Assembly (NCBI RefSeq): GCF_024138165.1
Contig: NZ_CP100000.1
Span: 806,001 to 870,000, forward strand
Length of the DNA: 64,000 bases
Source: Halorussus vallis
GTDB lineage: Archaea; Halobacteriota; Halobacteria; Halobacteriales; Haladaptataceae
Direction of reading: 5' to 3'
Under the pieces are notes generated by a model. It saw only the letters and a list, made by a program, of their open reading frames with translations. It was not told where the DNA came from and did not search any database. The first letter of the stretch is position 1. Each line of letters begins with the position of its first letter. The translations under genes were made by a program, and so were the position numbers. This document shows positions 1 to 64,000 of the stretch, in pieces.

Positions 1-1473
1 CGTCGCCAGCACCGTGGGCGCCACGTCGAAGAGGTGCGCGCCCGAGAGGTCGGACCGGTCGTCGACGTTCCGCCCCGTGACGGCGACGATGCCGTCGCGC
101 TTGTGGTTGTAGGGCTCGCTCGGCGGACCGAACTCCCCGTCGCCGACCCGGGTCGAGAGGAACTCGTCGAAGTCGGCGGGAATCGTCACCACGTCGGGGG
201 CCTCGTCGACGTAGGGACCCGAGAATATCTCCTCGCGGCGGGCGACCCGTTCGAACACCGGTCGGCCGTCGGGCGTCTCGACCCCCGAGAGCGCGTCGAT
301 GATCTCCTCGCGCACCGCCTCGTACTGCGACTCGGGGACCACGCCCGCGGGTTCGCGGCCTTCGAGGTTCACCCGAACCCCGAGTTCGATACGGTCGCGC
401 ATGTAGGCGGCCGACGCCGGGAAGTCGACCTGCTCGGTCGCCGCCCGGATGGCGTCGGTGGGCACCCGCTCGGCCACCGCGTCGGCGAGTCCCACGGCGT
501 CGAGCGCCCGATAGATGCGCTGGCTGGTCAGTCCGAACTTCGCCGCGGTGGCCAGCCCCCGCTGGAGCGGGGTCGGGTCGGTTTCGACGGCCTCGGTTTC
601 GCCGTCCTGGAGTCGGTTGTTCGCGATGGTCGACCACGTCGGCATCCCCTCGCCGCCGCGCTTGGTTTCGACCAACCCGCGCTCGCGGAGGTGTTCGTTG
701 ACCCGAAACTCGTGGCCGTCGTACTCGCCCATGCCGTGGTCGCTGGCGACGACGACGGTGTCCGGGTCGCACCGCCGGAGTATCTTGCCTAGCTGTTCGT
801 CGACCGCCTCGTACACCGCCCGGGCCTTCTCGTCGTCGCCCGGGAACTCGTGGAAGACGGTGTCGGTCTGCTGGAACTGGACGAACCCGAAGTCGGGGTC
901 GTAACGGTCGGAGAGATAGCGGAACGCTTCGCCCCGCATCCGAACGAGACGGCGATACCACTCGGTCTTCTCGCGTTCGCCGGTCGCTTCGCGGGGTGCG
1001 TACACGCGGTAATCGCCGATTTTCTCCCGGATTTCGGCGAGTAATCCGCGTGGATGACACGCCGGGTCCTCCGGAGCGGTGTATCCCGGCACTATCGCGC
1101 CGTCTATCTCGCGCGGCGGATGTGTCACCGGCGCGTTCACGACGACGCTCGAATGGCCGTGGTAATCGAGGATTTCCCAGAGGGTCTGTTCCCGGACGTG
1201 GCTCGCGTTCACCACGTCCCAGTCGTAGCCGTCGAACGTGAGGAAACCGAATACGCCGTGCTTGCCGGGGTTGACCCCGGTGTACAGCGACGGCCACGCG
1301 CTCGGCGTCCACGGCGGAATCTGGGACTCCAACGGTCCGCTCGCCCCCTGGTCGAACAGAGAGCGCAAGTGGGGCGTCGCACCCGCCTCGAACAGGGGTT
1401 CGAGGACCGACCGGCAACCGGCGTCCAGACCGACCAACAACGTCCGCATATCCGTCTGCGCGCGGTCTGCCAT
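1..1473 (-). CDS. AlkP-superfamily phosphodiesterase / nucleotide pyrophosphatase (3' end outside window)
   Basis: Alkaline-phosphatase-fold enzyme, expected to hydrolyse or transfer phosphodiester or phosphoglycan groups with two bound metals. Seen: an N-terminal VGLDAG with the first metal-ligand Asp (D17), a PPWTPSAWPS segment with the likely nucleophile Thr (T56), TGVNPGKHGVFGF after it, and the central VVASDHGMGEYDGHE metal site. At least 491 residues are present and the frame is still open at position 1, so the C-terminus is missing. Start: ATG at 1473; an in-frame ATG at 1449 (MRTLLVGLDAG) fits the family N-terminus as well. The promoter element TAACAAAG lies 27-34 nt upstream of 1473. 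A second family member is at 23828-25411 with the same promoter string. The substrate is unknown; a role in the glycan pathway is inferred from context. Confidence 0.82.
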   Translation of the reverse strand, partial: MADRAQTDMRTLLVGLDAGCRSVLEPLFEAGATPHLRSLFDQGASGPLESQIPPWTPSAWPSLYTGVNPGKHGVFGFLTFDGYDWDVVNASHVREQTLWEILDYHGHSSVVVNAPVTHPPREIDGAIVPGYTAPEDPACHPRGLLAEIREKIGDYRVYAPREATGEREKTEWYRRLVRMRGEAFRYLSDRYDPDFGFVQFQQTDTVFHEFPGDDEKARAVYEAVDEQLGKILRRCDPDTVVVASDHGMGEYDGHEFRVNEHLRERGLVETKRGGEGMPTWSTIANNRLQDGETEAVETDPTPLQRGLATAAKFGLTSQRIYRALDAVGLADAVAERVPTDAIRAATEQVDFPASAAYMRDRIELGVRVNLEGREPAGVVPESQYEAVREEIIDALSGVETPDGRPVFERVARREEIFSGPYVDEAPDVVTIPADFDEFLSTRVGDGEFGPPSEPYNHKRDGIVAVTGRNVDDRSDLSGAHLFDVAPTVLAT

Positions 1474-1499
1474 GTACCTCTACACACCTTACGTTCGTC

Positions 1500-1507
1500 C
1501 TTTGTTA
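1500..1507 (-). promoter_or_regulatory. TAACAAAG promoter element (site a)
   Basis: On the minus strand it reads CCATAACAAAGGACGA, the same 16 bases found before the second AlkP gene near 23.76 kb. It sits 27-34 nt before the ATG at 1473, where a TATA box would sit for a near-leaderless transcript. No TTTATA-like box is seen nearby. The upstream CTAC-like half is not recognisable here. Confidence 0.55.
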
Positions 1508-1662
1508 TGGGCAGTCTGTCGGCAGGAAAACAGCTCTTATCCCGGTATGCTCCCGTTACTGGCGGCCTAACACGGGGTGGGTCGGCGGGCAGGGCGGCCC
1601 TGCTCTCGTCCCAGTTCGTTCGGGAGCGTTTCACCGCCGAGGCGGTGACTGCGGCCATAGGA

Positions 1663-1728
1663 CTTAAATCAGTAATGTCGCATTGAACGTAAATCGGTAT
1701 CTTTTTTAATGGGTAGGCTCGCATTGAA
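1663..1728 (+). promoter_or_regulatory. Paired CATTGAA direct-repeat promoter, copy 1
   Basis: CTTAAAT at 1663-1669, CATTGAA at 1681-1687, a TATA-like TTTTTTAA at 1702-1709 and a second CATTGAA at 1722-1728, followed by ATG at 1735. The TATA box is 26-33 nt before the start codon, so the transcript is probably leaderless. Every spacing recurs exactly before the paralogue at 3943. The two CATTGAA boxes are 41 bp apart, about four helical turns, which suggests a bound regulator. Seen directly; function inferred. Confidence 0.6.
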
Positions 1729-1734
1729 GCGTAC

Positions 1735-3255
1735 ATGGCACGCGACGAAATGGCACGCGATTCCGACTCCGACAAACTGCTCGACCGACGATCGTACTTG
1801 AAGATGGCCGGCGCGGCCGCCGCCTCGGTCACCGCAGCGGGCGTCACCGCCGACGGCGCGAAGGCGGCGTCCTACGACACCATCAAGGTCCCCGCAGGAA
1901 GCCGCCGCACCATCAAGGTGGGCCCCGGCGAGACGTTCGAGAACAAGCTCATCGACATCACCGCCGACGGCGCGCACGTCAAGCTTCTCACCCAGGGGAG
2001 CGGCTGGACGATCCGGAACGTCGGCCTCAAGGGTGTGAACAACGACCGGAGCGATACCTACGGCACGTTCTACCTGCGCTGCACCGACGGCGGCGAGGGC
2101 CTCGCGGAGAACATCTACATGGGCGACGGAACCGCCGACCGCGCGCACCACGCCGCGATGTCCGACTGGGACAACTCCGGCACCGTCACCATCCGGAACA
2201 TCCACGTCCAGGGCTGGGGCGCCGACGGGATGTACATGTCCCACGCGGGCGTCTCCCAGAGCCACGGCATGGGCGACACGCGAATCGAGAACGCCTACCT
2301 CAAGAACAACAACATCGAGAACGCCCGCCTCGGCACGCCCGGGTCGTACATCAAGGACTCGGTCGTCCACGTCGAGGGCGAGGACGCCGTCCAGTCGAAC
2401 GAGTCCGGCCAGAAGAACCCCCGCGGTCTCTGGTTCAAAGAGCAGTCGGGCATCAAGGCCATCAACTGCGACATCAAGGTGAACGGCGCGTACGCGGTGT
2501 TCGCCAGCGACAACGGCAGCGGCACGCTGGAGAACTGCCGGGTCGACGGCCGCATCGGCGGTCCCGTCACCAAGAAGAACGTCTCGGGCAACCCCGACGT
2601 CACCCCGCCGAAGGGTGTCCCGATGTCTGCCGAGGAGGCGGCCTCGGGAAACGTCGGCGGCGGTAGCACGAGCGCACCGACGACCAGCGACGACCAGCAG
2701 AACCAGCAGGACCAGCAGAACGCCCAGGGAACGCCCCTCGAACTGGTGTCGAGCGACGACGCCTCCAGCGAACAGTACCAGTTCACCGTCGAAGGCGCCG
2801 TTCACAGGAAGACTTCAGGCAGCGTCACGGCCGAGTCCGGCGACAAGTTCGCGAAGAACGACGACGGCACCGTCACCGTCTCGGGCGTGGCAGGCAACGG
2901 CTACGGCGACGCCTTCCTCGTCGACGGCTGTATCACCGCGATGGACATCGACGAGAGCAAATGGACGCTTCGCTACGACGGGAGCGAGGTCGCCGTCTCG
3001 GACATCGTCCTCCCGAACGCCCTCATCATCGACGGCAGCGACCACCCGCGACAGGCGAGCACGTACGAGTTCGCGGTGAGCGGGACGGCCCGCAAGAGTG
3101 CGGCGCTGGCCACGGTCAACCCCCACGACACCGTCGAGGGCGGAAAGATCTCCGGCCGAGTCATCGGCGGCAAGGACGCCTTCCGGTACTCCGGCGAGAT
3201 CACCGGCTTCACGCTGAGCGGTCCGGCGAACGTTCGCGTTCAGGACGGTTCCTGA
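1735..3255 (+). CDS. Tat-exported right-handed beta-helix surface protein, paralogue 1
   Basis: 506-residue exported protein. Residues 1-45 hold a twin-arginine signal (DRRSYLKMAGAAAAS) after an acidic leader MARDEMARD. Residues about 46-290 are Asn/Gly-rich repeats of the pectate-lyase-like parallel beta-helix type (TIRNVGLKGV, TIRNIHVQGWG, TRIENAYLKNNNIENARLG). A Gln/Ser/Thr-rich linker near 300-330 leads to two tandem copies of a beta module, each with a YxFxVxG opening and an SGxVxGxxxAFxxxGxIT-like core. The frame between the TATA box and the ATG at 1735 supports this start; MARD at 1747 is the alternative. No catalytic residues could be assigned, so enzyme versus adhesin or matrix protein is open. 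The paralogue at 3943 shares the whole layout and the promoter. Confidence 0.8.
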   Translation: MARDEMARDSDSDKLLDRRSYLKMAGAAAASVTAAGVTADGAKAASYDTIKVPAGSRRTIKVGPGETFENKLIDITADGAHVKLLTQGSGWTIRNVGLKGVNNDRSDTYGTFYLRCTDGGEGLAENIYMGDGTADRAHHAAMSDWDNSGTVTIRNIHVQGWGADGMYMSHAGVSQSHGMGDTRIENAYLKNNNIENARLGTPGSYIKDSVVHVEGEDAVQSNESGQKNPRGLWFKEQSGIKAINCDIKVNGAYAVFASDNGSGTLENCRVDGRIGGPVTKKNVSGNPDVTPPKGVPMSAEEAASGNVGGGSTSAPTTSDDQQNQQDQQNAQGTPLELVSSDDASSEQYQFTVEGAVHRKTSGSVTAESGDKFAKNDDGTVTVSGVAGNGYGDAFLVDGCITAMDIDESKWTLRYDGSEVAVSDIVLPNALIIDGSDHPRQASTYEFAVSGTARKSAALATVNPHDTVEGGKISGRVIGGKDAFRYSGEITGFTLSGPANVRVQDGS

Positions 3256-3642
3256 CCGCGAACACCCGCGAAACCCCCCGCTGACGCACCTCGGGTCGAC
3301 CCCCTCCACGGCGTCCGTCGCCGACGCATCGACCCTCCGAACGCTCCTCCCCTTCTGACGTCGTCGCTTCGGTGAGCGCCGGCCGGACGTCGACCCCGGC
3401 GAACGCTCGTTCACTCCGCCGAAACCGCGTCCCGCGGCCGACACCGCCGGCCTTCGTTCGTCGAAATTCTTCCCGCTCGCGACCCGGAAACCGGTTTCCG
3501 GCCGCGATTCCCTCGTCTGTTTCCCCGTGCGCACGTAGGCCGACTAGATTTTCCTTCGCGCACGCGAAGGCTCGCGCATGCGCGCCGAGGCACGGACGCG
3601 ACGGGGCGGTAGTGGTGACGAGTCGGGGTGAGAAGACGGGGA

Positions 3643-3674
3643 TCGGGCGCGAACCGCACGCGGTTCGCGCCCGA
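3643..3674. repeat. GC-rich hairpin, 14-bp perfect arms
   Basis: TCGGGCGCGAACCG (3643-3656) pairs perfectly with CGGTTCGCGCCCGA (3661-3674) around a 4-base CACG loop. No T-run follows, so it is not a typical archaeal terminator. It belongs to a set of similar long palindromes in this window (19457, 23494, 23657, 33689, 38341, 39432). Confidence 0.7.
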
Positions 3675-3870
3675 CCCGCCACCGGCCCGAATTTACTCGT
3701 GCAACGGACGGAATCTCGACAGTTTCGCTCGGTTCCGGTGAAAATGCCTCGGAGAAAGGACGGGTTACCGGCCGATATTCCACGGAGGGAATATAAAGAG
3801 GAGTTTCCATCCGTAGCGGGAGGGCGCGGTTCGGCCCCAATCGACCGGATTCCGTTCGCCGGCCGCTATA

Positions 3871-3936
3871 CTTAAATTGGTAAGCGAACATTGAACGAAA
3901 ATCAGAGCGTTTATCAGGTATTAACCTCGCATTGAA
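3871..3936 (+). promoter_or_regulatory. Paired CATTGAA direct-repeat promoter, copy 2
   Basis: CTTAAAT at 3871-3877, CATTGAA at 3889-3895 and 3930-3936, and a TATA-like TTTATC at 3910-3915, then ATG at 3943. The distances between CTTAAAT, both CATTGAA boxes and the ATG (18, 41 and 13 bp, start to start) equal those of the copy at 1663-1735, although the bases between the boxes differ. This points to selection on the boxes rather than only a recent duplication. Confidence 0.6.
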
Positions 3937-3942
3937 AACTGC

Positions 3943-5565
3943 ATGGCACGCGACGAAATGGCACGCGATCTCGACTCCGACTCCGACTCTCTGCTGGACC
4001 GCCGCTCGTATCTCAAACTGGCCGGCGCGGCCGCCGCCTCGGTCGCCGCGACCGGGGCCGCGACCACCGCGAACGCGGCGTCCTACGAGACGATCAAGGT
4101 CCCCGCTGGCAGCAGCCGCACCTTTGAGGTCGGCGACGGTGAGACCTTCGAGAACAAGCTCATCGACATCTCCGCCGAGGGTGCTTCGGCCTACATCCAA
4201 GCCACGAGCAACAACTTCACGATCCGCAACGTCGGGTTCAAAGGCACGCACCCCGGCGACGAGTTCCCCGTCATGGTTTCGGTGCCGGACGCGAGCGCGA
4301 CCGGGACCGTCGAGAATCTCTACCTCGGCGACGGGAGCATCGAAGGGTCGTACTCCGGCGGCATCTTCGTCCAGTACTCGCCCGAACACAACGGCACCCT
4401 TCGACTGAAGAACGTCCACATCGCCCACTTCTCGAACAACGGGCTCTACGGCTCGGCCCCCGGCCACCGCGGCCAACAGGGCATCACGCACGTGGAGGAC
4501 TCGTTCTTCTACAGCAACAACATCGCCAACATCCGCCTGGGCAACGACACCGAACTCAACTACGTCCGCAACTGCACGGTGAAAGTCGACGGGACGACGC
4601 CCGCCTGCGACGCCAACTGCTCGTCGCCCGGCGCGGTCCGCAACCGCGGCGTCTGGGCGTGGACCGGCCGCGTCGAACTCGAGAACTGCGACATCCAGGG
4701 CGACCTCGAAACCATGGAAGGCGGCGAGATAACCCAGACGAGCACGAAGGTCGGCAGCTCCGCCGACACCACCCCGCCCGCGGGCACGCCGATGTCGGCC
4801 GAAGAAGCCGCCAGCGGCGGCGGCTCCGGGTCGGGCGGTTCGTCGGGTTCGGACGGTTCGTCGGGCTCCGGGTCTGACGGCTCGACCTCCGACGGCTCGG
4901 ACTCCTCCGGGTCGGGCGACTCCTCGGGCTCCGACGGCTCGACGACCGACTCCTCCCAACCATCAGGACGTTTGCTCGAACTCATCTCGGGCCAGGACAC
5001 CGACGCCGAACCCTTCGAGTTCACCGTCGAGGGGAGCGTCACGAAGGCGACCGCCGACGTCCAGCATCCCGCGGGTTACACCGACACCGTCACCGACAAC
5101 GGCGACGGCACCGTCACGGTATCCGGCACGGCGGGCCAGGGAACCGGCGACTCGTTCTGGGTCGACGGCTCCGTGACCGCGATGAACGTCACCGGGAGCA
5201 ACTGGACCATCCGCTTCGACGGCAGCGAGGTTTCGGTCGCCGAACTCACCGGTAGCTCGTCGGGTTCGGACGGCTCGGACTCCTCTGGGTCGGGCGACTC
5301 CTCCGGGTCGACGTCGCTCCCGAACACCATCCTCGTCGACGGCACCGAGCACCCCCGGCGGCTCAGCTCCTACGAGTTCTCGGTCACCGGCGACATCCGG
5401 AAGGACGGAACGCGGGGCTCCATCAACGCCCGCGACAACGTCTCCGGAAGCGACGCCGCCGGCCGGGTCATCAGCGGCAAGGACGCCTACCGGTTCTCGG
5501 GCGAGATCACCCACTTCCGACTCCAGGGTTCGGCCGTCGTGGAGGTCCGCGATGGTTCGCAGTGA
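3943..5565 (+). CDS. Tat-exported beta-helix surface protein, paralogue 2 with Gly/Ser linkers
   Basis: 540 residues. The MARDEMARD leader and the DRRSYLKLAGAAAAS twin-arginine signal match paralogue 1. A beta-helix of short Asn/Gly repeats (TIRNVGFKGT, LRLKNVHIAHFSNNG, VEDSFFYSNNIANIRLG) occupies residues about 45-275. A Gly/Ser/Asp linker near 285-340 separates it from the two C-terminal beta modules, and a second Ser/Gly/Asp linker is inserted between those modules (around residues 435-455), which paralogue 1 lacks. Two Cys in CDANCSSPG may form a disulfide. The linkers look like expanded simple repeats. Probably a surface or extracellular glycan-binding or glycan-modifying protein; activity unassigned. 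The 3' end overlaps the next gene by 14 bases. Confidence 0.8.
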   Translation: MARDEMARDLDSDSDSLLDRRSYLKLAGAAAASVAATGAATTANAASYETIKVPAGSSRTFEVGDGETFENKLIDISAEGASAYIQATSNNFTIRNVGFKGTHPGDEFPVMVSVPDASATGTVENLYLGDGSIEGSYSGGIFVQYSPEHNGTLRLKNVHIAHFSNNGLYGSAPGHRGQQGITHVEDSFFYSNNIANIRLGNDTELNYVRNCTVKVDGTTPACDANCSSPGAVRNRGVWAWTGRVELENCDIQGDLETMEGGEITQTSTKVGSSADTTPPAGTPMSAEEAASGGGSGSGGSSGSDGSSGSGSDGSTSDGSDSSGSGDSSGSDGSTTDSSQPSGRLLELISGQDTDAEPFEFTVEGSVTKATADVQHPAGYTDTVTDNGDGTVTVSGTAGQGTGDSFWVDGSVTAMNVTGSNWTIRFDGSEVSVAELTGSSSGSDGSDSSGSGDSSGSTSLPNTILVDGTEHPRRLSSYEFSVTGDIRKDGTRGSINARDNVSGSDAAGRVISGKDAYRFSGEITHFRLQGSAVVEVRDGSQ

Positions 5566-5779
5566 AGCCCAGGCCGCCCGCGATAGCTGGGAGTCCGCGC
5601 CCCGGGACCCCGAACCCGAGGACCTCGGCTACGAACTCGCCGACTGGGAGGTCATCCGCGCCCGCAAGGACGACCGCGGGCATCTGATGTTCCTCCCCGA
5701 AGACGAAGAACAGCTCAGAAAAGAGGCGTTCATCGTCGCCGACGCCTGCTCGGTCTGCGACGTGAACGAGCGAATCTAG
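5552..5779 (+). CDS. Small conserved-type haloarchaeal protein, function unknown
   Basis: 75 residues, acidic and soluble, with no signal peptide or membrane segment. Two Cys sit near the C-terminus in ADACSVCDV, a spacing that could bind metal only as part of a dimer. The ATG at 5552 lies inside the last codons of the upstream beta-helix gene, in another frame, which suggests translational coupling. The codon pattern (G or C at third positions) supports real coding. I do not recognise the family. It converges with the mutase gene 4 bases downstream. Confidence 0.62.
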   Translation: MVRSEAQAARDSWESAPRDPEPEDLGYELADWEVIRARKDDRGHLMFLPEDEEQLRKEAFIVADACSVCDVNERI

Positions 5780-5783
5780 CGAC

Positions 5784-7310
5784 TCAGGGCCGCTCGGTAG
5801 CGGTTCCCCGCTCCGCGGCGTCTCCCTCCGCCGCGTTCCCCCTCGCGTCCCCTTCCGCGGTGCGTTCCCCCGCTTCCGCGGCGAGTTCCCCCTCCGTCGC
5901 GGATTCTTCCGCCGCCGTTTCTTCCTCCGACGCGGTTTCCCCTTCCGCGTCCGCCGCCGATTCTACCAGCGCCTTCGCTTCTCCGAACAATTCCGCCGCG
6001 CGCGCCTCGCTACGGGCCTCGGCGGTCACGCGCACGACCGGTTCGGTGCCGCTGGCGCGAACCAGGAACCACCCTTCGTCGGTCCCGACCCGGACGCCGT
6101 CGGCGGTCGCGACGTCCCCGTACTCGCGCCGGACCCGCCGCTCGACGCCCGCGACGACCGACGCCTTCTCGGTCGTCTCGACGTTCCCGCGGCGGATGGG
6201 GTAGGTTTCGATTTCGGCGAGGAGGTCTGCGAGCGGGCCGCGGTCGGCAACCAGCGCCGCGAGCCGACACGCCGCCAGCGGGCCGTCGGGACACAGCGTC
6301 TCCTCGGGCCAAATCCACGCGCCGCTCGGCTCGCCGCCGAAGGCGACGTCCGGGTCGGTCGCGCGTTCGGCGACGTAGACGTCGCCGACGCGCGTGCGGG
6401 CGACGTCGGCCCCGCGGTCGGCGAGCGAGTCGGCGACCGCGAGGCTGGTGTCGACGGGAACCGCCACTCGGTCGCCGGGACCCGCGGCTTCGCGGGCGAA
6501 CAGCGCGAGCAGTACGTCGCCGTCCGGGAAGGTACCGTCGTGGGCCACCGCGCGCATCCGGTCGGCGTCGCCGTCGTGGGCGATGCCGAGGTCGGCGTCG
6601 GTCGCCGCCACCAGTTCCGCGAGTTCCCGGCAGTTCTCGGCGGTGGGTTCGCTCGGCCGTCCCGGAAACCGGCCGTCCGGCTGGGCGTTCAGCGTCCGGA
6701 CGTCACAGCCCAGGCGGTGGAGCGCGTCGGCGGTGACGCCGCCGACGCCGTTGCCGACGTCGACGACGACCGAGAGGTCGGCGAGCGGTCGGGCGGTCCC
6801 GTCGCGCTCGCCGTCCTCGCGGGTCCCGTCTCCGTTGCTCACCGCGTCGGCGAGCGTCCGGGCGTGGCGGTCGGTCGCGCCGTCCCATCGCTCGACCGCA
6901 CCGAGGCCGTCCCAGCGAGCCAAGTTGTAGTTCTTCGCGCGCACGCGCGAGGCGATGGCCTCGCGCTGGCTCTCGTCGAACGCCTGGCCCGAGGGGTTCC
7001 AGAGCTTGATGCCGTTGTCCGTCTCGGGGTTGTGGCTCGCGGTGACCATCAGCCCCGCGTCGGCGTCGCGCCAGCCGACGCTCCGGGCGACCGTCGGCGT
7101 CGCCGCCTCGCCGATTCGAATCACGTCGGCGCCGCACTCCCGCAGGCCCGCCGCCGCGGCGTCGGCCAGCAGGGGACTGCTCGTTCTGGCGTCTCGGCCG
7201 ACGACCACGCGGTCGTAGCCCTCGCTGGCGAGCGCCCGGCCGACCGACAGCGCGAGGTCGGCGGTGACCTCGTCGCCGACCGGCCCGCGCACGCCGCTAC
7301 TTCCGAACAT
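5784..7310 (-). CDS. glmM: GlmM-type phosphohexomutase (phosphoglucosamine/phosphomannomutase family)
   Basis: 508-residue alpha-D-phosphohexomutase. Seen: the N-terminal MFGSSGVRG of the family, the phosphoserine loop GLMVTASHNP (S92), the metal loop IAHDGDADR, the sugar loop GGEPSGAWIW and the phosphate-binding RASGTEPVVRVT. In the glycan context it most likely converts glucosamine-6-P to glucosamine-1-P on the way to UDP-GlcNAc, but phosphomannomutase activity cannot be excluded from sequence. The last 60 or so residues are an Ala/Glu/Gly/Thr-rich low-complexity tail beyond the usual family end. Start: ATG at 7310, sharing one base with the stop of the upstream membrane regulator (TGATG), so the two are probably one transcript from promoter site b. 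Confidence 0.85.
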   Translation of the reverse strand: MFGSSGVRGPVGDEVTADLALSVGRALASEGYDRVVVGRDARTSSPLLADAAAAGLRECGADVIRIGEAATPTVARSVGWRDADAGLMVTASHNPETDNGIKLWNPSGQAFDESQREAIASRVRAKNYNLARWDGLGAVERWDGATDRHARTLADAVSNGDGTREDGERDGTARPLADLSVVVDVGNGVGGVTADALHRLGCDVRTLNAQPDGRFPGRPSEPTAENCRELAELVAATDADLGIAHDGDADRMRAVAHDGTFPDGDVLLALFAREAAGPGDRVAVPVDTSLAVADSLADRGADVARTRVGDVYVAERATDPDVAFGGEPSGAWIWPEETLCPDGPLAACRLAALVADRGPLADLLAEIETYPIRRGNVETTEKASVVAGVERRVRREYGDVATADGVRVGTDEGWFLVRASGTEPVVRVTAEARSEARAAELFGEAKALVESAADAEGETASEEETAAEESATEGELAAEAGERTAEGDARGNAAEGDAAERGTATERP

Positions 7311-7870
7311 CAGTGCTCCTGTCCGTCGGCCCGCCGGAGTTCCGGCGGCGTCCCCACTTCGTTGCCGTGGCGGTACTGGAGGAAGTGGACGACCGCCGAC
7401 GCGCCGAACACCAGCAGGATGATCGTCGCGAGGACGAGTCCGGGCACCAGGCTGAACGGGTAGATGTTCAACCAGACCGCGCCGACCAGGACCGCCCCGA
7501 CCCCCGCGAGCGCGAGGTAGTAGCGGTCCCACGGGAACTCCTCACGCGAGACGTCGCCGAGGTAGATGTCCAGGTCGGAGGACCGACTTCCGAGGCGGAC
7601 GACGCCGGCGTCGCGGTCGTACTCGACGATGTTCGCCTCGTCGAGTTTGGGGAGGTGGGTCTGGTACAGCGAGATGTACACGCGCTTTCGCTGCTCGGTC
7701 GAAAGCGCGGCGGGCGTCGTCTCGTTCTCCCACGCCGCGACCTGTTCGGTGAGGTCGGAGAGGTCGGCCTCGCCGCCCTCCCGTCGGAGATAGTACAGCG
7801 CGTAGCGTCGCCGCGGGCTCTTCAGGACCTCGAACACCTCGTCCTGGGAGAGCTCTTCACTGTGCGCCAT
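7310..7870 (-). CDS. Winged-helix protein with two C-terminal membrane segments (DUF7344-like)
   Basis: 186 residues. Residues 1-100 resemble the haloarchaeal winged-helix domain found in DUF7344-type proteins (SQDEVFEVLKSPRRRYALYYL, YISLYQTHLPKLDEANIVEYD). Two hydrophobic segments follow at about 125-145 and 150-172, so the DNA-binding domain is tied to the membrane. The start at 7870 (MAHSEELSQDEVF) is preferred over an upstream ATG at 7909, because the extension MYRLRRPVDGNRS is not family-like. It is co-transcribed with the mutase gene. A role as a membrane-associated regulator of surface genes is inference. Confidence 0.75.
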   Translation of the reverse strand: MAHSEELSQDEVFEVLKSPRRRYALYYLRREGGEADLSDLTEQVAAWENETTPAALSTEQRKRVYISLYQTHLPKLDEANIVEYDRDAGVVRLGSRSSDLDIYLGDVSREEFPWDRYYLALAGVGAVLVGAVWLNIYPFSLVPGLVLATIILLVFGASAVVHFLQYRHGNEVGTPPELRRADGQEH

Positions 7871-7982
7871 GCTCCTGTTGCCGTCGACCGGTCGTCGGAG
7901 GCGATACACTGTCGGAACCGCCGGGGTGTGGGAGTAGCAACGACTGAGACCGCCACATACACCGAGAATTGCTCCGTTGGCA

Positions 7983-8012
7983 CTTTGTTACCCAGTTGCT
8001 GTTCGGGGGTAA
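7983..8012 (-). promoter_or_regulatory. Bipartite TTAC-N18-TAACAAAG promoter element (site b)
   Basis: Minus-strand TTACCCCCG starts at 8012 and GGGTAACAAAGT has its TAACAAAG at 7990-7983, a 22-base offset like those of sites f and g. The start codon is 113-120 nt downstream, which implies a leader of roughly 90 nt if the element occupies the TATA position. Confidence 0.5.
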
Positions 8013-8143
8013 TCCCGCGATGTGCGGAGGGCTCGCCCCCGTCACGGGGCGCTTATCGCCGCGGTAGGCCCCAACACCGCGGCGGGGCGAACCCCCCGCC
8101 TAAACCGGGCGTATTCGCCAGCGGGAACGCCGATAGGTCCGTT

Positions 8144-8174
8144 CTACCGCGAGTCCAAGCGGCGTATAACAAAG
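8144..8174 (+). promoter_or_regulatory. Bipartite CTAC-N19-TAACAAAG promoter element (site c)
   Basis: CTACCGCG begins at 8144 and GTATAACAAAG has TAACAAAG at 8167-8174, an offset of 23 bases. It drives the five-enzyme sugar-nucleotide operon starting at 8312. Confidence 0.55.
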
Positions 8175-8183
8175 AGGTCAACA

Positions 8184-8315
8184 ATGCATGGACTGGATAA
8201 CGCCCGGCCCGCCGTCCGGCGGTACGGTCGGGCAAACTACCTACCTATGATTCAGCTATCGACCGAACGTACTCGATACGGCTCGGTGGGACGCGGCGGA
8301 GGTGACGCTCGGTGA
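8184..8315 (+). other. Possible leader ORF (43 codons) ending on the operon start codon
   Basis: An open frame from ATG at 8184 (or ATG at 8247, 22 codons) ends in TGA at 8313-8315. That stop overlaps the GTG start of the acetyltransferase as GTGA. The peptide is Arg/Gly-rich and matches nothing I know. If TAACAAAG at 8167 is the core promoter, the ATG at 8184 would lie upstream of the transcript, so only the 22-codon version could be made. Long open frames are common in GC-rich DNA, hence the low confidence. Confidence 0.2.
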
Positions 8316-8971
8316 GTCGGCCGGACTCCGCGGAGGCCGCGACCGACTCGGGAGCGGCCGACGACCCCGTCGACGCGGACGCCGAGACGACCGGAGCGGC
8401 GCTCGGCGACGACTGCGAGGTTTCCCCCGACGCGACGGTGGGTCACCGCCACCGCGAGGGCGCCGAACCGCCGAAGATCGGCGACCGCGCGACCATCCGG
8501 TCGGGCGCCATCGTCTACGCCGACGTGACCATCGGCGACGACTTCACGACCGGTCACGGCGTGCTAGTCCGCGAAGACACCGATATCGGCGACGACGTCG
8601 TGGTGGGCACCGACACCGTCATCGACGGGACGACCACCATCGGCTCGCACGTCAGCCTCCAGACGGGCGTCTACGTCCCCACGGACACGACCATCGGCGA
8701 CGAGGTGTTCGTCGGCCCGAAGGCCGTCCTGACGAACGACCCCTACCCCATCCGCAAGGACGTCGACCTCGAGGGGCCGACCCTCGAAGACCACGTCTCG
8801 GTGGGCGCGAACGCGACCATCCTGCCGGGCGTGACGGTCGGCGAGGGGTCGTTCGTGGCGGCCGGCGCGGTCGTCACCGAGGACGTGCCGCCCGAGACGC
8901 TGGCGGTCGGCGCGCCCGCCGAGCACCGACCGCTCCCCGACGACCTCGAAGGAGGGAATCAGATCGCATGA
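8312..8971 (+). CDS. WbpD/WlbB-like UDP-sugar 3-amino N-acetyltransferase (left-handed beta-helix)
   Basis: 219 residues. From residue 45 on it is built of hexapeptide repeats (ATIRSGAIVYADVTIGDDF, TTIGSHVSLQTGVYVPTDT, ATILPGVTVGEGSFVAAGA), the hallmark of trimeric LbH acyltransferases. The segment VGPKAVLTNDPYP matches the WbpD/WlbB subgroup, which acetylates UDP-3-amino-GlcNAc-uronate. An acidic, Ala-rich N-terminal 40 residues is a haloarchaeal extra. GTG start at 8312, preceded by the strong ribosome site GGAGGTGA at 8298-8305. It overlaps the aminotransferase by ATGA. The next genes complete the same pathway, which makes the assignment firmer than sequence alone. Confidence 0.82.
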   Translation: MSRPDSAEAATDSGAADDPVDADAETTGAALGDDCEVSPDATVGHRHREGAEPPKIGDRATIRSGAIVYADVTIGDDFTTGHGVLVREDTDIGDDVVVGTDTVIDGTTTIGSHVSLQTGVYVPTDTTIGDEVFVGPKAVLTNDPYPIRKDVDLEGPTLEDHVSVGANATILPGVTVGEGSFVAAGAVVTEDVPPETLAVGAPAEHRPLPDDLEGGNQIA

Positions 8972-10056
8972 GCGACGTTCCCATCGCGGACCCGGAGCTT
9001 CGGGACCGCGAAATCGACGCCGCGGTCGAGACGCTCGAATCGGGGATGCTGGCCGACGGCCCGCAGGTCCGGGAGTTCGAAGCCGAGTTCGCCGGCTTCT
9101 GCGAGGCCGAACACGGCGTCGCCACCAGCAACGGGACGACCGCCCTCCACGCCGCGCTCGAAGCGCTCGAAATCGGCGAGGGCGACAAGGTGGTCACCTC
9201 GCCGTACTCGTTCGTGGCGAGCGCGAACGCGGTCCGACTCGCCGGCGCCGAACCGGTGTTCGCCGACATCGACCCCGACACGTTCAACCTCGAACCCACG
9301 GCGGTCGAGGAAGCCATCCGGCGCGAGGACGACGTGGCGGCCGTCATGCCGGTCCACCTCTACGGCCTCCCCGCCGAGATGGACCGCCTGCTCGAAATCG
9401 CCGACGAGTACGACCTCGCGGTGATCGAGGACGCCGCCCAGGCCCACGGCGCGGCGTACGAGGGCCGGAAGGTGGGGTCGTTCGGCGACGCCGCCTGCTT
9501 CTCGTTCTACCCCACGAAGAACATGACCACCGGGGAGGGCGGGATGATAACCACGAACCGCGAGGACGTCGCCGAACGCGCCGAGAGCTTCGTCAACCAC
9601 GGTCGGCCTCCCGAAGGCGGCTACGAGCACGTCCGGACCGGCCACAACTTCCGGATGACATCGACGGCCGCCGCCATCGGCCGGGTCCAGCTAGACCGCC
9701 TCCCCGACTACAACGAGGCTCGCCGCGAGAACGCCGCTCGCTTCGACGAGGCGCTGGAGGACGCCGACGTGGTGACGCCCTACGTACCCGAGGGCCGCCG
9801 CCACGTCTACCACCAGTACACGATTCGCGCCGACGACCGCGACGGCCTGGCCGACCACCTCGAAGCCGAGGGCGTCGGCACGGGCGTCTACTACCCGACG
9901 CCCATCCACGAACTGAAAGCCTACGCCGACGTCGACCACGCCGCGCCGGTCGCCGAGCGGACCGCCGGACAGGCGCTGTCGCTGCCGGTCCACCCGAATC
10001 TCACCGAGGAGGACCGCCGAACCGTCGTCGACGCCGTCACCGAATATCAGCCCTGA
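8968..10056 (+). CDS. WbpE-like PLP aminotransferase (DegT/DnrJ/EryC1 family)
   Basis: 362 residues, the usual length of sugar aminotransferases. PLP Lys is K184 in FSFYPTKNMTTGEGG; VIEDAAQAHGA carries the Asp that contacts the pyridine nitrogen; SNGTTALHAAL binds phosphate. In the Wbp route it transaminates the 3-keto group of UDP-2-acetamido-3-oxo-glucuronate, using glutamate. The start ATG at 8968 is fixed by the ATGA overlap with the acetyltransferase; the frame is open further upstream but lies inside that gene. It is followed 10 bases later by the 3-dehydrogenase, its coupled partner in bacteria. Confidence 0.88.
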   Translation: MSDVPIADPELRDREIDAAVETLESGMLADGPQVREFEAEFAGFCEAEHGVATSNGTTALHAALEALEIGEGDKVVTSPYSFVASANAVRLAGAEPVFADIDPDTFNLEPTAVEEAIRREDDVAAVMPVHLYGLPAEMDRLLEIADEYDLAVIEDAAQAHGAAYEGRKVGSFGDAACFSFYPTKNMTTGEGGMITTNREDVAERAESFVNHGRPPEGGYEHVRTGHNFRMTSTAAAIGRVQLDRLPDYNEARRENAARFDEALEDADVVTPYVPEGRRHVYHQYTIRADDRDGLADHLEAEGVGTGVYYPTPIHELKAYADVDHAAPVAERTAGQALSLPVHPNLTEEDRRTVVDAVTEYQP

Positions 10057-10066
10057 AACTCCAACC

Positions 10067-11065
10067 ATGAACCTCGACGTATCCAACCCAGTCAACGCCG
10101 CCGTCGTCGGCGTCGGAAGCATGGGTCGCCACCACGCCCGGGTGTACAGCGAACTCCCCGGCGTGAACCTCGTCGGTGTCTACGACGTCGACGAGGACCA
10201 GGCCCGCGCCGTCGCCGACGACCACGGCACCCGCGCGCTGAACCTCGAAGCCCTGCTGACCGCCGCCGACGTCGCATCGATCGCCGTGCCGACGCCGTTC
10301 CACGCCGACATGGCCGAACAGTGCATCGACCACGGCGTGGACGTGCTCGTCGAGAAGCCCTTCGTCGATGACCCCGAGGTGGGTCGCGACCTCCTGGCGG
10401 CCGCCGACGAGGCGGGCGTCACGATACAGGTCGGCCACGTCGAGCGGTTCAACCCCGCCATCCGGTCGCTGGCCGACATCGTGGCCGACCTCGACATCAT
10501 CGCGGTCGACGCCCGCCGCCTCGGGCCGCCGCCCGAGGACCGCGAACTCGACCAGAGCGCGGTGCTCGACCTGATGATCCACGACATCGACGTGGTGCTG
10601 TCGCTGATGGGCGAGAAGCCCTCCTCGGTCGAGGCCCGCGGCGCGAAGGACAACCAGCACGCCACCGCCACGCTCGGGTTCGACGACGGCACGGTCGCGA
10701 CGCTGACCGCCAGCCGAGTCACCCAACAGCGGGTGCGAAAGCTCGCCATCACCGCCGAGGAGTGTCGGGTCAACGTCGACTACATCGACCGGTCGGTCGA
10801 AATCCACCGCCACTCGCTGCCCGAGTACATCGAGGACAACGGCGACGTGCGCTACCGCCACGAGAGCATCGTCGAGCGGCCGACTGTCGAGACGGGCGAA
10901 CCGCTCAAGAACGAACTCCAGTCGTTCGTCGCCGCGGCGACGAACGACGAGGCCGACCCGGTGGTTTCGGGCGAGGACGGCCTGCGAGTGCTGGAGGTCG
11001 CCCGCGAGATAGACGACATCGCCTCGGGCGAGGAGCGCGAGGAAGTCGGGGTGAGCGCACGGTGA
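10067..11065 (+). CDS. WbpB/WlbA-like UDP-N-acetylglucosaminuronate 3-dehydrogenase (Gfo/Idh/MocA)
   Basis: 332 residues. Rossmann motif VVGVGSMGRHHARVY at about 15-29, the family EKPFVDD signature near residue 100 (conserved Lys), and QVGHVERFNPAI plus LMIHDIDVVLS in the C-terminal alpha/beta domain. It is expected to oxidise C3 of UDP-GlcNAc-uronate with NAD+, feeding the aminotransferase encoded just upstream. The stop overlaps the GTG start of the next gene (GTGA at 11062-11065). Family is certain; the exact substrate rests on operon context. Confidence 0.85.
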   Translation: MNLDVSNPVNAAVVGVGSMGRHHARVYSELPGVNLVGVYDVDEDQARAVADDHGTRALNLEALLTAADVASIAVPTPFHADMAEQCIDHGVDVLVEKPFVDDPEVGRDLLAAADEAGVTIQVGHVERFNPAIRSLADIVADLDIIAVDARRLGPPPEDRELDQSAVLDLMIHDIDVVLSLMGEKPSSVEARGAKDNQHATATLGFDDGTVATLTASRVTQQRVRKLAITAEECRVNVDYIDRSVEIHRHSLPEYIEDNGDVRYRHESIVERPTVETGEPLKNELQSFVAAATNDEADPVVSGEDGLRVLEVAREIDDIASGEEREEVGVSAR

Positions 11066-12411
11066 GCCTCCAGGAAGTGGGCCGACTCTACGGGAGCGAC
11101 GCCCCCGAAGCCGACCAGCGAACCGCGTTCCGCACCGGCCAGATTCCGGTCGCGGTGTACGGCCTCGGCAAGATGGGCCTGCCGCTGGCGGCGGTGTACG
11201 CAGAAACCTGCGGCAACGTGGTCGGCGCCGACGTCGACCCCGACGTGGTCGAGACCGTCAACGCCGGCGACTGCCACGTCAAGCGCGAACCCGGCCTGGC
11301 CGATGCGGTCGCCGAAACCGTCGAGTCGGGCGCGCTCCGCGCGACCGACTCGCCCGCCGAGGCCGCTTCCGAGGCCGCGGTCCACGTCGTCATCGTGCCG
11401 ACGCCCATCACCGAGGAGAAGGCCGCCGACCTCTCCATCCTGCAGTCGGTCGCCCGCGACATCGGGTCGGGACTCGACCGCGGCGACCTGGTGGTCGTCG
11501 AGTGCACCGTCCCGCCCCGGACCTGCGCGGACACCCTCTACCCGCTACTCGCCGAGGAAGCGGGCCACGAGGAGTTCGGCCTGGCGTTCTGCCCCGAACG
11601 GACCTCCAGCGGTCGCGCGCTCGAGGACATCCGGGGCGCGTACCCGAAGGTGGTCGGCGGGGTCGACGACGAGTCGACTCGGGTCGCCGAACTCGTCTAC
11701 GACGACATCACCGACAACGAGGTGCTGACCGTCTCGGACGCCACGACCGCGGAGGCGGTGAAGGTGTTCGAGGGCCTCTACCGCGACGTCAACATCGCGC
11801 TGGCGAACGAACTGGCGACGATGACCGACGAGATGGGCGTCGACGTCAACGAGGCCATCGAGACGGCCAACACCCAGCCCTTCTGCGACATCCACGACCC
11901 CGGGCCGGGCGTCGGGGGCCACTGCATCCCCTACTACCCCTACTTCGTCATCGACGAGTTCGACACAGACTCGCGGTTGCTCGAGACCGCCCGCGCGGTC
12001 AACGACGACATGCCGACGTTCACGGTCGAGACGCTTGCGCGGGAACTCGACGCCGAGGGGACGCCGGTTTCCGAGGCGACCGTCGCGGTGCTGGGTCTGA
12101 CCTACCGGCCCGGCGTCGAGGAGACGCGGGCCTCGCCCGCAATCGGCATCTCGGCGGGACTGTCCGAACTCGGCGCGGAGGTGCTGGGCGTCGACCCGAT
12201 GCTCGACGACGCCGACGAGTTCGACGCCGAGAAGGTCGAGTTGGAATCGCTCTACGAACGAGATATTGACGCCGCGGTGCTGGTGACGCCCCACGAGGAC
12301 TTCGAGCGAATCGAGTGGAATCGGTTCGACCCGCTGGCCGTCGTCGACGGCCGCGGGACCCTCGACCTCGGGGACACCGCCCACCGCGTCTACACCATCG
12401 GTAGCGGATAG
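11062..12411 (+). CDS. Nucleotide-sugar 6-dehydrogenase (WbpA/WecC type)
   Basis: 449-residue UDP-glucose/UDP-N-acetylhexosamine dehydrogenase. NAD site VAVYGLGKMGLPLAAVYA near residue 30; EKAADLSIL loop near 120; CPERTSSG around 180; catalytic Cys in PGVGGHCIPYYPYF; C-terminal domain with LGLTYRPGVEETRASPA. It oxidises the C6 alcohol of UDP-GlcNAc or UDP-ManNAc to the uronate. GTG start at 11062 inside the stop of the 3-dehydrogenase gene. Together with the WbpB, E, D and I homologues beside it, the WbpA role (UDP-GlcNAc) is favoured over WecC. Confidence 0.86.
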   Translation: MSLQEVGRLYGSDAPEADQRTAFRTGQIPVAVYGLGKMGLPLAAVYAETCGNVVGADVDPDVVETVNAGDCHVKREPGLADAVAETVESGALRATDSPAEAASEAAVHVVIVPTPITEEKAADLSILQSVARDIGSGLDRGDLVVVECTVPPRTCADTLYPLLAEEAGHEEFGLAFCPERTSSGRALEDIRGAYPKVVGGVDDESTRVAELVYDDITDNEVLTVSDATTAEAVKVFEGLYRDVNIALANELATMTDEMGVDVNEAIETANTQPFCDIHDPGPGVGGHCIPYYPYFVIDEFDTDSRLLETARAVNDDMPTFTVETLARELDAEGTPVSEATVAVLGLTYRPGVEETRASPAIGISAGLSELGAEVLGVDPMLDDADEFDAEKVELESLYERDIDAAVLVTPHEDFERIEWNRFDPLAVVDGRGTLDLGDTAHRVYTIGSG

Positions 12412-12438
12412 CGAGACACCAGAGACACTAGAGACACG

Positions 12439-13572
12439 ATGTACTCCGAGAAATCTGTCGCCGTCGTGGTCCCGGCCTACAACGAGAAGGGACTCGTCGG
12501 CGGTGTAATCGACACGATTCCGTCGTTCGTCGACCGCGTCTACGTGGTAGACGACCGGTCGACGGACGGCACCTGGGCCGAGATACGGGAACACGCCGAA
12601 CGACGAAACGCCGAGGTCGGCGCGCGCTCGCACGCGGGGGTGCGTTCTCCTGCGGGGGAGCGCGCTTCCGCCGACGGGCATGGCTCCGACGACGCGTCCG
12701 GAGGAGAACGCGCCGGCGGCGGGTCGACGCGACCCGCCGCGTCGGCGCAACTGGACGGCGGTCGGTACGTCGTCCCGATTCGCCGCGAGGAGAACGGCGG
12801 CGTCGGGGCGGCCATCAAGACCGGCTACCGCCGGGCCGCGGCCGACGGGATGGACGTGGTCGCGGTGATGGCCGGCGACGGTCAGATGGACCCCGACGCG
12901 CTTGACCGACTCGTCGCGCCCGTCGCCGACGGGCGCGTCGACTACGCGAAGGGCAACCGCCTCCAGTCGCGGCGCGACCGCGGCAGCATGTCCAACTTCC
13001 GGTACTTCGGCAACACCCTGTTGACCGGCCTGACGAAGGTAGCGAGCGGTTACTGGCGGATTTCGGACCCGCAGAACGGCTACACGGCCATCTCCCGCGA
13101 GGCCATCGAGGCCATCGACCTCGATTCGGCCTACGACCGGTACGGCTTCGCCAACGACGTGCTCATCCGCCTCAACGTGGCGGGGATGCGCGTCGCAGAC
13201 GTGCCGACGCCCTCGCGGTATGGCAACGAGACGAGCCACATCGATCTCAAGTCGTTCGTGCCGCGGCTGTCGGCGCTGCTGGCGACCGGGTTCCTCCGTC
13301 GAGTGACCGAAACGTACGTGCGGCGGGGTGCGAGCCCCGTCGCGGCGCTGTTCGGCGTCGGCGTCCTGGCCTCGGTGGTCGGGACGCTCGGCGCGGTCCG
13401 GAACCGCCTGTCCGGCGAGGACGGTTCCGGACTTCGAACCGCGCTGGCGGGCCTGTGCTCGCTCGGACTCGCCGGACTACTCGATATGAACCGAAGTGAA
13501 CCGCTCCAACTCGAACTCGACGACGAATCGCCCTCCCAGAAACGCCCGCGAGCGCCGGAGGCAGACGAATGA
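12439..13572 (+). CDS. Family 2 glycosyltransferase, dolichyl-phosphate sugar synthase-like, with an inserted loop
   Basis: 377 residues. GT-A motifs: VVVPAYNEKGLVGGVI at 10-25, YVVDDRSTDGT near 37-47, the metal site MAGDGQMDPDAL, and SDPQNGYTAISREA typical of polyprenyl-phosphate glycosyltransferases. Two hydrophobic stretches lie in the C-terminal region. Odd: about 60 residues rich in Ala, Gly, Ser, Arg and Glu interrupt the catalytic domain between the RRNAEVG and VVPIRREENGGVG segments (DNA about 12610-12770), where relatives run straight on. Likely moves a sugar from a nucleotide donor to a lipid carrier. Ends with an ATGA overlap with the epimerase. Confidence 0.8.
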   Translation: MYSEKSVAVVVPAYNEKGLVGGVIDTIPSFVDRVYVVDDRSTDGTWAEIREHAERRNAEVGARSHAGVRSPAGERASADGHGSDDASGGERAGGGSTRPAASAQLDGGRYVVPIRREENGGVGAAIKTGYRRAAADGMDVVAVMAGDGQMDPDALDRLVAPVADGRVDYAKGNRLQSRRDRGSMSNFRYFGNTLLTGLTKVASGYWRISDPQNGYTAISREAIEAIDLDSAYDRYGFANDVLIRLNVAGMRVADVPTPSRYGNETSHIDLKSFVPRLSALLATGFLRRVTETYVRRGASPVAALFGVGVLASVVGTLGAVRNRLSGEDGSGLRTALAGLCSLGLAGLLDMNRSEPLQLELDDESPSQKRPRAPEADE

Positions 13573-14630
13573 AGGTGCTGACGGTCGTCGGCGCCCGCCC
13601 GCAGTTCATCAAGGCCGCGGCGGTCTCCCGAGAACTGCGCGAGCGCCACGAGGAGGTGCTGGTCCACACCGGCCAGCACTACGACCAGGAGATGTCCGAC
13701 GTGTTCTTCGACGAACTCGGCATCCCCGAACCCGACGTCAACCTCGGGGTCGGCTCTGACGACCACGGCGCCCAGACCGCCGAGATGCTCGTCGGCCTCG
13801 AAGAGCAGATCGCCGCGGAGGACCCCGACGCGGTGCTGGTCTACGGCGACACCAACTCCACGCTCGCGGCCGCCGTCGCCGCCTCGAAGATGGACACCGC
13901 GCTGGCCCACGTCGAGGCGGGCCTGCGGAGCTACAACCGCGAGATGCCCGAGGAGATAAACCGGGTGTTGACCGACCACGCCTCCGACCTGCTCTTCGCG
14001 CCCTCCCGGCGCGCGGTCGACAACCTCGAAGCCGAGGGCGTCCAGGCGGGCGTTCACATGACCGGCGACGTGATGTACGACGCCGTGCTGTGGGCGCGCG
14101 ACCGGGCCGAAGAGCACTCGACCGTGCTCGACGACTTCGGGGTCGAGGCGGGCGAGTTCGTCCTGGCGACGGTCCACCGCGCGGCCAACACCGACGACCC
14201 CGAGCGCCTGGCGGCCATCTTCGACGCGCTCGCCGACGACCCCCGCGAAGTCGTGCTCCCGGCCCACCCGCGGACCGTCTCGAAGTTGGAGGAGTACGGC
14301 ATGTACGAGGACGCCGAGGAGAAGTTGACGCTCACCGACCCGGTGGGCTACCTCGACTTCGTGCGCCTCCAGGACGCCGCCGACGTGGTCGCCACCGACT
14401 CGGGCGGCGTCCAGAAGGAGGCGTTCTTCCTCGACACGCCCTGCGTGACGATGCGCGAGGAGACCGAGTGGCGCGAGACGGTCGAGGCGGAATGGAACAC
14501 GCTGGTCGGCGCCGACGGCGAGGCGATCCGCCGGGCGCTGTCCAGCGCGGAACGCCCCGCCGACAAGCCCACGCCCTACGGCGACGGCACCGCCGCGGCG
14601 ACCATCACGGGTCTGCTCGACGATGCCTGA
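13569..14630 (+). CDS. wecB: UDP-N-acetylglucosamine 2-epimerase, non-hydrolysing (WecB/WbpI family)
   Basis: 353 residues, GT-B-like fold. Signatures: TVVGARPQFIKAAAV at the N-terminus, HTGQHYDQEMSD, YGDTNSTLAAAVAA, HVEAGLRSYNREMPEE, TVHRAANTDDPERL and TDSGGVQKEAFF. These are the full set of conserved epimerase loops. In the Wbp pathway the WbpI member inverts C2 of UDP-GlcNAc(3NAc)A to give the manno form; WecB members act on plain UDP-GlcNAc. The four other Wbp enzymes lie upstream, so WbpI is plausible; sequence alone cannot separate the two. Overlaps the deacetylase-like gene by 8 bases. Confidence 0.88.
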   Translation: MKVLTVVGARPQFIKAAAVSRELRERHEEVLVHTGQHYDQEMSDVFFDELGIPEPDVNLGVGSDDHGAQTAEMLVGLEEQIAAEDPDAVLVYGDTNSTLAAAVAASKMDTALAHVEAGLRSYNREMPEEINRVLTDHASDLLFAPSRRAVDNLEAEGVQAGVHMTGDVMYDAVLWARDRAEEHSTVLDDFGVEAGEFVLATVHRAANTDDPERLAAIFDALADDPREVVLPAHPRTVSKLEEYGMYEDAEEKLTLTDPVGYLDFVRLQDAADVVATDSGGVQKEAFFLDTPCVTMREETEWRETVEAEWNTLVGADGEAIRRALSSAERPADKPTPYGDGTAAATITGLLDDA

Positions 14631-15789
14631 AGACCTCGACACCCGGTCGGCCGACGCCGCGTTCGCCGACGCCGACGCGACCGACGCGCTCGCCGACGAG
14701 GACGCCGAGTTCGCGCTGTTGCTCACCCACGACGTCGACCGGCCGTACAAGACCGGCCAGTCGCTGTACTACGCGCTCGCCGACCGCGACCCCAGACACC
14801 TCCGGAGCCTGCTGCCAGACCACAACCCGTGGTGGCAGTTCGAGGAGATAATGAAACTCGAAGCCGACCTCGGGGTCCGGTCGTCGTTCTACTTCCTGCG
14901 CGAACGGCACGCGCTCGAACGCGCGCCCGGCGACTGGGTCGACCCCTTCTACTGGGTCGAGACGCTGGGTCGGTACGACGTCGGGAACGCCGAGATGGTC
15001 GACCTGCTGCAGCGACTCGACCGGGGCGGCTGGGAGGTCGGCCTCCACGGGTCGTTCGACTCCTACGACGACCCGGCCCGCCTCCGGATGGAGAAGTCGG
15101 CGCTCGAAACCGCGCTCGGTCGCGGCGTGACCGGGGGCCGCCACCACCACCTCCGACACACCCCCGAGACGTGGAAGCACCACCGCGAGATGGGTCTGCG
15201 CTACGATGCGAGTCCGGGGTCGTCGAGCGAGTTCGGTTTCGCGCGTTACCAGCCGTTCCGTCCCTTCGGCGACGAGTTCGTGGTCTTTCCACTGACGCTG
15301 ATGGAGATCGCGCTCCCGGACCCCGGCGAGTCCTTCGAGGCGGCGTGGCGCGAGTGCGAGTCGCTGCTCGAAGAGGCCGCCGAGAACGACGCCGTGATGT
15401 CGATCCTCTGGCACCCGCGGATGTTCTACGAGGTCGACTTCCCCGGCTACCGGGAACTCTACCGCCGAATCATCGAGCGCGCCCTGGAGATGGGCGCGTG
15501 GGTCGGCCCGCCTGCAGACTTCTACGACCTGCTGGACCACCCCGAGGGTAACGACCGGGGACGGACGTCCCCGACCGCGAAGCGCGAGCGGGGCCTCGCC
15601 GGCGACTCGGTCGGCGACCGCGAGGCGGTCGCCGACGGGGGCGAAACCGAGGAGGCCGGAGAGGAGAACTCCGAGGAGTCCTCCTCTCCGGCTGCACCGG
15701 ACGAGACGGCCGACAAGGCGGGCCTACGCGGCCGACAAGCGGAGGATAACAAAGTGCAAACCGACGATACCAGAGAATCAACAGGATGA
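14623..15789 (+). CDS. Polysaccharide-deacetylase-like protein (NodB-related)
   Basis: 388 residues. LLLTHDVDRPYKTGQS carries the Asp pair of carbohydrate-esterase-4 proteins, VGLHGSFDSY resembles their His motif, and GGRHHHLRHTP and SILWHPRMFYEVDFPGY supply further His. The family removes N-acetyl groups from sugars; variants of this kind are common in polysaccharide loci and often lack a demonstrated activity. No signal peptide, so cytoplasmic. The last 80 residues are a charged low-complexity tail, and their DNA contains promoter site d for the next gene. ATGA overlap with that gene. Confidence 0.75.
   Translation: MPEDLDTRSADAAFADADATDALADEDAEFALLLTHDVDRPYKTGQSLYYALADRDPRHLRSLLPDHNPWWQFEEIMKLEADLGVRSSFYFLRERHALERAPGDWVDPFYWVETLGRYDVGNAEMVDLLQRLDRGGWEVGLHGSFDSYDDPARLRMEKSALETALGRGVTGGRHHHLRHTPETWKHHREMGLRYDASPGSSSEFGFARYQPFRPFGDEFVVFPLTLMEIALPDPGESFEAAWRECESLLEEAAENDAVMSILWHPRMFYEVDFPGYRELYRRIIERALEMGAWVGPPADFYDLLDHPEGNDRGRTSPTAKRERGLAGDSVGDREAVADGGETEEAGEENSEESSSPAAPDETADKAGLRGRQAEDNKVQTDDTRESTG
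15724..15754 (+). promoter_or_regulatory. Bipartite CTAC-N19-TAACAAAG promoter element (site d), inside a coding tail
   Basis: CTACGCGG starts at 15724 and GGATAACAAAGT has TAACAAAG at 15747-15754, the same 23-base offset as sites c and i. It lies in the 3' end of the deacetylase-like gene, 39 nt before the FemAB-like start, so this gene can be transcribed apart from the operon. Confidence 0.5.
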
Positions 15790-16871
15790 GAGTCGAGCAA
15801 CTCGAACTGTCCGAGTGGGAATCGGCACTACCGAACGACGGCTTCGAGGTCTTCCACCGCCCGGAAGCGCTCGAAGTCGTCGACCGACACGCCGACGCAG
15901 AGATGAAGCTGTTCGGCGGATTCAAGGGCCAACAGCCCATCGCGCTGTTGCCCGTGTTCGTCCAGCGCCGGTCGGTCGGGACGGCGGTCACCTCGCCGCC
16001 GCCGGGGCTCGGGATTCCGCGACTGGGTCCCATCCTCATGCCGACCAGCCCGAAGCGCCGCAAACAGGAGAAGGTCAACCAGGAGTTCACGGAGTCCGTC
16101 CTGGAGCAGGTCGGCACCGACCTCGACCTCGACGCCCGCCTCGCGGAGGCGGGCGTCGAGTCGCCGTTCGCCGAGAAGGTGCTGGACACCCTCGACGTCG
16201 ACTCGCGGCTGACGCTGTTCCGGATGATCTGCAACACCGACTACGCCGACCCCCGGCCGTACTCGTGGGGCGGCGACCTCCAGGTCGAGCCCAACTTCAC
16301 GTACTTCCTCGACCTGGAGAACCGTGACGCGGAGGAGGTCCGCAAGTCGTTCTCCAAGAGCCTCCGCCGGGAGATTCGGGACGCCGAGGACCTCGACGTG
16401 ACCATCGAGACGGAGGGCTTGGAGGGCGCCCGCGACATCTACCGGGCGACCGAACAGCGGTACGCAGAGCAGGACGAACCGTTCACGCTGTCGTGGAGCT
16501 ACGTCCGGGACCTCTTCGAGGCGCTTGACAACCGGGCGCGGGCCTACGTCGCCCGCGACGAGAACGGCGAGTACCTCTCGGGCATCACGACGCTGTACTC
16601 GAACGACGCCGCCTACTTCTGGCAGGGCGGCGCCAAGTGCATCTACGAGGGGACCGCGGTCAACAGCCTCATCCACTGGCGGCTCATCGAGGACATCATC
16701 GAGGAACCGCCGGTCGAATCGGTGACCCAGTACGACCTGATGGGTGCGAACACCGAGCGACTCTGCCGGTACAAGGCGAAGTTCGGCGCCGACCTCGTCC
16801 CCTACTACGTGGTCGAGTCGCCGGGCGCGGCGATGAACGTCGCCAAGCGCGCCTACCAGTTGGTTCAGTAG
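15786..16871 (+). CDS. FemAB/BioF2-like GNAT-fold transferase
   Basis: 361 residues. The C-terminal two-thirds follow the GNAT-like pattern of FemAB and BioF2 acetyltransferase-domain proteins: SFSKSLRREIRDAEDLDV, then an aromatic-rich TTLYSNDAAYFWQGGA and the closing YDLMGANTERLCRYKAKFGA. Such enzymes transfer amino acids from aminoacyl-tRNA, or acyl groups, onto sugars or peptides in the cell envelope. Cytoplasmic; no membrane segment. Coupled to the deacetylase-like gene by ATGA, yet has its own promoter element (site d). An attractive but unproven idea is amide-linking an amino acid to the uronic acid made by this operon. Confidence 0.7.
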   Translation: MRVEQLELSEWESALPNDGFEVFHRPEALEVVDRHADAEMKLFGGFKGQQPIALLPVFVQRRSVGTAVTSPPPGLGIPRLGPILMPTSPKRRKQEKVNQEFTESVLEQVGTDLDLDARLAEAGVESPFAEKVLDTLDVDSRLTLFRMICNTDYADPRPYSWGGDLQVEPNFTYFLDLENRDAEEVRKSFSKSLRREIRDAEDLDVTIETEGLEGARDIYRATEQRYAEQDEPFTLSWSYVRDLFEALDNRARAYVARDENGEYLSGITTLYSNDAAYFWQGGAKCIYEGTAVNSLIHWRLIEDIIEEPPVESVTQYDLMGANTERLCRYKAKFGADLVPYYVVESPGAAMNVAKRAYQLVQ

Positions 16872-17026
16872 TCTCGGGCGGCAACCTGCCGGCGGCGGCG
16901 AGCGGAACCGAAATCGTCCGCCGGACCGCGACGCGGACTCGCTCTTTCTCGACGCGGCGACCGAAAAACGACAGCCAGCGCACGGTTTGCCCGGATTCAG
17001 CCGAGATTCGCTGTTCAACGAGCGAA

Positions 17027-17034
17027 TTACAAAG
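17027..17034 (+). promoter_or_regulatory. Variant TTACAAAG promoter element (site e)
   Basis: GCGAATTACAAAGGTC lies 64-71 nt before the ATG at 17098, in the 226-base gap after the FemAB-like gene. It differs from the other eight sites at one base (TTACAAAG for TAACAAAG) and has no clear CTAC half. The rest of the gap holds nothing I recognise. Confidence 0.4.
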
Positions 17035-17097
17035 GTCATCTCGGCCCAAGATGTTCGCCGACGCTCGAACGGCGGGCCGTTTCGGGCGAATTCGAGC

Positions 17098-18054
17098 ATG
17101 AAGGTACTGAGCTTACTGACGAACGAGTCGGGATTCCACCGACGGGAGACGGCCGCGATGGCCGACCTCGGCGTCGACCGAGACGCGCTGGTCGTGCCCG
17201 GCGACCCGAACGACCGGTCGGTCGCCGACTACCTCCGCTATCTACCCGCGGTCGTGCGCCGGGCCGGCGACTACGACCTGGTCCACGCCAACTACGGGCT
17301 GACCGCGCCGTTCGCGCTGGCCCAGCGGCGGGTCCCGGTCGTGCTCTCGCTGTGGGGGTCGGACCTGATGGGCGAGTACGGCCGGTTGAGCGAGGCGTGC
17401 GCCCGGCGGGTCGAAGAGGTGGTGGTGATGTCCGAGGAGATGGCCGGGCGACTCGACCGGGACGCCCACGTAGTTCCCCACGGCGTCGACGCGACCCAGT
17501 TCCGGCCGGAACCGGCGGGGCGCGCCCGGCGGCGACTCGGGTGGGACGCCGACGCGCGCCACGTCCTGTTTCCCTACTCGCCGGGGCGCCCCGTCAAGGA
17601 CTTCCCGAAGGCCGGCCGGGTCGTCGAGGCCGCCCGCGACCGACTCGACGCGCCGGTCGAACTCCACCCGCTCGGCGGGGTCGACCACGAGGAGATGCCG
17701 ACGTACTACAACGCCTCGGACGCGCTGCTGGTGACCTCCCGACGGGAGGGGTCGCCGAACTCCGTCAAGGAGGCGATGAGCTGCGGCGTCCCGGTGGTTT
17801 CGACCGACGTGGGCGACGTGCGCGAGCGACTCGCGGGCGTCAGGCCCGCGACCGTGGCGTCGACCGACGAGGAACTCGCCGCGGGACTCGCCGACGTGCT
17901 GGTCGACCCGCGGCGCTCGAACGGACGCGAGGCGATAGCCGACGTCCGGGTCGAGGCGACCGCGGAGCGCCTCAAGGCGGTGTACGAGCGCGCACTCGAC
18001 CGCGGGCCCGAGTCGGGCCCGCAGCGGGCCGCGGCGCCGGCCGACCGAATCTGA
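17098..18054 (+). CDS. Family 4 (GT-B) glycosyltransferase
   Basis: 318 residues. N-terminal domain with HANYGLTAPFALAQRR and VLSLWGSDLMGEYG; C-terminal GT-1/GT-4 domain with FPYSPGRPVKDFPKAG (donor phosphate contact) and EGSPNSVKEAMSCGVPVVSTDVGD, the E-x7-E nucleotide-sugar motif. Retaining transfer of a sugar from a nucleotide donor onto a glycan or lipid carrier is expected; the donor is not predictable. Start at 17098 (MKVLSLLTNESG) chosen because upstream codons in the same frame contain promoter site e and show no family resemblance. A small palindrome (GCGGGCCCGA and its complement) lies in the 3' end near 18002-18022. Confidence 0.8.
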   Translation: MKVLSLLTNESGFHRRETAAMADLGVDRDALVVPGDPNDRSVADYLRYLPAVVRRAGDYDLVHANYGLTAPFALAQRRVPVVLSLWGSDLMGEYGRLSEACARRVEEVVVMSEEMAGRLDRDAHVVPHGVDATQFRPEPAGRARRRLGWDADARHVLFPYSPGRPVKDFPKAGRVVEAARDRLDAPVELHPLGGVDHEEMPTYYNASDALLVTSRREGSPNSVKEAMSCGVPVVSTDVGDVRERLAGVRPATVASTDEELAAGLADVLVDPRRSNGREAIADVRVEATAERLKAVYERALDRGPESGPQRAAAPADRI

Positions 18055-18088
18055 GGCGACGCCGGAGGACGACAGGCCGGGCGGAAAG

Positions 18089-18154
18089 GCGGCCGAATCG
18101 AGCGGAAGAAGCGGCCGAATCGCGGGGGAAAGACGGCCGAATGGAGCGGTGGGA
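18089..18154 (+). repeat. 22-bp tandem repeat, three copies
   Basis: Units at 18089-18110, 18111-18132 and 18133-18154 share the core CGGCCGAATCG-N-G; each begins GCGGCCGAAT or ACGGCCGAAT and ends in a purine run. It lies in the 355-base stretch between the GT4 gene and the next start. Two units are close copies and the third is more diverged. Confidence 0.6.
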
Positions 18155-18409
18155 ATCGCGGTGGAGCCCGAAAACGAACGGGAGCGCGTCGACGACGAGT
18201 GCGCCGTTCGACTGCGCACGGCGGGGCGCCGGCGAGTGAGAATCGCCGGCGCGCCGACGGAGGAGAGAACCAATGGACACGAGACAGACGACGGCGACGG
18301 AAACGGTAGTATCGACACCATCGACACGACGAGCGGAAGCGGCGGCGGCCGACGAACGAGCGGCGGCCCGGGAGCGCGACCCGACGCGCGGCCGACGGAG
18401 GGTCCGGCC

Positions 18410-19513
18410 GTGAAGGTCGTCGTCACCGTTCAGCACCCCGCCCACGTCCACTTCTTCAGGCCCGTAGTGGCGAAACTCCGCGAGCGGGGCAACCGGGTCC
18501 GAATCTTCGCCCGGGAGAAGGACGTGGCGCTCGACCTGCTCGACCACTACGGGATGGAGTACACCGTCCTCGCGGGGAAACCCGACTCGCTCGGCGGTCT
18601 CGCCCGGACCCAGGCGACCTACGAGTACCGACTCCTCCGTGCCGCCCGGGAGTTCGACCCGGACGTGATGACCGCCATCGGCGGGACCGCGGTCGCGCAC
18701 GTCTCGCGACTGGTCGACGCCCGGAGCGTGGTCTGGATAGACAACGAGGGCATCTTCGCCCACAAGATCACGACACCGTTCGCCCACGCCGTCGCGACAC
18801 CCCGGCAGTTCGGGACCGACCTGGGCGGCAAGCACGTCCGGTACGACGGCTACCAGGAACTGGCGTACCTCCACCCCGACCGGTTCGACCCCGACCCGGG
18901 GCGACTCGCCCGCCACGGCGTCGACCCCGACGACCGCTACGCGTTCGTCCGGTTCCGCGACTGGTCGGCGCTCCACGACGTGGGCGAGGCCGGGTTCTCG
19001 GGCGCCGACAAGTGTGAACTGGTTGAGTCGCTCTCCGAGCACGGCACCGTCTACGTCTCCAGCGAGTCGCCGCTCCCCGCGGCGTTCGACGACCACCGCC
19101 TGCCGGTGCCGCCCCACCTCGCCCACGACCTGCTGTACCACGCCGACCTCTACGTCGGCGATTCGGCGACGATGTCGACCGAGGCGGCGCTGTTGGGCAC
19201 GCCGGCGGTGCGGTGTCAGTCGTTCGCGGGCGACGACGACATGTCGAACTTCGAGGAACTAGCCGAACACGGCCTGCTCTACTCCACCGACGACGGCCGG
19301 GAGGCCGTCAGGGAGGCGAAGGCGCTGGCTCGGTGCGACGAGACGGCGGTCGCCTGGCGGCGTCGGCGTCGGCGATTGCTTCGGGAAAAGATAGACGTTG
19401 TTCCGTTCGCGGTCGAACTTCTGGTGCGAGAAGGGAGGAAGGCGGGCGGCGTCGAACCGCGGCGCGAACGCCCCGCGCGGGGCGTTCGCGCCGCGGCGAC
19501 GGCGGACGACTAG
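18410..19513 (+). CDS. DUF354-type glycosyltransferase-like protein
   Basis: 367 residues from the GTG at 18410. Seen: VVVTVQHPAHVHFFRPVV at the N-terminus, SVVWIDNEGIFAHKIT, YDGYQELAYLHP, and GDSATMSTEAALLGTPAVR in the C-terminal half. These are the marks of DUF354, a GT-B-like family found in archaeal glycan loci; reaction unknown. GTG chosen because family similarity begins there and a GGAGG site precedes it. The frame stays open back to 18149, and the extra 87 residues would be low-complexity (Gly, Ser, Thr, Asp), so they are probably untranslated. The last codons contain a 40-bp perfect palindrome, and the stop overlaps the stop of the gene on the other strand. Confidence 0.72.
   Translation: MKVVVTVQHPAHVHFFRPVVAKLRERGNRVRIFAREKDVALDLLDHYGMEYTVLAGKPDSLGGLARTQATYEYRLLRAAREFDPDVMTAIGGTAVAHVSRLVDARSVVWIDNEGIFAHKITTPFAHAVATPRQFGTDLGGKHVRYDGYQELAYLHPDRFDPDPGRLARHGVDPDDRYAFVRFRDWSALHDVGEAGFSGADKCELVESLSEHGTVYVSSESPLPAAFDDHRLPVPPHLAHDLLYHADLYVGDSATMSTEAALLGTPAVRCQSFAGDDDMSNFEELAEHGLLYSTDDGREAVREAKALARCDETAVAWRRRRRRLLREKIDVVPFAVELLVREGRKAGGVEPRRERPARGVRAAATADD
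19457..19496. repeat. 40-bp perfect palindrome at a convergent gene end
   Basis: CCGCGGCGCGAACGCCCCGC (19457-19476) is followed directly by its exact complement to 19496, with no spacer. It encodes part of an Arg/Ala/Pro-rich C-terminus of the DUF354 gene and lies just before the convergent stop codons. Possibly a bidirectional transcription barrier; inference. Confidence 0.75.
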
Positions 19514-19680
19514 GCCATCCCGTCGATGTCGACCGCGCAGTCGGCCTGAATCCACGCGTTTCCGTTTCGAGTGTCGTAGACGACGACCGAACCGGCGCCG
19601 TCGCGGAACGCGGCGTACCGCTGGTCTTCGGAGAGCGTTTCGGAGCGAGTCGTGTTGTCGCTTTCGTACTTGGAGGTCAT
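19510..19680 (-). CDS. Small acidic haloarchaeal protein, 56 residues, function unknown
   Basis: ATG at 19680, TAG at 19512-19510. The product starts MTSKYESDNTTRSETLSEDQ and ends DCAVDIDGMA; it reads as one compact beta-type domain with VVVYDTRNGNAWIQADCAV. Third positions are strongly G/C. I recall short haloarchaeal proteins of this kind (DUF7331-like), but the assignment is from memory. Its stop shares bases with the stop of the DUF354 gene on the opposite strand, a tail-to-tail overlap of 4 bases. Confidence 0.7.
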   Translation of the reverse strand: MTSKYESDNTTRSETLSEDQRYAAFRDGAGSVVVYDTRNGNAWIQADCAVDIDGMA

Positions 19681-19865
19681 TGGGTCGTCCCACTCGGGTT
19701 ACGTCGGTGGGTTTCTATCGATAGCTCGGGACCCGCCCCTGATAAGTGTTGTCACTACACATCACCGCCGTGAGGTGACGACTCGGCGTCGATCGGGGAC
19801 GGCGAGTCGCCGTCGCGCGAAATCGCACACGGTTCGATGTCGGCTTCTCGACCGTTTTGGCCCGC

Positions 19866-19895
19866 CTAGTCGCCGACAGGCCGCGTATAACAAAG
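19866..19895 (+). promoter_or_regulatory. Bipartite CTAG-N18-TAACAAAG promoter element (site f)
   Basis: CTAGTCGCCGACAGG begins at 19866 and GTATAACAAAGG has TAACAAAG at 19888-19895, an offset of 22 bases. The ATG at 19931 is 43 nt downstream of the first T. The rest of the 19681-19930 gap holds no gene I can support. Confidence 0.55.
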
Positions 19896-19930
19896 GCCAA
19901 AAGCGGGTTACCTGGCGAACAACGCACCCT

Positions 19931-21727
19931 ATGGTTTCGGAATCACGCTCCTCCCGACGCTGGGAGAAAGGCGCGCTTCTGGTCGGTTTCGTCTCGCTCG
20001 CAGCGGCGGTGCTGCTGGCCCACGGGTCGCCGCCGGAGGCCTACGAACTGTCCATCTACGGCGCGACGCCGGTGGCGTTCTGGGTCGGAGCGGCGGTCGC
20101 GCTGTTGGTGACCATCGCCGTCTCGCTGGCCGGCACCGAACTCCCCCGAAAGCTGGCGCTGTTGCTCGGGGGGACGACGATGCTCGCGGTGGCGTCGTTA
20201 CCGGTCATCCGCTCGTACTACTTCTTCGGCGCGGGCGACTCGCTGACCCACCTCGGCTGGGCGAAGGACATCGCGGCCGGACGGCTGTCAGTCCTCGGGT
20301 TCCTCTACCCGGGGACCCACACGGTCGCGGTGTTCCTGGCCGACCTGACGGGGATGCCCATCCGGCGGGCGATGCTGGTGATGGTGATGGCGTTCACCGC
20401 GGTGTTCCTGCTGTTCGTCCCGCTGGCGACCTGGGCGGTGACCCGCGACAAGCGCGCGACGACGATCGCCGCGCTCGCGGCGTTCATGTTCCTGCCCGTC
20501 AACAACATCAGCGTCTTCGAGATGGCCCACCCGACCTCCCAGGCCATCCTGTTCCTCCCGCTGATACTCTACCTGGTCGCGCGCTACGCGACCGACGCCG
20601 GCCGGGACACGCTCCCGTTCGGTACCGCCGAGGGCGTGCTGCTGGCGCTGACGTCGGTCGCCATCGTACTGGTCCACCCCCAGCAGGCCGCCAACGTCGT
20701 CCTGGTCTTCGGGGCGCTGGTGGTTCTGCAGTTCGTGGCGCGGTGGGTCGGCACCGCCGAGCGCGACCACCGGTCGCTGCTGCTCCAGACGCTGTTCCTC
20801 GTCGGCGTGTTCGCGTTCTGGGCGCCACGCCACGAGCGGGCCTCCGGCGCGTCGACCGCGCTGGTCAACATGCTACTCCACGGCGCGAACGTCGGGAGCG
20901 GCATCCAGGCGCGGGCGGTGTCGCTGGGCGCCATCGGCGGGAGCTTCTGGATGCTGTTCGCCAAACTGTTCCTCGTCAGCGCCATCTTCTGCGGGCTGGC
21001 GGCGCTGCTCGTGCTCGAAAGCGGCCTGGGGCGGGTCGGCGACCCCGACACGAGCGCGTTCTCGCGGTACTACGGGCTGGCGCTCGTCCCGCTCCTCGGC
21101 CTGTTCGCGGCGTACCTCGCGGTGAGCTACGCCCAACTCCACTTCCGCCAACTCGGCTTCGTGATGGTGCTGGTGACCATCCTGGGGGCGATGGCGCTCT
21201 CGCGGTTCGTCGGCGGACTCTCGAAGCGGACCTCCTCGGGCACCGCCCGGACCGTCCTCGGCGTCTTCGTCGTCGCCATGCTGGCGCTGTCGGCGCCGAC
21301 CATCTACCAGTCACCGTATATGTACCAGGGGACCGGCCACGTCACGGCCGCGCAGATGGACGGCTACTCGACGGCGTTTGAACACACGGACCAGAAGCGG
21401 CTTCCGGGTATCCGAGCGCCGGGAGAGCGGTTCGCCGACGGCATCATGGGCTACCAGCAGAGTCGTGCCGGCAAGCCCAGCGCGCCGAGCCTCTACAGCA
21501 CCAGCGCGAACGTGACCGGGCAGAACTTCACCGGGAGCCGGGTCGCCAGCTACCTCGACGGGCGGTACCTCGCGTACACCGACGCGACCCGCCAGCACGA
21601 AATCCAGGTGTACGAGGGCCTGCGGTTCCCGAAGTACGGCTTCCGATCGCTCGACGCGACGCCGGGGGTCAACCGGGTGCAGGCCAACCGGGGTTTCCAG
21701 CTGTACCGAATCAACCGAACGGCGTAA
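19931..21727 (+). CDS. Polytopic membrane protein, candidate GT-C glycosyltransferase or glycan polymerase
   Basis: 598 residues with about 12-13 hydrophobic segments. After the third, an outside loop contains GAGDSLTHLGWAKDI (D103, H107), placed like the acidic catalytic loop of GT-C enzymes, which use lipid-linked sugar donors. The C-terminal 120 residues after the last membrane segment form a soluble domain. No specific family is recognised; Wzy-type polymerase or lipid-sugar transferase both fit the locus. ATG at 19931 chosen for the position of the promoter element; an upstream in-frame extension would read through that promoter. Followed 66 bases later by the flippase gene. Confidence 0.62.
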   Translation: MVSESRSSRRWEKGALLVGFVSLAAAVLLAHGSPPEAYELSIYGATPVAFWVGAAVALLVTIAVSLAGTELPRKLALLLGGTTMLAVASLPVIRSYYFFGAGDSLTHLGWAKDIAAGRLSVLGFLYPGTHTVAVFLADLTGMPIRRAMLVMVMAFTAVFLLFVPLATWAVTRDKRATTIAALAAFMFLPVNNISVFEMAHPTSQAILFLPLILYLVARYATDAGRDTLPFGTAEGVLLALTSVAIVLVHPQQAANVVLVFGALVVLQFVARWVGTAERDHRSLLLQTLFLVGVFAFWAPRHERASGASTALVNMLLHGANVGSGIQARAVSLGAIGGSFWMLFAKLFLVSAIFCGLAALLVLESGLGRVGDPDTSAFSRYYGLALVPLLGLFAAYLAVSYAQLHFRQLGFVMVLVTILGAMALSRFVGGLSKRTSSGTARTVLGVFVVAMLALSAPTIYQSPYMYQGTGHVTAAQMDGYSTAFEHTDQKRLPGIRAPGERFADGIMGYQQSRAGKPSAPSLYSTSANVTGQNFTGSRVASYLDGRYLAYTDATRQHEIQVYEGLRFPKYGFRSLDATPGVNRVQANRGFQLYRINRTA

Positions 21728-21793
21728 CACCGACGACGTGACGACCGTAGACCGACGAAAAATGGACGAAAATCGACACACGGAGGACGAAAC

Positions 21794-23257
21794 GTGGACG
21801 TAAAACGAATCTCGCGCGGACTCAAGGCGACGGTCGGGGCGCGGACGCTCCACATGGTCGCCAGCGGCCTGCTGACGCTGGTACTGACCAGGTTCCTGAT
21901 CAGCCAGTCCGAGTACGGCCTGCTCGGGTCGGCCGTCGCGGTGCTCGGGGTCGCCCAGCTGTTCGGCGACCTCGGCATCGGGAAGGCGGCGGCCCGCTAC
22001 GTCACCGAGTACCGCGAGAAGGACCCCGGACAGGTGCCCCACGTCCTGCGGGCCGCGGTGGCGTTCCGCGTCGTCGCGGTGGTGCTCGTCGGCGGGGCGT
22101 TCCTGGCGTTCGGCGATGCGATCGCCGAACTCGTCGGCCAGCCCGCGATCGCGCCGCTGCTCCGAATCGGTGCGGGCTACGTCGCGGTCCACTCGCTGTT
22201 CACCTTCTCGATGGTCCTGTTCCAGGGGTACAACCGGGTCGACTACAGCGCGGCCATCCGGGCGGTCGGCACCGTCGGCCGCCTCCTGCTGGCGGTCGCA
22301 GGAGTCTTCCTCCTCGGCGGCGCGGTGGGGGCGATGACCGGCTACGTGGTCGGCTACGGCGTCGGCGCGGCCGCCGGCCTCGGTCTGCTCTACGTCAAGT
22401 GCTACCGCGGAACCGAACGCGCCGACCGGGCCGAGGCGGGACTGGCCCGCCGCGTGTTGCGCTACAGCGTGCCGCTGACCGCGACCCGGGGTGCGAACGT
22501 CCTCGACAAGCGGGTCGACACCATCCTGGTCGGCTACTTCATGAACCCGGTCGCGGTCGGCTACTACTACCTCGCCAAGCAGGTCGTCGGGTTCATCCAG
22601 ACGCCCGCGGCCTCGCTCGGGTTCACCATCTCGCCGACCTACGGCGAGGAGAAGGCCGGCGGCGACACCGAGCGGGCGGCCCGCCTCTACGAGACGACGC
22701 TCCGGCACGTCCTGTTGCTGTACGTGCCGGCGGGCGCGGGCATGGTGCTGACCGCCAAGCCCGCGCTCAGGCTCATCTTCGGCGAGCAGTGGGTGCCGGC
22801 CGCGCCCGTCCTCCAGGTGTTCGCGGGCTTCGTCGTCCTCCAGGCCATCGCGTACATCACCAGCGACGCGCTCGACTTCCTCGGCCGGGCGACCGAGCGC
22901 GCCTACGCGAAGGGCGCGACGTCGATAGCCAACTTCCTGCTGAACCTCGTGCTGATTCCGGAGTACGGCGTGGTCGGGGCGGCCGCCGCCACGGTGGTCA
23001 CCTTCGGCGCCTACGTCGCGGTGAACCTCTGGGTCATCCACAGCGAACTCGACCTCTCGGTCGACCGCATCACCCGCCACCTCGGCGCCGTCGTCGCGGT
23101 CACCGCGGCGATGTCGGTGGCGGTGTGGGCCGCGCTCACCACCGCACCGAGTCCGGTCGCGGTCGTGCTGGCGATACCGCTCGGCATCGCGGTCTGGGCC
23201 GCCCTGTCGGTGTTCGGCGGCCTGCTCGACCCCGACCGCGTGTCGGCGATCCTCTGA
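21794..23257 (+). CDS. Oligosaccharide flippase (Wzx/polysaccharide transporter, MOP superfamily)
   Basis: 487 residues with about 12-14 membrane segments evenly spaced, the normal length of the family. GLLGSAVAVLGVAQLFGDLGIGKAAARYV in segments 1-2, and YSVPLTATRGANVLDKRVDTILVG in the middle, match polysaccharide export flippases. Expected to move a lipid-linked glycan across the membrane for later polymerisation or transfer to protein. GTG start at 21794 with the ribosome site GGAGG 8 bases upstream; the ATG at 21762 is in another frame. Likely in one transcript with the membrane transferase upstream. Confidence 0.85.
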   Translation: MDVKRISRGLKATVGARTLHMVASGLLTLVLTRFLISQSEYGLLGSAVAVLGVAQLFGDLGIGKAAARYVTEYREKDPGQVPHVLRAAVAFRVVAVVLVGGAFLAFGDAIAELVGQPAIAPLLRIGAGYVAVHSLFTFSMVLFQGYNRVDYSAAIRAVGTVGRLLLAVAGVFLLGGAVGAMTGYVVGYGVGAAAGLGLLYVKCYRGTERADRAEAGLARRVLRYSVPLTATRGANVLDKRVDTILVGYFMNPVAVGYYYLAKQVVGFIQTPAASLGFTISPTYGEEKAGGDTERAARLYETTLRHVLLLYVPAGAGMVLTAKPALRLIFGEQWVPAAPVLQVFAGFVVLQAIAYITSDALDFLGRATERAYAKGATSIANFLLNLVLIPEYGVVGAAAATVVTFGAYVAVNLWVIHSELDLSVDRITRHLGAVVAVTAAMSVAVWAALTTAPSPVAVVLAIPLGIAVWAALSVFGGLLDPDRVSAIL

Positions 23258-23493
23258 CCGGACGACCCTCGGCGTCGGCGTCCGCGACGTCGACACCGAC
23301 ACCTCTTCTCGCAACTCGCTTCGTAGCCACTGTACTCGGCCCGTCGCTTCGACGGTCGACTCCGCGACCAGCGCGCCGACAATCGACGACGACGGTGACG
23401 AGCGACTGCGACGCCGACAACGCAGTCCCCGGACACGCCGGTGAGAGAGACGACCGATATTCAGCGAGCGCGAGGACCGCGACCTCGCGTTGA

Positions 23494-23535
23494 GTCGGCC
23501 GAGGGCGCTCGTCCTGACGAGCGCCCTCGGCCGAC
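23494..23535. repeat. Long inverted repeat, 20-bp perfect arms, 2-base loop
   Basis: GTCGGCCGAGGGCGCTCGTC at 23494-23513, then CT, then the exact complement at 23516-23535. A 2-base loop cannot close as a relaxed RNA hairpin without opening a pair, so a role as DNA, for example as a cruciform or protein site, should be considered. Confidence 0.75.
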
Positions 23536-23656
23536 CGTCGCGGTTCGGCGTCGAGTTCTCGGCCGGCCGAGACGCGGCGACCGCGCCGCGTGTACAACGT
23601 ACATGCGGCACGGCACACCGAAAGCGGTGCCTAGCGACCGGCCGAGAGCGGACCGA

Positions 23657-23692
23657 GGGTCGGGACCGGCGCGGCCGCGCCGGTCCCGACCC
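23657..23692. repeat. 36-bp perfect palindrome
   Basis: GGGTCGGGACCGGCGCGG at 23657-23674 directly joined to its complement at 23675-23692. It lies about 105 bp upstream of promoter site g. Confidence 0.75.
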
Positions 23693-23738
23693 GACACCGT
23701 GACAGCTTTTGGCGCACGATTTCGGCGGAAGGCGCGGC

Positions 23739-23768
23739 CTACGCCCCCGAAGACGGGCCATAACAAAG
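23739..23768 (+). promoter_or_regulatory. Bipartite CTAC-N18-TAACAAAG promoter element (site g)
   Basis: CTACGCCCCCGAAG begins at 23739 and CCATAACAAAGGACGA has TAACAAAG at 23761-23768, a 22-base offset. The 16 bases CCATAACAAAGGACGA also occur before the first AlkP gene (site a). ATG at 23828 is 67 nt downstream of the first T. Confidence 0.55.
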
Positions 23769-23827
23769 GACGACACCGCCCTCACGTCGAACAACGACGG
23801 ACGGCACCGCCGTCCGTATGATACATC

Positions 23828-25411
23828 ATGACGACGGAAACAACCGACGCAGACCGGGCGTTCGTTCTCGGACTCGACGGGGTACCGTGGTATCTCATCG
23901 AGGAGTGGGTGGAAGACGGAAAGCTACCGAACTTCTCCCGCCTCGTCGAAGAGGGCGCGGCCGGGCCGCTGGAGAGCACGATGCCGCCGACCACCGCGCT
24001 GGCGTGGCCGACCATCGCCACCGGCACCTGGGCCGACAAGCACGGCGTCTACTCCTTCCGGGACGTGCAGTCGGACTACACCAACCGGATGAACACCAGC
24101 AACGACCTCAAACAGCCCGAACTCTGGGACGTGCTCTCGCCCGCCGTCGTCGGCAACGTCCCGATGACCTACCCCGCCGACGAGATAGACGGCAAGATGG
24201 TGACGGGGATGATGACCCCCGAGATCGGCGAGGGGTTCACCCACCCGCCGGAACTCCGCGAGGAGATCGAGGAGAAGATTCCCAATTACGACGTCGGCCT
24301 GTCGTGGGACGAGTACCACGGCCGACAGGACGAGTTCCTCGCCGACCTCGCCGACCTGCTCACCGCCCGGCGCAAACTGCTCCGACAGTTGATGGAAACC
24401 GACGACTGGCGGCTCTTCTTCTTCGTGTTCACCGCCCCGGACCGCCTCCAACACCTCATCTGGGACGACGACGTGCTGCTGGGCCACTACCGCGAACTCG
24501 ACGACATCCTCGGGGAGGTCCTCGACTACGTCGAGGAGCGGGACGCCAACCTCTTCGTCGTCTCGGACCACGGCTTCGGCCCGGTCGAAACCTACGTCCA
24601 CACCAACACCTTCCTCGAACGCGAGGGCTTCCTCTCGCGGAAGGGCGGCTCCTCGCGCGGAGCCCTCGAAAAACTCGGCCTGACCAAGGACAAGGTCCGC
24701 GGCGCCATCAACGCGATGGGCATCAACGAGAAGGCGCTGTACGACCACCTGCCCGACTCCATCGTCGAGTCACTGGCCTCCTCGGTGCCCGGCACCCACG
24801 AACTCTTCGACGTCGACTTCGAGGAAACCGTCGCGTTCACCCACGGCTCCGGCGACCTCTACATCAACGACACCGAGCGCTTCGACAGCGGAATCGTCGA
24901 ACCGGAGGACGTCCCCGAGGTCAAGGCCCGGGTGCGCGAGCGCCTCGAAGCGCTCCAGGACCCCCAGACCGGCGAAACCATCCTGAACGTCTACGACGGC
25001 GACGAACTCTTCGTGACCGACCCCGAGTCGCCCGACCTCGTGGTCCGGGCGGTCGACGGCTACCTCGTCGGCAACTCGCTCACCGACCGCGTGTTCCGCG
25101 ACAGCGAGATGGACGCGACCCACCGTAGCGAGGGCGTCTTCTTCGCGTGGGGGCCGAACGTGGGCGCGGAGACGACCCCCGAAGACGCCACCGTCGCCGA
25201 CGTCGCCCCGACCCTCCTCCACAGTCTCGGGGAGGCGGTTCCGGACCACGCCGACGGCCGGGTACTCTCGGAGGTGTTCGACGACGACTCGAAGGCCGCC
25301 CGCCGGGCGGTTTCGCGCCGGGCGTACGACACCGCCGGCCCGGAGGACGCGGTGGAAGCCGACTTCGACGACGTCGAGTCGCGCCTCCAAGGCCTGGGCT
25401 ATATGGAGTGA
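23828..25411 (+). CDS. AlkP-superfamily phosphodiesterase / nucleotide pyrophosphatase
   Basis: 527 residues, full length. Metal and nucleophile motifs: FVLGLDGVPW with the first Asp, MPPTTALAWPTIATGTWADKHG with the likely Thr nucleophile, FTAPDRLQHLIW, and FVVSDHGFGPVETYVHTN. No signal peptide or membrane segment, so cytoplasmic, like its relative at 1-1473, with which it shares layout and promoter. In surface-glycan loci such proteins may act on phosphate-linked sugars or lipid carriers; the substrate cannot be read from sequence. ATG at 23828 chosen over ATG at 23818, which is in another frame. The epimerase gene follows 9 bases after the stop. Confidence 0.85.
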   Translation: MTTETTDADRAFVLGLDGVPWYLIEEWVEDGKLPNFSRLVEEGAAGPLESTMPPTTALAWPTIATGTWADKHGVYSFRDVQSDYTNRMNTSNDLKQPELWDVLSPAVVGNVPMTYPADEIDGKMVTGMMTPEIGEGFTHPPELREEIEEKIPNYDVGLSWDEYHGRQDEFLADLADLLTARRKLLRQLMETDDWRLFFFVFTAPDRLQHLIWDDDVLLGHYRELDDILGEVLDYVEERDANLFVVSDHGFGPVETYVHTNTFLEREGFLSRKGGSSRGALEKLGLTKDKVRGAINAMGINEKALYDHLPDSIVESLASSVPGTHELFDVDFEETVAFTHGSGDLYINDTERFDSGIVEPEDVPEVKARVRERLEALQDPQTGETILNVYDGDELFVTDPESPDLVVRAVDGYLVGNSLTDRVFRDSEMDATHRSEGVFFAWGPNVGAETTPEDATVADVAPTLLHSLGEAVPDHADGRVLSEVFDDDSKAARRAVSRRAYDTAGPEDAVEADFDDVESRLQGLGYME

Positions 25412-25420
25412 CCCCCCGAG

Positions 25421-26401
25421 ATGGCTACCATGGAAGACGACCTTCGCCAGCGCGACCCGCCCGCCGTCGAGGCCATCGACCACGACGTCTCGAACCAGTC
25501 GGTCCTCGTCACGGGCGGTGCGGGGTTCGTCGGCAGCCACATCGCCCGGGCGCTGGTCGGCGATAACGAGGTCCGGGTGCTCGACGACTGCTCGGGCGGG
25601 GCGGCGGAGAACGTCCCCGACGACGCCGAACTCGTCGAGGGCGACGTCCGGAACCCCGAGACGGTCGCCGACGCGATGGACGGTGCGGACCTCGTCTTCC
25701 ACGAGGCCGCGCTTGTCAGCGTCGAGGAGTCGGTGAACGACCCCCGAAAGAGCCACACCACCAACGCCACGGCGACGCTGGAGGTGCTCGAACGCGCTCG
25801 CGCCGAGGACGCCCGCGTCGTGCTGGCGTCCTCGGCGGCCGTCTACGGCCACCCCGAGTCGGTTCCCGTCGCCGAGGGCGACGCGAAGGAACCGACCTCG
25901 CCGTACGGCATCGACAAACTCGCGCTCGACCACTACGCCCGGCGGTACCACGACCTCTACGGACTGGAAACCGTTCCGCTTCGGTACTTCAACGTCTACG
26001 GTCCGGGCCAGAACCCCGAGTACAGCGCGGTCGTGAACGTCTTCTTCCGGCAGGCCGCCGAGGGCGGCCCGCTCACCATCGAGGGCGACGGCCAACAGAC
26101 CCGCGACTTCGTCCACGTCAGCGACGTCGTCCGAGCGAACCTGCTCGCGGCGACCACCGACCGCGTGGGCGAACCGTTCAACGTCGGCACCGGGCACAGC
26201 GTCACCGTCGAGGAACTCGCCGAGACGGTGGTCGAGGTGACGAACTCGGACGCTGAGATAACCCACGTCGACCCCCGTCCGGGCGACATCGACCACAGCG
26301 AGGCCGACATCTCGAAGGCCGAAGATGCGCTCGGCTACGAACCGACGGTGTCGCTGGAGGCGGGACTGCGGGCGCTGGCCGAGGAGAAGGGTCTGCGGTA
26401 A
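25421..26401 (+). CDS. NAD-dependent sugar-nucleotide epimerase/dehydratase (GalE-like, extended SDR)
   Basis: 326 residues. VLVTGGAGFVGSHIARAL is the NAD-binding site, ASSAAVYGHPESVPVAE supplies the active Ser, SPYGIDKLALDHYARRY the YxxxK pair, and RYFNVYGPGQNPEYSAVV the UDP-sugar pocket. The length matches UDP-glucose 4-epimerase-type enzymes of archaeal glycan clusters. ATG at 25421; a second ATG three codons later is possible. About 25 residues precede the Rossmann strand, longer than usual. Co-transcribed with the AlkP gene. Confidence 0.86.
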   Translation: MATMEDDLRQRDPPAVEAIDHDVSNQSVLVTGGAGFVGSHIARALVGDNEVRVLDDCSGGAAENVPDDAELVEGDVRNPETVADAMDGADLVFHEAALVSVEESVNDPRKSHTTNATATLEVLERARAEDARVVLASSAAVYGHPESVPVAEGDAKEPTSPYGIDKLALDHYARRYHDLYGLETVPLRYFNVYGPGQNPEYSAVVNVFFRQAAEGGPLTIEGDGQQTRDFVHVSDVVRANLLAATTDRVGEPFNVGTGHSVTVEELAETVVEVTNSDAEITHVDPRPGDIDHSEADISKAEDALGYEPTVSLEAGLRALAEEKGLR

Positions 26402-26473
26402 TCGGGGCGAGGAAGCCACGAGAATCGTTTCAGCCATCGAATAGCTTTTCTCGTTGCCGAAAGACGAGGCGGT

Positions 26474-26917
26474 ATGAACCGCCGCGCCCTCCTTCGAGCC
26501 ACCGCCGGAGCGTTTGGAGTCGCTCTCGCCGGATGCGCCGCGACCGGCGGCGACAGACCGACGCCGACGACGGTCGCACCGGTCGCCTCGGACCTCGTCC
26601 GCTCGGGGATCGGTCCGTTCCCTCACGGAATATCGGTTTCCAATCCCGGCGACGACTCGGTTTCGGTCACCGTTCGAGTCTCCCGCGACGACGACCTGCT
26701 CTACCGGAAGACCCACCGCGTCCCGCCGGGGGACACCGAACGGACGGTCGCCGGAATCACCGAAGGGAGTTTTCCGGAGGGAAATCGGACCGTCCGAATC
26801 GAATTCGCGTCGGGCGACCGGACGAGAGGGGTGACGGTCGAGGTGCACGACTGCTTGGGGGACGTAATCTGTTCGGTCGGGTCGGACGGACTCGACGTTA
26901 TATACTCTATCTGTTGA
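26474..26917 (+). CDS. Putative Tat-exported lipoprotein, unknown function
   Basis: 147 residues. The N-terminus MNRRALLRATAGAFGVALAG has the twin-arginine motif and ends in LAGC, a lipobox with Cys21, so a lipid-anchored outer-surface protein is expected. The remainder reads as one small beta-sandwich-like domain (HGISVSNPGDDSVSVTVRVS) with paired Cys in VHDCLGDVICSVG. Followed by the minus-strand cheF gene after 133 bases in which I see nothing. Family not recognised. Confidence 0.68.
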   Translation: MNRRALLRATAGAFGVALAGCAATGGDRPTPTTVAPVASDLVRSGIGPFPHGISVSNPGDDSVSVTVRVSRDDDLLYRKTHRVPPGDTERTVAGITEGSFPEGNRTVRIEFASGDRTRGVTVEVHDCLGDVICSVGSDGLDVIYSIC

Positions 26918-27050
26918 AAACGGAACTCCGAAAACCGACGCCGAAGTCGGTTACTCGGGGGTTCCCTCTACTTTCGAAAACGCCGAGTCCGCGTTTCCTC
27001 CGTTCCGACGGAGGATGCGCAAGAAGCGCCCTCACGTTCCCCGGCGCAGG

Positions 27051-27917
27051 TCACTTCTCGTTGATGGACTCGCTGGCGATGTTGCGCCCGCGAGTCTTCA
27101 GACTCACTTCGCGGCGCTTTCGCACCTCTTCGAGGACGTCGACCTCGATGAGTCGCTCGAAGATGCTCTCGACTTCGTCGACGTCCATGCCGAGGAAGTC
27201 GGGAATCTCGAACGACGAAACCCCCGAGTACAGCGCCATCAGCACCTCCTTCTCGACCTCGCTCAGTTCGACGCCGCCCTTGCTCTTTCGCTCGCCCTTC
27301 CGGAGCAGCGTCTCCAGCAACGAACACCGCCGGGTCTGACCCGAGATGTACGTCTGGACGCTCGTGTCGCCCTGGGTGTGTTCGACCTCCAGGACGGTCC
27401 GCTGCTCGCCCTTGACCGTCCGGGTCCCCCGGTCGACCCCGCCGATGTCGTCGAGTTCGATGCCGACGAACGTGCCGCTGGCGATGGCGACGTTCACCAT
27501 CCCCTCCGAGATCTTGATGCGCGCCTTCTCCCAGTCGGTGTTCTGCACCACGCCCCCTTCGACCGCCGGGTGCTTGGTGAGGATCATCTGCTGGTTGAGG
27601 AGCGCGCCGTAGACGTCGGTTTCGAACTCGTCGATGTCGACGCTCGTCGACAGCAGGACGACGTTGCGGCCGAACTCGATGCTCAGGTAGTCGGAGACGC
27701 TGGTGACCGCCTGGTTGACGTCGTACCGACCCTTGATGCCGTTGACGTCCGAGAGCGGAATCGACCGCTTGCCCTCGTTGCCCGCGAGCACGAGTCGCTT
27801 GTTCGACAGTAGAATGCGGCCGCTGGTCCAGTCGGGGTCGTTCAGCTTCCGGCCCTTCTTGACGACCTGCAGGAACTTTCCCTGCGTGTCAGTTATCTTG
27901 TACTCGCCTTCGCTCAT
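27051..27917 (-). CDS. cheF: CheF archaeal taxis protein (DUF439), copy 1
   Basis: 288 residues. CheF (DUF439) is the Archaea-specific adaptor that links CheY to the archaellar motor in haloarchaea. Seen: an N-terminal beta-rich domain (GKFLQVVKKGRKLNDPDW, RILLSNKRLVLAG, IPLSDVNGIKGRYDVN) and a C-terminal winged-helix-like segment (LSEVEKEVLMALYSGVSSFEIPDFLGMD). A second CheF lies at 42057-42914 and the HEAT-repeat partner at 30027-31247. Downstream of the transducer gene on the same strand with a 111-base gap. Family assignment is firm. Confidence 0.88.
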   Translation of the reverse strand: MSEGEYKITDTQGKFLQVVKKGRKLNDPDWTSGRILLSNKRLVLAGNEGKRSIPLSDVNGIKGRYDVNQAVTSVSDYLSIEFGRNVVLLSTSVDIDEFETDVYGALLNQQMILTKHPAVEGGVVQNTDWEKARIKISEGMVNVAIASGTFVGIELDDIGGVDRGTRTVKGEQRTVLEVEHTQGDTSVQTYISGQTRRCSLLETLLRKGERKSKGGVELSEVEKEVLMALYSGVSSFEIPDFLGMDVDEVESIFERLIEVDVLEEVRKRREVSLKTRGRNIASESINEK

Positions 27918-28028
27918 GCGTAGTGTTCGTCGCCGGTCCCGTTCGGGCGACGGCGACGGTCGGATGGTAGTCTGTTCGAAACGGTCGTAGCGGGGAGGGA
28001 CATGGCAGAGATTGGAGACGGTAGGTGG

Positions 28029-29960
28029 TCAGGCGTTGCGCATGTCGTCCACGCGGGACGACAGTTCGTCGATGGCCTCGGTCTGCTGGCGGGCCGCGTC
28101 CACGATGTCGGTCGTCGCCTCTTCGACCTCGCGGGTCCGGTCGCGGACGTCCTCGACGGTCGCCGTGACCTGCTCGACGTTCGCGGCCTGTTCGTCGTTG
28201 GCCTGCGCGACCTCTGTCACGCCGGTCGCGGCCTCCTCGACCGCGTCGGCGATCTCTTCGAGCGCCACCAGCGCGTCCTCGATCTCGTCGCCGGCGGTCT
28301 TGACCTGCTCGTTGGACTCCTCGACCGCGACGACCGTCTCGTTGGCCTGCGACTGGATGTCCTCGATGCGGGTCGCGATCTCCTCGGTGTGCTCGCGAGT
28401 CTCGTTCGCCAACTGCTTGACCTCGTCGGCGACGACCTCGAAGCCGCTGCCGGCCTCGCCCGCGCGGGCGGCCTCGATGTTGGCGTTGAGCGCGAGCAGA
28501 TTCGTCTGGTCGGCGACCTCCGCGATGACCTCGACCACGTCCTCGATCTCGTTCATCTGGGACTCGAGTTCGGTCACGGTTCCCACCAGGTCCTCGCTCA
28601 TCTCGATGACCTCGTCGGTCGCCTCGCGGGCGCCGGTGCTGGATTCGAGACCGCTGTCGGCCGACGCCTTGGCCTGCTCGGCCGCGGAGGCCACCTGGTC
28701 GGAACTGGCGGCGACCTCCTGCATGCTCGCCGAGAAGTTCTCCATCTGCGTGGCGACCTCCGACAGCTGATCGGTCTGTTCGTCCACGCGGCGTTCGATG
28801 ACGCGGGCCGATTCGGCGGCGTTCTCCACCGAGCCTTCGAGGTTGTCGGTCTGGTCGGCGACGCGCTCGGTCAACCGCTCGAACCGCTCGCCCATGGCGT
28901 TCACCTGGTCGACGACTTCGACCAGCGAGTCGTCGACGACGCCGTACTCGTCGTCGTACGTCGCCCGTGCGGAGAGGTTGCCCGTCTCCATCGCGGTCAG
29001 CGTATCGATGAGTTCCTCGACGAGCGCGGTGACGCCCTCCTGCCGGCGCACGTCTTCGGTGCGGTCGCGGATGGTTTCGACGACGGCGACCAACTCGCCG
29101 CCGTCGTACACCGGCATCGCCGAGAAGTCGATTTCTCGCTCCTTGCCGTTGGCGTCGACCATCGTACTGCTGTCGACGTACAGCGTTCGGTCGGCGTCGG
29201 CGCGTTCGACGCCGAACTCGCGGTCTGCGGTTTCGGGCGCCTCCGCCACCTTGTCGGCGAGCGTCTGCACCCGACGACCGTCGGGGTAGAACGCCTCGCT
29301 GACGTGGGTCGTGCCCAGCGCATCCTCGGCGGGGACGCCGGTCAGCTCTTCGAGCGCGGCGTTCCACGCCGCGACCTCCTCTCGCTGGGTGTCGAGCATG
29401 AACACCGGGACGCCCACGCCGTCGAGCAACTCGTCGTCGTCGACGTTGAGTTCGCCCTCGTCGTCGCCGCCGACGCCGTACACGTCGAGACCCGCCTCCA
29501 TGTCGGTGAACGTCGCCGACACCGACGACTGTAGCTCGCGTTCGGCGCGCTGGAGCTCCGACGCGACCGCATCGTTACCCGACCCGAGTCGGGCTTCGAG
29601 CTGTTCGAACGTCTCGGCGACGAGCGTCTGGACCCCCGCGCCGTAGGTGGCGGCGAACGTCGCCGGGGAGACGCCCGCGGTGGCGTGTCGCTTCCCGAGT
29701 TCCGGGGCGTCGGTGACCGCCTCATCCGGGTCGTTGACCGCGTGGCCGAGGTGGACCGCCTGCGCCTGCTGGAGGTCTTCGCTCACGTCGACTCCTCGAT
29801 ACGTTTCGGATAACATCGAAAGGGTGACGGTTCCGCTCGACGAGACGGATACCGTCTCTGTCTGCATACCGCCGTCGAACGTCACGCTCCGCTGGCGTTC
29901 GGCGTGACCGTCACCGGTTCGTAATCCGGATAGAACTTTCAGTAGCCTGTCCCTGACCAT
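28029..29960 (-). CDS. Soluble methyl-accepting transducer (Htr) with protoglobin-like and PAS regions
   Basis: 643 residues, no membrane segment. Residues about 50-165 are helical, and GKRHATAGVSPATFAATYG resembles the proximal-His helix region of HemAT protoglobins, though the domain looks short. A PAS-like domain follows at about 175-290 (VPVFMLDTQREEVAAWNAAL). A HAMP-like linker near 305-360 leads to the signalling coiled coil at 370-640, with the hairpin tip EVADQTNLLALNANIEAARA. Cytoplasmic sensor feeding CheA through CheW; signal unknown, possibly oxygen or redox. ATG at 29960 with a TATA box TTTTATAT 27-35 bases upstream. Located between the CheF and HEAT-repeat genes. Confidence 0.85.
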   Translation of the reverse strand: MVRDRLLKVLSGLRTGDGHAERQRSVTFDGGMQTETVSVSSSGTVTLSMLSETYRGVDVSEDLQQAQAVHLGHAVNDPDEAVTDAPELGKRHATAGVSPATFAATYGAGVQTLVAETFEQLEARLGSGNDAVASELQRAERELQSSVSATFTDMEAGLDVYGVGGDDEGELNVDDDELLDGVGVPVFMLDTQREEVAAWNAALEELTGVPAEDALGTTHVSEAFYPDGRRVQTLADKVAEAPETADREFGVERADADRTLYVDSSTMVDANGKEREIDFSAMPVYDGGELVAVVETIRDRTEDVRRQEGVTALVEELIDTLTAMETGNLSARATYDDEYGVVDDSLVEVVDQVNAMGERFERLTERVADQTDNLEGSVENAAESARVIERRVDEQTDQLSEVATQMENFSASMQEVAASSDQVASAAEQAKASADSGLESSTGAREATDEVIEMSEDLVGTVTELESQMNEIEDVVEVIAEVADQTNLLALNANIEAARAGEAGSGFEVVADEVKQLANETREHTEEIATRIEDIQSQANETVVAVEESNEQVKTAGDEIEDALVALEEIADAVEEAATGVTEVAQANDEQAANVEQVTATVEDVRDRTREVEEATTDIVDAARQQTEAIDELSSRVDDMRNA

Positions 29961-29986
29961 CTCTGCCGGAAAGAAACACTAACCCG

Positions 29987-29995
29987 ATATAAAAC
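29987..29995 (-). promoter_or_regulatory. TATA box of the transducer gene
   Basis: AGTTTTATATCGG on the minus strand, 27-35 nt before the ATG at 29960. A canonical haloarchaeal promoter for a nearly leaderless transcript, in contrast to the TAACAAAG type of the glycan genes. Confidence 0.6.
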
Positions 29996-30026
29996 TTTAC
30001 GCGAATTTCACGCGCGATAACTCCGG

Positions 30027-31247
30027 TCAGTCGCGTCCACCGAGCTTCGAGAGCGCCGAAAACGCCCGCTTTCGCACCTGCTCGTCGTCGGTCCGATCGA
30101 TGAGCGTACTGAGGCGATCGCGGGCGCGCTCCCCGCCCACCTTTCCGAGGGCGAACGCCGCCTTCGCCCGTGCGTCGGCGCTCACCTCGGGGTCGTCGAG
30201 CAGATCGAGCATGGCGTCCTCGGCCACCTCCCCGCCGACTTCGGTGATGCTCGTCGCGGCGAACTGGGCGGTCATCGCGTCGTCGTCGTCCAGCACCTCC
30301 GCGAGGGCACCGACCGCGGCCTCGCGGTTGCGCGCGCCGGCGACCCGTCCGAGTAGCCACGTCGCGTTGCGTCGCTGGTGAGGTTGACTGCCCTGTTCGA
30401 GGATGTCCACCAGTGAGTCGACCACGCTCCGGTGGTCGGTGTGGCTGAGCTTCTCGACCATCGTCTCTCGGAGCTTGTGGCTCGCCTCGGCCGGGGCGTT
30501 CGAGAGCAGTTCGATGAGTGAGAACACCGCCGCCCGACGGACCGCCTCGTTCGGGTCCGACAGTAGCGATATCAGCGCGTCCAACGGTTTGACGCTCCCG
30601 AAGTTACCTAGCGAGTTGGCGGCGATGCGCCGCACCGTCTCGCTGTCGTCGTCCAGTAGTCCCAGGAGCGCCGACAGCGCCTCGCCGCCGCCGATACGCC
30701 CGAGCGAGTCTGCCGCTTCCCGACGAACGTCGGCGCTGTCGTCGTTCAGTGCCCCCCGAAGTCCCGAGACGGCTCGCGGATCGCCGATGCGTCCGAGGGC
30801 GCGCGCCGCCCGCGCACGGACCCGAGGGTCCGGGTCGCCCAGTCGTTCGACCAGCGCCTTCGTCCCATTCTTGCTCCCGATGCGGCCGAGCGCGTTCGCC
30901 GACGCCATCCGGAGCTCCGGTCGGTCGGCGGTCAGCGACTCGACCAACGCTTCGGCCCGCGCCCACTCCGCTCCCTCCGTGGGAACCTCCTCGCCCGAAA
31001 TCGCGCCGATGAGTTTCTCGACGGCGTGGCGCTGATCGAGCGCGTCTATCGCCGCGGCGCGCACCCCGTCGCTGTCGTCCTCGCGGGCGGCCGCGACCAG
31101 CGGGTCCAGAACGAGTTCGTCGGGCGCGTCGACGTCGCCGAGAATCTCGGCGGCGCGCCGTCGAACCGCCTCGTTGCTGCTATTCTTGAGCAGCGACGTC
31201 AACTCGTCGGCGTCGCCCGTCTTTTCGAGTTCGAACAGCGATGTCAC
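30027..31247 (-). CDS. HEAT-repeat (PBS-lyase type) taxis-associated protein
   Basis: 406 residues made of about 11 HEAT_PBS repeats of roughly 31 residues, for example DPDPRVRARAARALGRIGDP, DDSADVRREAADSLGRIGGG and DDSETVRRIAANSLGNFGS. In Halobacterium a HEAT_PBS protein is encoded with the CheF proteins and binds them in the taxis network; the neighbours here (CheF, transducer, archaellin) match that arrangement. GTG start at 31247. No catalytic lyase function is implied; the repeats form a protein-binding solenoid. Confidence 0.84.
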   Translation of the reverse strand: MTSLFELEKTGDADELTSLLKNSSNEAVRRRAAEILGDVDAPDELVLDPLVAAAREDDSDGVRAAAIDALDQRHAVEKLIGAISGEEVPTEGAEWARAEALVESLTADRPELRMASANALGRIGSKNGTKALVERLGDPDPRVRARAARALGRIGDPRAVSGLRGALNDDSADVRREAADSLGRIGGGEALSALLGLLDDDSETVRRIAANSLGNFGSVKPLDALISLLSDPNEAVRRAAVFSLIELLSNAPAEASHKLRETMVEKLSHTDHRSVVDSLVDILEQGSQPHQRRNATWLLGRVAGARNREAAVGALAEVLDDDDAMTAQFAATSITEVGGEVAEDAMLDLLDDPEVSADARAKAAFALGKVGGERARDRLSTLIDRTDDEQVRKRAFSALSKLGGRD

Positions 31248-31270
31248 TGCTACCCAATCGAAGCGGCCTC

Positions 31271-31279
31271 AGAAAAAGC
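31271..31279 (-). terminator. Possible T-run terminator after archaellin
   Basis: The minus strand reads CGCTTTTTCT about 45 bases past the archaellin stop codon, between that gene and the HEAT-repeat gene. Short T-runs end many archaeal transcripts. Confidence 0.3.
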
Positions 31280-31322
31280 GTTGTGGTCCCGATGAAGGGA
31301 AGGTCAGTCGGAATCTATCGCG

Positions 31323-31997
31323 TTAGACCGTGACGGCGCTCTCCTGAGAGAGCGACTGCGGGACGTTCACGCGGTAGATGGTGACCGCACCGTACTGGGT
31401 GGTCAACTTGAGTTCGACTTCCTCACCCTCGCCGAGACGGCTGTCAGTGATCGCAGTCGTGTTCAACGAAATCTTGAACCGGTCGTCCTGCTCGTCGAGC
31501 ACCGGAACGGAATCAGACGGGTCCTTGATGGACGAGACGTTGAAGTAGTCGTACTTCCCAACATCTGCATCGGTCATCGTAGTCGGATTCTTCACCGCAT
31601 CGCTTGTGAACTTGCCGTTATCGGAGTCCGCAGTTCCGTCCCTGTGGTTCGGAACCTGAGTAAGCGTGGTCGCACGATTCGGGCCGATCCACTCGATGGT
31701 GGCGGTCGAGAGGTTGATGTCGTCGGAACCGGACCCGCGCATCACGGTCAGGTTAATGTAGTCAACCCTCTCGTCATTCGCGACGTTACCGAAACCGGAG
31801 ACGACCTGCACGCGGTTACTGACTTGCGCACTGCTCTCCTGACCGGTCTGCTCGCTCTTGGTCTGAAGGAAGCCGGCCGTGTTGATGAGGACGCCGGCGG
31901 CGATTGCCGCGACCAGCACCATCGCGATGAACACGATCAGCGTACCGATACCTACCTGACCTCTGTCGTTCAAGCGTTCTTTGAGTTTCTCTTTCAT
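31323..31997 (-). CDS. Archaellin (archaellum filament subunit)
   Basis: 224 residues. Class III signal [13 protein letters not shown], cut by the preflagellin peptidase after G13, then [20 protein letters not shown], the hydrophobic helix that forms the filament core. The outer beta domain carries four N-glycosylation sequons: N82 (NLT), N95 (NLS), N153 (NVS) and N179 (NTT). It is the only archaellin in the window and is separated by about 18 kb from the other arl genes. ATG at 31997 with the ribosome site AGGAG 8 bases upstream; TATA-like TTTAATAC lies at 32073-32066. Confidence 0.93.
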
Positions 31998-32065
31998 GTT
32001 TTCGCTCCTGTCCGACGGGCAACCTATCGTTGAGTCGGACGTTACCGGAACCGAATCAAAGCTAT

Positions 32066-32073
32066 GTATTAAA
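32066..32073 (-). promoter_or_regulatory. Archaellin promoter (TATA box)
   Basis: TTTAATAC on the minus strand, 69-76 nt before the archaellin ATG, within an AT-rich 120-base stretch. The implied leader is about 40-45 nt and contains the ribosome site, so this gene is not leaderless. Confidence 0.5.
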
Positions 32074-32185
32074 TCTACGGCCCTAATTATCGCTCGTGAT
32101 ACTACGTTCGTTGATATAAATAGTCGGAGACAGTTGGCGTTCAGTCTGTCGATTTCTCCGTCGACGAGAACGTCTATCGTTTCGA

Positions 32186-32461
32186 CTACTCGGTGATACT
32201 GTAGATGACGAACAGGTAGCCGACGGTCGTGATGAGGTAGTTCACCGAGAGGAGCGTGCGCGTTTCGCCGAAGCCGGTCAGGAAGGCGCTGGCGGTGGTG
32301 GCGATGGCGGCCGCGACGATGAGCGTGAAGCCGATCGAGAGGTGAAGCATCTCGTCGCGGGAGGTGCGACTGTAGGCTCGCACGGCCAGCCCGACCATCG
32401 AGAGTCCGGCCGCCGCGAGGGTGAAACTGAACAGGACGTACAGCAGTTCTATCGTTCGCAT
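32186..32461 (-). CDS. Small three-helix membrane protein (DUF7521-like)
   Basis: 91 residues with three hydrophobic segments at about 6-27, 42-63 and 71-88. Begins [19 protein letters not shown]. Haloarchaea commonly encode such a protein directly after an ArsR-type regulator, as here (80-base gap). No catalytic residues. Function unknown; the pairing suggests it is a membrane partner or target of the regulator. Confidence 0.72.
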
Positions 32462-32542
32462 GGGTTCGTCATTCGGAGACCGTTCTGGAGTTCGTTCGAC
32501 TATTACGGGCTCGGGTCTTAACGTTGTCCTCGAGGTGTCCGG

Positions 32543-32884
32543 TCATCGTTCGGCTTTGAGGTCGCGCCAGACGTCTGCGAGCGAGTTCTCGACCTCCGGC
32601 CGGTCGTTCACGCCGACCTCGATGGCGCGATCTTGGAAGTCGATTTCGAGGGCGTCGACGCTCCGCCGGTACACCTTGGTTCGCCGTCCCTCGTCGGAGA
32701 ACTCCCGGCCGGACAGCTCCAGCAGGTCGGCCTCCGTGAGTTCCTCGATGCGCCGGTAGCTCGTCGCTATCGGTATCTCGAGCTCGTCGCTTAGCTCCTG
32801 GGCCGATTTCGGTTCGCTCGCGGCCCGGAGTATCTCGGCGTTGTACTTGTTGCCGAGCACCCGGAGGAGTTCCACGGCCTCCAT
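32543..32884 (-). CDS. ArsR-family winged-helix transcription regulator
   Basis: 113 residues. One winged-helix domain: LLRVLGNKYNAEILRAASEP, then the recognition region SAQELSDELEIPIATSYRRI and a wing around FSDEGRRTKVYRR. No metal-binding Cys motif, so not a metal sensor. It is divergent from cheW, with a GTTATC/GATAAC inverted repeat between its TATA box and start codon, as expected of an autoregulated repressor. Being between archaellin and cheW it may control motility genes; inference. Confidence 0.8.
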   Translation of the reverse strand: MEAVELLRVLGNKYNAEILRAASEPKSAQELSDELEIPIATSYRRIEELTEADLLELSGREFSDEGRRTKVYRRSVDALEIDFQDRAIEVGVNDRPEVENSLADVWRDLKAER

Positions 32885-32886
32885 CA

Positions 32887-32904
32887 GTTATCGGGTTTGA
32901 TAAC
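32887..32904. promoter_or_regulatory. Inverted repeat, candidate operator of the ArsR-type regulator
   Basis: GTTATC at 32887-32892 and GATAAC at 32899-32904, spaced by 6 bases. It lies between the minus-strand TATA box (CCTTTTTATCC near 32912-32923) and the start codon at 32884, overlapping the expected transcription start. The half-site GATAACAGG is repeated at 33060, next to the cheW promoter. Confidence 0.5.
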
Positions 32905-33059
32905 AGGGGGATAAAAAGGTACCGTAGGGGACCAGTCACCCAACAGAAATTGACAGCTTTCGGAACGTCGGCAGCGACGGCGGACGCTACGAGAAGCCGC
33001 GTTTCGGCCCGCTTGACGACGAAATGTAGTGTAACGGCGCTCGCCGGTCGGGTTTCCGG

Positions 33060-33080
33060 GATAACAGGCGACAGTATAAA
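33060..33080 (+). promoter_or_regulatory. cheW promoter with adjacent GATAACAGG half-site
   Basis: GATAACAGG at 33060-33068 directly precedes the TATA box AGTATAAAG (TATAAA at 33075-33080), which is 26-31 nt before the ATG at 33106. The half-site matches one arm of the regulator operator at 32899. Confidence 0.55.
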
Positions 33081-33105
33081 GTACCCCCCGCGGGACCGAC
33101 CTACC

Positions 33106-33519
33106 ATGTCAGAAACCGTTGGCGACGTGCAGGTTCTGGAATTCCGACTGGAGGACCGGAAGTACTGCATCGACATCGCGCACGTCGACGAGATCGTGGA
33201 CAAGGACGACCTGACCCCGCTTCCGAACTCCGACCCTCGGGTCGAGGGCGTGATGGACCTCCGCGGGACGACGACGACGATCATCAACCCCAAGAAGGTC
33301 CTCGACATCGAGGAGACGCGGCCGGGCGAGCGGGTCGTGGTCCTGGAAACCGACGACGACGAGGGGAACGTGGGGTGGCTCATCGACGCGGTCGACCAGG
33401 TCGTGAGCATCGGGGACGCGACGGTCGACGAGTCCGTCGAGAGCGAGTCGGTGCGCGGCATCCTCCGGCAGGACGAGGGGTTCGTCGTCTGGGTGAAGCC
33501 AGAACAGATCAACGTCTGA
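33106..33519 (+). CDS. cheW: CheW coupling protein
   Basis: 137 residues, the SH3-like CheW fold and usual length. VQVLEFRLEDRKYCIDIAHV, PLPNSDPRVEGVMDLRGTTT and TIINPKKVLDI are the family signature blocks. Bridges CheA and transducers in the array. The window has a second CheW at 58220-58750, so two alternative couplers exist. ATG at 33106 follows the TATA box closely; nearly leaderless. Confidence 0.92.
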   Translation: MSETVGDVQVLEFRLEDRKYCIDIAHVDEIVDKDDLTPLPNSDPRVEGVMDLRGTTTTIINPKKVLDIEETRPGERVVVLETDDDEGNVGWLIDAVDQVVSIGDATVDESVESESVRGILRQDEGFVVWVKPEQINV

Positions 33520-33854
33520 ATCGTTCCGCGAGCGTGTCGGGCGGGTTTTCGGTTGTACGTCTCTCTAACGAGTGTCTCCGTTTCGGACGCTCCCGCCAGC
33601 AGTAATCTCGGCGTGAGCGCGACTGCAACTGTCCCGGAAGCCCAACCTCGTCGCCTGTATCACCGAGCGCTTCCGTGAATCGTTCCACCGAACGTTCCAG
33701 CTGGAACGTTCGAGGTGGCACGCGCCGGCGCGTGATTCGTCTCGCTCTGCTGCGCGATAGACGACCGAGTATCCGAAGGGAACGACGGAGGCGGTCTTCG
33801 TCGAGTACGTCAAAAGATGATCAAAGGCCCGGGACAGCACTCACCGACCGGAGC
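33520..33854. other. Convergent intergenic region, cheW to GlmU-like gene
   Basis: About 335 bases. No supportable gene; an open minus-strand frame at 33565-33840 has no family resemblance. It holds the 24-bp palindrome at 33689-33712. Confidence 0.55.
33689..33712. repeat. 24-bp perfect palindrome between convergent genes
   Basis: CGAACGTTCCAG joined to its complement CTGGAACGTTCG. Flanking CCAC (33685-33688) and GTGG (33715-33718) could extend the stem past a two-base bulge. Less GC-rich than the other palindromes of the window. Confidence 0.65.
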
Positions 33855-35051
33855 CTACCGGTCGCGCGTCACGGTTTCGCCCGGCGGCACGCGCGCGCCG
33901 GCCGAGAGTTTGACGCCGGCGTTCAGACTGGTGTTGATACCGGTCTTCGCGCCGTCGCCCGCGACCACGCCGAACTTCCGGCGGCCGGTCGAGACGCGCT
34001 CGCCTTTCACCGTGAACTTCACCGCCTCGTCGTCGTGGCGGAGGTTCGCGACGTTCGTGCCCGCTCCGAAGTTGACCTCGCGGCCCAGCACACTGTCACC
34101 GACGTAGCTCAGGTGGCCCGCGGTGGCCCCGGCCATCAGGACGCTGTTCTTGACCTCGACACTGTGACCGACTTTCGCGTCCTCGTCGACGAGGGTAGCA
34201 CCGCGAATGTAAGCGTTCGGCCCGACGCTCGCGCCCGACCGAATCAGCGCGGGACCCTCCACGACCACGCCGGCGTCGACCGTCGCGCCCTCTTCGACCA
34301 CGACCGACCCTCGGAGGTCGGCGTCCTCGTGGACCTCGCCGCGAATCTCGCGGTCGAGTTCGCCCAACTTCCACTCGTTGGCCTCCAGCAGTTCCCACGG
34401 TCGCCCCACGTCGAGCCACCGGTCGAGTTCGACCGCGGTGACGTCGTACTCGTCGACGACGCGCGCGAGCACGTCGGTGATCTCGTGCTCGCCGCGCTCG
34501 CTCTCGGGAACGTCGAGCCACTCGCGGGCCGCCGCCGGGAAGTGGTACGCGCCGGTGTTGGCCAAGTCGGTCGGCGGGTCGGCGGGTTTCTCGACGATGT
34601 CGGTGACGGCGTCGCCGTCGGTCGAGAGCACGCCGTAGCTCGTCGGGTCGGCGACGCGGTGGGCGCCGACCGCCGGTCCGGCGTCGAACAGTTCGGCGAC
34701 GCCGGCGGCGTCGTAGAGGTTGTCGCCGTTGAGCACGACGAACGACCCGTCTAGATGTTCGCGCGCGACGCGCACCGCGTCGGCGGTCCCCGCCTGCCGC
34801 TCCTGGACCGCGTACTTCACCGGCACGCCCGCGTACTCCTCGCCGAAGTACTCGCGCACGACGTCGGCCTCGTAGCCGACGACCAGTATCAGTTCGTCGG
34901 CGCCCGCCGCCGCCGCGGCGTCGGCCGCGTGGGCGGCCAACGGCCGGTCTGCGACCGGGAGCATCGGTTTCGGAAGCGACGCCGACAGCGGGCGAATGCG
35001 GGTCCCCTCGCCGGCGGCGAGGAGGACCGCCTGGGTCCTCTCGGCTGTCAT
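33855..35051 (-). CDS. glmU: GlmU-like sugar-1-phosphate nucleotidyltransferase with left-handed beta-helix
   Basis: 398 residues. Residues 1-230 are the nucleotidyltransferase domain: VLLAAGEGTRIRPLSASLPK, the UTP/metal-site LNGDNLYDAAG, and a SYGVLSTDGDAV strand. From about 245 on are hexapeptide repeats (DLRGSVVVEEGATVDAGVVV) with acetyltransferase-like NFGAGTNVANLRHDD. Archaeal GlmU-type proteins make UDP-GlcNAc from GlcN-1-P. The ATG at 35051 is 32 bases after the start of TAACAAAG (site h), the shortest such distance in the window. It is divergent from glmS. Confidence 0.83.
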   Translation of the reverse strand: MTAERTQAVLLAAGEGTRIRPLSASLPKPMLPVADRPLAAHAADAAAAAGADELILVVGYEADVVREYFGEEYAGVPVKYAVQERQAGTADAVRVAREHLDGSFVVLNGDNLYDAAGVAELFDAGPAVGAHRVADPTSYGVLSTDGDAVTDIVEKPADPPTDLANTGAYHFPAAAREWLDVPESERGEHEITDVLARVVDEYDVTAVELDRWLDVGRPWELLEANEWKLGELDREIRGEVHEDADLRGSVVVEEGATVDAGVVVEGPALIRSGASVGPNAYIRGATLVDEDAKVGHSVEVKNSVLMAGATAGHLSYVGDSVLGREVNFGAGTNVANLRHDDEAVKFTVKGERVSTGRRKFGVVAGDGAKTGINTSLNAGVKLSAGARVPPGETVTRDR

Positions 35052-35075
35052 TATCGGTGTAACCGCACGCCGGGA

Positions 35076-35083
35076 CTTTGTTA
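35076..35083 (-). promoter_or_regulatory. TAACAAAG promoter element (site h)
   Basis: GGGTAACAAAGTCCCGG on the minus strand, TAACAAAG at -32 to -25 from the ATG at 35051. This is exactly the TATA-box interval of a leaderless transcript, which argues that the element is part of the core promoter. The upstream half is only weakly similar (CTTAGG at an offset of 23). Confidence 0.5.
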
Positions 35084-35199
35084 CCCCCTCCTTGTACCGT
35101 CCTAAGTGTGCGATACCGGAATCGTAGCCCCGGCCGTCGCAAACCGGCGCCGTCTTGCGACCTCGTTCTAGGTGCCACCTACGCGGCGAGTATTCCACC

Positions 35200-35230
35200 C
35201 TACCGGCGGGACAGCAAGTGTATAACAAAG
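35200..35230 (+). promoter_or_regulatory. Bipartite CTAC-N19-TAACAAAG promoter element (site i)
   Basis: CTACCGGCGGG begins at 35200 and GTATAACAAAGG has TAACAAAG at 35223-35230, offset 23. It faces away from site h and reads toward glmS, leaving a leader of roughly 180-190 nt. Confidence 0.55.
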
Positions 35231-35438
35231 GGGAGCGCCGGAAAAAGGTCGAATATCAGTCCCAGCCCGCCCCGTCGAGACGTCCGAGACGGTCCCAAGG
35301 TGTGATACACGTGAACGACAGAATCAATAGGCGACGGTTATTCGACTGCGCGCCAGAGTACGCCTCTGGACGAAACCGCGTACGGGTAGATTCGCATCGC
35401 GAGACGACGCTCTCGAACTATCAGGAGGTGAATGAATA
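35231..35438 (+). other. Long glmS leader with possible small ORF
   Basis: An open frame from GTG at 35302 (46 codons, or 43 from GTG at 35311) ends in TAA at 35437-35439, giving a TAATG overlap with the glmS start. The peptide is Arg/Asn-rich with no known match. The strong ribosome site AGGAGGTGA at 35421-35429 belongs to glmS. No glmS-ribozyme-like structure was recognised. It may be only an untranslated leader. Confidence 0.3.
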
Positions 35439-37262
35439 ATGTGTGGCATCATCGCTCGAATCGGCGACGAGGACGATAGCGCGGTGGACGAACTGCTGAC
35501 CGGTCTGGAGAACCTCGAGTACCGCGGGTACGACTCCGCCGGCCTGGCTATCAAGAACGGCGGCGGCCCCGAGGTCTTCAAGCGCGAGGGCAAGATCTCC
35601 CGACTGAAGGAGGTGCTCTCCGACGAGGTCCCCGCCGGCGGACTCGGCATCGGCCACACGCGCTGGAGTACCCACGGCCCGCCGAGCGACGCCAACGCCC
35701 ACCCGCACACCGACTGCACGGGCGAGGTCGCGGTCGTCCACAACGGCATCATCGAGAACTTCGACGAACTGAAGGCCGAACTGGCGGCCCGCGGCCACGA
35801 GTTCGAGAGCGAAACCGACACCGAGGTCATCCCGCACCTCGTCGAGGAGAAACTCGCGGCCGGCGCGAGCCCCGAGGAGGCGTTTCGGGAGACCATCGGC
35901 AAGCTCTCGGGTAGTTACGCGGTCGCCATGATCAGTAAGCGCGACCACGCGGTGTACGCGACCCGGCGCGGGTCGCCGCTCGTCCTGGGCGTCAGCGAGG
36001 GCGAGTACTTCCTCGCCAGCGACGTTCCCGCGTTCCTCGATTTCACCGACGACGTCATCTACCTCGACGACGGCGACGTGGTGGTCGTCGAACCCGACGA
36101 CTACGCTATCACCACCCTCGACGGCGCGTCGGTGGAGCGCTCGGTCCAGACCGTCGACTGGGACCCCGAAGACGCCGGTAAGGGCGGCTACGAGCACTAC
36201 ATGCTCAAGGAGATCCACGAGCAGCCGACCGCGCTCCGCCAGACGCTCCGGGGTCGGGCCGACGCGACCACCGGCGATATCCAACTCGACGACTTCTCCG
36301 CGGGCACCTTCGAGGACGTCGGGCGCGTCCAGTTCGTCGCCTGCGGCACCAGCTACCACGCCGGACTGGTCGGCGCCGGCTTCCTCTCCGAAGGCGGCGT
36401 CCCCGCCCAGGCGTTCCTCGCCAGCGAGTACGCCACCAGCCAGCCCCCGGTCGACGACGACACCCTCGTGATCGGCGTCACCCAGAGCGGCGAAACCGCC
36501 GACACCCTCGCGGCGCTCCGGCAGGCCCAGCGCCGCGGGGCGCGGACGCTCGCGGTGACCAACGTGGTCGGGTCGACCGCGGCCCGCGAGTGCGGCGACG
36601 CGATGTTCATCCGTGCCGGCCCGGAAATCGGCGTGGCCGCGACCAAGACCTACTCCTCGCAGGTCGTCTCGCTGTCGCTGTTGTCCGAGCGAATCACCCG
36701 GGACGTGACCGGGACGCGGGCCGACGACGCCCGCGAACGGCTCGCGGCGCTGTCGGACCTGCCCGGCCACGTCCAGCAGATACTCGACTACACCAGCGCG
36801 CGACGGGTCGCCAAGCGGTACGCCGACAGCGACGCCTACTTCTTCATCGGCCGGGGGACCGTCCACCCGGTCGCGCTGGAGGGCGCGCTCAAGTTCAAGG
36901 AGATCTCCTACGAGCACGCCGAGGGCTTCGCCGCGGGCGAACTCAAACACGGACCGCTCGCGCTCGTCACGCCCGACACCCCCGTGTTCGCGGTGTTCAC
37001 CGGGCGGAACGACGAGAAGACCCTGGGCAACGTCAAGGAGGCCGAGGCTCGGGGCGCGCCGGTGGTGGCCGTCGCCAGCGAGGCCAGCGAGGACGTCGAG
37101 CAGTACGCCGACGAGGTGCTCACGATTCCGGAGACCCACCCGGACGTGGCGGGCGTGCTCGCGAACGTCCAGTTGCAGTTGCTGTCGTACCACGCCGCCG
37201 ACCTCCTCGACCGCGCCATCGACAAGCCCAGAAACCTCGCGAAGAGCGTGACGGTCGAGTAG
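35439..37262 (+). CDS. glmS: Glutamine--fructose-6-phosphate aminotransferase (isomerising)
   Basis: 607 residues, full length. Starts MCGIIARIG, with Cys2 as the N-terminal nucleophile of the glutaminase domain (to about 215); GHTRWSTHGPPSDANAHPH and HNGIIENF are glutamine-site loops. Two SIS isomerase domains follow (CGTSYHAGLVGAGFLSE, GVTQSGETADTLAAL, GRGTVHPVALEGALKFKE), ending KPRNLAKSVTVE. It makes glucosamine-6-P from fructose-6-P and glutamine, the first step to UDP-GlcNAc; the likely next enzymes are encoded at 5784 and 33855. ATG fixed by Cys2 and the ribosome site AGGAGGTGA. Confidence 0.95.
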   Translation: MCGIIARIGDEDDSAVDELLTGLENLEYRGYDSAGLAIKNGGGPEVFKREGKISRLKEVLSDEVPAGGLGIGHTRWSTHGPPSDANAHPHTDCTGEVAVVHNGIIENFDELKAELAARGHEFESETDTEVIPHLVEEKLAAGASPEEAFRETIGKLSGSYAVAMISKRDHAVYATRRGSPLVLGVSEGEYFLASDVPAFLDFTDDVIYLDDGDVVVVEPDDYAITTLDGASVERSVQTVDWDPEDAGKGGYEHYMLKEIHEQPTALRQTLRGRADATTGDIQLDDFSAGTFEDVGRVQFVACGTSYHAGLVGAGFLSEGGVPAQAFLASEYATSQPPVDDDTLVIGVTQSGETADTLAALRQAQRRGARTLAVTNVVGSTAARECGDAMFIRAGPEIGVAATKTYSSQVVSLSLLSERITRDVTGTRADDARERLAALSDLPGHVQQILDYTSARRVAKRYADSDAYFFIGRGTVHPVALEGALKFKEISYEHAEGFAAGELKHGPLALVTPDTPVFAVFTGRNDEKTLGNVKEAEARGAPVVAVASEASEDVEQYADEVLTIPETHPDVAGVLANVQLQLLSYHAADLLDRAIDKPRNLAKSVTVE

Positions 37263-37340
37263 AAACAGCCGATTACCGTGCAGAACGCACCTGAACGGTC
37301 GGCGCGATTTACTCGCCGACCCGCGCGTAGATACGATACG

Positions 37341-38288
37341 ATGGGTTCTGTCGTACTCTCACTCGATGCGGAACTCGCCTGGGGGTTCCACGACCTCGAA
37401 GACCGGCGGGAAGAGCGCGTCTCGGCGGCCCGCGACTCGTGGGGCTACCTGCTGGAACTGTTCGACGAGTTCGAGGTTCCGGCGACGTGGGCGGTCGTCG
37501 GCCACCTCATGCAAGAAGCGTGCGACGGCAAACACGCGGACCACCCCACGCCGGACGGCTGGTTCGAACACGACCCGGGGACCCGGGAGTCGCGCGACGA
37601 ACCGTGGTACGGCGCGTCGCTGGTCGACGCCGTCGAGGACGCGGACGTCGACCACGAACTCGGCTGTCACACCTACTCCCACGTCGAGTTCGCCCACACC
37701 AGCCGCGAGATCGCCTCGGCGGAGATGCGAAAGTGCGTCGAGGTCGCGGAGGACCGCGGCCTCTCGGTCGATTCGGTGGTGTTCCCGCGGAACTACGTCG
37801 GCCACCGCGACGTGCTGGCGGCCTACGGCGTGAAGTGCTACCGGGGAACCCAGCCCCGGCGCTGGTACGACCGGGGCCTGCTGGGGTCGGCGTCGAAGCT
37901 GTTGGGCTGGCCGACCGGACTGGTTTCGCCGACGCTGGTCACGCCGACCGTCGACGAGTTCGGCCTCGTCAACGTGCCGGCGTCGCTGTTCCTCTTCTGC
38001 TTCGAGGGGCGGGCGCGCACGATGGTCGAGCGCGTGACCGACGACCCCATCGTCTCGATGGCGAAGCGAGGCATCGACCGCGCCGCGGAGGAGGACGGCG
38101 TCTTCCACATGTGGCTCCACCCGAACAACCTCAAGGACGAGCGGGACTTCGCCCGGATGCGAGCCATCGTCGAACACGTCGCGCGCGTGCGCGACCGGCG
38201 CGGCCTCGCAGTGAAGACGATGGGTGAGGTCGCCGCCGACTTGCGCGACGACGAACCGCGCCCGCAGGAGCCCATCGGACCGCGTTGA
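37341..38288 (+). CDS. Polysaccharide deacetylase family protein (CE4/NodB)
   Basis: 315 residues. MGSVVLSLDAELAWGFHD gives the catalytic Asp-Glu region, GCHTYSHVEFAH the metal-binding HxxxH, and FHMWLHPNNL the C-terminal His. No signal peptide, hence cytoplasmic, likely acting on sugar precursors or lipid-linked sugars. Start ATG at 37341, since family similarity begins at once; 78 bases separate it from glmS. A relative, more diverged, lies at 14623-15789. Confidence 0.8.
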   Translation: MGSVVLSLDAELAWGFHDLEDRREERVSAARDSWGYLLELFDEFEVPATWAVVGHLMQEACDGKHADHPTPDGWFEHDPGTRESRDEPWYGASLVDAVEDADVDHELGCHTYSHVEFAHTSREIASAEMRKCVEVAEDRGLSVDSVVFPRNYVGHRDVLAAYGVKCYRGTQPRRWYDRGLLGSASKLLGWPTGLVSPTLVTPTVDEFGLVNVPASLFLFCFEGRARTMVERVTDDPIVSMAKRGIDRAAEEDGVFHMWLHPNNLKDERDFARMRAIVEHVARVRDRRGLAVKTMGEVAADLRDDEPRPQEPIGPR

Positions 38289-38340
38289 ACCGGGCCGGAG
38301 GACAGAATCGAGGTCGAAACCGATAATCGAACGGCCGAAG

Positions 38341-38373
38341 GCGGGCCGAGCGAGCACCGCTCGCTCGGCCCGC
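38341..38373. repeat. Inverted repeat, 15-bp perfect arms, between convergent genes
   Basis: GCGGGCCGAGCGAGC (38341-38355), loop ACC, GCTCGCTCGGCCCGC (38359-38373). It lies 52 bases past the deacetylase stop and 54 bases before the stop of the receiver-like gene, where a bidirectional terminator would be useful. Confidence 0.7.
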
Positions 38374-38427
38374 GACCGCGAAGTTCGTTCTTACGGAGCG
38401 CTCCAGCAACTCGTTCTCGTCGTGCGC

Positions 38428-38922
38428 TCAGTCGGCGTCGGTGGAGGGGTCCTCGGACTCGGAGGTCCGGGCCTCCGAGAACGCTTCGAGGTCGGTCGGC
38501 GACCCGTCGATGTACTTCACCAGTCCGCGAACCGACGCCCTGAGGTCGGCTTTCTCGACCGGTTTCTCCAGCAGGGTGTGGACGCCGTTGCTCATCGCCA
38601 CCTCGCGCATCGCGGGCGGGATGGACGCCGCCAGCACCAGCATCGGGACGTCGCGGTCGTAGAGCTGTTCGCACCGTCGCCAGACGTCCTCGGTGAAGCC
38701 GTCGACGTCGAGGATGGCGAGCGAGACGTCGTCGCGGCGCTCCACCAACCGGTCGAACTCCGCCATCCCCCGGACGATTTCGACCCGGTACTCGTCGGCC
38801 AGCAGGTCCGACAGCAGTTGGAGGTTGCGCCGCCGCCGGCCGAGCGCGAGGACGACCGCGGCCTCGTCGCCGTCGTTCCCGTCCTCCTCGCGCTCGGTCG
38901 CGGGCTCACCGCCTTTCGTCAT
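38428..38922 (-). CDS. Receiver-like domain protein
   Basis: 164 residues. The core reads as a CheY-like fold: VVLALGRRRRNLQLLSDLLA at the first strand, LAILDVDGF with the candidate phosphoacceptor Asp, MLVLAASIPP and TLLEKPVEKADL with the conserved Lys. The first acidic pair of true receivers is missing (ALGRRRR instead of VDDD), so phosphorylation is doubtful. Acidic tails at both ends. It overlaps the stop of the truncated KaiC-like gene by 17 bases; haloarchaea often pair such genes. Confidence 0.72.
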   Translation of the reverse strand: MTKGGEPATEREEDGNDGDEAAVVLALGRRRRNLQLLSDLLADEYRVEIVRGMAEFDRLVERRDDVSLAILDVDGFTEDVWRRCEQLYDRDVPMLVLAASIPPAMREVAMSNGVHTLLEKPVEKADLRASVRGLVKYIDGSPTDLEAFSEARTSESEDPSTDAD

Positions 38923-39376
38923 TCGATACCTCCGTTCCGCGCGGTTCCTCCGCGCCCGCCGAGAGTTCGGGCGTCCCGGTCAACAACCCCCGAAGCCCGG
39001 TCAGCGGTTCGCCGACCCGGACGCCGTTGGTCGTGATCTGGAACTCCCGGAGCGTCCGCTCGAAGTCGCTGGTCCGCTTTTTGAGGACACCGACGGCCTT
39101 GCGCATCTCACCGTCGACTTCGAGGTGGCGCAGGAAAAGGATGTTGTCGGCCAGGTAGCTCACGCCGGTTTCGGTCGCCTCGAACTCGCCGGTCACGCTC
39201 GCGGTTTCGTCGACCAGGATGACGGTCACGCCCACGTTCTTCAGGTAGCGACAGAGTCGGTGGAGTTTGCGCACCACCTCGCCGCGCTCGTGGTTGCGCA
39301 GCGAGAGCCGGTAGCCGTCGATGCCGTCTATCATCACGATTCGAGCGGGAGGCGACCGCCACCGTACGAGCTCCAC
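38906..39376 (-). pseudogene. 5'-truncated KaiC-like ATPase gene
   Basis: Only the C-terminal part of the RecA/KaiC-type domain remains: RIVMIDGIDGYRLSLRNHER (Walker B strand), the region VTVILVDETASVTGEF, YLADNILFLRHLEVDGEMRK and TNGVRVGEPLTGLRG. Walker A and everything before it are absent; upstream codons in the same frame are Arg/Pro-rich nonsense that runs into a palindrome and the histidine-kinase 3' end. Full-length haloarchaeal relatives keep an N-terminal half with Walker A. About 156 residues could be translated from GTG at 39376. Probably a remnant, although the domain piece shows no internal stops. Confidence 0.7.
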
Positions 39377-39431
39377 CGTGCGGCGGTGCGGTCCCGCCGC
39401 GCAACTATTTCGTCGCGCGACGGGAGGGTCG

Positions 39432-39477
39432 CGCGAGGTAGGCCCAGACCGTTCGAACGGTCTGGGCCTGCCTCGCG
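39432..39477. repeat. 46-bp near-perfect palindrome at a gene-truncation boundary
   Basis: Arms of 23 bases with a single mismatch (T39439 against G39470), centred on GTTCGAAC and containing GGCCCAGACCGTTC. It lies between the histidine-kinase stop (39490) and the point where the KaiC-like gene becomes recognisable (39376). Confidence 0.72.
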
Positions 39478-39489
39478 ATTTCCGGCCGG

Positions 39490-41787
39490 TCAGCGCTCTC
39501 GGACGGTGACGCCGGAGAACTCGAAGCGAGCGCCGGTTCCGTCGGCGCCGGACGTCCGGGCGGTCGACCGCCCGAGGCGCACGTTCCACCCGTGGGTGTC
39601 GGCGACGTCGGCGACGATGGCGAGGCCGAACCCCGTCCCCTCCTCGGCGGTCGTGAAGCCGTGGTCGAAGATGCGCCCGCGGTCGTCTTCGCGGACGCCC
39701 GGCCCGTCGTCTTCGACGTAGAAGCCGGCCGGCGGCGACTCGACCGAGTCGCCGCCGGCCGAGTCGCCGAGCGGGCCCACCTCGACCGTCGCGTCGGGAC
39801 CGCCGTGTTGGACCGCGTTCCGAAACAGGTTCTCCAGCAACTGGCGCAGGCGTGGTTCGTCGGCCTCGACCGCGAAGTCGGTCCGGCAGTCCAGCGTCGC
39901 CGACCCCGTGTCGACGGTCGACCACGCCTCCTCGGCGACCGCACGGAGGTCGACCGCGTCGGGGTCCTCGACGACCGACCCGTACCGGGCGAGTTCGAGG
40001 AGGTTCTCGACCAGCGCGTCCATCCGGTCGAGCGCCCGGCGTAGCGGCGCGACGTGCGGGCTCTCCGTCCCCTCGGCGAGCATCTCGAAGCGACCCTGGG
40101 CGACGTTCAGCGGGTTGCGCAGATCGTGGGAAACCACGCTGGCGAACTCCTCCAGGCGTTCGTTCTGGCGTGCCAGCGTCCGCTCGCGTTCCTTCTGCTC
40201 GGTGATGTCGACGTAGACGGCGAACGCCTCGGTGTCGCCCTCCTGGACCGGCGCGGTGTGTAACAGGAAGTCCCGACCGCCGTCGCGGGTGGTTCGGTGG
40301 ACCTCGACGCCTTCGATTCGTTCGCCCACCGTCACCCGGCGGTTGATCGACCGGCCCACGTCGCGGCGGTCGTCGGGCAGGATGAAGTCGTCGACCGACT
40401 CGCCGACGATCTCGTCCGCGCTCCAGCCGAACACCTCCTCGAACGCGGGGTTGACCGACGCCCCGATGGGGTCGTCGCCCCGGAGGTCGTACCGGACTGC
40501 CGCGTTCGGGAGGTTCTCGAACAGCGCGGCGAACCGGTCGCGCTCGGCGCGCAACTCGCGCTCCGACTCGACGCGGCTCAGCGCCTCGGCGAGGTGGGTG
40601 GTGAGCAACTCGGCCAGTTCCCGGTCGTCGGCGTCGAACGCGTCCGGTTCGTCCGACACCGCCTGGAACACGCCGGACGCGCCGAACGGAACCGTCAGCG
40701 CCGAGCGGTAGCCGGTTTCGGCGGGCACCAGGTCGGTGGCGCGCACGTCACGGACGACGACGCTCTCGCCGGTGCGGTACGCCCGCGCCGCGAGGTTGCG
40801 CTCGGCGTCGACGCTCGTGGTGGCGTAGTAGCCGTCGGTCGGCACGCCCTTCGAGACGGCCTGCGGGACGAGTTCGCCGTCCACCACCTCGTCGACCGCA
40901 CAGAGGTCGAACGCGAGTATCTCTTCGGCCGCCTCCACCGCGAGGTCGTAGACGTCCTGGGCGGTCGCGCAGGCGACCGCGCGGGTGGCGACCTCGTGGA
41001 GCGCCTGGATCTTCCGTTTCGTCTCGCGCAGTTCCATCTGCGCTCGCTTGCGCTCGCTCACGTCCCGGAAGTACACCGACAGGCCGTCCTCGGAGGGGTA
41101 CACCCGGACCTCCAGCCAGGTGTCGTCCTGTAACACCGACTCGCACTCGACGGTCACCGGCCGCTGGCTGTCGAAGGCGCGCTCGAACGACTCGTAGAAC
41201 GTCTCGGCCTTCCGGTCGCCGAACACCGACCGGATGTCCCGGCCGACGAGTTCGCGCCTGTCGTAGTCGGTGAACGCCGCGGCCTGGCGGTTGACGTACG
41301 TTATCTCCCAGTCCTCGTCGAGCGCGTAGAAGGCGTCGGTGATGCGCTCGAAGATTCGACGGACCTGTTCGTTGGCCTCGGCGGCCTCCCGCTCGGCGCG
41401 GTGTTGGGCGACCGCGTTCTCGACGCGGTTGGCGAGCACCTCGTACTGGTCGGTGCCCGTCCCTTTCTGGAGGTAGTCGGTGACGCCCGCCGAGATGGCT
41501 TCGCTGGCGATCTCCTCGCTGCCCTTGCCCGTGAACAGCACGAACGGGAGGTCGGGTTCGACGTCCCGCACCGCGTCGAGAAACTCGAGACCGTTCGTCC
41601 GGGGCATGTCGTAGTCGCTCACCACGCAGTCGATTCGCTCGTCGCCGGTCACCCGGTCGAGTGCGTTCGAAGGAACGGTCTCGTAGACGGGTTCGATGTC
41701 GTCGGCGACTCGACGGAGGTACGTCGCCGTGAGTTCTGCGACCGACTCGTCGTCGTCGACCAGCAGAGCGCGGATGCGGTTCCCCAT
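39490..41787 (-). CDS. Hybrid sensor histidine kinase (REC-PAS-GAF-PAS-HisKA-HATPase)
   Basis: 765 residues from ATG 41787. Domain order: receiver at 1-120 with D58 in CVVSDYDMPRTNG; PAS near 145-260 (ITDAFYALDEDWEITYVN); GAF near 270-420 (ATRAVACATAQDVYDLAVEA); PAS near 430-545 (NLPNAAVRYDLRGDDP); HisKA with FASVVSHDLRNPLNVAQG (phospho-His); HATPase with LFRNAVQHGG, VEDDGPGV and TGFGLAIV. No membrane segment, so a cytoplasmic sensor. The N-terminal receiver is typical of haloarchaeal bacterio-opsin-activator and kinase families. A TTG 18 bases upstream is in frame but less likely. TATA-like AT-run at 41805-41822. Confidence 0.87.
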   Translation of the reverse strand: MGNRIRALLVDDDESVAELTATYLRRVADDIEPVYETVPSNALDRVTGDERIDCVVSDYDMPRTNGLEFLDAVRDVEPDLPFVLFTGKGSEEIASEAISAGVTDYLQKGTGTDQYEVLANRVENAVAQHRAEREAAEANEQVRRIFERITDAFYALDEDWEITYVNRQAAAFTDYDRRELVGRDIRSVFGDRKAETFYESFERAFDSQRPVTVECESVLQDDTWLEVRVYPSEDGLSVYFRDVSERKRAQMELRETKRKIQALHEVATRAVACATAQDVYDLAVEAAEEILAFDLCAVDEVVDGELVPQAVSKGVPTDGYYATTSVDAERNLAARAYRTGESVVVRDVRATDLVPAETGYRSALTVPFGASGVFQAVSDEPDAFDADDRELAELLTTHLAEALSRVESERELRAERDRFAALFENLPNAAVRYDLRGDDPIGASVNPAFEEVFGWSADEIVGESVDDFILPDDRRDVGRSINRRVTVGERIEGVEVHRTTRDGGRDFLLHTAPVQEGDTEAFAVYVDITEQKERERTLARQNERLEEFASVVSHDLRNPLNVAQGRFEMLAEGTESPHVAPLRRALDRMDALVENLLELARYGSVVEDPDAVDLRAVAEEAWSTVDTGSATLDCRTDFAVEADEPRLRQLLENLFRNAVQHGGPDATVEVGPLGDSAGGDSVESPPAGFYVEDDGPGVREDDRGRIFDHGFTTAEEGTGFGLAIVADVADTHGWNVRLGRSTARTSGADGTGARFEFSGVTVRER

Positions 41788-42056
41788 TACGCGAGACGTT
41801 ACCAATTATTATATAAAAAATCTCAGGAACTTTACGCCCCAATAGGTCGGGGAATATTGTCTCGTGGCCGAATCGCCGGATTCGAGTCGAATCCGTCGGA
41901 CTCCGTCGAATCGTAACGATTGCGATGGAACTCCGAGGAGAACGTCCGTCCCGATAGAACACCGCCGAACCGCTAAAACCGCGTCCGAATCGGGAAGTCA
42001 CGCCCGAACCGCAGCCACGCTCGACCCGCGAACCACGCCCGAACCGCTGAGGACGC
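41788..42056. other. Kinase promoter region and cheF 3' flank
   Basis: About 270 bases. An AT-only run near 41805-41822 (ATTATTATATAAAAAA on the plus strand) is the kinase TATA region, about 20-35 nt before its ATG. The rest shows no gene or repeat that I can support. Confidence 0.5.
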
Positions 42057-42914
42057 CTACGTGTTGACCGTCTCGATGCGGTCGCTGACCAGAAGTTGGC
42101 CCTGGGCCGTCAGCGAGAGGCCGCGCTCGCCCTCGTCGACGAGCCCCTTGTCGTGGAGGTCGTTCAACAGCATCGTCACGCGACTGGAGTCGACCCCCAG
42201 CATCCCCGCGAGGTTGGCGCTCGTCCCGCCGGAGTAGATGGCGACCAGCGCCTCCATCTCCTCCTCGGAGGCGTCGACGTCCTCGACCGACTGGGCGAGT
42301 TCGGTGTATTCGAGACGGAGGTAGCGCCCGAGGAGGTTGAGCCGTCGCTCGGTGTCGACGCCGAACTCCGAGGTCATCGTCTGGCCCTCTGCGGAGTGAC
42401 GTATCGAAACCACCGGGCCGACTTCCCGGTTCTCCTTCTGGAAGTAGGTGACGTTGGCTAGCTCGACGGTGATGGTTTCGCCGGGCGCGCGGAACGCCAC
42501 GGCCCCGGGTTCGACGCGGAGTTTCGCCGACCGGAACGACTGGTCGGTCACGCGACCGCCGACTCGCGCGGGGTGTCTGACCTTCGTGGGCGTGCCGTTG
42601 AGTTGGGCCTTGAACAGCACCGTCTTGAAGCGGCTGACCTCCTCGCTGCCGGCCTCGACGACCGCCACCCGCCGCCGGTCGCCGTCTTCGTAGGCGATGG
42701 TGACGGTGTCCTGGAAGAACCCTTCGAGTTCTCCGGGGACGTGTCCGACCGTGATGTCGAACACCGACGAGAGCGGGACGGTCGTCTTCTCGGAACCGGT
42801 CGCGAGGACGAGGCGTTTCTGACTGAGCACGATTCGACCGTCTACGGGTTCGGGGTCCGCGAACGAGTCGAGGCTGAATCGCGCCGTGAAGTCGGCGATG
42901 ACCTTTTCGGACAT
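42057..42914 (-). CDS. cheF: CheF archaeal taxis protein (DUF439), copy 2
   Basis: 285 residues from ATG 42914 (MSEKVIADFTARFSLDS); a further in-frame ATG at 42953 adds residues unlike the family. Same layout as the copy at 27051: RIVLSQKRLVLATGSEKTT and VPLSSVFDITVGHVPGEL in the beta-rich part, then EEEMEALVAIYSGGTSANLAG and LLNDLHDKGLVDEGE in the winged-helix-like end. The two copies are clearly diverged, matching the two DUF439 proteins known in Halobacterium, which bind different partners. It stands alone here between the kinase and the flippase-like gene. Confidence 0.85.
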   Translation of the reverse strand: MSEKVIADFTARFSLDSFADPEPVDGRIVLSQKRLVLATGSEKTTVPLSSVFDITVGHVPGELEGFFQDTVTIAYEDGDRRRVAVVEAGSEEVSRFKTVLFKAQLNGTPTKVRHPARVGGRVTDQSFRSAKLRVEPGAVAFRAPGETITVELANVTYFQKENREVGPVVSIRHSAEGQTMTSEFGVDTERRLNLLGRYLRLEYTELAQSVEDVDASEEEMEALVAIYSGGTSANLAGMLGVDSSRVTMLLNDLHDKGLVDEGERGLSLTAQGQLLVSDRIETVNT

Positions 42915-43146
42915 GGTTACTGCGGGAACCGCGACGCTGACGTCAGCGCGCATCCCCGTCTTTCCAATGTCATTCTCGGAGGGTGTAAATATTTTTTCGG
43001 TCCTGAGAGGTCAACGCCCCGAGAACTGTCGCCGCGACGCGCGACCGGCTTCGCTCGTCGGCCGCGAGTGGAGTCCGGTCGCGCGTCGTCGCTCGGGGCC
43101 GCCGAGCCACGAAGCCTAACTGTTTCACTCACGTCGATTCCCACGG
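42915..43146. other. Divergent promoter region, cheF copy 2 and flippase-like gene
   Basis: 232 bases with an AT-rich island around 42986-43000 (GTAAATATTTTTTCGG), probably carrying promoters for one or both directions. No gene seen. Confidence 0.5.
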
Positions 43147-44169
43147 ATGTCGACGGAATCCCCCGGAGCGGCGATGGACCGACGGACCACGCTGAAGGCC
43201 ATCGCCGGATTCGCCGTGGCCGGCCTCCTGCTGTACTTCTTCGGTCGGGTCATCGGCTGGTCGGAGATACTCCGGACGCTCGGGAACGCGGACTACCGGT
43301 GGTTGGCCGTCGCCTGCGCCTCGACGGTCGTCTCGCTCGTCGTCTGGTCGAAGTCGTGGGACGTGATCCTCTCGGCCGTCGACGTCGAGGTGCCGTTCCG
43401 CAAGATCGTCGTCACGTACTTCGCCGCGACGTTCGCCGACTACGCGACCCCCTTCGGCAAGGCCGGCGGCGGGCCGTTCATCGCCTACGTGCTGGCGGCC
43501 GACACCGAGGCGAACTATCAGGACAGCCTCGCGAGCGTCGTGACGGCCGACCTGCTCAACCTCCTGCCGTTCTTCACGTTCGCGGGACTCGGCACCGTCG
43601 CGTTGCTCGTCCAGGGCGAGATTCCGCGCCAGGCCGAACTGCTCGTGGGCGGACTCGGCGCGCTCGCCATCCTGCTTCCGCTGGCCATCTACGGCGGGTG
43701 GAAGAAGCGAGGGTTCGTCGAGCGACTCGTCGTGAAGGTGTTGAGTCCCGTCGAACGACGCACCGACCGCGTGGACGCCGAGAGCGTCCGCCAACGCATC
43801 GACGAGTTCTACGAGGTGGTCGACCGCATCGCCGCCAACCGCGAGCGACTCGTCGAGACGCTCGCGTTCGCCTACGTCGGCTGGCTGTTCTTCGCGGTAC
43901 CGCTGTACTTCGCGGGGCTGACGCTCGGTCGGCCCATCGACCCGGTGCTCGTGCTGTTCGTCGTCCCGGCGAGTTCGCTCGCCGGCGTCGTCCCCACGCC
44001 GGGCGGCGTCGGCGGCGTCGAGTTCGCGCTCGTCGGACTGCTGGTCGCGCTGACGAGCATCGGGCCGGGACTCGCCGCCAGCATCGCGCTGGTGTACCGA
44101 CTGGCGAGTTACTGGTTCACGCTGGCCGTGGGCGGACTCGCGGCGTTCTACGTCATCCACCGGACCTAG
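43147..44169 (+). CDS. Flippase-like membrane protein (LPG synthase/UPF0104 family)
   Basis: 340 residues with about 7-8 membrane segments. Conserved points: ATFADYATPFGKAGGGPFIAY after segment 3 and SSLAGVVPTPGGVGGVEFAL near the C-terminus, both typical of the lysylphosphatidylglycerol-synthase transmembrane family, whose archaeal members are proposed to flip lipid-linked sugars. The acidic start MSTESPGAAMDRRTTLKA is cytoplasmic. Its place between taxis genes is unusual; it could serve archaellin glycan export, but this is inference. Confidence 0.8.
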   Translation: MSTESPGAAMDRRTTLKAIAGFAVAGLLLYFFGRVIGWSEILRTLGNADYRWLAVACASTVVSLVVWSKSWDVILSAVDVEVPFRKIVVTYFAATFADYATPFGKAGGGPFIAYVLAADTEANYQDSLASVVTADLLNLLPFFTFAGLGTVALLVQGEIPRQAELLVGGLGALAILLPLAIYGGWKKRGFVERLVVKVLSPVERRTDRVDAESVRQRIDEFYEVVDRIAANRERLVETLAFAYVGWLFFAVPLYFAGLTLGRPIDPVLVLFVVPASSLAGVVPTPGGVGGVEFALVGLLVALTSIGPGLAASIALVYRLASYWFTLAVGGLAAFYVIHRT

Positions 44170-44520
44170 GGCGTTTTCCGGTGAAACTCGCTAGTTCAAA
44201 CGGCGAAGATTACCTTGAATAGTCCACTCGCGCGCGACGAACCGCCGAAATAACTGGAAAGACGACCGCCTCGAAAGCCCCCGCCCGCTCGCGGTCGCTG
44301 TGGGACACATCCGACTCGCGCCTGCGGCGCTCGTCAGATAGGGGTCCCACAGACGACCAAGCGATGCGCGAGCGGGCGGCCCCTTTCAGTCCCGCCCTGT
44401 CGGTAAGTCAGCCGGGCGCCTCCGGGGGGTTCGATTCGCCGAGCGCTTCCGGTTCTCGGCGCAATCGAGCGCACTCGGCGAAAAACCGACCATCGCGTCC
44501 GAACACCGCCGTCACGGGGC
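44170..44520. other. Convergent intergenic region with a folded repeat
   Basis: 350 bases between the flippase-like gene and arlJ stop. No gene. The middle is the inverted-repeat element at 44272-44389; the part after it is GC-rich without features. Confidence 0.6.
44272..44389. repeat. 118-bp imperfect inverted-repeat element
   Basis: The left arm CGAAAGCCC...CCGCCCGCTCGCG (perfect part 44281-44293) pairs with CGCGAGCGGGCGG at 44367-44379. Inside, GTCGCTGTGGGAC (44294-44306 region) pairs with GTCCCACAG starting at 44344, and the ends GAAAG and CTTTC also match. I recall similar blocks in other haloarchaeal intergenic regions, so it may be a dispersed non-autonomous element or a structured RNA; the recollection is unverified. 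Confidence 0.5.
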
Positions 44521-46269
44521 CTACACGTTCAGGAACGAGGCGACCACGATGCGGGTGAACACCGCGATGGCGCTCGAAATCCACGTCAGCAACACGAAGT
44601 GGAGGTAGGTGTTGACCTTGTGGCCCCCGTCGGCGATGCGGACCATCAGCGAGGAGAGCACGGCGTTGAGCAGGATGATGATTATCAGCAGGTACTCGAT
44701 GGTCTGGATGTCGTAGACCTCGGTGTGGATGATGGTCCCGGCGTTGAACTGCCCGCTGTCGAGGCCCACCGACATGCCGGCCAGCACGTCGACGATTTCG
44801 AGGCCGATGAAGAACGCGAACGTCGAGGCGGCGGTGATACCGTAGAGGACGCCGATGAGCGTCACCGTCGACTGGGCGCGGCGCTCGCGGAGTTGGTTGA
44901 CCTCGTTCATGTTGGCGGAGATGAGTTCGCCCAGTTTCTTCGGGTCGCCACCCATCTGACGACCGATGAGGTACATCTCGCTGAACTTCTGGATGAGGTA
45001 GGACCGCGAATCGGCGGTGAAGTGTCGCCACGCCGCCCGGGCCTCGATTCGCATGTTCAGCCGCTTATAGAGGTCGGTGACGTTCGGCGTGAGCGCGCCG
45101 AAGTCCTTGCCGCGCAGGGACTCGAGTACCTTGGTCGTGGTGCTCTGTTTGGCGCTCTCGGTCGCACCGAGCGCCCGGATGAAGTTCGTGAACTCGTCGT
45201 CGCGCTCTTTGATCTGTTCCTCCTCGCCGCGGATGGCGATGGCAGGGATCAACAGCGGCGTCGTCGGAATGGCCGCGTAGAACGGCAGCGGTATCGAGTC
45301 GGGGTCGATGGGCGTCTTGCCCATCAGAACGAGCAGGCACGCGAGCATCGTGGCGAAACTCAGCAGGACGCCGACCGCGACGGTGATGCGGATGCGCCAC
45401 TCGATGGCGGTCGTCTGCTCGGGCGGGTGGTACCAGAGGGGGTCGTACGGCGCCGTCTGGCGAATCATCATGATGAACCCTGTCTGGACGAACGCGAACA
45501 TCACGACGACTGCGCTCACCGTCATCGTGGGGTTCGTCCCCGTGAGGATGGGCAGGACCGTCGCGAACACGAGCGCGAACGTCGAGGACAGCACCATCGA
45601 GAGGTAGAGGTCCTTCATCACTTCGAGGTTCTCCAGCGACCCCTCGTAGATGGTGACGTAGTTCTGGATGACCGCGCCCTGCTCGCTCAGCAGGAAGTCC
45701 TCTATCTCCTGGCCGGCGTTGATGGTGTATGCCAGTCGGTCGAGGAAGTCGGCGAACGGCTTGCTCGGCGACTTATTCGCCCGAATTCGCAGGGCGTCGT
45801 CGAGGCTCTGGTTCCAGGTGTCGACGAGTTGGACGATGCGGCGCATCTCCTCGGCGAGCGCCTTGTACTCCTCTTCCTCTCCGAGCGTCCGGAACACCTC
45901 GATGCGGTCGATGTTCGCGGTCGAGAGGATGGTCATGTGGGTGATGAACAGGTGCAGGCGGTCCTCTATCTCCTTGCGCTTCTGGTCGCGCAGGAGCTTC
46001 GGGTAGATGACGGCGACGGTCAACCCCAACAGCCCCAACAGCGGGACCGGCAGCGAGACGAGCAGGTCCATCTCCGAGAGGAAGAGGACGTAGGTAGCGA
46101 CGCTGACGAAGAAGAAGACGATGGCGGGAACGACGACCAGCGTGAGATACCGGGCGACCGGCGTCTCCATGTGCTGGTAGGACTCGACCGTCGAGGAGGC
46201 GAAGCCCTGGACTAGGTCCGAAACGTCCTTCCCCGGACTCTCCTCGGCGGTTTGTTCTTCGGTCGCCAT
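44521..46269 (-). CDS. arlJ: ArlJ (FlaJ) archaellum membrane platform protein
   Basis: 582 residues. Polytopic: hydrophobic pairs near 45-65 and 72-92, a long cytoplasmic helical domain (KEIEDRLHLFITHMTILS), membrane segments near 220-270 and 300-350, a second cytoplasmic domain, and three C-terminal segments. This two-domain layout is that of TadC/PilC-like ArlJ, the membrane anchor that the ArlI ATPase turns. ATG at 46269. It is separated from arlI by an unusual 208-base gap. Confidence 0.92.
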   Translation of the reverse strand: MATEEQTAEESPGKDVSDLVQGFASSTVESYQHMETPVARYLTLVVVPAIVFFFVSVATYVLFLSEMDLLVSLPVPLLGLLGLTVAVIYPKLLRDQKRKEIEDRLHLFITHMTILSTANIDRIEVFRTLGEEEEYKALAEEMRRIVQLVDTWNQSLDDALRIRANKSPSKPFADFLDRLAYTINAGQEIEDFLLSEQGAVIQNYVTIYEGSLENLEVMKDLYLSMVLSSTFALVFATVLPILTGTNPTMTVSAVVVMFAFVQTGFIMMIRQTAPYDPLWYHPPEQTTAIEWRIRITVAVGVLLSFATMLACLLVLMGKTPIDPDSIPLPFYAAIPTTPLLIPAIAIRGEEEQIKERDDEFTNFIRALGATESAKQSTTTKVLESLRGKDFGALTPNVTDLYKRLNMRIEARAAWRHFTADSRSYLIQKFSEMYLIGRQMGGDPKKLGELISANMNEVNQLRERRAQSTVTLIGVLYGITAASTFAFFIGLEIVDVLAGMSVGLDSGQFNAGTIIHTEVYDIQTIEYLLIIIILLNAVLSSLMVRIADGGHKVNTYLHFVLLTWISSAIAVFTRIVVASFLNV

Positions 46270-46477
46270 CGTCAGTTAGCCTCGTCGCCGAACCGCGGTT
46301 CGACGCGTGTTCGCGGGATTTACGTCCCACCTTCTTAAATCTTGCAAGGCGAAAATTACCCGATTCGTCGGCGCTCCGTCGCCGCCGGAGAACGGCGACC
46401 CGGCCTCGCCCGCACAGGGTTGGACGCGAGCCCACCCCTGAAGTGCGCTCGCGCGGTCGTCGGCGTGCAAAACCTCC
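46270..46477 (-). promoter_or_regulatory. Gap in the arl operon with possible internal arlJ promoter
   Basis: 208 bases between the arlI stop and the arlJ start, where other junctions of this operon overlap or nearly touch. It contains AAGATTTAAGAAGG on the minus strand (about 46330-46343), a TATA-like run that could start an arlJ-only transcript with a leader of about 40 nt. Confidence 0.4.
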
Positions 46478-48259
46478 TCAGATGGAGCGGTGGATGTCGA
46501 ACGGCAGGCCGTCGACGCCGTCGCGCTGGAACGAGGTGATCGCCTCGTTGACTTCGTGGTAGCCCAGCACGTTCTCCCCGATCATCCGCTCCATTATCTC
46601 GGCGCGGAAGTCGAGTTCGTTGTAGATGTCCCGCGTGTTCTCGTAGCCCAGCAGGGTCGCGATCTGCTCTTCGAGCACGTAGGAGTTGTTCATCCCCTGG
46701 AAGACGATCTCGTCCTCGACGGGGTCCCAGTAGAACGCCTGCCGGGTGACGACGCCGCCCATCTCCTTCGAGTAGCCCTCGATCTCCTGGACCGAGGTCA
46801 CCCGCCGGAGCACGTCGTCGCCCTGCTTGACCCGGTTCTGGAACAGCGCCACGTCGGCGTTGTCCATGAACGTCTCGGGGATGTTGATGGGGTCGCCGGT
46901 GAACCGCTGGATCATCGAGACGATGTCGCTCGCGTGGAACGTCAGCATCACGGGGTGGCCGGTCTGGGCCGCCTGGAACGCCATCCGACCCTCTTCACCA
47001 CGAACCTCACCCACGATGATGTAGTCGGGGCGCGAACGTAGCGCGGCCGCGACCAGGTCGAACATGTCGACGTCCGAGGAGTCCTCGCCGCCGCCCTCCC
47101 GAGTGAGGAGTTGTTGCCACGTGTCGTGGGGCGGCAGCACCTCGGCGGTGTCCTCCGCGGTGTAGATTTTGGCGTCCCGGGGGATGAACGACATGATACA
47201 GTTCAGCGTCGTGGTCTTGCCGGACGCCGTCTCCCCGACGACGAACACCGTCTGTTCGTTCTCCAGGCAGAGCCAGAGGTACGCCGCAAGCTTCGGCGAT
47301 AGCGTGCCCCACTTGGTAATCTGGGCCACCGACAGCGGCGTCCCCTCGCCCTGACGGATGGTGAGGCTCGGCCCCTTCAGGCTCACGTCGTCGGAGTAGA
47401 TGATGTTGATACGCGACCCGTCGGGCAGCGTCGAGTCGACGATGGGGTCGGAGTCGCTCACGGGGTCACCGATTCGCTCGCCCATGTTGCGAAGCCAGTT
47501 GTCGAACCGGGAGTTCGTCTCGAAGTCGACGCTCGTCCCGAGCATGCCGTACGTGCCGTGGTCGACGTACGTCTCGTGGGGACCGATGACGTGAATGTCC
47601 TCGTTCGCCGGGTCGCGCATGATGGGTTCGAGCGGTCCGAAGCCGACGATGTCGCGGTTCAGCCGGTACCGGATGTTCTCGTAGGTCTGTTCGGACACCT
47701 CGTAGGTGCCGATGTTCGTGACGTCCTTGACGACCCGGACGATGTCCTCGGTCGAGAACGTCCGGATGCCCTTCTTGAAATCGTTGTAGGAGACGTCCTT
47801 GAGCCACTGGACCAACTGCTGGGGCGAGAGGTTCTGGAGCCCTTTCTTTCCGGCGGGGTTGTTCCCGTCGTTGATGAGCACCGTGTCGTCGAGCAGTTCC
47901 TCGATGCGGTCGTCGTACTCCGACTCGTTCGTCGGCGCCGGCTTGAGGACGCTCTTTTCGAGAATCTGGCTCCGGACCTTGCCGAACAGTTCCTGTTCGG
48001 TGCCCGAGAGCTCGGGTTCGACCGCGTAGTACTCGGTGTCCTGACCCACATCGCCGTAGACGTGACAGTAGATGGGACCGCCCACCGGGTAGATGACGTT
48101 GGGCTTGTCGGCCTCCCATTCGCCGCTGGGTTCGTCGATGAGGCGGGGGAACTCCCCGGTGAACTGTTTGAATCGCTTCAGATAGTCCCGCAGGTGCGGC
48201 CGCCGCATGGCCACCTCCCGAAGGTCGTCTTGAATCTGAGCGGTCCCGTGTTCTGTCAT
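46478..48259 (-). CDS. arlI: ArlI (FlaI) archaellum assembly/rotation ATPase
   Basis: 593 residues. Walker A GETASGKT at 342-349, Walker B PDYIIVGEVRG at 411-421, His box TGHPVMLTFHASD at 433-445, Asp box near YTAEDTAEVLPP. Secretion-superfamily hexameric ATPase that powers both assembly and rotation. ATG at 48259; 12 bases after the arlH stop. The N-terminal 150 residues are acidic and species-typical. Nothing unusual in the motifs. Confidence 0.96.
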   Translation of the reverse strand: MTEHGTAQIQDDLREVAMRRPHLRDYLKRFKQFTGEFPRLIDEPSGEWEADKPNVIYPVGGPIYCHVYGDVGQDTEYYAVEPELSGTEQELFGKVRSQILEKSVLKPAPTNESEYDDRIEELLDDTVLINDGNNPAGKKGLQNLSPQQLVQWLKDVSYNDFKKGIRTFSTEDIVRVVKDVTNIGTYEVSEQTYENIRYRLNRDIVGFGPLEPIMRDPANEDIHVIGPHETYVDHGTYGMLGTSVDFETNSRFDNWLRNMGERIGDPVSDSDPIVDSTLPDGSRINIIYSDDVSLKGPSLTIRQGEGTPLSVAQITKWGTLSPKLAAYLWLCLENEQTVFVVGETASGKTTTLNCIMSFIPRDAKIYTAEDTAEVLPPHDTWQQLLTREGGGEDSSDVDMFDLVAAALRSRPDYIIVGEVRGEEGRMAFQAAQTGHPVMLTFHASDIVSMIQRFTGDPINIPETFMDNADVALFQNRVKQGDDVLRRVTSVQEIEGYSKEMGGVVTRQAFYWDPVEDEIVFQGMNNSYVLEEQIATLLGYENTRDIYNELDFRAEIMERMIGENVLGYHEVNEAITSFQRDGVDGLPFDIHRSI

Positions 48260-48271
48260 GGTGGATGTCCG

Positions 48272-49039
48272 TTAGGCGACGCTACGGCTCTCGATGACGA
48301 TACCGGCGTCGGCGCGGACGGAGTACCCGATAGTGTCGCCGACCTGCTCGCCCATCCCGGCGAACCGCTTGACGGAGATGTTGCGGCGAACGTCGTTGCC
48401 GACCTCGACCATCTGGAGTTCCATGAACACGTCGGCGATGGCCCGGAACGGGCCGATGGCCTCCTCGTCGACCGTCGAGGGGTCGACCGTGAGCACGATG
48501 ACCTGGCCCTGCGAGACGAGGTCGCGGAAGAACGAGATGATCTCCAGGGCGGCCTGACGCTCCTCGTTCTGCCGGATGAGCGCCTCGAACATGGGGTCGT
48601 TTCGCAGGATGGCGTCGAAGGTGTCGATGATGATGGCGTCGGCCTGCCACATCACCTCGGCGTTCATCAGCCGGTTGAGCAGTTCCTTGCGGTTGCCCTC
48701 CTCCTCGGGGTCGTTGGGCGCGGTCAGCCGACCGCCGCCGGTGTCCACGTCGGCGTGGAGGAACAGTAAGTTCTCGTTCAACAGGTGGTCCTCGACGCCG
48801 TACGACAGCGAGTGCATCTGGTCGATGAAGCCGCCGATCGTCAGTTCGGTCGACAGCAGCGTGACCGAGTGGCCGGTTTCGCAGAGGCCGTAGCTGAATC
48901 GCTGGCTCATCGCCGACTTTCCGGCACCGTAGTCGCCCTCGATGAGGACGATGGAACCGCGGGGGATGCCGCCGCCCAGTTCGTTGTTGAGCCGGTCGTG
49001 GTCTTCGAGGCCGAGCGAGTAGAGGTTGTCGTGAGTCAT
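48272..49039 (-). CDS. arlH: ArlH (FlaH) archaellum regulatory KaiC-like ATP-binding protein
   Basis: 255 residues. RecA/KaiC fold: Walker A GDYGAGKS at 35-42 and Walker [14 protein letters not shown]. ArlH binds ATP and docks on ArlI; in the motor it controls ring assembly. ATG at 49039 chosen because it overlaps the arlG stop (ATGA) and gives the family N-terminus [17 protein letters not shown]; the open frame further upstream lies inside arlG. Confidence 0.94.
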
Positions 49040-49488
49040 GTTCTGAACCTGAGTATCTCCTGGTCTTCGTTCACCTGCACCGCAACGCGGTAGTCCTGGT
49101 TGGAATCGAGAGTCCCACCGTATTCGATGGTGATTCGAGCGACGTTGCCGACGGTCCACGCCGTGCCGTCGACTACTTCTATCTGCACGTTCGCCTGATA
49201 CTGCCCGTTCACGAGCACGTCTATCTGGTCTGGCGCCGCTTCCAGGTCGCGCGACCCGGTATTCTTGACCAGCACGGTGATCGTGTCACTACCATCGTAA
49301 ACCGCGCCGCTTCCGGGGTCGCTGATTATCGAAATGTCGGTACGAACGTCCCCGCTGATGTCGACGCTTCGCTCCCCCAACGCGGAGGAGAGTCGCTGGA
49401 CCCCCTGCGTGAACGTCCCGGCGACGCTGGCCGCGATGAGGAGGCTGGCGATGAACAGGATGAGGTGGGAGGTCGAGACGCTCGCCAT
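49036..49488 (-). CDS. arlG: ArlG (FlaG) archaellum stator-associated protein
   Basis: 150 residues: an N-terminal membrane helix ([19 protein letters not shown]) and an outer beta-sandwich domain ([20 protein letters not shown]). ArlG and ArlF form the pseudo-periplasmic stator complex that touches the S-layer. ATG at 49488 follows the arlF stop directly (TAAATG). Ends with an ATGA overlap with arlH. Confidence 0.88.
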
Positions 49489-49929
49489 TTACTGCACCTC
49501 CGCCGACGCGGCAACGCCGTTCTCCGTCACGACCTTCACGCGCGAGGGTTCCCAATCGAGCGTGATGGTAAAGCGGAGGGTTTCGCCGGGGAGCCAGAGG
49601 TTGGTCTCTGCATTTCCACCGACAGTGAGCGGGTCCATCTTATCATGACCGGTGTAATTTCCATCTATAAGTATGTCGGTGTCATCGACCGACAGCGTCG
49701 TGGACCCGGTGTTGTTGACTTTCACGCTTAGAGTCTTAGAGTCCGATCCAGTGTTCGCGCTCGCGATGCTGATTGCCGTGTTCTGCGTAGTCAGCGCCTT
49801 GTCGGTGGTGTCCTCGTAGGCGGCGCCGACCATCTCGGCGCCGTTGTTCGCCGCCGTGTACGCAATGCCGAAGCAGGCGAATATCCCGAGGAACAGGATC
49901 ACCGTCGCACCGCTAACGCTGAATCCCAT
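49489..49929 (-). CDS. arlF: ArlF (FlaF) archaellum stator protein
   Basis: 146 residues from ATG 49929 (MGFSVSGATVILFLGIFAC); an ATG three codons earlier (49938) is possible. One N-terminal membrane helix, then a beta-sandwich with KTLSVKVNNTGSTTLSVDDT. ArlF binds S-layer protein in the archaea studied. Sequons NTGS-type N-N-T and GNYTG are present, so it could itself be glycosylated. Its start overlaps the end of arlCDE by 17 bases. Confidence 0.86.
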   Translation of the reverse strand: MGFSVSGATVILFLGIFACFGIAYTAANNGAEMVGAAYEDTTDKALTTQNTAISIASANTGSDSKTLSVKVNNTGSTTLSVDDTDILIDGNYTGHDKMDPLTVGGNAETNLWLPGETLRFTITLDWEPSRVKVVTENGVAASAEVQ

Positions 49930-51280
49930 CGCGCCCACCTCGGATCTGCGCGCAGTGTTCGACGATCTTCCGCTGGACGGCGTCGCCGGTCAGCTGGCTC
50001 AGGAAGGTGAGACTCTGGATGTGGTCGTCGATTTCGAGCGTCGCGGGTCCCGTCTCCTCGGCGTCGACCTCGTCCACGTCGGCGAACCCGCTCACGAACG
50101 CCAGCAGTTCCTCCTCGACCGAGTCGCTGATCCACCCGATGTCGCCGTAGTAGGTGATGGTCCGCACGGCGTCGTCGGCGCCGAACTCCGTGACCAAGAA
50201 CTCCAGCCACTCCATCACGACGAGGTCCGAGACGTAGCCGCTCGGGAGCGCCACGAGGTACGGCTTGCTGTCCAGCCCCGAGGAGTTCGACTGCACGGGG
50301 GTCGCGGCTTCGGCCTCCGCGGGCTGTTCGAACTCGAACTCGCCGTCGTCGGGTTCGTCGTCCACCGCGACCGGGTCGGAGTCGATGTCCAGGTCGTCGT
50401 CGAGGTCGTCGTCCGGAGAGGCGTCACCCTCCCCGTCGGCCCAGTCGGCTTCGCCGGACTCGTACTCCTCCTTGAGTTCCTGGAACGTCGAGCCACCGGC
50501 CTGACCGCCGCCGGCGTCCTCGCCGTCGTCGGCCTCCGCGTCCAGGTCGTCCAGTTCCTCGTCTGGGCTGTCGAAGCCGAGGTCGTCTCCCGCGTCCATC
50601 TCGTCGAAGTCGTCGTCCTCGAGATCGTCGTCCTCGTCGAAGTCGTCGTCGAAGAAGCTCTCGGCTTCGGCGTTGGCGACGTCCGAGTCGAGGTCGCCGT
50701 CGTCTTCCTCCTCGGCGTCGCCGTCGAACAGCCCGAAGCTTCCACCGTCTCCGCCGAGGGCCCCGCCGCCGCCGAACTCGCCGCCCTGTACGTCGTCGAC
50801 GAAGGGGTTGACGCCGCGGGTGACCATCTCGTAGATCTCCAACAGCTTCCGGACGTTCTCCTCCGTGTCGTCGACCTTCGAACTGATCTGTTCGTTCTCG
50901 CTCCTGACCGTCCCGACCGTCGAGGAGATCTCGGCGACCTCGTTTTCGAGGTCGTCGATGCGGTTCTCGAGTTCCTGGGTCGGGCCGCCACCGCCGCCCA
51001 TGGCGAACTCGTCGTCGCCGCCGTCGGCCCAGTCGTCCATGCCGCCGTCCATGCCGCCACCCATGCCGTCGTCCATGCCGCCGAAGTCGTCCATCCCGTC
51101 GTCGATACCGTCGTCCATTCCGTCGCCCATACCGTCTCCGAACAGGTCGTCATCACTACCGCCGCCATCGGCGTCGGCGCTCTCACCTTCTTCCTCGTCC
51201 ATGAAATCCATGATACCCATCGCGACCATCCCCGTTCCAAAGAGGTGAACGAACTGGTCGCTGAGACCGATAAGTTTCAT
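49913..51280 (-). CDS. arlCDE: ArlCDE (fused FlaC/FlaD/FlaE) switch-ring protein with Met/Gly/Asp repeats
   Basis: 455 residues from ATG 51280 (MKLIGLSDQFVHLF). Order: short N-terminus; a Gly/Met/Asp repeat at about 50-90 (DGMGDGMDDGIDDGMDDFGG); coiled coil TQELENRIDDLENEVAEI (FlaC-like) near 100-150; a long acidic linker to about 330; then the FlaD/E domain (KPYLVALPSGYVSDLVVMEWLEFLV and TITYYGDIGWISDSVEEELL). In haloarchaea the fused protein relays the CheY/CheF signal to the motor. First gene of the arl operon, with its own TATA box. Confidence 0.9.
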   Translation of the reverse strand: MKLIGLSDQFVHLFGTGMVAMGIMDFMDEEEGESADADGGGSDDDLFGDGMGDGMDDGIDDGMDDFGGMDDGMGGGMDGGMDDWADGGDDEFAMGGGGGPTQELENRIDDLENEVAEISSTVGTVRSENEQISSKVDDTEENVRKLLEIYEMVTRGVNPFVDDVQGGEFGGGGALGGDGGSFGLFDGDAEEEDDGDLDSDVANAEAESFFDDDFDEDDDLEDDDFDEMDAGDDLGFDSPDEELDDLDAEADDGEDAGGGQAGGSTFQELKEEYESGEADWADGEGDASPDDDLDDDLDIDSDPVAVDDEPDDGEFEFEQPAEAEAATPVQSNSSGLDSKPYLVALPSGYVSDLVVMEWLEFLVTEFGADDAVRTITYYGDIGWISDSVEEELLAFVSGFADVDEVDAEETGPATLEIDDHIQSLTFLSQLTGDAVQRKIVEHCAQIRGGRDGIQR

Positions 51281-51304
51281 TACCGACAACAGCGAACTTC
51301 CGCC

Positions 51305-51314
51305 ACATTAATCT
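51305..51314 (-). promoter_or_regulatory. arl operon promoter (TATA box)
   Basis: AGATTAATGT on the minus strand, 25-34 nt before the arlCDE ATG. It lies in the 131-base gap after cheR, so the arl operon has a start of its own in addition to any read-through from the che genes. Confidence 0.55.
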
Positions 51315-51411
51315 TCCCCCTGAGTTATCAGCTCTGATACTCCGCGTCTGACGGAGACATTCGGGGCGTAGAGGCCCCGTAAAGCTCGTTCTCACCGCCA
51401 CCTATCGACTA

Positions 51412-52236
51412 TCAGATGCTGTCCGTTTTCCTGTATATTCGGAGCCGACGGTCGACCGAGTCGAACGACGACTTCAGTTGGTCGGGGAGCGTCTCGGTCT
51501 TCCCGATGACGAGGTATCCCCCGTCGCGGAGCGAGCGGGTGACCGTCTGGAGGATGGGCTGTTTGTGTTCGGTGTCGATGTAGATGAAGAGGTTGCGACA
51601 GACGACGAGGTCGAAGTTCGACTTGGGCTCGCCGCTGATGAGGTCGTGGCGCTGGAACGTCACCAGGTCCTTCACGCGGTCGGCGACCGCGAAGCGGTCG
51701 CCCTCGCGCTCGATGAACCGGTCGTACTCCGACAGCGGCGCGAGCTGTTCGCCGACGTCGGTCGTCCGCGTACTCTCGTAGACGCCCTGGCGCGCGGCCG
51801 CGAGTATCTCCCGGTCGATGTCGGTCGCGGTGATTTCGATCCGGTCGGCGTCGATTTCGGGGTCGTCGAGCGCCAGCATCGCCATCGAGTACGGTTCGCG
51901 GCCGTCCGAACACGCCGCGCTCCAGAGCCGAATCCGCTCGTGACGACCGCTCTCATCGGAGAGCGCGCGAAGCACCGACCGCACCTCCTCCCAGACCTTC
52001 GGATTCCGGAAGAAGCTGGTGACGTTGACCGAGAACGCGTCGAGCAACGCCTCCTGCTCGTCGTGGTCCTCGGTCAACAGGTCGTGGTACGCCGCATAGT
52101 CCTCCGTGCCCGCGCGCCGCATCCGAGAGGAGATGCGCCGGTCGAGGTAGGAGTCGTCGTAGTAGCTGGTGACGAACCCCAGTTCCGCCTCGACGTACCG
52201 GACCAGTCGGTCGAAGGCGTCGGATTCGAGGCTCAC
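51412..52236 (-). CDS. cheR: CheR chemoreceptor methyltransferase
   Basis: 274 residues. N-terminal helical domain (RLVRYVEAELGFVTSYYDD, DRRISSRMRRAGTEDYAAYH), the NVTSFFRNPKVWEEV motif, and the SAM domain with RLWSAACSDGREPYSMAML and FDLVVCRNLFIYID. Transfers methyl groups from SAM to transducer glutamates. GTG start at 52236 overlaps the cheD stop (GTGA); an upstream start at 52281 would lie inside cheD. Last gene of the che block. Confidence 0.93.
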   Translation of the reverse strand: MSLESDAFDRLVRYVEAELGFVTSYYDDSYLDRRISSRMRRAGTEDYAAYHDLLTEDHDEQEALLDAFSVNVTSFFRNPKVWEEVRSVLRALSDESGRHERIRLWSAACSDGREPYSMAMLALDDPEIDADRIEITATDIDREILAAARQGVYESTRTTDVGEQLAPLSEYDRFIEREGDRFAVADRVKDLVTFQRHDLISGEPKSNFDLVVCRNLFIYIDTEHKQPILQTVTRSLRDGGYLVIGKTETLPDQLKSSFDSVDRRLRIYRKTDSI

Positions 52237-52739
52237 AGTTCCACCACTCCCTCGTGAGCGCTCGTGACCGTGAGCGTCCACGCGCTCGGGTTCAGCACCA
52301 GCGACCGGCCGTGACTGCCGCCGACGTCCTCGGCGACGATCGGCACGTCGCCGTCTTCGAGCGCCTCGCGGGTGCGCTCGACGTTGCGCTCGCCGACCGC
52401 CTCGCCGACGCCCGAGAAGTCGAGCATCTGGCTCCCGCCGGCGAGCTTGGCCTCGAAGCGGGCTGGATGTCCGCCGGCTTCCTCGACGGCGTCGAGCAGT
52501 CGGGCGACGCCGGTCGGCACCGACTTCGCCGGTTTGGTCGGCGGTTCGGACCCCGACTCGACCGGGAGCATGACGTGGGCCAGTCCGGCGATCTTCGCCG
52601 GCGGGTCGGCCACGGCGATGCCGACGCAGGAGCCGAGTCCGCTGGTCGTCACGAGCGTGTCGCCGGCGGCGACCGCCAACTCCGCGACGCCGACCTTGAC
52701 CCGGTCGGCGGCCGCGACCGATTGGTGTTCGGCGGTCAT
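52233..52739 (-). CDS. cheD: CheD chemoreceptor glutamine deamidase
   Basis: 168 residues. GLGSCVGIAV holds the catalytic Cys (C38), AGLAHVMLPVE the His (H55), and the Lys/Phe-rich KLAGGSQML loop follows, all conserved in the family. CheD deamidates transducer glutamines and binds CheC, whose genes lie directly upstream. ATG at 52739 overlaps the tandem cheC stop (ATGA). Confidence 0.93.
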   Translation of the reverse strand: MTAEHQSVAAADRVKVGVAELAVAAGDTLVTTSGLGSCVGIAVADPPAKIAGLAHVMLPVESGSEPPTKPAKSVPTGVARLLDAVEEAGGHPARFEAKLAGGSQMLDFSGVGEAVGERNVERTREALEDGDVPIVAEDVGGSHGRSLVLNPSAWTLTVTSAHEGVVEL

Positions 52740-53950
52740 GGTTCGAGCCGCCCCGCGTTCGTCTTTCGCTCGGCGGTCGCGCCGGCTTCCAGATCGCCCA
52801 ACAGCGACGAGAGTTCGCCCTGCTCGGGCAGGGCGTACACCCCGCAGTCGAACTCGCGGTCGGCCGCCCGGAGGGTGGCGTCGAACAGGAACGCGAACTC
52901 CTGTCGCTGGCCGAGGCGCGCGACCACGGAGTCGGCGACGGCCGACCCCATGTCGTGGACGAACTGCGGCGGGGAGATGTCGATGGTGGTGTCGAGCACG
53001 TTGGCCCACCCGTCGACGAAACTGCTGGTCATCACGTTGCCGATCTCCTGCATCGCGCTGCGCTCGACCCCCTCGAACGAGCAGACCTCGTCGGTGCCGG
53101 GGACCAGCGCCGCGACGACTTCGCGCGCGGAGGGCTCGTCGAACAGGATGAGTATGTAGCCACCGAGCGTCTCCTCGAAGGCGAGGACGACCCCGACGCA
53201 CTGCCTGTCGGAGAGCTGTCGAGGGACGTTCTCGACCGGGACGAAGTCGAGCGTGGTGACCTCCACCTCGGTTTCGATTCCGGTCATCATGGTGACGGAT
53301 TCGGAGGCGGTCGCCGCGCCGGACCGGGCCATCTCCCGAAGCGTCCGGAGTTTCTCGACGGGGACGGCGTCGCCGTCGGCCAGAATAGTCTCCATCGACT
53401 CGGCCTCGGGGAACATGTGAAACGCCACGTCCAGTTCCTCGCCGACCGCGCCGACGCGGCTCTCGAAGACCAGCGCCCGGTCGGGGTCGAATCCGGCGGC
53501 GTCGGCGAGTTCCTCCGGCGACCCCTCGACGTACTCGGGCGGAGAGATGTCGACGGTCGTCTCGAGTCGGTCGGCCCAGGCGTCGATGAACCCGCTGGTG
53601 ACGACGTTGCCGACCTCGCAGATGGCGCTCTCGGAGAACTCCGCGCCGGCCAACAGCGCTTCGAGGAGCGTCTCGACGCTGTCGTGGCTGAACGAGAGCA
53701 ACGACCCGCCGGAGATGCCGTCCTCGAAGTCGATGGCGACGCCGACTCGCTCGGCGTCGCGACCCGCGCGGTCGCCGCCGAACGCCCGGTCGCCCTCGGC
53801 AACTAACGGGTCGTTGCAGGCCAGCGAAACCTTCGTCACGTCCACGGCCGTCTCGATGCCCGTCATGCCGGTGAGGTTCGCGGCGGCGCGTTCGGCGCCC
53901 TCCTGGGCCGTCCGGTTGAACGTTCCGAGCGATTCGATGTTGACGTTCAT
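52736..53950 (-). CDS. cheC: Tandem CheC CheY-P phosphatase (two CheC domains)
   Basis: 404 residues with two CheC/CheX-like units. Each has the phosphatase helix ExxNxxT: SESAICEVGNVVTSGFIDAW in unit 1 and ERSAMQEIGNVMTSSFVDGW in unit 2, each followed by DISPP. Unit 1 lacks a clear second active helix, as often seen in CheC. Works with CheD to remove phosphate from CheY. ATG at 53950, four bases after the stop of the single-domain cheC, so the block encodes three CheC domains in all. Confidence 0.9.
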   Translation of the reverse strand: MNVNIESLGTFNRTAQEGAERAAANLTGMTGIETAVDVTKVSLACNDPLVAEGDRAFGGDRAGRDAERVGVAIDFEDGISGGSLLSFSHDSVETLLEALLAGAEFSESAICEVGNVVTSGFIDAWADRLETTVDISPPEYVEGSPEELADAAGFDPDRALVFESRVGAVGEELDVAFHMFPEAESMETILADGDAVPVEKLRTLREMARSGAATASESVTMMTGIETEVEVTTLDFVPVENVPRQLSDRQCVGVVLAFEETLGGYILILFDEPSAREVVAALVPGTDEVCSFEGVERSAMQEIGNVMTSSFVDGWANVLDTTIDISPPQFVHDMGSAVADSVVARLGQRQEFAFLFDATLRAADREFDCGVYALPEQGELSSLLGDLEAGATAERKTNAGRLEP

Positions 53951-53954
53951 GCCC

Positions 53955-54566
53955 TCATATCTCTATCCGCTGCATCAGTTGGACGAGTTCGGCCAGTTCC
54001 GGGAAGGTGTACACCTTCACCGCGACGTCGGCGTCGCGGGCGTGGACCTGCGAGTCGAACACGAGCGCCATGTCGTCGGGTCGCGACCCGACGAGGCTCC
54101 CGACCATCCGCGACCCCGCGCCGTAGGTGAACTTCGGCGTCGAGATGTCAATGGTGGTGTCGAGCACGTTGGCCCACCCGTCGATGAACCCGCTGGTCAT
54201 GATATTGCCGATCTCCTGGACCGCCGAGCGCTCCATGTCAGAGAACCCCTTCGAGGACGACGACTCGCCGCCCAGCATGCCGGACGCGAGGTTCTTCGCG
54301 CTCTTGGCGCTGAACAGAAAGAGGATGTAGCCGTGGGGCGGTTCGACCAGTTCGATGTGGATGCCGACCTGCTTCTCGTGGCCGACGTGGGTCTTGATGT
54401 CCTCTATCGCGAGGAAGTTGATCTTCGTTATCTCCATCTCCGTCTCCATCCCCGTCATCTGGTTGAGGTGGGCCGCGACCGTGTTCGCGCCCTCCTTGGC
54501 CATCTGGTTGAAGAGATTCAGCTTCCGAATGTCGACTTTCAAATCCGTAGTTTCTCCTTGGCTCAT
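53955..54566 (-). CDS. cheC: CheC CheY-P phosphatase (single domain)
   Basis: 203 residues, one CheC domain. Opening KLNLFNQMAKEGANTVAAHL, then MERSAVQEIGNIMTSGFIDG with the phosphatase residues Glu, Asn and Thr, then WANVLDTTIDIS. It is very similar to unit 2 of the tandem protein next door, which suggests duplication within this operon. ATGA overlap with cheA. Confidence 0.9.
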   Translation of the reverse strand: MSQGETTDLKVDIRKLNLFNQMAKEGANTVAAHLNQMTGMETEMEITKINFLAIEDIKTHVGHEKQVGIHIELVEPPHGYILFLFSAKSAKNLASGMLGGESSSSKGFSDMERSAVQEIGNIMTSGFIDGWANVLDTTIDISTPKFTYGAGSRMVGSLVGSRPDDMALVFDSQVHARDADVAVKVYTFPELAELVQLMQRIEI

Positions 54567-56659
54567 AGCGTCTCAACGTCCAGTATCGTCACGACGTCTC
54601 CCTCGCCCAGCACCGCCGCGCCCGAGAGCCCTGGAATCCCCGAGAGGATACCCTCGAACGGCTTGACGACGACCTCCTCCTGTCGGCTCACCGCGTCGCA
54701 GTGGATGGCGACCTGGCGCTCGGACTCCTTGACCCGGACGAGCATCCCGTCGCCGTTCCGGGTTTCGCCGGGGACCCCCAGCGCATCGCCGAGTCGGATG
54801 AGCGGGTAGACCGTGTCGTCGTGGGTGATGACCTCCTCGCCTTCGACGGTCTTGACCGACTCCATCCGGCGAATCTCGTCGACGTTCTTGATGGGGATGC
54901 CGTACTCCTCGTCGCCCGACTGGACGAACAGCACCTTCACGATGGCGACGGTCACCGGCAGCGAGAGGCTGATGGTCGTGCCCTCGCCGGGTTCGCTGTC
55001 GACCTCGATGGCGCCGTCGAGTCGCGAGACGGTGTCCTGGACGACGTCCATGCCGACGCCCCGACCGCTCACGTCGGTGATCTCCTCAGTGGTCGAGAAG
55101 CCCGCGTGGAAGATGAGCATCTGGGCCTCCTCGTCCTCGAGTTCGTCGGCCTCCTCGCGGCTCATGATTCCCTTCTCGACGGCCTTCGCTCGGATGCCGT
55201 CGGGGTCGATGCCGCCGCCGTCGTCCTCGACCTCGATGGTCACGCGGTCGCGGTCGCGGAACCCTCGAAGTCGGACGGTGCCCTCGCGGGGCTTGTCCGC
55301 CGCCTCGCGCTCGTCGGGGGACTCGATGCCGTGGTCGACCGCGTTCCGGAGCAGGTGCATCAGCGGGTCGCTGATCTCGTCGAGGATGGTGCGGTCGAGT
55401 TCGATGTCGGTGCCCTCCATCTCGAAGTCGATGTCCTTCTCCTGGGAGCGCGCGAGGTCCCGAACCAGCCGCGGGAACTTGTTGACGACCTTCTTCAGCG
55501 GCACCAGCCGCATGTCCATCACGGTGTCCTGCAGGCTCGAGGTGATCTTGTCGAGTTCGTCGAGGTGGTCCTCGGCCGAACCCAGTTGGGCCTGCTCGAC
55601 CGACCGCCGGAGCTTGATTCGGCTGGTCACGAGCTGTTCGACCTGTCCGTGGAGGTCGTCGAGTTGGTCGACGTCGACCCGAACCGACTGAATCTCCTCT
55701 ATCTTGCCCTCCTTGTCGGAGTCGTCCGAGGGCGACTCGGCGTCGTCGGACGACGACGCCGAGTCGTTCGCGGCGGCTTCCTCGGCAGCGCGTTCGGCGG
55801 CAGCGTCGGTCGCAGCCGCGATGTCCTCGGCGGCGACCGGCGAGACGGTCCCCGACTCGATCTTGCCGACCGAGCCGACGACCGCCTCGACCTCGCCCGC
55901 GCTCTCGGTGGCAACGAACACGTCGAAGCCGTCGTCGTACTCGCCGTCGTTGACCGCGTCGACGTCGGGGACCGCGCCCAGCAGGTCGAGGTCGTCGCTC
56001 AACCCCTGGAGCGCGAACATGCCGTCGACGCCCTTCATCTGGCTGTCGCCCATGTCGACGGCGACGTGGAACACCGCCTCCTCGACGTCGGCGAGTCCGG
56101 CGGGGTCTTCGAACTCCGCGAGCGCGGCGGCGACGGCGTCGCCGTCGGCGCTCGCATCCGGGGCTTCGCCCGCGTCAGGGGCCGACGCGTCGACCTCCGA
56201 GGCCGCGTCGTCGGCGCCGGCGTCCGGAGCGTCGTCGCTCTCGTCGGACGACCCGGCCGAACCCTCGTCGGCCGACGTCGCGCCGCCCTGCTGGATGACG
56301 CCGCGTATCTCGGCGATGGTGGCGTCGTGTTCGGCCGTCGACTCGCCCTCGGCCTCGATCTCGTCGAGCGCGCTGTCGATGCGGTCGACGCCGCCGAACA
56401 CCAGGTCCATCACTTCGGGGGACACCGCCATCCGGCCCTGCCGAATCTCGTCGAGCAGGTCCTCGATGGCGTGGGCGAGGTCGCTCTCGCTCTGGAACCC
56501 CATCGCGCCGAAGTTGCCCTTCAGCGTGTGCGCCGTGCGGAAGATGGAATCCATCGCCGCCTCGTCGCTCGGGTCGTCCTCGAGTTCGAGCAGCGAGTTG
56601 TTCAACTCAGTGATGTTCTCTTCGCTCTCTCGTATGAACTCCTGTAAATAGTCCTCCAT
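54563..56659 (-). CDS. cheA: CheA taxis histidine kinase
   Basis: 698 residues. P1 HPt domain with H44 in RTAHTLKGNFGAMGF; an acidic Ala/Ser/Asp linker near 125-175; a P2-like CheY-binding domain near 175-275; second acidic linker; P3 dimerisation helices (VDQLDDLHGQVEQLVTSRIK); P4 ATPase with HLLRNAVDHGIESPDE, VEDDGGGIDPDGI and VSGRGVGMDVVQ; P5 CheW-like domain to the end (VLFVQSGDEEYGIPIKNVDE). All kinase motifs intact. Reads from transducers through CheW to CheY and CheB. Confidence 0.96.
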   Translation of the reverse strand: MEDYLQEFIRESEENITELNNSLLELEDDPSDEAAMDSIFRTAHTLKGNFGAMGFQSESDLAHAIEDLLDEIRQGRMAVSPEVMDLVFGGVDRIDSALDEIEAEGESTAEHDATIAEIRGVIQQGGATSADEGSAGSSDESDDAPDAGADDAASEVDASAPDAGEAPDASADGDAVAAALAEFEDPAGLADVEEAVFHVAVDMGDSQMKGVDGMFALQGLSDDLDLLGAVPDVDAVNDGEYDDGFDVFVATESAGEVEAVVGSVGKIESGTVSPVAAEDIAAATDAAAERAAEEAAANDSASSSDDAESPSDDSDKEGKIEEIQSVRVDVDQLDDLHGQVEQLVTSRIKLRRSVEQAQLGSAEDHLDELDKITSSLQDTVMDMRLVPLKKVVNKFPRLVRDLARSQEKDIDFEMEGTDIELDRTILDEISDPLMHLLRNAVDHGIESPDEREAADKPREGTVRLRGFRDRDRVTIEVEDDGGGIDPDGIRAKAVEKGIMSREEADELEDEEAQMLIFHAGFSTTEEITDVSGRGVGMDVVQDTVSRLDGAIEVDSEPGEGTTISLSLPVTVAIVKVLFVQSGDEEYGIPIKNVDEIRRMESVKTVEGEEVITHDDTVYPLIRLGDALGVPGETRNGDGMLVRVKESERQVAIHCDAVSRQEEVVVKPFEGILSGIPGLSGAAVLGEGDVVTILDVETL

Positions 56660-56665
56660 GGTTGA

Positions 56666-57712
56666 TTATCCGTCCTCGCTGATAGTCGTCAGAATCGCCT
56701 TGCTGATCTCGTCGGCCGGCAACACGCGGTCGACGCAGCCGGTTTCGATGGCTCGCGCCGGGATGCCGAACACGGAGCAGGTCTCCTCGTTCTGGGCGAG
56801 GGTCGCGCCGTCGACGGCCTTGATGGCCTCGATGCCCGCCGCGCCGTCGCCGCCCATGCCGGTCAGCACGACGCCGGTCAGGGGGTCCGAGATCTTCTCG
56901 GCGGCCGTCTCCATCGTCACGTCGATGGCGGGCCGCACCCCGTGCATCGGGTCGTCCTCCGTGAGCCGAAGGCGCAGGCGACCCCGACCGTAGCCGGCGA
57001 CCGCCAGGTGGTAGCCGCCCTTGGCGACGACGGCCTCGCCGCCGCCGATTCGCATCCCGTCCTCGGCCTCCGAAACCGAGTACTCGCTCCGGCGGTCGAG
57101 TCGCGCCGCGAACCGCTCGGTGAAGCCGTCCGGCATGTGCTGGACGACGAGCACCCGGAGGTCGGCCTCGCGGGGGAGGTCGGAGACGACTCGCTCGACA
57201 ACCCGCGGGCCGCCGGTCGACGCGCCGATGACCACGGTCGGGTTCTCGACGTAGCCGTGGTCGGGTTCGATGGTCCCCGGGGTCGGGTCGGCGTCGGCCG
57301 GTTCGGCGACCGACGAGAGGTCGGCGCGGGTCGCCGACCGGACCGTCTCCACCAGCGTCTCCCGGTGGGCCGAAATCTCGGTCGAGACTTCGCCGCCCGG
57401 CTTGGCGAGGAAGTCGACCGCGCCCTTCTCCAGCGCCTCGAAGGTGGCCTCCGCCCCGTCCTTCGTGTGGGCGCTCAGCATCACCACGGGCGTGGGGGTC
57501 GTCGCCATGATCTCCTCGACGGCCTCGATGCCGTTCATCCGGGGCATCTCGACGTCCATCGTCACCACGTCCGGTTCGTGGTCGGCCACCGCCGCCACGG
57601 CCCGTTCGCCGTCGCTGGCCTGCTCGACGACGTCGATGCCGCCGTCGTCCAGAATGTCGGAGATGACCGTCCGCATGAAGTGGGAGTCATCGACGACGAC
57701 TGCCTTCGTCAT
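56666..57712 (-). CDS. cheB: CheB chemoreceptor methylesterase
   Basis: 348 residues. Receiver at 1-120 with D53 (TMDVEMPRMNG); methylesterase domain at 158-345 with the catalytic S165 (VVIGASTGGPR), H192 (VVQHMPDGF) and D289 (LTGMGGDGAAG). Removes methyl groups from transducers when phosphorylated. ATG 57712 overlaps the cheY stop by ATGA; a longer in-frame reading lies within cheY. Six bases before cheA. Confidence 0.95.
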   Translation of the reverse strand: MTKAVVVDDSHFMRTVISDILDDGGIDVVEQASDGERAVAAVADHEPDVVTMDVEMPRMNGIEAVEEIMATTPTPVVMLSAHTKDGAEATFEALEKGAVDFLAKPGGEVSTEISAHRETLVETVRSATRADLSSVAEPADADPTPGTIEPDHGYVENPTVVIGASTGGPRVVERVVSDLPREADLRVLVVQHMPDGFTERFAARLDRRSEYSVSEAEDGMRIGGGEAVVAKGGYHLAVAGYGRGRLRLRLTEDDPMHGVRPAIDVTMETAAEKISDPLTGVVLTGMGGDGAAGIEAIKAVDGATLAQNEETCSVFGIPARAIETGCVDRVLPADEISKAILTTISEDG

Positions 57713-58071
57713 GCGGAGATGACGTCGTTGATGGCGTCCATCACGCTGGGTTTCTGGAAGGGCTTCGTGATGTAGCCGTCCGCGCCCGCCTTGATCGCCT
57801 TCTTCATCTTCTCTTCCTGCCCGATGCTCGTACACATGATGACGTTCGAGTCGGGGTTGTTGTCCTTGATCTCGGTGGTGGCCTCGATGCCGTCGCGGAT
57901 CGGCATCACGATGTCCATCATCACGAGGTTCGGCTGGGTCTCGTTGTACATCTCGACGGCCTCCACCCCGTTTTCTGCTTCTCCGGCTATCTCGAACTCC
58001 TCTTCGAGAATTTCCCGAAGGAGATTCCGCATAAATTCTGAGTCGTCAACGATTAGTACGTTCTTTGCCAT
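57709..58071 (-). CDS. cheY: CheY response regulator
   Basis: 120 residues, a bare receiver: acidic pair D9/D10, phosphoacceptor D53 (LVMMDIVMPIRDG), T81 and K103 (ITKPFQ). Signals through CheF to the ArlCDE switch complex. First gene of the che block, with a TATA-like box upstream at 58104-58114. Confidence 0.95.
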   Translation of the reverse strand: MAKNVLIVDDSEFMRNLLREILEEEFEIAGEAENGVEAVEMYNETQPNLVMMDIVMPIRDGIEATTEIKDNNPDSNVIMCTSIGQEEKMKKAIKAGADGYITKPFQKPSVMDAINDVISA

Positions 58072-58103
58072 GCGCAGTCACCAATTGGCTGATTTGAAAG
58101 GGG

Positions 58104-58114
58104 GTAAAATAAAT
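58104..58114 (-). promoter_or_regulatory. che operon promoter (TATA box)
   Basis: ATTTATTTTAC on the minus strand, 33-43 nt before the cheY ATG, in the 148-base gap between cheY and the upstream cheW. The implied leader is short, about 8-12 nt. Confidence 0.55.
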
Positions 58115-58219
58115 GCTCCCCTGCAATTATCACGGCTGATGTTCGCCGATATCTCTCTTCACGGCGGCCGAAACGGCTGATTCGCCGAGGAGCGACGCGG
58201 CCGAAAATCCCGGTCGGTA

Positions 58220-58750
58220 CTATTTCAGTTCGCCGATAATCACGTCGACGTCCACCCAGACGACCAGGTCGAGTTCGCCGTCGTCGTCGGGCTTGCGGAT
58301 GATGCCCCGCGAGACTTGCTCTTCGATGCCGCGGGTGTCGAGGTTCGAGAGGTCGTCGTCGGTGTCGATCTGGTGTTCGGTGTAGGTCGCGACCTCCAGC
58401 ACCTCGTCGACCCGGATGCCGATCTTCTGCTTGTCGTCGGGGCGGTCCAACACCAGGACGTTCTGCTCTTCGCTCGCGGGCGCCTCGCCGTCGACGCCGA
58501 GGAACGTCCGGGGGTTGATGATGGCGGTCGTCTCCCCGCGGAGGTCCATCACGCCGTCGATGGAGTCGGGCGTCCGGGGGATACGGGTCACCTTCTTTAT
58601 CTCGACGATGCTGTCGACCTCGCCGATGTCGATCGCGCAGTAGTCCTCGCCGAGGCGAAACTCCACGACCTGCCGAGTTTCGACGGTGGCGTCGACGGGC
58701 GTCTCGGCGGCGGTCTCGCCCGCGTCGGGGTCCGTCTCCTGTGCCTCCAT
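58220..58750 (-). CDS. cheW: CheW coupling protein
   Basis: 176 residues. QVVEFRLGEDYCAIDIGEVD, TRIPRTPDSIDGVMDLRGET and TAIINPRTFLGVDG are the CheW blocks. An acidic N-terminal 35 residues and a disordered acidic insert near the C-terminus distinguish it from the copy at 33106. Start ATG 58750 preferred: an upstream TTTTATG (58784-58790) is the probable TATA box, which rules out the in-frame ATG at 58786 and leaves 58771 doubtful. Confidence 0.9.
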   Translation of the reverse strand: MEAQETDPDAGETAAETPVDATVETRQVVEFRLGEDYCAIDIGEVDSIVEIKKVTRIPRTPDSIDGVMDLRGETTAIINPRTFLGVDGEAPASEEQNVLVLDRPDDKQKIGIRVDEVLEVATYTEHQIDTDDDLSNLDTRGIEEQVSRGIIRKPDDDGELDLVVWVDVDVIIGELK

Positions 58751-58893
58751 AATGCTCTCTGCTTGGTACATCGGAGCCCAGTACATAAAACCCGCGCCCC
58801 GTCTCTCGCAGGTGATAATCGGCGAAGCGGCACGACGACCGACCGGCCGCCCAGACGCGCAGACGCCCGGACGACCGCCGCCCGTATCGCGGT

Positions 58894-59556
58894 TCAGACG
58901 TCCTCGGGCGGAAACACCATTCCGCGGTCGTCCTGCACGGCGTCGTAGAGGTCGGCGATGGTGTCGTCGGGTCCGAGGTCGTAGGCTTCGAGGATGGCCC
59001 GCAGGCACGACAGCGTGTAGCGCACCCGGACGTCGGACTCGGTGAGTAGGATGCCGAGCACGTCCTCGACCGGGGTTTCGGTGGTCAACTGCTGGGCGTA
59101 CCACCGGAGGAGGCCGTCGAACACCGTCGTCACGTCGTCGGAGAACAGCTGCTGGTGGGCAATCGAATCCTCGGCTTTCGCCGTGACGTGGAAGCCGTAC
59201 CGGGCGCTCACGCTATCGAGGTCGTCCTCCAGCCATCGCTTAACCGACGCCGAGTCGACGGCCGCGTGCGCGTCGGCTCCGTTCGAACCGGGAGCGCCGG
59301 CGTCGCCGCCCGGAGAGCCATCCGAGGAGCCGCCTCCGCCGGCCCCGCCCTCGTTGGTCGCGCTTCCGGCGGATTCGGCGGCGCCCGAACCACCTCCGAG
59401 CGCTTCCGGCGAGACGGTAGGACGGTCGTCGGTGCCGATGACGTACCGGCCCTCATCTAGGGGGACGACGTTCTCCTCGTTCTCGATGTCGAGGTCGTCG
59501 GGCGAGAGCGGCCGCCGGTCATCGGGGTCCCGACCGTCGTCCGGCGTCGGACACAT
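58894..59556 (-). CDS. Haloarchaeal protein of unknown function linked to che genes (DUF7500-like)
   Basis: 220 residues. N-terminal acidic region with NVVPLDEGRYVIG, then a Gly/Ser/Ala-rich linker (residues about 60-95), then a helical C-terminal domain (VKRWLEDDLDSVSARYGFHV, TVFDGLLRWYAQQL, CLRAILEAYDLGPDDTIADL). No membrane segment or enzyme motif. TATA box TTTATATA 24-31 nt upstream of ATG 59556. Its place directly upstream of cheW suggests a taxis or motility role; inference. Family name from memory. Confidence 0.65.
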   Translation of the reverse strand: MCPTPDDGRDPDDRRPLSPDDLDIENEENVVPLDEGRYVIGTDDRPTVSPEALGGGSGAAESAGSATNEGGAGGGGSSDGSPGGDAGAPGSNGADAHAAVDSASVKRWLEDDLDSVSARYGFHVTAKAEDSIAHQQLFSDDVTTVFDGLLRWYAQQLTTETPVEDVLGILLTESDVRVRYTLSCLRAILEAYDLGPDDTIADLYDAVQDDRGMVFPPEDV

Positions 59557-59946
59557 GGAGGTACGGTACCGACCGTCAATATATAAACCCTCCGTCCGGT
59601 CGCCGTTTCGGCCCGCGGTCGTGGCGGCCCGACGGCGACGATAGTGACGGTTACGCGAGTCGGTGGACGACGGCGGGTACCCGAGACGACGAGCGACCGC
59701 ACCGCGAATCGAGACAGCGCGACCGGACTGGCTCACGGTCGAACGATGGTTGTCGGGCGCAAAAGGAGCGGCACAAGTACTGCGCCGCCCCATTCGGGCG
59801 CTCGTCGGGCCGTACGCTCGGCGTAATTCGGGTCGCACCGACAATTCTTGCCGCAGGACCGGTGTTCGTCGAAGATGCCGCCAGACTTTCGACAATCGTT
59901 GTAACGGAGATTTATTATCGTCGAAGGCGTCGCGTCGAACGACGAA
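59557..59946. other. Divergent intergenic region
   Basis: 390 bases. The left edge holds the TATA box of the 59556 gene (59580-59587) and the right edge the TATA-like TTTATTATCG at 59910-59919 for the 59947 gene. A Cys-containing minus-strand open frame overlaps that promoter and is not supported. Nothing else seen. Confidence 0.55.
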
Positions 59947-60177
59947 ATGAGCATTCAACGACCGACGACACCGACGCCGGAGTTGCCGAGTAACATACAA
60001 TCACCGCGCGCGAAACTGGTCTACCTGTACCTGCACACGGCGACGACGGCGTCGATCGACGACCTCCAGGCGGCGCTCAACCTGCAGAAAATCACGCTGT
60101 ACAGCATCCTTCGAACGCTACGCGAGCGCGAACTCGTGGAGAAGCGGGACGGGCGATTCGCGGTCGTCGAACGGTAG
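59947..60177 (+). CDS. Small winged-helix DNA-binding protein
   Basis: 76 residues: RAKLVYLYLHTATTASIDDL, then LQAALNLQKITLYSILRTLR with the recognition helix, and a wing ELVEKRDGRFAVVE. The MarR/TrmB-like winged helix is complete, with no effector domain. A near-leaderless ATG at 59947 follows its TATA box by about 28 nt. Haloarchaea keep many such mini-regulators; the target is unknown. Its stop abuts the stop of the small gene on the other strand. Confidence 0.75.
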   Translation: MSIQRPTTPTPELPSNIQSPRAKLVYLYLHTATTASIDDLQAALNLQKITLYSILRTLRERELVEKRDGRFAVVER

Positions 60178-60282
60178 TTACTCTTCGTCTTCCTCTGGGC
60201 AGAGCTGTTCGGGCGTGCGCTCGTGGCGGGGTGTCGAGGCGAACTGGGCGATGCGCTCGCGCTCTTCGTCTGACAGAGACAT
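60178..60282 (-). CDS. Very small acidic haloarchaeal protein, 34 residues
   Basis: MSLSDEERERIAQFASTPRH starts the product, which ends PEQLCPEEDEE. The composition and third-position bias look like real coding; the single Cys in EQLCPEE and the SLSDEERERIAQFA helix are the visible features. ATG at 60282, TAA ending at 60178, directly adjoining the stop of the winged-helix gene. I believe short proteins of this pattern recur in haloarchaea, but have not verified it. Confidence 0.6.
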   Translation of the reverse strand: MSLSDEERERIAQFASTPRHERTPEQLCPEEDEE

Positions 60283-60406
60283 ACCCGACCAAACTCGTGG
60301 GAGAGGTAAAAAGTCAGCGGCAACTGTCAGCTAAACTTTCGTATTCGACGGTTACCCGAGCAACCGTTTTACGCCTCCCGGCCCTTCCTCGTTTGGGGGA
60401 AATATC

Positions 60407-61267
60407 ATGGCAACGGAACCGGACGACGACAAGTATCCGCCCGAATCGGGTCGAAGGCGTTTCGTGAAAGGCGTCGTCGGCAGCGCAGCACTAGTCGGTA
60501 TCGGGACGGCCGGGGCGGTGAGCGTCAACACCGCGACCTCGCCGACCGGCGCCGGCGGGGGTATCGTCCAGTACTACGGCGTCGAGAACGTCGCGGGGCC
60601 GGCCCCGCGCGGGATGCCCCAGATTCCCATCGAGATCGACTCGGAGGGGTATCTGAAGGGCGTCTGGCCCGAGGTGAAGGAGGTCGAAGAGCAGGGACAG
60701 ACGGTCACGGTCGCGGAGATGAACCTGGGCGGCATCACCTACACGAGCGAGTGGTTCCAGTACTGCGGCGTCCAGACGTATCCCGGCGTCGACCCCGAGG
60801 CCGACCAGGACAACTTCTTCCGATACGCCGGGTCGGCGCCCTACGAGTGGCAACAGCAGGAGGTCGAACCGGGAGCGAAGGTTCACGTCGACGACTTCAG
60901 CGACTACGAGACGTGGGGTAACGGTATCGGCGTAAGCGGTATCGGCAAGCCCGCGCTCGCGACCTGGCGCTCCCAGGACGTGCCCGCGAGCGGGACGATG
61001 CCGGTCCAGATAATCCGGAGTACGAACGTCGAACAGTTGGCCGACCAGGGCGAACAGTGGTTGCAGGCGAGCACGGAGCAGGGGTTCGTCGCTAACCTCG
61101 ACAAGTGTACACACTTCTGTTGCGTGCCCGCGTTCAAGGCCTACCGCGACAGTGCGAAGTTCGGCGCGGCCAACGAGATCTACTGTCAGTGCCACCAGTC
61201 GGTGTACGACCCGTTCAGCATCGTGCAACTGTCGTTCGTGGCGCTCCCTCGCCCCGAGGAGAACTGA
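60407..61267 (+). CDS. Rieske [2Fe-2S] iron-sulfur protein, Tat-exported
   Basis: 286 residues. Twin-arginine start GRRRFVKGVVGSAALVGIGT gives a membrane anchor. Cluster-binding pairs C234/H236 (CTHFCC) and C260/H263 (CQCH), and C239 with C262 can form the Rieske disulfide; the third loop is QSVYDPFS. Such proteins carry electrons from quinol to a soluble acceptor. The usual partner cytochrome b genes are not beside it here. The domain before the cluster is long (about 200 residues) compared with mitochondrial-type Rieske proteins. ATG at 60407. Confidence 0.88.
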   Translation: MATEPDDDKYPPESGRRRFVKGVVGSAALVGIGTAGAVSVNTATSPTGAGGGIVQYYGVENVAGPAPRGMPQIPIEIDSEGYLKGVWPEVKEVEEQGQTVTVAEMNLGGITYTSEWFQYCGVQTYPGVDPEADQDNFFRYAGSAPYEWQQQEVEPGAKVHVDDFSDYETWGNGIGVSGIGKPALATWRSQDVPASGTMPVQIIRSTNVEQLADQGEQWLQASTEQGFVANLDKCTHFCCVPAFKAYRDSAKFGAANEIYCQCHQSVYDPFSIVQLSFVALPRPEEN

Positions 61268-61420
61268 GGCGTCGGTCGGTGCGAATCGGGGGACGAGAGC
61301 GGGGAGTCGGGGTGCGGTCGCTACCGACGGCATTATTTCCTGCATAAACGTCGAACCGTCGTCACGCCGCCGGAGTTGCGGTTCGTCGGAGCGCCGTCAG
61401 GTTACCGTCGGCCCGCGGTA

Positions 61421-61684
61421 ATGCGACAACAAAGACTTTGTACTCACGGTAAGCAATCAAAACCATTGAGACGAAAGCTCTCCGCAGCGGTCGACCGAGT
61501 AAGACGACTGTTCGGTTCGACGGCTTCCGGTCCCGACGACGCCACCCTCTCGCGAGAGGACGAAGCCGACGACGGCCCCGACCTCTACGAGTGTTCGGGT
61601 TGCGGTTCGGTGTTCATCTCGCGGCCTAACCAGTGCTCTGAGTGCGGGGACGACGACTTCTCGAACGTCGGAAAGTTCAACTGA
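61421..61684 (+). CDS. Small zinc-ribbon protein
   Basis: 87 residues from ATG 61421, or 72 from TTG 61466 (RRKLSAAVDRVRRLFGS), which resembles the N-termini of related haloarchaeal proteins more closely. The C-terminal CSGCG-x10-CSECG makes a four-Cys zinc knuckle. A basic amphipathic helix precedes an acidic linker. Function unknown. The palindrome ACAAAGACTTTGT at 61429-61441 overlaps the longer start. Confidence 0.65.
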   Translation: MRQQRLCTHGKQSKPLRRKLSAAVDRVRRLFGSTASGPDDATLSREDEADDGPDLYECSGCGSVFISRPNQCSECGDDDFSNVGKFN

Positions 61685-61912
61685 GCGGCGGTCGACCGCG
61701 ACGCGTTCGACCGCGCGACGTAAGTCGTTGGAGAGCGTGCCGAGTCGGCGACGCCGGCGGTCACGAGGACGGGCGAACGGAGGGGTTTCGAGTGCGTACC
61801 GCGTCTCGGGCGGGCAGGTCGAAGCGGTCGCCGACGACGAAACGAAGGTCACCGTCGACGTCGTTCGGCTTGAAGCGCCGACTCCGAGCGCCTGACCGCG
61901 TCAATCAGACAT
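61685..61912. other. Intergenic region, possible gene remnant
   Basis: About 230 bases. A plus-strand frame ending at TGA near 61896 reads AYRVSGGQVEAVADDETKVT and continues VDVVRLEAP, protein-like but with no start codon and only Arg-rich codons before it. It could be the tail of a lost gene. Nothing else seen. Confidence 0.35.
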
Positions 61913-62419
61913 TCATTCGAGGTGAAATCTGTGAACGAGCACTCCCAGCGGGGAGATTACGAACGCAAATCCAATCGCCGGACCGAGAAATACGATCTTG
62001 GATAGCTCGTGTGCGACGAAGGCACTCAACCCCAGTTCGTATCTGTACGGAATCGTTGGCCAGTTAAGATACAGACCGAACAGCGGTACTGCGAGAAGGA
62101 AAGACAGGAACAGGAGTGCGAACTGTCGTGGAATACGCTCGTACGGGGTGTTCCAAGCGGTTACCCCCATCACGAGTGCCGAACTCGTGCTTATCACCAC
62201 GAAGCTTCCGACGCCGACGACGAGACCTCCGACAGTAACGACGGTCGAGGGGAGACTAGACTGCAATGCGGCCCACACAGATATAATCGAGATAAAGACT
62301 GGCCAGAGAACGACTCCAATTACGTAGCCGTAGGGTGGTTTGAGAAGACGGTGACGTAGCAGAGATTCCAGTCCGGAACCGGAGGTGTCCACCCACTTGT
62401 CGAACGTTTCTGTTCTCAT
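61913..62419 (-). CDS. Four-helix membrane protein of lower G+C, unknown function
   Basis: 168 residues with hydrophobic segments at about 33-55, 62-85, 97-118 and 135-160. MRTETFDKWVDTSGSGLESL is the soluble start. G+C is visibly lower than in the neighbours and codons ending in A or T are frequent. TATA-like TTTTAATAGG near 62443-62452 is 24-33 nt before ATG 62419. It lies directly downstream of the tRNA-Thr 3' end, a common insertion point, so recent acquisition is plausible. Family not recognised. Confidence 0.65.
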   Translation of the reverse strand: MRTETFDKWVDTSGSGLESLLRHRLLKPPYGYVIGVVLWPVFISIISVWAALQSSLPSTVVTVGGLVVGVGSFVVISTSSALVMGVTAWNTPYERIPRQFALLFLSFLLAVPLFGLYLNWPTIPYRYELGLSAFVAHELSKIVFLGPAIGFAFVISPLGVLVHRFHLE

Positions 62420-62563
62420 ACTGTTCGTGATATTTTTGCAACCTATTAAAAGGGTGTGGACGTGGAGAGCGCGATTACCTCGAAAAATCCCAATCTCGTG
62501 ATTTCGATAGCCCGCGCTACGGTGCTGGGGGTAGTAACTGCAGGAGAGAAACGATTCGTAGAA

Positions 62564-62637
62564 AGCCAGGGGTGGGATTTGAACCCACGAACCCTCGATT
62601 ACAAGTCGAGTGCTTGAACCGCCCAAGCTCCCCTGGC
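62564..62637 (-). tRNA. tRNA-Thr (UGU anticodon)
   Basis: 74 nt. Acceptor stem GCCAGGG with CCCTGGC, discriminator T, anticodon arm CTCGA-CTTGTAA-TCGAG (anticodon TGT, reads ACA), T arm GTGGG-TTCAAAT-CCCAC. No intron and no encoded CCA. The discriminator U suits archaeal tRNA-Thr. Confidence 0.93.
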
Positions 62638-62654
62638 GCACCCGGTGGTTCGGG

Positions 62655-63170
62655 CTACCCCTTTGTGAGCGTATCGCTTTCGACCGGTTTTTCCAACTCG
62701 ATTCGGTGCGGACGATAGCCCCGTCGCCGGTAGAATCGCCGGGCGGCTTCGTTGTCGGCCATCACTTCGAGCGCGACGATGTCGACGCCGCGGTCGGCGA
62801 GCGCCCGCTCGGCGGCCGCGAGCAGCGCCGTTCCGACCCCTCCCCCGCGGCGGTCGGGGTCGACGTGGATGTTCTGGACGACGCCGCGCGTTACGTCCTG
62901 GTCGTAGTAGCTCGACTCGACGGTGAACATGACGAAGCCGACGATGGCGTCCCCCGACGGCTCGGACGCCCCGGAGTCGGCCGATTCCTCGTCCCTGGCC
63001 ACGAGGAGGTCGTCGCCGACGACGCTCCGGGCGAGGGCCGCCCGGACCTGCGAGCGGTTCGCCGCCGCCAGGAGGTGCGAGCCGAACGAGCGCTGGCCCT
63101 CGGCGAGTTCGACCCAGCGGTCGGCGAGGGCGTCCACGTCGCGGCTCGTCGCCGGTTCGACCGAAACCAT
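62655..63170 (-). CDS. GNAT-family N-acetyltransferase
   Basis: 171 residues. VVQNIHVDPDRRGGGVGTAL is motif A with the acetyl-CoA pyrophosphate loop; IVALEVMADNEAARRFYRRRGY is the closing motif B. A short acidic insert (EESADSGASEPSGDA) is a halophile feature. Substrate unknown. ATG at 63170 directly follows the stop of the phosphoglycerate kinase gene (TGAATG), so the two are likely co-transcribed; tRNA-Thr follows 17 bases downstream. Confidence 0.86.
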   Translation of the reverse strand: MVSVEPATSRDVDALADRWVELAEGQRSFGSHLLAAANRSQVRAALARSVVGDDLLVARDEESADSGASEPSGDAIVGFVMFTVESSYYDQDVTRGVVQNIHVDPDRRGGGVGTALLAAAERALADRGVDIVALEVMADNEAARRFYRRRGYRPHRIELEKPVESDTLTKG

Positions 63171-64000
63171 TCAGTTCGTGATTGGTTCGACGGTGGCGGT
63201 TCGGAGCACCTCGACCGCCGGCAGGTCGTCGCCCGTGAGCATCCGGAGCGCCGCGCCGCCGCCCGTGCTCACGTGGTCGAAGCCCTCCAGTTCGAACCGC
63301 CGGATGGCCGCCGCGGTGTCGCCGCCGCCGACAATGCTGTAGTCGGCGGCCGCGGCGGCGCCGAATATCTCCCGCGTCCCGCGGGCGAACGTCTCGTCTT
63401 CGAAGACGCCCGCCGGCCCGTTGAGGACGACCGTTCCGGCTTCCCGGAAGCGTTCGGCGTACCGCTCGATGGTTTCGGACCCGACGTCCATCACGGCCTC
63501 CCCTTCGTTCGGCGGGAGTTCGTCGAGGCTCAGTTCGTGGCGCTCGCCGTCACGCTCGACGGCGACGTCGGCGGGCAGGAGGATGCGGTCGCCGTACTCG
63601 TCCAACAGGTCGCCGGCGCGGTCGATCTCGCTCTCGTACCCCCGGTCGTAGATGAACTCGGTGCTGGCCTCACCGAGGTCGACGTCGCGGGCCAGCAGGA
63701 AGACGTTGGCGACGACGCCGGTCGTCGCAACCCGGTCGGCGAGTCCGCGGTCGAGGACGCTCTCGGCGACCGCCATCGAGTCCGGGACCTTCGCCCCGCC
63801 GACGGCGTAGACCCGGGGTTCGGGCGTGCTCTCGATGTCGCCGAGCACGTCGAGTTCGCGCTCCATCACCCGGCCGGCGTAGCCCGGGAGCCGCTCGGGG
63901 AAGCCGACGATGGAGGGCTGAGAGCGGTGGGCGGCCGCGAACGCGTCGTTGACGTAGGCGTCGAGGACGGGCGCGAGGCCCTCGACGAGGTGAGTTTCGG
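63171..64000 (-). CDS. pgk: Phosphoglycerate kinase, C-terminal part (5' end outside window)
   Basis: About 276 residues visible. AYVNDAFAAAHRSQPSIVGF is the conserved N-domain loop, VYAVGGAKVPDS replaces the usual GGAKVSDK, VVLNGPAGVFEDETFARGT is the GPxGxFE motif, and SIVGGGDTAAAIRRF plus HVSTGGGAALRML form the nucleotide site. It catalyses 1,3-bisphosphoglycerate plus ADP to 3-phosphoglycerate plus ATP. The frame is open to the window end. A central-metabolism gene that marks the end of the motility region. Confidence 0.94.
   Translation of the reverse strand, partial: ETHLVEGLAPVLDAYVNDAFAAAHRSQPSIVGFPERLPGYAGRVMERELDVLGDIESTPEPRVYAVGGAKVPDSMAVAESVLDRGLADRVATTGVVANVFLLARDVDLGEASTEFIYDRGYESEIDRAGDLLDEYGDRILLPADVAVERDGERHELSLDELPPNEGEAVMDVGSETIERYAERFREAGTVVLNGPAGVFEDETFARGTREIFGAAAAADYSIVGGGDTAAAIRRFELEGFDHVSTGGGAALRMLTGDDLPAVEVLRTATVEPITN

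Follow-up and report, generated by a model that had tools for sequence, protein, structure and literature searches.

This locus raises the question of why two paralogous genes for Tat-type beta-helix proteins in Halorussus vallis should carry the same exactly spaced promoter boxes and the same N-terminal leader when the sequence between the boxes differs. The window analysed here is a 64,000-nt stretch of contig NZ_CP100000.1 (positions 806,001 to 870,000, forward strand). It contains gene 1 (1735-3255, + strand, 506 aa, Pfam Beta_helix PF13229), gene 2 (3943-5565, + strand, 540 aa) and a conserved 75-aa gene (5552-5779, + strand) that overlaps the end of gene 2. Both proteins begin with MARDEMARD, the common leader claimed in the earlier note, followed by a twin-arginine (DRRS) signal. 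No enzymatic role is claimed for the beta-helix protein: when a model of the beta-helix was searched against solved structures, the matches to glycan-active beta-helices (tailspikes, pectate lyase, alginate epimerase) were all weak and of low TM.

Upstream of gene 1, the distal promoter P1 has a TATA box CTTAAAT (1663-1669), recognised by its sequence and by column conservation, and a CATTGAA box (1681-1687) that begins 18 bp after the TATA start. The proximal promoter P2 has a TATA-like TTTTAAT (1704-1710), canonical in Haladaptatus, 18 bp before its own CATTGAA box (1722-1728), which lies 41 bp after the first. The corresponding elements of gene 2, likewise on the + strand, are CTTAAAT (3871-3877) and CATTGAA (3889-3895) in P1, and in P2 a weak TATA-like TTTATCA (3910-3916), placed by the family alignment, and CATTGAA (3930-3936); CTTAAAT and both boxes were identified by sequence. 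CTTAAAT in these promoters is the haloarchaeal TATA box. The spacings between CTTAAAT, the two CATTGAA boxes and the ATG (at 1735 and 3943) are 18, 41 and 13 bp ahead of both genes, exactly as first described, and the inter-box sequence does differ, only 19/34 positions being identical (4/11 in the interval from TATA to box 1 and 2/6 in the stretch from box 2 to the ATG). Beyond the TATA box the identity is 20/60. The low identity of the two upstream regions means that the gene pair is not a trivially recent duplication, the reading that the earlier note had set against its own. An antigenic-variation-type cassette was also ruled out, as the promoters within one genome are not homogenised. Allowing up to two mismatches, CATTGAA-N34-CATTGAA matched twice in the window, at these two promoters (0.04 expected), and the exact pattern had no third copy in the 5.05-Mb H. 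vallis genome. A looser search with three mismatches gave 57 matches in this genome, a number comparable to the 40 in the reversed control, and these were therefore attributed to chance.

Promoter searches with fixed-gap patterns and models place this arrangement in a family-wide context. Exactly 41 bp separate the boxes in 57/61 double-box promoters of Halorussus and Haladaptatus; in the same set (n=61) the distance from box 2 to the ATG drifts from 10 to 13. TATA, AATCGG and GGTAA are independently conserved columns in the promoter alignment, a TATA-like sequence stands 18 bp ahead of each CATTGAA, and in Haladaptatus, where both units are canonical, the P2 TATA position is a perfect CTTAAAT. 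On these alignments, each box is most plausibly the downstream half of its own TATA-18-CATTGAA unit, the two units standing in tandem, and the pair does not form an operator upstream of a single promoter. A promoter-only model, R2, found 2-4 copies per genome in 28/28 Haladaptataceae genomes and none in 31 other genomes, with the MARD leader downstream in 30/30 matches examined. The expectation that more members exist elsewhere is thus borne out in the family, although H. vallis itself has no further double-box promoters. The proposal of a dedicated switch for beta-helix genes fares similarly: the control region is dedicated and conserved, but beta-helix genes are not all that it controls, since in many copies it drives a degenerate ORF of 47-98 aa. 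Nine aligned degenerate ORFs run into the conserved small (75-aa) gene, and in most relatives examined this gene comes directly after the promoter-leader with the short degenerate ORF alone between them. Single-box versions of the promoter stand ahead of other genes. Since every double-box promoter precedes the same leader family, these promoters share ancestry. The 41-bp spacing could in part reflect inheritance rather than selection.

The shared ancestry is a point in favour of simple paralogy, according to which promoter and leader are alike through recent duplication and slow divergence. Under that explanation, synonymous sites should have diverged as much within the leader as in the rest of the gene, and the leader codons speak against this. 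Among 27 genes collected by protein search, leader codon 2 is GCA in 27/27 and the Ala codon of the second repeat is GCA in 24/24, compared with 9.2% GCA elsewhere in the same genes; codon 3 is CGC in 27/27 (versus 43%), while codon choice is free at the arginines of DRRS. The upstream and inter-box sequences have diverged, whereas the boxes, their spacing and the synonymous sites of the leader stay fixed from one genus to the next, and promoter and leader persist in many genomes where the protein body has decayed. In addition, unrelated genes for a GH5 protein, a PKD protein and a small membrane protein have the start-codon site in common. We consider paralogy a quite improbable explanation of the pattern.

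What is frozen in the leader is a short repeated element. Gene 1 contains, from the start codon, two GGCACGCGA copies (1737-1745 and 1752-1760, together 1737-1760, + strand), and gene 2 contains two at 3945-3953 and 3960-3968 (3945-3968, + strand); both are antisense to the loop of the candidate hairpin RNA considered below. The H. vallis genome has 8 pairs of GGCACGCGA, against none in the reversed control; among them are a copy that is out of frame in the GH5 gene (MARDTGTRE) and a copy in the 5' UTR of the PKD-protein gene. Part of the leader may predate the RNA, because beta-helix genes of another family (G034, G050) open with ATGGCACGCGAC and no such RNA is found there. As judged from the codon record, the shared leader is a nucleotide-level element matching the putative antisense hairpin RNA and not merely a protein motif.

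The candidate hairpin RNA, of ~100 nt, lies 3' of a dedA gene in H. vallis (C1:2282568-2282687, - strand). Model R1 found one such locus per genome in 28/28 Haladaptataceae and in 0/90 other genomes, so that RNA locus and promoter co-occur. The locus is always 86-216 nt 3' of dedA and on the dedA strand, is intergenic, and is far from the target genes. Its secondary structure is conserved, with a covarying outer stem and the pairing region exposed in an invariant loop. The hairpin is 99.6% paired (slid controls, 10-62%), and 20 cells of the stem are changed on both sides (0/500 shuffles), as counted in an alignment of related sequences fitted to the model. The loop carries the antisense of GCAUGGCACGCGA; its sequence TCGCGTGCCATGC is invariant in 28/28 genomes, while the adjacent spacer is 57% conserved.

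The strand of this RNA can be judged from the wobble pairs. On the antisense strand they are G·U rather than A·C, 63 versus 2 overall and 20 versus 2 in the outer helix, which indicates that the antisense strand is the RNA. A hairpin followed by a T-run is found on the antisense side in 15/28 genomes and on the opposite side in 2/28. Sense transcription of the locus, giving either a decoy with the sequence of the mRNA leaders that would titrate a protein or a further RNA, or a tiny ORF (MARDEVGTRA...), could draw on the ORF of 19-24 aa whose start lies within the loop in most genomes. Read on the sense strand, however, the same wobbles become A-C (63 versus 2), the hairpin-plus-T-run sits on the opposite side, and the ORF, which is displaced in two species, ranges in length from 19 to 118 aa. 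The micro-ORF itself (MARDEVGTRA..C) was ruled out, its frame being lost in L215/L223 and its length variable, and we give sense transcription very little credence. The antisense RNA may be a dedA 3'-UTR product, because no clear TATA box was found ahead of the locus and the terminator-like hairpin is absent in some genomes, namely in Haladaptatus and in H. vallis. Rfam covariance models gave no match to the hairpin, either at the gathering threshold or with E relaxed to 1, and a literature search on sRNAs of Halorussus or Haladaptatus yielded nothing relevant. The hairpin RNA appears to be previously undescribed, and its transcription is what we infer from the genome comparison.

The loop is complementary to AUGGCACGCG, which at least 10 ORF starts in the H. 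vallis genome carry. Duplex energies between RNA and leader give z-scores of -5.4 and -7.5 in the two genes of the window and of -2.4 to -7.0 in the others scored. RNA and leader pair slightly better when taken from the same genome than when permuted (p 0.01, uncorrected for phylogeny), and there is no between-genus interaction in duplex energy. Little sRNA-mRNA co-variation is seen, the loop never varying. Matching GTACC / GGTACGCG changes do occur in G020 and G024, but they are not used as proof because G023 has the RNA change without an mRNA change. An alternate explanation for the complementarity is that a protein repressing or activating all of these genes recognises GGCACGCGA as its DNA operator, and that the hairpin locus is a further cluster of operators in inverted and direct repeats. 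Such a site would also account for the out-of-frame copies, and in varied contexts, 5' UTRs among them, the sites do form direct repeats, with several different spacings (12-19 bp). Yet recognition of DNA by a protein does not require compensatory stem changes or the one-strand preference for G-U over A-C, variation at the hairpin locus falls in the stem and not in the loop, and leader conservation starts exactly around the start codon. We regard the operator as unlikely, though the least unlikely of the alternatives.

We consider it probable that control acts on these genes at two levels, through tandem promoters and through a trans RNA that covers the start codon. At the level of transcription there would be two core promoters, each TATA - GGTAA - CATTGAA, 41 bp (3.9 helical turns) apart. 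P1 would give an mRNA with a 5' UTR of ~41 nt and P2 a leaderless or nearly leaderless mRNA, with a factor particular to the family probably contacting the two CATTGAA elements from one face of the DNA. At the level of translation, the first codons, AUGGCACGCGA-N6-GGCACGCGA, would be the target of the trans-encoded hairpin RNA, whose invariant loop UCGCGUGCCAUGC is predicted to pair with the start codon and the codons after it in the cell. We infer repression rather than activation, and the most likely effect is a block of initiation on the leader mRNAs and on a larger group of genes for exported or membrane proteins with the common site. With somewhat less confidence, we favour the broader reading that a family-wide small RNA silences a surface and membrane regulon by sealing leaderless start codons. 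Sealing of the start codon would freeze the target coding sequence at the nucleotide level, and the short degenerate ORFs would be retained to serve as regulated leaders, possibly decoys, for the downstream gene.

In haloarchaea, with mostly leaderless mRNAs, we know of no established route by which an sRNA could act on a ribosome-binding site when the mRNA has none. Archaeal trans-acting sRNA-target pairs have been described as scarce (PMC8155600). The genome comparison names an RNA with its likely strand and loop, lists targets and pinpoints the bases to mutate, and the idea is therefore directly testable. The RNA-target reading would also account for the odd MARDxxARD start common to unrelated exported proteins, and it carries the caution that an N-terminal peptide may be conserved as an RNA target site and not as a feature of the protein.

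The haloarchaeal core promoter consists of a BRE (CGAAA), a TATA box (TTWT) and a -10 element (WW), and leaderless transcription is the rule, accounting for 72% of coding transcripts in Haloferax volcanii (PMC4983044). The promoters described here resemble it in the TATA box and the approximate TATA-to-start distance, and differ in the added GGTAA-N5-CATTGAA between TATA and start and in having two units fixed 41 bp apart. Among small RNAs, H. volcanii sRNA132, with predicted pairing within ORFs or 3' UTRs (PMC6560208), and s479, a Cas6-matured RNA from a CRISPR locus with a crRNA-like handle (PMC8155600), are likewise haloarchaeal intergenic sRNAs with a defined regulon; the hairpin RNA, in contrast, sits behind dedA and its predicted targets are start codons. 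There is also a likeness in design to sRNA162, sRNA154 and sRNA41 of Methanosarcina mazei, trans-encoded RNAs that mask the ribosome-binding site and start codon and are reported or proposed to repress initiation (PMC5867862, PMC6560208), since in both cases a structured intergenic RNA has a loop complementary to the translation start of several mRNAs. The targets in M. mazei are mRNAs with 5' UTRs and Shine-Dalgarno sites, whereas those of the hairpin RNA, for which a sequence relation was sought in Rfam without a match, would be the start codon and first codons of probably leaderless mRNAs. Its loop is invariant throughout the family, and its target codons are frozen.

The layout CTTAAAT-18-CATTGAA-41-CATTGAA-13-ATG described by the earlier note is present before both Tat-type beta-helix paralogues, gene 1 (window 1735-3255, plus strand) and gene 2 (window 3943-5565, plus strand), and the sequence between the boxes does differ as claimed, with 19 of 34 positions the same. 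High identity of the two upstream regions, one of the two findings that would together have spoken against the idea, was not seen: beyond the TATA box 20 of 60 positions are identical, i.e. the regions are unrelated. The suggested genome search for further pairs yielded none, the exact pair being restricted to these two promoters in the 5.05-Mb genome, and looser matches to the pair occur there no more often than expected by chance. That the promoter would be common to more family members was borne out in relatives, where a promoter-only model (R2) has sites in all 28 Haladaptataceae genomes, two to four in each, and none in 31 other genomes; a MARD leader follows the site in 30/30 matches examined.

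For comparison among relatives, orthologues and paralogues were gathered by protein similarity, together with leader or box pattern searches, and a promoter was counted as double-box if each box had at most one mismatch. The inter-box distance is exactly 41 bp in 57 of the 61 double-box promoters, while the distance from the second box to the ATG is 13 in 58 cases, 12 in 7, 11 in 1 and 10 in 9, so indels are tolerated beside the gene and hardly at all between the boxes. Column conservation places each box at the 3′ end of a TTTAAAT-N2-GGTAA-N4-G-CATTGAA unit, and in Haladaptatus, the next genus after Halorussus to carry the motif, the second unit shows a perfect CTTAAAT at the corresponding position. 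The plain reading of these sequences is that the two units would be tandem haloarchaeal core promoters. Haloarchaeal core promoters are built of BRE and TATA elements, and transcripts mostly begin at the ATG or at most 5 nt away (PMC4983044); the second unit should therefore yield leaderless or near-leaderless mRNA, and transcripts from the first should carry a 5′ UTR of about 41 nt. Other members have a single-unit version in front of them (loci L033, L085, L086, L090, L094, L197, L200, L201, L203 and L211).

Judged from its sequence, the leader is a nucleotide-level element. Among 27 genes found by protein search, leader codons 2-3 read GCA CGC without exception (27/27), and GCA recurs in the second repeat in 24/24; outside the leader, the same genes use GCA at 9.2% of Ala positions and CGC at 43% of Arg positions. 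The Arg codons of the DRRS motif vary freely, though that motif is equally conserved. Pairs of GGCACGCGA number 8 in the H. vallis genome vs 0 in the reversed control. One such pair occurs in a GH5-like gene with the second copy out of frame (MARDTGTRE), and another is a 5′-UTR copy ahead of a PKD-domain protein gene. A ~90-aa membrane protein (MARDLNKARD / MARDLNN), a small zinc-ribbon-like protein and a 35-aa upstream ORF each conserve a single copy at the start codon. In this genome the 12-mer GCATGGCACGCG occurs 10 times and its reversal twice; 9 of the 12-mer sites are at ORF starts or the RNA locus described below. A conserved 35-aa ORF (L130, G000:C1:35258; L300, G010:C1:2337488) has a MARER start and the 12-mer target, and in H. 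vallis it extends into the beginning of a gene for a predicted exported protein. At G000:C1:2464688-2464715 (minus strand; L143), some 130 bp away from a tRNA gene and at no obvious gene start, there are two GGCACGCGA copies at a spacing of 19 bp, which may serve as a decoy or mark a target that lacks annotation.

Each genome has one paired-repeat locus that does not mark the start of a gene. In 28/28 genomes this locus follows a dedA (VTT-domain) gene at a distance of 86-216 nt on the 3′ side, on the dedA strand, and reads on that strand GGCGTCAGACCTAACA, a variable 21 nt, then TGCGCTCGCGTGCC-GACTTCA-TCGCGTGCCATGC-NATGAACT-CACGCGAGCGCA; the H. vallis copy is at C1:2282568-2282687 (minus strand). 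A model of the predicted hairpin RNA (R1) matches 28 Haladaptataceae genomes (18 Halorussus, 1 of a second genus and 9 Haladaptatus), at exactly one full-length locus apiece, and none of 90 others. Pairing is standard in 99.6% of the pair cells of the 28-sequence alignment, and 20 cells are changed on both sides, a number reached by 0 of 500 shuffles; slid versions of the hairpin pair in 10-62%. On the dedA strand the non-Watson-Crick pairs comprise 63 G·U and 2 A·C (20 vs 2 in the outer helix), counts that the opposite strand would reverse, so the RNA should correspond to the leader-antisense strand. All 28 sequences have an identical loop, TCGCGTGCCATGC, and the spacer upstream averages 57% conservation. 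A GC hairpin and T-run follow the locus in most Halorussus; no terminator was found there in Haladaptatus or H. vallis, nor a clear promoter for the RNA, and no Rfam family matched it. Beta-helix orthologues of another family (L031 in G050, L032 in G034) start with ATGGCACGCGAC where no hairpin RNA was found, so the leader may be older than the RNA.

Compared with shuffled targets, predicted duplexes of the RNA with genes 1 and 2 score z = -5.4 and -7.5, values that quantify complementarity but are no proof of pairing. Across genomes there is almost no RNA-mRNA co-variation. In G020 and G024 an RNA change GTGCC to GTACC (L249, L250) accompanies an mRNA change GGCACGCG to GGTACGCG, Ala to Val (L021, L025); G023 has the same RNA change without a matching mRNA change.

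The proposal that the promoter is dedicated to beta-helix proteins did not hold. In most Halorussus genomes examined for it, a 60-90-aa degenerate ORF replaces the beta-helix after the second promoter-leader, so promoter and leader are kept regardless of the lost protein body (L005, L006, L007, L009, L010, L011, L012, L014 and L173 have such ORFs with both intact). The stop codon of the degenerate ORF overlaps the beginning of a 75-aa gene that is conserved (window homologue 5552-5779), and the ORF is possibly a leader peptide with translational coupling. The window paralogues are adjacent, 506 and 540 aa long and 46% identical, with Tat-type DRRSYLK signals in both and a Pfam Beta_helix match in gene 1. 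A beta-helix protein model (mean pLDDT 78.9) weakly matches glycan-active beta-helices, and by inspection window 5784-12411 holds apparent phosphoglucosamine mutase, acyltransferase, DegT aminotransferase, Gfo/Idh oxidoreductase and UDP-sugar dehydrogenase genes, probably a polysaccharide cluster adjoining the pair; together these make a surface-glycan role plausible for the predicted protein. Both proteins share a ~80-residue C-terminal domain (LPNxLVIDGS...GGKDGYRFSGE), perhaps surface-anchoring, that has no Pfam match and occurs in three tandem copies in a separate leader-bearing protein (G000:C2:269198, L146).

We propose control at two levels, by a dedicated tandem promoter and by a trans-acting RNA. 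A factor would probably bind both CATTGAA boxes on one face of the DNA, and the RNA loop would cover the start codon and first codons. The effect is more likely repression than activation, because the pairing would include the start codon and Methanosarcina mazei sRNAs that cover start sites are repressors (PMC6560208, PMC5867862). With the structural and complementarity features of such RNAs present here, the hairpin RNA is a candidate start-site-masking sRNA of the Methanosarcina kind. Unlike in Methanosarcina, its targets are probably leaderless mRNAs and its target codons are frozen across the family, and in these respects the hairpin RNA would be new relative to the Methanosarcina sRNAs.

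Follow-up and report, generated by a model that had tools for sequence, protein, structure and literature searches.

We report that a conserved palindrome at the promoter of a small winged-helix regulator gene in Halorussus vallis is probably a weak operator for the motility regulator CsmR, giving negative autoregulation beside stronger sites that lie further upstream within the motility promoters. Haloarchaeal swimming control was without a central regulator until CsmR was described (PMC13286277). The site at the regulator's own promoter is real and conserved, and as an operator in front of the gene for the regulator itself it is of an ordinary kind. Judging from the genomes compared here, what appears to be new for CsmR is an own-promoter site in a blocking position, in several families and not in the model lineages examined.

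RESULTS

The regulator and its gene cluster

The window, by which we mean the whole 64,000-nucleotide stretch of DNA that was analysed, holds an archaellum and chemotaxis cluster. Archaellin, DUF7521, the regulator and cheW are followed by arlCE-F-G-H-I-J and by a chemotaxis block that starts with cheY (Table 1). Genes were called by a codon model and Pfam was run on part of them. The che and arl genes that have no Pfam match bear names that we assume from family resemblance, and the genes after cheY we likewise take to be cheB, cheA, cheC, cheC, cheD and cheR. Elsewhere in the window, the neighbouring ORFs 1735-3255 and 3943-5565 have a near-identical N-terminus (MARDEMARD...DRRSYLK.AGAAAASV) and are probably secreted paralogs.

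Table 1. Genes, promoter elements and CsmR-type sites of the window discussed in the text (CsmR motif: TATCA(N4)TGATA).
Feature	Position	Strand	Remarks
Methyl-accepting transducer gene	28029..29960	-	PF00015
Weak CsmR-type site TATCGCGCGTGAAA	30006..30019	-	2 mismatches; 45 bases before transducer ATG
Archaellin gene arlA	31323..31997	-	PF01917; two genes downstream of regulator
CsmR-type site TATCACGAGCGATA	32088..32101	-	90 bases before arlA ATG; 14 bp before TATA box (32067-32073)
DUF7521, small membrane-type protein	32186..32461	-	Pfam PF24365; downstream of regulator
Regulator gene, 113 aa	32543..32884	-	Best read as CsmR ortholog; winged helix HTH_20; Pfam, homology, structure prediction
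Palindrome GTTATC-N6-GATAAC	32887..32904	.	Proposed autoregulatory CsmR operator; exact match; position conserved in family
Core TATCA-AACC-CGATA within palindrome	32889..32902	-	One mismatch to published CsmR motif
TATA-like TTTTTAT, regulator promoter	32911..32917	-	33 bases before ATG; 31-33 bases in 18 Halorussus loci
Second GATAACAGG, half-site before adjacent cheW	33060..33068	+	Not conserved; probably not functional as CsmR site
Adjacent cheW	33106..33519	+	PF01584
arlCE, first gene of arlCE-F-G-H-I-J	49913..51280	-	PF04659, PF05377, gene calls
Exact CsmR motif TATCAGAGCTGATA	51326..51339	-	45 bases before arlCE ATG; exact in 18/18 genomes
cheY	57709..58071	-	PF00072, gene calls
CsmR-type site CATCAGCCGTGATA	58128..58141	-	56 bases before cheY ATG
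Second cheW-like gene	58220..58771	-	Gene calls; similarity to first cheW
CsmR-type site TATCACCTGCGAGA	58804..58817	-	2 mismatches; before second cheW

The regulator has a winged-helix fold of the ArsR kind, as indicated by its HTH_20 match and by fold comparison. The best of five predicted models is a winged helix (pLDDT 81.1, pTM 0.71; the other models range from pLDDT 65.8 down to 37.5), and for this predicted model the closest solved fold among the matches listed is Phr of Pyrococcus furiosus (PDB 2P4W), an ArsR-type repressor (Z 12.5, 94 residues, rmsd 2.6). Several ArsR-type structures match at Z of about 9-10. The protein contains no Cys or His at all, and hence none of the metal-binding sites of ArsR/SmtB sensors. 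Pfam at E<=0.001 placed no Lrp/AsnC model on it and no Lrp/AsnC chain stands among the fold matches listed, results with which the Lrp class is still compatible; a PDB search by sequence alone gave no useful match. The authors of CsmR assign their protein to the Lrp/AsnC class, though Phr is among its structural hits (PMC13286277).

CsmR (HVO_1209), published in June 2026, is described as a 13 kDa winged-helix regulator that motility requires in Haloferax volcanii, where it controls both motility and shape, and its gene lies before arlA1, arlA2 and cirA (PMC13286277). The Halorussus regulator shares 60% identity over 109 residues with the protein of a gene order of this type, in which the regulator gene precedes two archaellin genes and, in the place expected for cirA, a gene of the KaiC family; the genus with this order is probably Haloferax. 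The Halorussus protein is most plausibly the CsmR ortholog. Both are small winged-helix proteins encoded beside archaellin genes, although in Halorussus the regulator gene is divergent from cheW and lies before DUF7521 and arlA. An earlier note on this DNA had proposed a candidate motility regulator here, which the gene neighbours and the probable orthology support; as CsmR is published, the candidate is not new.

All 18 genomes of the genus have the regulator, as do 26 of 28 in the family, and a profile search found it in 247 of the 292 genomes sampled from the class, a count that includes the paralogs of family f4 described below. Among 40 sampled loci, 29 have an archaellin within the 10-kb stretch around the regulator and 19 have DUF7521 adjoining it. 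DUF7521 has no assigned function and is of membrane type, and we regard it as a candidate partner of the regulator. A literature search on DUF7521 found no paper. In three loci (L097, L103 and L114) a CsmR-type site lies 43-49 bases upstream of it.

The palindrome at the regulator's own promoter

GTTATC-N6-GATAAC is present before the regulator gene as the earlier note had reported, and GTTATCGGGTTTGATAAC is its sole exact copy both in the window and in the 5.05-Mb genome. When up to two mismatches are allowed, the window has four matches to GTTATCGGGTTTGATAAC against 0.55 expected, a number that 0 of 100 shuffles reached. We rejected the palindrome as the genome-wide form of the operator because it is too strict, with one exact and four one-mismatch places compared with one for the reversed control.

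The form that runs across the regulator's sites is instead TATCA(N4)TGATA, and not GATAACAGG, the extended half-site that the earlier note took for a shared word. TATCA(N4)TGATA is the reported ChIP motif of CsmR, present in 50 of 65 peaks (PMC13286277). Read on the regulator's strand, the palindrome is GT-TATCA-AACC-CGATA-AC, with the same four-base spacer as the CsmR motif. At up to two mismatches the window contains eight matches to this motif against 2.25 expected, and again no shuffle in 100 reached that number. Seven of them precede genes, namely the regulator, archaellin, arlCE (an exact match), cheY, the second cheW, the transducer and a PAS/response-regulator protein, while the eighth (10045-10058) spans the junction of two genes. 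The transducer and PAS/response-regulator matches are weak; the latter, a two-mismatch site at 41800-41813, lies 12 bases before its gene (39490-41787), a place that resembles that of the regulator's own operator.

The palindrome ends 2 bases and the TATCA/CGATA core 4 bases upstream of the regulator's ATG, and the core starts 15 bases past the first base of TTTTTAT. This geometry is kept in 18 Halorussus rows, where the site starts 13-15 bases past the TATA box's first base and stops 4 bases short of the ATG, although little of the site remains in L021. The transcript is expected to be leaderless or nearly so, from the putative start position. Lying between the TATA-like element and the ATG, the palindrome would therefore fill the stretch from the TATA box to the expected start of such a transcript.

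CsmR-type sites at motility genes

In Halorussus the same motif recurs at other genes of the cluster, in a different place. In every one of the 18 genomes the arlCE site keeps its exact sequence and its distance to the ATG, while its four spacer bases vary freely. The archaellin site is exact in 15 and has one mismatch in 1 of the 16 rows parsed among 18 loci. At cheY there is one mismatch in 15 of 17 rows and two in the other 2, and at the second cheW two mismatches in all 16 rows parsed of 17, after five cross-hit rows to the other cheW had been dropped. No site at two mismatches or fewer was found in 81 Halorussus promoter rows of five other cluster genes: DUF7521 (0/18), cheR (0/17), cheB (0/17), a HEAT gene (0/17) and ORF 58894 (0/12).

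These sites all lie before the TATA box. The distance is 13-14 bp at archaellin (16 rows), 14 bp at cheY (17 rows) and 10-13 bp at the second cheW (16 rows), and in the six rows measured for arlCE the site is 12 bp before an AT-rich heptamer and 14 before TTAAT. In sister genera an exact site lies 91-92 bases before archaellin in 5 + 2 loci that have archaellin there, the 2 coming from the same organisms as some of the 5. In all four Haloferax-type loci, archaellin and cheY are each preceded by an exact motif. H. volcanii CsmR (PMC13286277) and the Halorussus regulator share both the motif and its place upstream of BRE and TATA at archaellum and chemotaxis promoters.

Across the H. vallis genome the motif is mildly enriched, with 27 places at one mismatch or fewer compared with 19 for the reversed pattern. 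Over 26 chosen genomes, exact matches number 83 against 20 for the control; Halobacterium-type genomes have 0-1 and some others none. One-mismatch sites in H. vallis are also present upstream of a BAT/HTH_10 regulator gene (L044, 43 bases), a histidine kinase gene (L228, 43 bases) and a TBP gene (L224, 110 bases); these are possible further targets or chance matches. Three archaellin genes of the genome have one-mismatch sites as well (L045, L047 and L049).

Conservation and reach of the own-promoter site

The earlier note had named conservation upstream of orthologous regulator genes as the test that could refute its reading. At two mismatches or fewer of the core, the own-promoter site is kept in 22 of 26 family genomes, with its position unchanged. 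It differs from the motif by one mismatch in 11 genomes, two in 11, three in 3 and five in 1, and is exact in none. The CGATA mismatch is retained in the family, and most Halorussus have TTTCA-N4-CGATA, with two mismatches. Among the 18 Halorussus the site has three mismatches in 3 genomes and five in one (L021), where it seems to have been lost.

More widely, and among the matches listed, a site at two mismatches or fewer is found at this place in 35 of 66 loci outside f4, representing 12 of 31 genera, compared with 0.4% per locus in shuffles; a half-site is found in 42 of the 66, compared with 2.8%. These 66 loci, drawn from the matches listed, were hand-picked to cover genera rather than sampled at random, and as related genomes are not independent the shuffle rates overstate the evidence. 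Two loci were kept out of the counts: L024, a duplicate copy in assembly G001, and L069 (Halodesulfurarchaeum), whose two-mismatch match overlaps its own ATG. Assembly G001 shows the regulator locus at two contig ends (L022 and L024), probably an assembly overlap.

Family f3 keeps the half-site in 8 of 8 loci and the full site at two mismatches or fewer in 3. Four of the eight have a further site at two mismatches or fewer, which covers BRE and whose end is 1-2 bp upstream of the TATA box; the regulator's TATA box in f3 is flanked by two sites. A near-start site is absent from the four Haloferax-type loci examined (in a genus with 15 genomes), five of Halobacterium type, two of f10 and two of f9. 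It is absent too from the four loci of g10, g52 and g62, genera that share the Haloferax-type gene order.

Paralogous copies

Thirty copies of the regulator in family f4 form a separate clade, in a tree without a clean outgroup (five outside paralogs are not monophyletic), and an archaellin lies within 1.5 kb of none of the 30. Three genomes hold two copies; there it is the second copy, outside this clade, that is linked to arl genes, and this copy has no near-start site. We rejected the 30 as orthologs of the regulator and left f4 out of the 66-locus count. A CsmR-type site lies 18-21 bases before the ATG in 26 of the 30 paralogs (L193-L222). Their promoter is strikingly conserved, CCACAAGATTCA-N4-TGATAATT, with no obvious TATA box (e.g. 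L206). Haloferax-type csmR promoters (GGTAACCAACACATT-like or close variants; L106, L107, L131 and L132) also have no obvious TATA box and resemble the promoter of the f4 paralogs. One in six wider stretches has an f4 paralog near che genes (L242).

DISCUSSION

A model for the own-promoter site

Sites of TATCA(N4)TGATA type occur at the positions given above, are conserved, and accompany the regulator. Binding in Halorussus, repression, the order of affinities and the transcription start we infer from anatomy and conservation. A CsmR dimer would bind sites of this type. At arlCE, archaellin, cheY and the second cheW the site is upstream of BRE and TATA, where CsmR could act on the assembling transcription complex and leave the core promoter uncovered. 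At its own gene, a dimer bound between the TATA box and the start codon may keep RNA polymerase off or prevent promoter opening. Since the own site fills that stretch, a bound dimer would block it, which suggests negative autoregulation; negatively autoregulated repressors likewise have operators that cover the core promoter or the start of their own gene. In all 26 family genomes the own site is off consensus. Nearly every arlCE and archaellin site, by contrast, matches it exactly, which makes the own site probably the weaker of the two kinds. The place after the TATA box and the mismatch counts together lead us to read it as a weaker, blocking site, one that might be filled last and cap CsmR after the motility promoters have been served. 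The self-repression proposed in the earlier note is in this sense the likeliest role for a site in that position, as judged from the sequence, and the site itself is firmly there.

Some published results bear on this model. Steady csmR transcript levels in H. volcanii are a point against autoregulation (PMC13286277). The main text of that paper makes no mention of csmR autoregulation, feedback or the gene's own promoter. Deletion of csmR raises target transcripts in H. volcanii (PMC13286277), which speaks against taking activation from the upstream sites for granted.

We put forward a broader version more tentatively, at somewhat less than even confidence: that CsmR works in two ways according to where its site lies, serving motility promoters from upstream of BRE and shutting its own gene from after the TATA box. 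The weaker own site would then make a conserved homeostatic loop of the haloarchaeal motility program, one that is old in several families and that Haloferax and Halobacterium have lost or replaced. These are the two model lineages, and work on models would miss the loop if this were true. The Halorussus own promoter has a site after its TATA box whereas the Haloferax-type promoters examined have none.

Alternative explanations

It is unlikely that CsmR bound at its own promoter activates or fine-tunes the gene instead of repressing it. The authors of CsmR do not decide between activation, repression and a context-dependent mix of the two, so that the sign of its action in H. volcanii is unsettled, and overexpression of csmR there raises motility (PMC13286277). 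Against activation, every own-promoter site in the family lies after the TATA box and the extra sites of f3 lie over BRE; no own-promoter site occupies the place 10-14 bp upstream that the motility promoters use.

Quite unlikely, too, is that the palindrome belongs to another winged-helix regulator and merely resembles the CsmR motif. Haloarchaea are rich in related regulators, and a first look at this genome gave 46 candidate stretches for them. Nevertheless, the half-sites, their spacing and the presence throughout the family agree with the motif obtained by ChIP for the ortholog, and in many genera the site precedes the gene for that very regulator.

The earlier note had gone further and suggested that one protein, bound at both copies of GATAACAGG, could repress the regulator and at the same time tune the adjacent cheW. 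This we consider very unlikely. The 9-mer does repeat exactly, at 32899-32907 and again 7 bp before TATAAAG (33075-33081), as the note had observed. When the other 198 intergenic bases were shuffled 2000 times, the 9-mer came up again in 0.1% of the shuffles and the 6-mer in 9%, figures that come from a test made after the repeat had been noticed. The second copy is unconserved and has no partner half-site. It lies inside about 110 extra intergenic bases that are present in the window's genome and in one relative (G006) and absent from the other 16 genomes of the genus that were aligned, and G006 has AGTTACAG where the window has GATAACAG, which alters the half-site. The second copy is for these reasons at best a private half-site. 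The gap between regulator and cheW in Halorussus is usually 113-161 bases, with a conserved GGAACAGTAAAG-like element. None of the 18 Halorussus loci shows a full CsmR-type site belonging to the adjacent cheW; the matches at two mismatches or fewer that were scored for it are the regulator's operator read from the opposite side. Another 17 rows under this gene were cross-hits between the two cheW genes and were dropped. As a word, GATAACAGG is not enriched in the window (2 matches at one mismatch or fewer, compared with 4.18 expected), and with its second copy unconserved we rejected it as a regulatory word. The tuning of cheW that the note proposed finds no support at this gene, whereas a different cheW, at 58220-58771, does have a conserved two-mismatch site.

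An RNA hairpin or a chance palindrome is extremely improbable, even though an upstream start could leave the repeat partly transcribed. Changes in one arm are not balanced in the other, with GTTTTC facing GATAAC or GATAAT in 11 of the 26 family rows, and on this ground we rejected the hairpin; conservation at the 66 loci also exceeds that of the shuffles.

Relation to other archaeal regulators

The fold and the proposed role of the own-promoter site recall known archaeal repressors. Phr, the closest match in fold, represses its own gene; it differs in being a heat-shock regulator with a different DNA sequence of its own. Phr is reported to bind over the transcription start and repress, and LrpA of P. 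furiosus represses its own gene in that same manner (PMC6316755). LrpA differs in belonging to the Lrp/AsnC family and in its 46-bp site, and the account of it describes no link to motility (PMC6316755). EarA, the euryarchaeal archaellum regulator, also exerts winged-helix control over archaellum genes, but according to the CsmR authors it has no sequence or structural similarity to CsmR (PMC13286277).

Implications

These results extend the CsmR regulon to other families and lead us to predict DUF7521 as a linked component. As one genome holds the same motif in two fixed geometries, and many natural variants of it exist, the question of whether CsmR activates or represses can be tested by moving a single site. 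They also suggest that the usual model strains may lack the feedback site.
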